Position numbers and translations under genes: made by a program. 12,511 bases of DNA, taken from contig CAJXJM010000031.1 of NCBI GenBank assembly GCA_913054205.1, forward strand, positions 1-12,511. The letters run 5' to 3'. The DNA is from an uncultured Rhodospirillaceae bacterium. Lineage in GTDB: Bacteria; Pseudomonadota; Alphaproteobacteria; Rhodospirillales; UBA2165. Shown here piece after piece: positions 1-12,511 of this stretch (positions within the stretch are counted from its first letter, which is position 1; the number at the start of each line of letters is the position of its first letter). The notes under the pieces were generated by a model, which searched no databases, was not told where the DNA came from, and saw only the letters and a list, made by a program, of their open reading frames with translations.

Positions 1-876
1 ACGCCGCACACCCATGCCACTATTCGGAAATATCTCGACCGCGGCGAAAAAGAGATGCCGATTGCCATCGTGTTCGGCATTCCACCGGCTTACGAAATTA
101 TGGGCAATTTTTCTGGCCTCCATATGGATTTATGGGGCGAGATGGAAATGGTCGGCACCATCATGGATATGGATATCGAAATGGTGCCGTGTGAAACCAT
201 CCCACTAACAGTACCAGCTCACGCTGAGATTGTTGTTGAGGCGACGATAGATTTATCCAGCCAAACCGATGTCGGGGTAGGGGTTTCGCCGTCAATGTAT
301 TATCTGCCTAAAACAGCGACTTTACCGGATATGGACATTCTCGCGATTACGATGCGGAAAGACCGACCGATCTATCGCAATCATCAAACGACGCCGGATA
401 CCGACCACCAGACCTTGCCGCGTCTTTGTCATGAGGCGATATTGTATAACCGGCTGACCGAGATCGGCGTTAAAGTCCATGATGTGCAATTTCCGACCTG
501 GGGGGCAGCGCTGTCCTGTATCATTCAACTGGAAGCGCCCCGCGAAGGTTTTATCAATGACGCGCTGATGCAGGCGATGGGCGCGCCGTGGCTGAACACA
601 AAGATGGTGGTGGCTGTCAGTCCAGATACGGATATAAGCAATGCTCAAGAAGTCTATCACGCCATCGCCACCCGCTGTGATCCATCCAGGGATATAATCA
701 TTGTTGATAACACACGAGGATCGCCTTTTGATCCATCGGGTGAGCCGATAGATGCCTTTTGGCGGACGGTCGGCAAAATTGGCATCGACGCCACGGCAAA
801 ATCACGAAACCTCGCAGACCACGAACGCGCCTGGCCGCTCAATTGGGGCAAAGTTGATTTGAACGATTATCTATAA
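1..876 (+). CDS. UbiD-family decarboxylase, C-terminal part (5' end outside window)
   Basis: The frame is open from base 1 and ends at TAA 874-876, giving 291 residues of a protein that begins upstream (the family is usually about 450-500 residues). UbiD enzymes are prenylated-FMN-dependent (de)carboxylases of aromatic or unsaturated acids. Family marks seen: RGEKEMPIAIVFG near residues 14-26, VPAHAEIVVEA near 71-81, ATRCDPSRDIIIVDNT near 223-238 and the C-terminal GIDATAK. The segment that in E. coli UbiD reads as a GPYGDHTGYY-type motif is here DVGVGVSPSMYYLP, so this is a divergent branch and the substrate cannot be named. The ATG at 55 is internal. It ends inside the ribosome site of the AhpD-like gene, so the two are surely co-transcribed. 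No UbiX-type flavin prenyltransferase gene is in the window. Confidence 0.88.
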   Translation, partial: TPHTHATIRKYLDRGEKEMPIAIVFGIPPAYEIMGNFSGLHMDLWGEMEMVGTIMDMDIEMVPCETIPLTVPAHAEIVVEATIDLSSQTDVGVGVSPSMYYLPKTATLPDMDILAITMRKDRPIYRNHQTTPDTDHQTLPRLCHEAILYNRLTEIGVKVHDVQFPTWGAALSCIIQLEAPREGFINDALMQAMGAPWLNTKMVVAVSPDTDISNAQEVYHAIATRCDPSRDIIIVDNTRGSPFDPSGEPIDAFWRTVGKIGIDATAKSRNLADHERAWPLNWGKVDLNDYL

Positions 877-881
877 GGAGG
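875..881 (+). promoter_or_regulatory. Strong Shine-Dalgarno of the AhpD-like gene
   Basis: AAGGAGG overlaps the UbiD stop codon (TAA 874-876) and lies 6 bases before the ATG at 888. It is a full anti-SD match and supports strong, coupled translation. Confidence 0.8.
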
Positions 882-887
882 AATGTT

Positions 888-1508
888 ATGACGTTACCAA
901 CACCGAGACTAACAGAAGAAAAAGAACCGTTTATTCCCTACGTAGAAGAGAAGGATTACCCTGAAGAATTATTACCGGTTCTTGATCCCTACAAAGAACG
1001 TATGGGGTTTATTCCAAATGCGCTGAAATTATATATGCATCGGCCTGAGATATCCGGGACGCTGTGGAGCCTGAACAGCAAAATCATGCGCGATCCGTCT
1101 TCGACTCTCGATCAAGAACTCAAGCGTAAACTTGCCGTCGTTGCGTGTAAGATTAATGGCTGCACCTATTGCACCGCCCATTCCTGCGGCATGTTGCTGA
1201 ATGATGGCGAAGATGGTGCCGAAGGTTGGGATATTGGCGAGGACGGGCTGGCAGAATTGCTCACAAATCCTCAGCCGGAGGATGATTTCGAAAAAGCCTG
1301 CTTCGATTATGTTCAAGCCGCCTCCTTTGATCCGACAGATGTACCGGATGAGGTGCTGGAAAATCTGAAAATGAATTTGACGCCGGCCCAGATCGTTGAA
1401 TTATCCTGCGTTGTGGGTTTTTGGAAGATGTACAATACGATCCATGACAGTTTGCATATTCCCTTGGAGCAGCGATTGCTTGGTGTATCAGGCTACGTTG
1501 ACATTTAA
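888..1508 (+). CDS. AhpD / carboxymuconolactone decarboxylase-like protein
   Basis: This 206-residue cytosolic protein is probably a thiol peroxidase-like member of the AhpD/CMD superfamily. The family signature is NGCTYCTAHSC at residues 90-100: redox pair Cys92-x-x-Cys95, followed by His98. Classical AhpD has CxxCxxxH; here the His is one residue closer and is followed by Ser99 and an extra Cys100. Glu77, in DQELKRKLAVV, is the likely partner acid of the helix before the motif. The start is fixed by the AAGGAGG at 875-881. The gene lies 11 bases after the UbiD gene, and its TAA abuts the ATG of the MarR gene. In this family members act either as peroxidase partners or as true lactone decarboxylases. 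The Cys pair favours the redox role, but the substrate is unknown. Confidence 0.85.
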   Translation: MTLPTPRLTEEKEPFIPYVEEKDYPEELLPVLDPYKERMGFIPNALKLYMHRPEISGTLWSLNSKIMRDPSSTLDQELKRKLAVVACKINGCTYCTAHSCGMLLNDGEDGAEGWDIGEDGLAELLTNPQPEDDFEKACFDYVQAASFDPTDVPDEVLENLKMNLTPAQIVELSCVVGFWKMYNTIHDSLHIPLEQRLLGVSGYVDI

Positions 1509-2015
1509 ATGCAATTTCAAACAACCAATCGTGCTGAATTGCTGGAGCAGGGCTCGGACGCCCGCTTCCGGCAGTTGGTCTATGACCTGTTCACTCTCTC
1601 AACACATATGCAAAACGTGCGCGATCATATTGCCGGTCACATCGGAGTTTCCGGGCCGCAATACAGCATCATAATGGCTATTGCAGAGATGCAGGGCGAC
1701 ATTGGCGTGAGCGTCAAACGAATTGCGGAGCATCTTCATGTGAGCGGCGCATTCGTGACGGCGGAAACAGGTAAACTGAATAAAGCGGGGTTTCTGGATA
1801 AAAATCAGAACCCCGAAGATCGCCGCGGCGTGCGATTGACACTATCCCTCAAAGGGCTTCAGGAAATCGAGAAGATTTTGCCGGAATTAAATCGAATAAA
1901 TGAGGTGTTCTTTGGAAATTTGAGCCAGCAGGAATTTTTGGCACTGTCTTCCATTGCCGCCAGCATGATCAAACCTGCCCAACAGGCAATAAAGAATACG
2001 GCGACTGATGAGTGA
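1509..2015 (+). CDS. MarR-family transcriptional regulator
   Basis: This 168-residue protein has the MarR winged-helix layout. Helix 1 and the dimer region are at about 16-45, the helix-turn-helix at about 67-94 (VSVKRIAEHLHVSGAFVTAE), the wing with the typical EDRRGVRLTLS at 103-113, and a C-terminal dimerisation helix at about 120-160. MarR proteins are dimeric repressors or activators, often responding to phenolic ligands or oxidants. The ATG directly follows the stop of the AhpD-like gene with no spacing and no clear Shine-Dalgarno, so translation is probably coupled. Its place at the end of the UbiD-AhpD operon suggests that it controls this operon, which is inference. It ends with TGA at 2013-2015. 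Confidence 0.85.
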   Translation: MQFQTTNRAELLEQGSDARFRQLVYDLFTLSTHMQNVRDHIAGHIGVSGPQYSIIMAIAEMQGDIGVSVKRIAEHLHVSGAFVTAETGKLNKAGFLDKNQNPEDRRGVRLTLSLKGLQEIEKILPELNRINEVFFGNLSQQEFLALSSIAASMIKPAQQAIKNTATDE

Positions 2016-2093
2016 CATTTCCAACCTTGTATGTTAGATAAATTCCAAAGTTAAATTTGTGAAATTTTTGACGCTTTTTAATAGGAAAGAATC

Positions 2094-2879
2094 ATGCTTG
2101 CTGTCGTATCACCTGCGAAAAAGATGGATTTTGAAAAGCTCAGCCGTCCCTTGCCACACACGGACCCAGATTTTCTGGGTGATACCCGACATTTAGTTGC
2201 GACGGCGAGGAAACTAAAAAAGTCTGACATTCAGCAGCTGATGAATCTCAGTGATGACTTAACCGATTTGAACTACAAAAGATTTAAAGCCTTTTCGTCC
2301 AAGCCTTCAACGGACAACGCCAAGCAGGCGGTGATGGCCTTTGCCGGTGATACCTATATTGGCTTGGATTCAGCGACGCTCAATGAAAGTGATCTGGATT
2401 ACGCCCAGGATCATTTGCGTATTTTGTCAGGCCTGTATGGAATGTTACGTCCTCTTGATCTGATCCAGCCTTACCGTCTTGAAATGGGCCGAAGGTTGGC
2501 GAATAAGCGCGGTGAAGATCTCTATGATTTCTGGGGTGATAAACTCGCTAAAGCCATAAACAAAGCAGTCAAAACCCATCAGGATTCAGCGGTTATTAAT
2601 TTGGCGTCGAATGAGTATTTTAAGGCTGCCAGCCAGAAGCTGATTAAATCACCTGTCATCACACCGGTGTTTAAAGAAATCAAAGGCGACAAAGCCAGTG
2701 TCATTGGATTCCTGGCGAAAAAGGCGCGCGGCACGATGGCGCGCTATATCATTCAAAATCGCATAGAGACAGCGCAAGAACTGAAGTCTTTTGCGGAAGA
2801 TCGTTTTAAGTTTCAGCCCGAACAATCCGACGAGACCAAATGGGTGTTTTCGAGAAAATTCATCCCCGTCGGAGGTTAA
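2094..2879 (+). CDS. yaaA: YaaA, peroxide stress resistance protein (UPF0246/DUF328)
   Basis: The 261 residues match the length of E. coli YaaA (258). Family marks: N-terminal MLAVVSPAKKMDFE, PLDLIQPYRLEMGRRL near 119-134, LYDFWGDKLAKAI, INLASNEYFKA, and the basic C-terminal segment KKARGTMARYIIQNR near 209-223. In E. coli YaaA limits damage from free iron during hydrogen peroxide stress, and a DNA-binding fold has been described. The Shine-Dalgarno AGGAAAG at 2083-2089 supports the ATG at 2094. The 78 bases upstream are AT-rich and could hold a promoter, but I see no strong consensus boxes. The next gene starts 4 bases after its stop, so they form an operon. The neighbouring thiol-redox AhpD-like gene fits a peroxide theme. 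Confidence 0.92.
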   Translation: MLAVVSPAKKMDFEKLSRPLPHTDPDFLGDTRHLVATARKLKKSDIQQLMNLSDDLTDLNYKRFKAFSSKPSTDNAKQAVMAFAGDTYIGLDSATLNESDLDYAQDHLRILSGLYGMLRPLDLIQPYRLEMGRRLANKRGEDLYDFWGDKLAKAINKAVKTHQDSAVINLASNEYFKAASQKLIKSPVITPVFKEIKGDKASVIGFLAKKARGTMARYIIQNRIETAQELKSFAEDRFKFQPEQSDETKWVFSRKFIPVGG

Positions 2880-2883
2880 TTGA

Positions 2884-3849
2884 GTGAAACTTGTCACCAT
2901 TGATTCTCTACCAAATCCGCATGTCGGCGTTTTGGTTGATGCCGATTCTGTTCTTGATCTTGCTGCCTTAAAAGCCGTTCTACCTCTTGCCAATCTGGTC
3001 CCCAATTCAATGCGGGAAGTATTGGAAGCTGGTGAAGCTGGGCTTGATGCCGTGGCGCATTGCCTCGCCCAAGTCGACAGCATGGCCGCAGATGAGAAAA
3101 CGATATTGTCAGAGGCTGGCATTTTGAGCGCATTGGATGAAGTTCCGCTATTAGCGCCTGTGCCCAATCCGAAGCTTATCCTGTCGGTTGGTCTAAATTA
3201 CTGGAAACATCTGGAAGAAATGGCAGGTACGCCGACGCCAAAACATCCTGCTGCCTTTATCAAAACCAGAGATTCACTTTCCGGTTCCGGAAGTCCGATC
3301 GTGGTGCCATCACAATGTCCAGATATGATTGATTACGAGGGCGAGCTTTGCTTCGTCTTCGGTCGCCAATGTCATAATGTAACTGCCGAGGAAGCGATGG
3401 ATTACGTCGTTGGCTATACCATCGCCAATGATGTATCGGCGCTGAATTGGGTTGGAGAGGTGTTTTCTGCGGACGGAACATTCCCCGCCATTCATTCTTG
3501 GGAGCGCAATATCAACGGCAAGCAATTACCTGGATTTACACCCTGTGGTCCGGTTCTTGTGACTAAAGACGAAATTGATGATCCAAATAAATTGCAAATG
3601 ACCACGACTTTGAATGGCGAGGTGATGCAGTCCACCAGCACGGATGATATGATTTTCCAACTCCCGGAACTCATTTCTTATTTTTCGCAGTGGTATCAGT
3701 TTCATCCCGGTGACATCGTGACGACGGGCACGCCGGCAGGCGTAGGGTTTGGCCGCGATCCAAAGGTGTTCATGAAACCGGGTGATGTGGTGGAGGTTGA
3801 AGTTGAGGGAATCGGAAAACTCTCTAACACCATCGTAGAAACAAATTAA
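2884..3849 (+). CDS. Fumarylacetoacetate hydrolase (FAH) family protein
   Basis: This 321-residue enzyme has an N-terminal cap of about 90 residues and the FAH catalytic domain (about 95-318). FAH-family proteins hydrolyse or decarboxylate C-C bonds of oxo-acids, or hydrate them, using Mg2+ or Mn2+. Metal-ligand motif DYEGEL is at 150-155 (Glu152, Glu154), with Asp183 in ANDVSA, and the family hallmark TTGTPAGVGFG is at 280-290. Most relatives continue ANDVSARDLQ, whereas this one reads ANDVSALNW, so the usual Arg-Asp is missing, and the segment 191-213 differs from the common GKSFD type. The start is a GTG with GGAGG at 2871-2875, 8 bases upstream and inside the end of yaaA. The exact reaction is unknown; a link with the upstream UbiD/AhpD genes is inference. 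Confidence 0.88.
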   Translation: MKLVTIDSLPNPHVGVLVDADSVLDLAALKAVLPLANLVPNSMREVLEAGEAGLDAVAHCLAQVDSMAADEKTILSEAGILSALDEVPLLAPVPNPKLILSVGLNYWKHLEEMAGTPTPKHPAAFIKTRDSLSGSGSPIVVPSQCPDMIDYEGELCFVFGRQCHNVTAEEAMDYVVGYTIANDVSALNWVGEVFSADGTFPAIHSWERNINGKQLPGFTPCGPVLVTKDEIDDPNKLQMTTTLNGEVMQSTSTDDMIFQLPELISYFSQWYQFHPGDIVTTGTPAGVGFGRDPKVFMKPGDVVEVEVEGIGKLSNTIVETN

Positions 3850-3855
3850 GTTTTT

Positions 3856-4326
3856 TCAGCCGGTTGGCGATGTCAGACGATGATAGGCGAAGATAATATC
3901 GTTTAGAATTTTTTCAGAATCGAAGTCAGGGTGAATATCCAGCCATTTTGTTGCGCCATTTAGTTCCGAGAATACGCCGTGCTCAATGTTCGGGATTCCC
4001 GCTATCAATTTTATCACGCCATCGAAGTAATCAATCACGTCTTCGTCAAAAATACATGCCAACTTAATCTTTCCAAATTGTGAAAAAATATTTCCCAATC
4101 GTGATTGATTTTGCTCTTCCGTTGCACCGTTTTTTTCGTTTAGTGGATTTGAAAATGCAGGTGGAACTTCTTCGCGCTGGTCGATGAGCAAACGCTGGCC
4201 TTTAGAGAATTCGTCATGCTGTAGGATCTCCTCGAGTTGCTCACACAAATCCGCCGACGTGACGCGCCCGATGTGGCGAATAAAAATAACATCGACAGCA
4301 CGGTCAATTTTATAAAAATACGGCAT
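3856..4326 (-). CDS. STAS/SpoIIAA-like domain protein, function unknown
   Basis: This 156-residue protein has no signal peptide or membrane segment. The pattern resembles the small SpoIIAA/STAS-like proteins of proteobacteria: beta strand VDVIFIRHIG, then RVTSADLCEQLEEIL (21-35), a strand LLIDQREEV (46-54), a second strand KIKLACIFDEDV (86-97), and a final VFSELNGATKWL (118-129). I recognise the fold type rather than a named family. ATG 4326 was chosen because the protein then begins MPYFYKID like relatives; an in-frame TTG at 4353 would add nine residues. Neither has a convincing Shine-Dalgarno, which may be explained by coupling to the short ORF overlapping its start. It probably shares a transcript with the MarR-like gene upstream at 4437-4814. 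Its stop lies only 6 bases from the stop of the convergent FAH gene. Confidence 0.7.
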   Translation of the reverse strand: MPYFYKIDRAVDVIFIRHIGRVTSADLCEQLEEILQHDEFSKGQRLLIDQREEVPPAFSNPLNEKNGATEEQNQSRLGNIFSQFGKIKLACIFDEDVIDYFDGVIKLIAGIPNIEHGVFSELNGATKWLDIHPDFDSEKILNDIIFAYHRLTSPTG

Positions 4327-4417
4327 CGAGGGAAATATTTGTCCTGAACACAAGTAGGGTTACATAAGACTTTATATGGTTATCTTCTTGCACTATTTGA
4401 AGGGCTTTCATGGTCAT
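4310..4417 (-). CDS. Possible 35-codon ORF overlapping the start of the STAS-like gene
   Basis: On the - strand an ATG at 4417 is preceded by AAGGTGG (positions 4429-4423), one mismatch from the ideal Shine-Dalgarno at a 5-base spacing. The frame runs 35 codons (MTMKALQIVQEDNH...) to a TAA at 4310-4312. It begins 19 bases after the MarR-like gene and overlaps the start of the STAS-like gene by 17 bases in another frame. The STAS-like ATG lacks its own ribosome site, so this could be a coupling or leader ORF. No protein family is recognised; a chance ORF remains possible. Confidence 0.25.
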   Translation of the reverse strand: MTMKALQIVQEDNHIKSYVTLLVFRTNISLDAVFL

Positions 4418-4436
4418 TCTGCCCACCTTAAGTCGT

Positions 4437-4814
4437 TTATCGAAATTCCTGAATACGTTGCATTGCTTTTTCATTTGCACCCATCGATTCTGTAATCCAA
4501 TCGTCTAAAAACTTAACTGCGAGTTGTGTAATCAACACCCGAATTTCACTTTTTTTCTCTTCTATCGAGACCCAGCCGAGAATTTCCATGTTGGACAAGC
4601 GACGACGAATGGTGCGCCGGGGCGCATCAAGTATATTGGATAGCGAACTGACATTAATTCCCCGATTTCCGCCATCTTCTTCGGCATCTCGCAGAATAAT
4701 CAATATCTCGAATCCAAATTCTCCCAAATCTCCAAAGACTTTTCTGCGGTGTGCCGCTTCATTCAATTGGAGTTTTCGGAAAAGTTGTATGTGTTTTTTG
4801 GTAGCACTAATCAT
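4437..4814 (-). CDS. Small MarR-like winged-helix DNA-binding protein
   Basis: This 125-residue protein has a predicted helix-turn-helix at about 54-77 (NVSSLSNILDAPRRTIRRRL), followed by the recognition-helix end and a short wing (GWVSIEEKKSEIRVLIT, 80-96), then a C-terminal helix. The layout is that of MarR-type regulators, but both the N-terminal dimer region and the C-terminal helix are short. The basic stretch PRRTIRRRLS is a good DNA-contact candidate. The ATG at 4814 has no clear Shine-Dalgarno. It is divergent from the 2-hydroxyacid dehydrogenase gene across 342 bases and upstream of the STAS-like gene on the same strand, so it may regulate either. Its target and ligand cannot be read from the sequence. 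Confidence 0.7.
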   Translation of the reverse strand: MISATKKHIQLFRKLQLNEAAHRRKVFGDLGEFGFEILIILRDAEEDGGNRGINVSSLSNILDAPRRTIRRRLSNMEILGWVSIEEKKSEIRVLITQLAVKFLDDWITESMGANEKAMQRIQEFR

Positions 4815-5156
4815 TACAATTATTCAATTTTGTACTCTGGGTAGCATATACCCCAAGACTATCGACATGCACGGTAGTGTGAAAGCCAGCAATGTGGCCA
4901 ATTCGCCCACAATTTAGACAACGCATACAGAAATAGATAAGCATTGCAAGGTTACAAAATAAGCACCTATGTCTGCTAATTGCGCATATCTAACATGCAA
5001 TTTTAACATCCGCTGAAATATACTATCAATAATTGAAAATCAATACACTATACTATTTATTAATGCAATTTAATTTGAGCCTTTACGCTTCGGGCTTGGT
5101 CTATAAACTTGTGCTGAATATACGTACAAAAGATGGTTTTCGAGAAGGAATAGAAG
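4815..5156. other. AT-rich divergent intergenic region
   Basis: This 342-base stretch has no supportable gene. It should carry promoters for the - strand MarR-like gene and the + strand dehydrogenase operon. For the latter a weak pair is TTGGTC (5096-5101) and TATACG (5119-5124) with 17-base spacing. At 5026-5044 three TCAAT/ATTGA half-sites follow one another, and CAATTATT recurs at 4817-4824 next to the MarR-like start. The Shine-Dalgarno of the dehydrogenase is AAGGAA at 5145-5150. Confidence 0.6.
5026..5044. repeat. Clustered TCAAT/ATTGA half-sites, possible regulator operator
   Basis: TCAAT (5026-5030), one base, ATTGA (5032-5036), three bases, TCAAT (5040-5044): two overlapping small palindromes sharing the middle half-site. 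The spot lies between a MarR-like gene and the divergent dehydrogenase operon. MarR sites are often short AT-rich palindromes, but in AT-rich DNA such an arrangement may be chance. Confidence 0.3.
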
Positions 5157-6215
5157 TTGGAAAAACCGAAGGTGTTTATATATACGCCGGTCGATGAAAC
5201 AGGCGAATCTCACCGCCAGTTAGAGGCAGCCGGTTGTGAGCTCAAACTCAGCGATATTTCATGGCATAATTTAGATGGCGACATGAACATTATCGATGAT
5301 GTCGATGTAGATACCTCAGCATTGCTGGGTGTTGCAGTGCGCAAGATTCCGATCACGCGAGAAGTTATGCTTAAATCCCCCAATCTGCGCATTGTCGCAA
5401 AATATACGGTCGGCACAGATGATGTCGATGTTGATGCGGCGACCGAACTTGGCATTCTCGTCACCCATTGTCCCACCGAAGCAAATTGGTCAGGCGTTGC
5501 AGAAGGCACGATGGCAATGATGCTGACGCTTCTCAAAAAGATAAGAGAAAAAGATCAATTTGTTAAAGAAGGAGGATGGCGGGATCAAAGTCTGCAAGGA
5601 ACCTATTTAGGCCGTCGACAGGACGGATATGGCGGCATTACAATCGGTATTATTGGGCTTGGCAGAATCGGTTCGCGTTTGGCGGATTTATTGGCACCAT
5701 GGCGGGTGCGCATAATTGCATATGACCCCTATAAAGGTGACCAACAGTTCATTCATCACGACGTAGAACGGGTCGAATTGGACCAATTGCTGGCCGATTC
5801 GGATGTTGTCACCCTGCATACCAATCTCACCAAAGAAACCCGAAAATTCATGGGCCAAGCTGAATTCTCCAAAATGAAAGAAACTGCTTATTTGCTCAAC
5901 GCCTCCCGCGGAGCAGTGGTTGATGAAGATGCTTTGTTCGATGCTTTAGACAAAGATCAAATCGCTGGCGCTGCGATAGATGTATTTGAGGAAGAGCCTC
6001 TCCCCAAACAATCGGCGTTGCTCGGGCTCGGCAATAAAATTTTGCTATCGCCCCATGTGATTACTTTTAATATTGGTGCTGGCCTGACAACCGCCTTGCC
6101 GTGGGCGACCGAGCATGTCATTCAAGCGATGAAGGGCGAGGTGCCGGAACATGTCTATAACGAAGATGTGGTTGATCGGTGGGTTGAGCGCTTCGGTGGT
6201 CAAAACCTACTGTAG
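5157..6215 (+). CDS. D-isomer-specific 2-hydroxyacid dehydrogenase
   Basis: This 352-residue NAD-dependent oxidoreductase of the D-2-hydroxyacid dehydrogenase family (phosphoglycerate dehydrogenase/CtBP-like) interconverts a D-2-hydroxy acid and a 2-oxo acid. The substrate domain is at about 1-115 and 310-352, with the nucleotide domain between. Rossmann motif GLGRIG is at 167-172, with Asp190 in IIAYDPY at the end of the next strand, favouring NAD over NADP. The catalytic set is present: Arg251 (NASRGAVVDEDAL), Glu280 (DVFEEEPLP) and His300 (LLSPHVITFN). TAYLLNASRG is the usual strand before Arg. The start is a TTG with AAGGAA at 5145-5150, 6 bases upstream; no ATG fits better. The alpha/beta hydrolase follows after 13 bases, so the two form an operon. 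Physiological substrate unknown. Confidence 0.92.
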   Translation: MEKPKVFIYTPVDETGESHRQLEAAGCELKLSDISWHNLDGDMNIIDDVDVDTSALLGVAVRKIPITREVMLKSPNLRIVAKYTVGTDDVDVDAATELGILVTHCPTEANWSGVAEGTMAMMLTLLKKIREKDQFVKEGGWRDQSLQGTYLGRRQDGYGGITIGIIGLGRIGSRLADLLAPWRVRIIAYDPYKGDQQFIHHDVERVELDQLLADSDVVTLHTNLTKETRKFMGQAEFSKMKETAYLLNASRGAVVDEDALFDALDKDQIAGAAIDVFEEEPLPKQSALLGLGNKILLSPHVITFNIGAGLTTALPWATEHVIQAMKGEVPEHVYNEDVVDRWVERFGGQNLL

Positions 6216-6228
6216 CTAGGAGCCAAAA

Positions 6229-7035
6229 GTGCCTACCCTCAATTGCGACGGTGTAACCGTCAATTTTCACGATGTTGGTTCCGGTGAGCCGATTGTTCTC
6301 ATTCATTGCTCCTCTAGTTCTCATCGCCAGTGGCGTGGTCTATGGGAGCTTCTTCAAGATGACTATCGTGTCGTTGCAGTCGATATGCTGGGTTGGGGCG
6401 GTACGGATGCCTGGACAAACACAGAAGGTTTTTTGCTGGATGATGAAATTGCCCTCCTGAACGCAATTACCAAAGACATAGATAGTGAGTTTCACCTGGT
6501 CGGTCACTCCTATGGGGGAACCATAGCCAATCATTTGGCGATGACGTCGCCAGAAAAAATCAAATCTCTGACTTTAATCGAGCCGATGCTTGGTTGGTTT
6601 CTTGATCCGGAAACCGAAAGTGCCGCCTATAACGAAATTCGAAATGTGGCTGAATTTTTCTGGGATTGTGTAGCTGCTGGAAAATCTGAAGAAGGTATTC
6701 AACACTATTTTGATTACTGGAATGGCCCGGGCGCTTGGGAGAGTCTTGATGAAAATCTGGTGGCCTATGTTTTGACAGGGGCGCAGAAAAATGTTCACGA
6801 ATTTGAAGTCATTTTTGGTGGTGGTGAGGGCTTAGCGTTACCCGAAACCTTCAATAAACCGACTTTGTTGGTGGGCGGAAAAAAATCAAAAAAGCCAACG
6901 CTTCGAGTGCTCGAAATTTTAGAAAACCGCTTTCCTGATGTGCGAAAACGGTTAATTGACGGCGCTGGCCATATGTCACCGATCACGCATAGCGATCAAA
7001 TCAACAAGGTTATTCAGAAATTTATTGTCGGCTAG
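6229..7035 (+). CDS. Alpha/beta hydrolase
   Basis: This 268-residue cytosolic alpha/beta-fold hydrolase has its nucleophile elbow GHSYGG at 92-97 (Ser94) and His248 in GAGHMSP. The oxyanion segment reads HCSSSSHRQW (26-35) instead of the common HGxxG. No Asp is present after strand 7 (LLVGGKKSKKP), the usual acid position; Glu118 after strand 6 (LIEPML) is the likely replacement, an arrangement I recall from relatives with the HxSxSSxRQW pattern. The start is GTG, set by AGGAG at 6218-6222 with 6-base spacing. It is co-transcribed with the hydroxyacid dehydrogenase, which suggests consecutive steps on an ester, thioester or lactone of a hydroxy acid (inference). Its TAG shares bases with the TAG of the convergent gpt. 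Confidence 0.88.
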   Translation: MPTLNCDGVTVNFHDVGSGEPIVLIHCSSSSHRQWRGLWELLQDDYRVVAVDMLGWGGTDAWTNTEGFLLDDEIALLNAITKDIDSEFHLVGHSYGGTIANHLAMTSPEKIKSLTLIEPMLGWFLDPETESAAYNEIRNVAEFFWDCVAAGKSEEGIQHYFDYWNGPGAWESLDENLVAYVLTGAQKNVHEFEVIFGGGEGLALPETFNKPTLLVGGKKSKKPTLRVLEILENRFPDVRKRLIDGAGHMSPITHSDQINKVIQKFIVG

Positions 7036-7532
7036 TCTTTGCCAGTAGAGGTGTAGAGCGGGGCGGAATATTGCACATCTGTATCCCACGGAAAGAATAC
7101 CCAATAGTTTTGTGGCACTTCATGGACAAATGTGTCGACGGTTGGTCGGCCCATTTCTTTGGCATAGACCGTGGCGACATGACAATTAGGCAGCAACTTC
7201 CGAGCTGCTTTTACGGTCGTGCCGGTATCAACAAGATCATCAATCATCAGCCAGCCTTCGCCTTTTTCATCGACGGCTTTTTCGGGGATTTTGATCATAT
7301 TCACCTCCCCCATGTCTTTTTCGTCATAGGTGGCAATGCAAATTGTATCGATGTTTCGGATATCCATTTCGCGGGCGATAATCGCAGCCGGGATGAGCCC
7401 CCCTCGAGTAACGGCGATAATGCCTTTCCATTCACCCGTGCCAATCAATTGTCTCGCCAGAAGTTTGGTGTCCCGGTGCACTTCAGCCCAGGTAACCACA
7501 TAATCGACAGTTTCTTCTGGTGAATCGCTCAT
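7032..7532 (-). CDS. gpt: Xanthine-guanine phosphoribosyltransferase (XGPRT)
   Basis: This 166-residue enzyme aligns along its length with E. coli Gpt (152 residues) from memory: YVVTWAEVHRDTKLLARQL, WKGIIAVTRGGLIPA (35-49), NIDTICIATYD, the PRPP-binding loop MIDDLVDTGTT (96-106), and NYWVFFPWD (142-150). It salvages xanthine and guanine to XMP and GMP using PRPP. ATG 7532 was chosen because it matches the family start (MSDSP...DYVVTW); in-frame ATG 7553 and TTG 7577 lack better ribosome sites. A G-run lies 8-12 bases before 7532, a weak Shine-Dalgarno. It is divergent from the transglutaminase-like gene, and its stop (CTA on the + strand, 7032-7034) overlaps the hydrolase stop at 7033-7035. 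Confidence 0.93.
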   Translation of the reverse strand: MSDSPEETVDYVVTWAEVHRDTKLLARQLIGTGEWKGIIAVTRGGLIPAAIIAREMDIRNIDTICIATYDEKDMGEVNMIKIPEKAVDEKGEGWLMIDDLVDTGTTVKAARKLLPNCHVATVYAKEMGRPTVDTFVHEVPQNYWVFFPWDTDVQYSAPLYTSTGKD

Positions 7533-7613
7533 CGTTTTTTTTCGCCCCCGCATGGAAGATATTGGTTCTAAAGCCAAAAATATAGTGCGGCGATATTACC
7601 ATTGGATTGTGTC

Positions 7614-8345
7614 ATGGCAAGGCCCGGAGTAAGCTCAATTAAAGCACCATCCGAACAACAAATATACGAGCATCATATGTCTTTTGAGGAATTTCTGAAA
7701 CCTGGGTCTTTTGTTGATAGTGATCATCCGCTCGTTATTGAGTATGCCGATCAACACATTGGTTCTGCCAAGTCTGATATCGATATTGCGCTTAACTTCT
7801 ATTACGCAATCAGAGACGGTATTCGATATAATCCTTATATGAAGGTGAGGAGCGAAACCGCCTATCGCGCCAGCGATGCCATAAAATCCGGCGAAGGATG
7901 GTGTGTGCCAAAAGCTGCCTTGATGACGGCCTGTCTTCGGCTGAAAGGCATTCCGGCGCGGCCAGGCTACGCTGATGTGAGGAATCATCTGGCGTCACAA
8001 CGGTTGCTGGATTTATTGGGTACCGATTTGTTTCCGTGGCACTCTTATTGTGAGGCCTACCTTGACGGTAAATGGGTTAAGTCGACACCGTCGTTTAATT
8101 TATCGCTGTGTGAGAAGTTTGATCTGAAACCGTTGGAGTTTGATGGCAGAAATGAATCGCTGTTTCATGAATTCGATCAGGCGGGAAATAAACACATGGA
8201 TTACGTACAGGACAGAGGCTATTACGTCGATGTGCCGATGGATGAGATTATTGAAACTTTTTCCGCCACCTATGGCGAGCACTACATGAATAACGTCGGC
8301 GGTGATTTATATGCCGAAGCCGAAGCCGAGCGTGCGAACACTTAA
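7614..8345 (+). CDS. Transglutaminase-like (papain-like fold) protein
   Basis: This 243-residue protein carries a transglutaminase-core domain at about 55-165. Cys97 in GEGWCVPKAALMTACL and His143 in FPWHSYCEAYLDGKW are in place as nucleophile and base. The third position, usually Asp in a W..LDPT motif, here reads WVKSTPSFN, so Thr158 replaces it. I recall the KxTPxFN form in bacterial relatives, so it is probably a family trait. The protein has no signal peptide and so is probably cytosolic. Substrate unknown. Start is uncertain: ATG 7614 (used here), ATG 7677 (protein then starts MSFEEFLKPGSFVDSDHP, which may fit relatives better) and TTG 7602 are all in frame, none with a strong ribosome site. 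It is divergent from gpt and convergent with the MarR gene, stops overlapping in TTAA. Confidence 0.82.
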   Translation: MARPGVSSIKAPSEQQIYEHHMSFEEFLKPGSFVDSDHPLVIEYADQHIGSAKSDIDIALNFYYAIRDGIRYNPYMKVRSETAYRASDAIKSGEGWCVPKAALMTACLRLKGIPARPGYADVRNHLASQRLLDLLGTDLFPWHSYCEAYLDGKWVKSTPSFNLSLCEKFDLKPLEFDGRNESLFHEFDQAGNKHMDYVQDRGYYVDVPMDEIIETFSATYGEHYMNNVGGDLYAEAEAERANT

Positions 8346-8794
8346 GCTTCAGAATTAGCCAATATTTTAAGCGCCTCAATAAAAGGCGCATGAAGGTGTT
8401 CTGGGAGTCTCGTCAATAGATTTCTATTTACTTCAATAATACCAGGTAATGCCTCTTCAATCTCCCGCTCACCTTGTTCGGTGAGATATAGTTTTGATGC
8501 ACGCTCGTCCTGTTGATCCGGCATTTTTCTGAGTAATCCGCGTTTCTCAAGGCGCTCGGCAATTTCGCTGATGGTAGAGCGATCCATGGCGATGAGTTCT
8601 GTCAGGTCAACCTGGCGCAATCCAGGTTGCTGATAAATGGCGAGCAAAAGGGAAAACTGGCGCGGCCGCAATTCCCGGCCAACCTCTTCAGCATATGCGG
8701 CAACGGCAATTTGTTGGGCACGTCTGAGCAGATGGCCAGCATGATCCATCAGGTCAAAATCATCGATAGATTGGCTAAATTTTTTGCTCACCAT
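8342..8794 (-). CDS. MarR-family transcriptional regulator
   Basis: This 150-residue protein is a typical MarR regulator. A dimerisation helix is at about 12-40, then LRPRQFSLLLAIYQQPG (42-58), the HTH RQVDLTELIAMDRSTISEIA (60-79), RLEKRGLLRK (81-90), the wing DERASKLYLTEQG (96-108), and C-terminal helices. Such proteins bind short palindromes as dimers and release them on ligand binding or oxidation; there is no Cys here, so thiol oxidation sensing is unlikely. The ATG at 8794 lacks a clear Shine-Dalgarno. The upstream region holds an inverted repeat (8827-8859) that could be its own operator. It is divergent from selD, 246 bases away, so joint control of selD is possible but not shown. Confidence 0.88.
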   Translation of the reverse strand: MVSKKFSQSIDDFDLMDHAGHLLRRAQQIAVAAYAEEVGRELRPRQFSLLLAIYQQPGLRQVDLTELIAMDRSTISEIAERLEKRGLLRKMPDQQDERASKLYLTEQGEREIEEALPGIIEVNRNLLTRLPEHLHAPFIEALKILANSEA

Positions 8795-8826
8795 GTCGGT
8801 TGCTCAAATAAAAGTTCAATGTAGTT

Positions 8827-8859
8827 GCGATAATGTCCCAATTGGTCCGCAGTTATCGC
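8827..8859. repeat. Inverted repeat GCGATAA-N19-TTATCGC with nested palindrome
   Basis: Perfect 7-base arms GCGATAA (8827-8833) and TTATCGC (8853-8859) flank a 19-base spacer that contains the 8-base palindrome CCAATTGG (8838-8845), nearly concentric with the arms. It lies 33 bases upstream of the MarR start, on the side of its expected promoter. It could be a regulator operator or an RNA stem-loop in a leader. Confidence 0.45.
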
Positions 8860-8969
8860 CGGTTCCTCTGAAATTGTCACGACCTTTGCAACACACCATT
8901 TTTGATATGATTGCTTTTCAAGAGGATATTGGTGCATACCGATAGGTGCCTCGTTTCTCCACTTTGTGA

Positions 8970-8999
8970 TTGGTTGCAATCTTTTTGACCAGCTATAAG
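8970..8999 (+). promoter_or_regulatory. Possible sigma70-type promoter of selD
   Basis: TTGGTT (8970-8975) and TATAAG (8994-8999) are separated by 18 bases. Transcription would begin near 9006, giving a leader of about 35 bases before the selD ATG. The -35 box is weak, so this is a candidate only. Confidence 0.25.
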
Positions 9000-9026
9000 A
9001 TGGGGCAAATAGAAATGAATAACCAA

Positions 9027-9031
9027 AAGGA
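9027..9031 (+). promoter_or_regulatory. Shine-Dalgarno deciding the selD start at 9041
   Basis: AAGGA within AAAAGGAAC lies 9 bases before ATG 9041. The alternative GTG at 9113 has no such site in front of it. This supports translation starting upstream of the in-frame TGA at 9089-9091. Confidence 0.75.
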
Positions 9032-9040
9032 ACTCTGGAC

Positions 9041-10087
9041 ATGGATGGTGATCAACTTCGCTTAACCCAGCTGTCTCACGGCGGCGGTTGAGGTTGTAAA
9101 GTAGCACCGTCGGTGCTTGAGGACATACTTTCTAAATTACCGCCATCGGCCAAGTTTCCAAACTTGTTGGTTGGCGTTGAAACGGGTGACGACTCAGCTG
9201 TCTATAAGATCAATGATGATCAGGCTATTGTCGCAACGACCGATTTTTTTATGCCAATTGTTGATGATCCCTATGACTTTGGTCGGATATCAGCAACCAA
9301 TGCACTGTCCGATGTTTATGCCATTGGCGGCAAGCCGGTTATGGCTTTAGCAATTGCCGGTTTTCCAGTGAATGTGATGACTGATGAGGATATTGCGCAA
9401 GTGCTGGCTGGCGGAGCCGCGGTTTGTGAGGCGGCCGGCGTGCCGGTGGCAGGCGGCCACACAATTGATGCCAAAGAGCCAATCTATGGCTTGGCTGTTA
9501 TCGGCATGATCCATCCCGATAAAATCAAACGCAATTCTGATGGCCGGGCGGGAGATGTGCTCATTCTTGGAAAAGGTTTGGGTGTTGGTATTTTGGGCGC
9601 CGCTATGAACAAGGACGAGCTCGACCCGCGCGGCTACGAAGTGATGATCGAAAGCACGACCAAGCTCAACGCCGTTGGAGCCGATCTAGCTGCGCTATCG
9701 GAAGTCAACGCGCTTACCGATGTCACGGGTTTCGGTCTTTGCGGACATATGTATGAGTTTTGTAAAGGTGCCGGACTTTCAGCAACCATCGAGTGGACCA
9801 AATTGCCGATTTTGGATACTGTTCTCGATTACGCCCAGAAAGGTTACAACACAGGTGCAGCCAATCGAAACTGGGACAGCTTTGCCGATAAAATCCATGT
9901 GCCTGATGATATGGAGCAATGGCAGAAAAACCTGCTGATGGATCCACAGACCAGTGGTGGTCTTTTGGTTTCTTGTCCACCCGACGCAGCGGAGAAAGTT
10001 CTAAAGACCTTCCGCGCCGCCGGCTTTGATCATGCCTGCATCATTGGCGAGCTCAGTGACGGCGACGCGAAGGTGACGGTGACCTAG
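9041..10087 (+). CDS. selD: Selenophosphate synthetase, itself a selenoprotein (Sec17 encoded by in-frame TGA 9089-9091)
   Basis: The enzyme makes selenophosphate from selenide and ATP, the selenium donor for selenocysteine and for 2-selenouridine in tRNA. From ATG 9041 the frame reads MDGDQLRLTQLSHGGG, TGA, GCKVAPSVLEDIL, then the known SelD body, 348 residues in all (E. coli 347). The TGA is codon 17 and Lys is residue 20, the same positions as catalytic Cys17 and Lys20 of E. coli SelD, and natural Sec variants at this position are established in other species. Other SelD marks: GVETGDDSAVY (45-55), TTDFFMPIVD (66-75), AGGHTIDA (137-144), TDVTGFGLCGH and DPQTSGG. A stop-limited reading would start at GTG 9113 (residue 25) and lack the whole active-site loop. 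A SECIS-like hairpin follows the UGA. Expression should depend on SelB and selenium supply. The secreted-protein gene follows 78 bases downstream. Confidence 0.95.
9103..9117 (+). promoter_or_regulatory. Candidate bacterial SECIS hairpin downstream of the selD UGA
   Basis: AGCACC (9103-9108) pairs fully with GGTGCT (9112-9117) around a GTC loop (9109-9111). The loop begins 17 bases after the end of the UGA (9091), within the roughly 16-37 base spacing described for bacterial SECIS elements, and the loop starts with G, as their consensus asks. AAAGT (9098-9102) could also pair with ACTTT (9127-9131) across an unequal internal loop. The element lies inside the coding sequence. Confidence 0.7.
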
Positions 10088-10165
10088 CTTCAGCTATTTA
10101 AATCGACGGGTTTCCTATCCATGATCGTTGTCTTGCTGATACCTTTTCGTATTAGGAGACAACAT

Positions 10166-10696
10166 ATGTGTAAAATATTGGCAGCTGCTTCATTTTTAGC
10201 GTTGGCGTTTTTCTCGGGGAACGCTGTTGCGGAACCACCGCAATTGCAAACCTCTGCACCGGTTATTTTTCTGGCCGACAATTTGGATGAACAGGATAAG
10301 CTCGGGTGGTGCATCGATACGCAAGGCCGAGGTTTTTCAGAAAGACTGCATGCGCACTCGTGCAAACCTCAAGGCGGAGATGTGCAATTTCTATATGATG
10401 CTGGCTCGAGCCAAATCAAATCCGCTACCTTCTCGGGGAAATGTGCCACTCTGGATGTGGCGCCAAAGGCCGGCATAAAATTTGGACTGCTGGATTGTAA
10501 AACAGATGCCGCAAATCAGAAATTTACCTTCAACAGTTCGTCTGGTGAATTTCATCCTGCCAGCGATAATAATCTCTGTCTTGTCGTTGGCTCCTCCAGC
10601 CGATCAGCAGGGCCGTTTATGTCTCGCAATCTAGAGCTGGCGTCCTGCGCCTCAACTGCTCCGAAGTTCAAAAAATGGGTTTATAGAACAAAATAG
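10166..10696 (+). CDS. Small secreted protein with three Cys-paired, beta-trefoil-like repeats
   Basis: This 176-residue protein has a Sec signal peptide (KILAAASFLALAFF core, likely cut after AVA at residue 22), so it is periplasmic or secreted. The mature part shows three units with the same plan: Cys49-Cys66 followed by VQFLYD; Cys93-Cys111 followed by NQKFTF; Cys138-Cys161 followed by FKKWVY. This matches ricin-B-like beta-trefoil lectins, where each unit has a disulfide and a QxW-type motif, but the motifs here are degenerate and sugar binding is not assured. ATG 10166 has AGGAG at 10154-10158, 7 bases before it; the in-frame ATG at 10121 has none. It lies 78 bases after selD on the same strand and might be read through from it. 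No named family is recognised. Confidence 0.75.
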   Translation: MCKILAAASFLALAFFSGNAVAEPPQLQTSAPVIFLADNLDEQDKLGWCIDTQGRGFSERLHAHSCKPQGGDVQFLYDAGSSQIKSATFSGKCATLDVAPKAGIKFGLLDCKTDAANQKFTFNSSSGEFHPASDNNLCLVVGSSSRSAGPFMSRNLELASCASTAPKFKKWVYRTK

Positions 10697-10707
10697 ACCC
10701 AGAGCAT

Positions 10708-11127
10708 TTACTTTTCCGCCAAAGCTTTCAAAACTGCGTCGAACGGCAGCAAGATCGCACCGTGGCGGGGTTTGGCATCTTTGGCGGGGGCGAGGGCTTT
10801 GAGGGCGGCCCAATCGCCATCGGGTGGAGATGCATCTGTAACTAGCATCGCCTCAACCTGATCACGTACAGATTTCAAATTCTGTTTTGACTTGCCGATA
10901 ACGGCATCTGCCATTATTGATGCGGAGGCCTGGCCAAGCGCACAGGCTTTAATTTTCTGGCTGTAGCCGGTGACAGTATTACCTTCAATCGTAATCGCGA
11001 TTTCAATGGAGCTGCCGCAGAGCGGGCTGCGCAACGATACCGTCGCGTCTGGGTTCTCAAGCGCCTCCAGGCCACCAATGTTGGCAGCCAGCCTGAGAAC
11101 GTCTTTGTTATATATGTCGTCGATCAT
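10708..11127 (-). CDS. NifU/IscU-like iron-sulfur cluster scaffold protein
   Basis: This 139-residue protein belongs to the IscU/SufU fold. Two of the three usual cluster-ligand Cys are present: Cys37 in SPLCGSS and Cys62 in KACALGQASASIM. The Asp that normally follows the first motif (CGD) is Ser here, and the third Cys is missing: the C-terminal motif reads KPRHGAILLPFDAVLKAL (119-136), leaving His122 at about that point. I recall the same SPLCGS, ACALGQAS and ARH patterns in other alphaproteobacterial scaffolds, so this is a lineage variant rather than decay. Its role is probably cluster assembly or sulfur transfer, not proven. ATG 11127 starts the protein like relatives (MIDDIYNKDVLRLAANI); a GTG at 11169 would extend it. 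It is divergent from queA by 63 bases. Confidence 0.85.
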   Translation of the reverse strand: MIDDIYNKDVLRLAANIGGLEALENPDATVSLRSPLCGSSIEIAITIEGNTVTGYSQKIKACALGQASASIMADAVIGKSKQNLKSVRDQVEAMLVTDASPPDGDWAALKALAPAKDAKPRHGAILLPFDAVLKALAEK

Positions 11128-11190
11128 GGTGATTGGAATATAGACTTCGAGTTGTTTGCCCGCCAGCACCTAATCGGTTAAAGCAAGTTT

Positions 11191-12511
<1,321 letters not shown>

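Follow-up and report, generated by a model that had tools for sequence, protein, structure and literature searches.

An in-frame TGA codon and an invariant SECIS-like hairpin in the selD gene of an uncultured Rhodospirillaceae bacterium

The window, i.e., the whole stretch of 12,511 nucleotides that was analysed, raises the question whether its selD gene encodes a protein of 324 residues or a longer selenoprotein that is read through an in-frame TGA codon. Mechanical ORF calling on the window returned only the frame from GTG 9113 to position 10087 (forward strand, 324 aa). This GTG is internal to selD, corresponds to Val25, and lies within the hairpin described below. The full frame extends from ATG 9041 to the stop codon TAG at 10085-10087 (selD, 9041-10087, forward strand, 348 codons plus stop) and reads MDGDQLRLTQLSHGGG-TGA-GCKVAPSVL..., with one in-frame TGA. 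A putative ribosome site, AAGGA, is found at 9027-9031 on the forward strand, with a spacer of 9 nt to the ATG. The sequence-only reading had proposed this start together with its AAGGA site, and had predicted that an ORF-only annotation would report 324 residues without the active-site loop; the coordinates of the start hold, and the prediction is what ORF calling returned.

The TGA codon and its conservation

The 348-aa read-through product scored 417.8 bits with the selD profile TIGR00476 (cut-off 125) and 509.9 bits with NF002098 (cut-off 299), and thus has the profile match of a SelD. In the alignment with the solved SelD 3u0o (E 2.5e-97) the TGA, which is codon 17 (9089-9091, forward strand) and the proposed selenocysteine (Sec) codon, fell on Cys17 without a gap, and AAA fell on Lys20. 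Residues 17 (Cys or Sec, catalytic) and 20 (Lys) are what we take to be the active-site positions of SelD. The alignment is therefore in agreement with the earlier claim that the frame is interrupted solely by the TGA at catalytic residue 17, with Lys at 20. TGA does not generally act as a sense codon here, because it ends two of the 15 ORFs of the window that were checked and Trp is spelled TGG. ORF callers strip the active site from this selD, and the same is expected in related genomes.

The gene directly downstream of selD (10121-10696) encodes a small protein in which a ricin-type lectin domain was recognized (42.8 bits, cut-off 29), and a homologue of it is located near selD in genome G002. 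An alpha/beta hydrolase, a phosphoribosyltransferase, a transglutaminase-like protein, a NifU_N-like protein and queA are also encoded in the neighbourhood (6229-12509), which is partly kept in genomes of the same genus, e.g., G001, G002, G005 and G007.

Orthologues were searched in 60 genomes, i.e., the own genome (G000) and 59 relatives, 24 of the 60 belonging to the own family. The search yielded 23 single-domain orthologues, all of which were read at the N-terminus. Alignment with Sec-type and Cys-type SelD had been suggested as a check of the sequence-only reading, and it showed TGA at residue 17 in 18 of the 23 orthologues and Cys in the remaining five (G014, G026, G035, G040, G042), i.e., homologues have Cys where the gene has its in-frame TGA, a pattern that is used to recognize selenoproteins. 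Residues 7-16 and 18-26, which flank the TGA, were conserved across the TGA-type genes. Within the own family an orthologue was found in 19 of the 24 genomes, with TGA in 18 and Cys in one (G014), while all four orthologues from outside the family had Cys. No SelD orthologue was found in five own-family genomes (G003, G008, G009, G019, G021), including G009 and G019, which are 100% and 90% complete, respectively.

A maximum-likelihood tree was calculated from 25 rows, comprising 17 Sec types, five single-domain Cys types and three distant SelD matches of the Cys type that came from long open frames; L036 was omitted. The Cys-type gene of G014 was nested among the Sec types with support of 80/91. 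This suggests that its sequence went through a change from Sec to Cys, with the placement flagged as unsure and the branch being long. The tree was consistent with either a single or a multiple origin of the Sec types. Three further observations concern individual orthologues. G014 (L030, L064, L084) has a Cys-type SelD, yet it has retained selA and selB over cut-off. In L021 and L022 (G007 and G005) the active-site motif is U-G-A-K and not U-G-C-K, with Ala in place of the second Cys. In L036 (G013) SelD is matched as two overlapping pieces, probably due to a frameshift 3' of the TGA.

The hairpin downstream of the TGA

The TGA is followed, after a spacer of 10 nt, by the invariant 16-base stretch TAGCACCGTCGGTGCT (9102-9117, forward strand), which contains a proposed SECIS hairpin. 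The stem of 6 bp (AGCACC/GGUGCU) is formed by 9103-9108 and 9112-9117, the loop GUC comprises 9109-9111, and the distance from the UGA to the loop is 17 nt. The stretch was present in all 18 TGA-type orthologues and in none of the five Cys-type orthologues. Its conservation was also analysed at the codon level. The 34 full-length TGA-type genes were reduced to 21 distinct ones by removal of 13 that were identical or contained in others; of the 18 TGA-type orthologues, L027 was dropped because the filter required Ser-His in front of the TGA, where this gene has Ala-His (its hairpin is identical), and L036 was dropped for its length, probably again a consequence of the frameshift. Among 64 four-fold codons that encode the same residue in all 21 genes, the third base was fixed in only four, namely those for Ala22, Pro23, Ser24 and Val25, and all four lie within the hairpin. 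The chance of hitting exactly those four among 64 is 1.6e-6, a value that ignores relatedness and serves as a guide only.

The constraints for bacterial SECIS elements (bSECIS), as given in the consulted portion of PMC13188914, are a loop of 3-9 nt, a stem of 4-16 bp, a G in the first two loop positions, a UGA distance of 16-37 nt, and a minimum free energy of at most -7.5 kcal/mol. By these constraints the selD hairpin has a fitting loop (3 nt, G first), stem (6 bp) and distance (17 nt), and the energy varied with the stretch that was folded: it was -13.9 kcal/mol for the first 45 nt and -7.2 kcal/mol, slightly short of the threshold, for the hairpin alone. Across the 21 genes the first 45 nt yielded values from -9.5 to -17.6, and the complete hairpin was present in the minimum-energy fold of only 17. 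Folding of the hairpin from the window's selD by itself was unremarkable (z -1.44; 20 of 200 shuffles were equally good), and, thus, the argument for the hairpin rests on conservation. Of 20,000 synonymous versions of VAPSVL drawn at random, 377 formed the complete stem of 6 bp, and therefore a hairpin in a single gene is weak evidence; an invariant hairpin also gives no covariation to test. Rfam searches of the window and three loci gave no match to a SECIS element or a tRNA-Sec. Two weak Rfam matches in L144 were regarded as chance matches.

The GTDB species-genome collection was scanned for a TGA followed by ten arbitrary nucleotides and the hairpin. Matches were found at 26 places, and at 25 of them the TGA was located in a selD frame. 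These 25 belong to metagenome-assembled genomes that are labelled Alphaproteobacteria, Rhodospirillales, Rhodospirillaceae or Proteobacteria, and they are not an independent sample, because several of the records are those of relatives compared above. The remaining match, L166 from a Clostridiales record, did not show a SelD frame and was regarded as a chance hit. A description of the selD hairpin was not found in the consulted parts of the literature on selenocysteine and SelD in Rhodospirillales (PMC8124441, PMC9312934), and it may still be in print. The frozen SECIS-like hairpin is the strongest evidence and the best new element of the analysis; it was absent from the sequence-only reading.

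Selenocysteine machinery, interpretation and alternatives

The own genome is 88.86% complete and is distributed over 510 contigs. In profile searches selA was not found, nor was a tRNA-Sec over cut-off or a selB, for which there were eight matches, all below cut-off. These eight are presumably other GTPases, and five sub-cut-off tRNA-Sec matches were tRNA-Ser, -Cys, -Asn, -Phe and -Trp. Pieces of two of the genes were, however, located at contig ends. The genes upstream of selA on contig C28 (12,831 bases) match those of G006, a genome of the same genus, with 74-75% DNA identity, and the contig ends 73 codons into selA, with the frame open and 49 of 71 residues identical to SelA of G006. The profile search probably missed selA because the contig runs out within the gene. 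On contig C340 (3,492 bases; L221) positions 3421-3459 are identical to the first 39 nt of the tRNA-Sec gene (selC) of the same-genus genome G003, extending past the anticodon, and the remainder of the contig matches DNA near selC in G002. The final 33 nt after the selC piece are unrelated, so that this is either a misassembled contig end or a partial copy of selC. The gaps are best read as contig breaks, with selB the least certain case.

Among the 17 other genomes with a TGA-type SelD, selA was found over cut-off in 14, selB in 12 and tRNA-Sec (at least 73 bits) in 14, and at least one of the three genes was found in 16. The exception was G012 (L028; 85% complete), in which none of the three was found over cut-off. 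ARAGORN reported tRNA-SeC with anticodon tca in all 15 loci given, out of 24 such loci (best matches of at least 65 bits). Near the tRNA-Sec of L110 and L112 a second, partial match of 22 nt is present. An intergenic sequence of about 80 nt (L134:15853-15932; G006 C22:37853-37932) matches many places in the own genome on both strands, i.e., it belongs to a dispersed repeat family.

Further uses of selenium were found as well. SelW (PF10262) was detected in 10 of 25 genomes with 11 matches, seven with an internal TGA and four with Cys. The own genome has a TGA-interrupted SelW gene (C204:4039-4239, minus strand), and the TGA type is present in six other genomes. CTCCGTG is common to these genes, as is a possible hairpin after the TGA (CCCUC-CGUGU-GAGGG in the own genome), the predicted folds of which differ between genomes. 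In our own reading the SelW loop starts with CGU, and the selD loop would have the same start if the C-G pair closing GUC opened. A selenouridine synthase is encoded in the own genome at C32:10937-11851 (356.4 bits, cut-off 219.75). No internal TGA was found among the formate dehydrogenase matches listed for the 25 genomes. The search for sel genes and other selenoprotein genes that had been suggested earlier was thus successful for the contig-end pieces of selA and selC and for a TGA-type SelW, and unsuccessful for selB.

Taken together, the conserved TGA, the hairpin confined to TGA-type genes, the SelW gene, the presence of sel genes in 16 of the 17 other genomes with a TGA-type SelD and the selA and selC pieces support the earlier proposal of Sec at residue 17. 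We are highly confident in the whole explanation, i.e., a Sec17-SelD that is produced via a SelB-bound hairpin at its UGA and feeds its own Sec cycle; within it, we infer the actual insertion of Sec, the binding of SelB to the hairpin, and intact selA, selB and selC genes. SelB carrying Sec-tRNA(Sec) would bind the hairpin at 9103-9117, and Sec would go in at UGA 9089-9091 instead of termination. The enzyme would make selenophosphate, which SelA would use for the formation of Sec-tRNA(Sec), and this would be required for new SelD and for at least one SelW-like protein. Selenophosphate would also feed the tRNA selenouridine synthase. The self-dependence of SelD would hold for any Sec-type SelD.

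Other explanations were weighed against this one. A sequencing or assembly error, with TGT or TGC as the true codon, might be suspected in a fragmented and incomplete genome, but the identical TGA is present in 17 other genomes, together with a hairpin that Cys-type genes are without, and its occurrence in 18 of 19 own-family orthologues rules a sequencing error out; the probability of this rival is practically negligible. Extremely unlikely is also a pseudogene, or a SelD that is made only from GTG 9113. Its product would match the result of ORF calling, but it would be without residue 17 and Lys20 and would start inside the hairpin, and the TGA-type genes have conserved residues before and after the TGA.

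Recodings of TGA to Trp or Cys exist elsewhere, and the five orthologues with Cys imply that Cys insertion would be tolerable, which speaks for decoding as another amino acid, e.g., as Trp through an altered genetic code or as Cys through a suppressor tRNA. However, TGA ends ORFs in the window and Trp is TGG, tRNA-Sec, selA and selB are present in relatives, and the hairpin would be superfluous, so that such a decoding is held to be extremely improbable. Lastly, the Sec system might truly be lost, with selD remaining as a relic or for selenouridine only. The results of the profile searches for selA, selB and tRNA-Sec and the presence of a selenouridine synthase would agree with such a loss, but selA is open through its first 73 codons to the end of C28, a TGA-type SelW is retained, and full SelD could not form without Sec insertion. 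We regard a loss as very unlikely.

Sec insertion at residue 17 is thus retained as the explanation. A speculative extension of it, to which we attach a low probability, is that the selD UGA might be a selenium-sensing switch. Sec-SelD, SelW and selenouridine might then sustain the Sec trait where no Sec-type formate dehydrogenase was seen, and the frozen hairpin might tune a self-dependent response, possibly of the on/off kind, to the supply of selenium.

Comparison with known systems

According to the consulted sections of PMC4561486, selenophosphate synthetase (SPS) is a selenoprotein in many species, and those of PMC2398784 count SelD with the major selenoprotein families found in marine samples. 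These sources bear out the statement of the sequence-only reading that Sec-containing SelD is established in other organisms; Sec-type SelD is abundant in marine metagenomes, and the picture obtained here fits the marine record. For Alphaproteobacteria, fdhA was reported as the only selenoprotein gene in the Sec-decoding members studied (PMC1794560), and a figure legend of PMC8124441 gives SelD as a non-selenoprotein for the bacteria that were analysed from four alphaproteobacterial orders. The present family does not agree with either of these statements on previously examined Alphaproteobacteria, as far as the legend represents the latter source, and it clearly speaks against the published view that SelD of Alphaproteobacteria is not a selenoprotein.

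With the bacterial Sec-SelD/SPS2, as described in the sections of PMC4561486 and PMC2398784 consulted, the gene shares the catalytic Sec codon, a bacterial SECIS directly 3' of it, and Cys forms in relatives; it differs in that the family is alphaproteobacterial and that the hairpin sequence is unchanged in the 18 orthologues compared. The Cys-type Ndh-SelD fusion, in the same part of PMC2398784, has the SelD domain in common with the protein of the window, which is, in contrast, single-domain and of the Sec type. SelD matches with 33-38% identity were also found within open frames of 707-1019 aa in genomes of the same order, and these have the length of the fusions. The hairpin agrees with the bSECIS consensus, as far as it is covered by the consulted portion of PMC13188914, in its 6-bp stem, its 3-nt loop starting with G-U and its distance of 17 nt from the UGA, but here the sequence is fixed, and not the structure alone.

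The frozen selD hairpin and the possible SelW hairpin, which occur in the same genomes and in our reading may have a common CGU tip, offer a compact test of SelB recognition outside of E. coli. The selD hairpin lacks the bulged U of the SECIS element of E. coli fdhF and has, in its place, a U at the stem base. Genes of this kind are already known, and it is well supported that this bacterial lineage is a further case.
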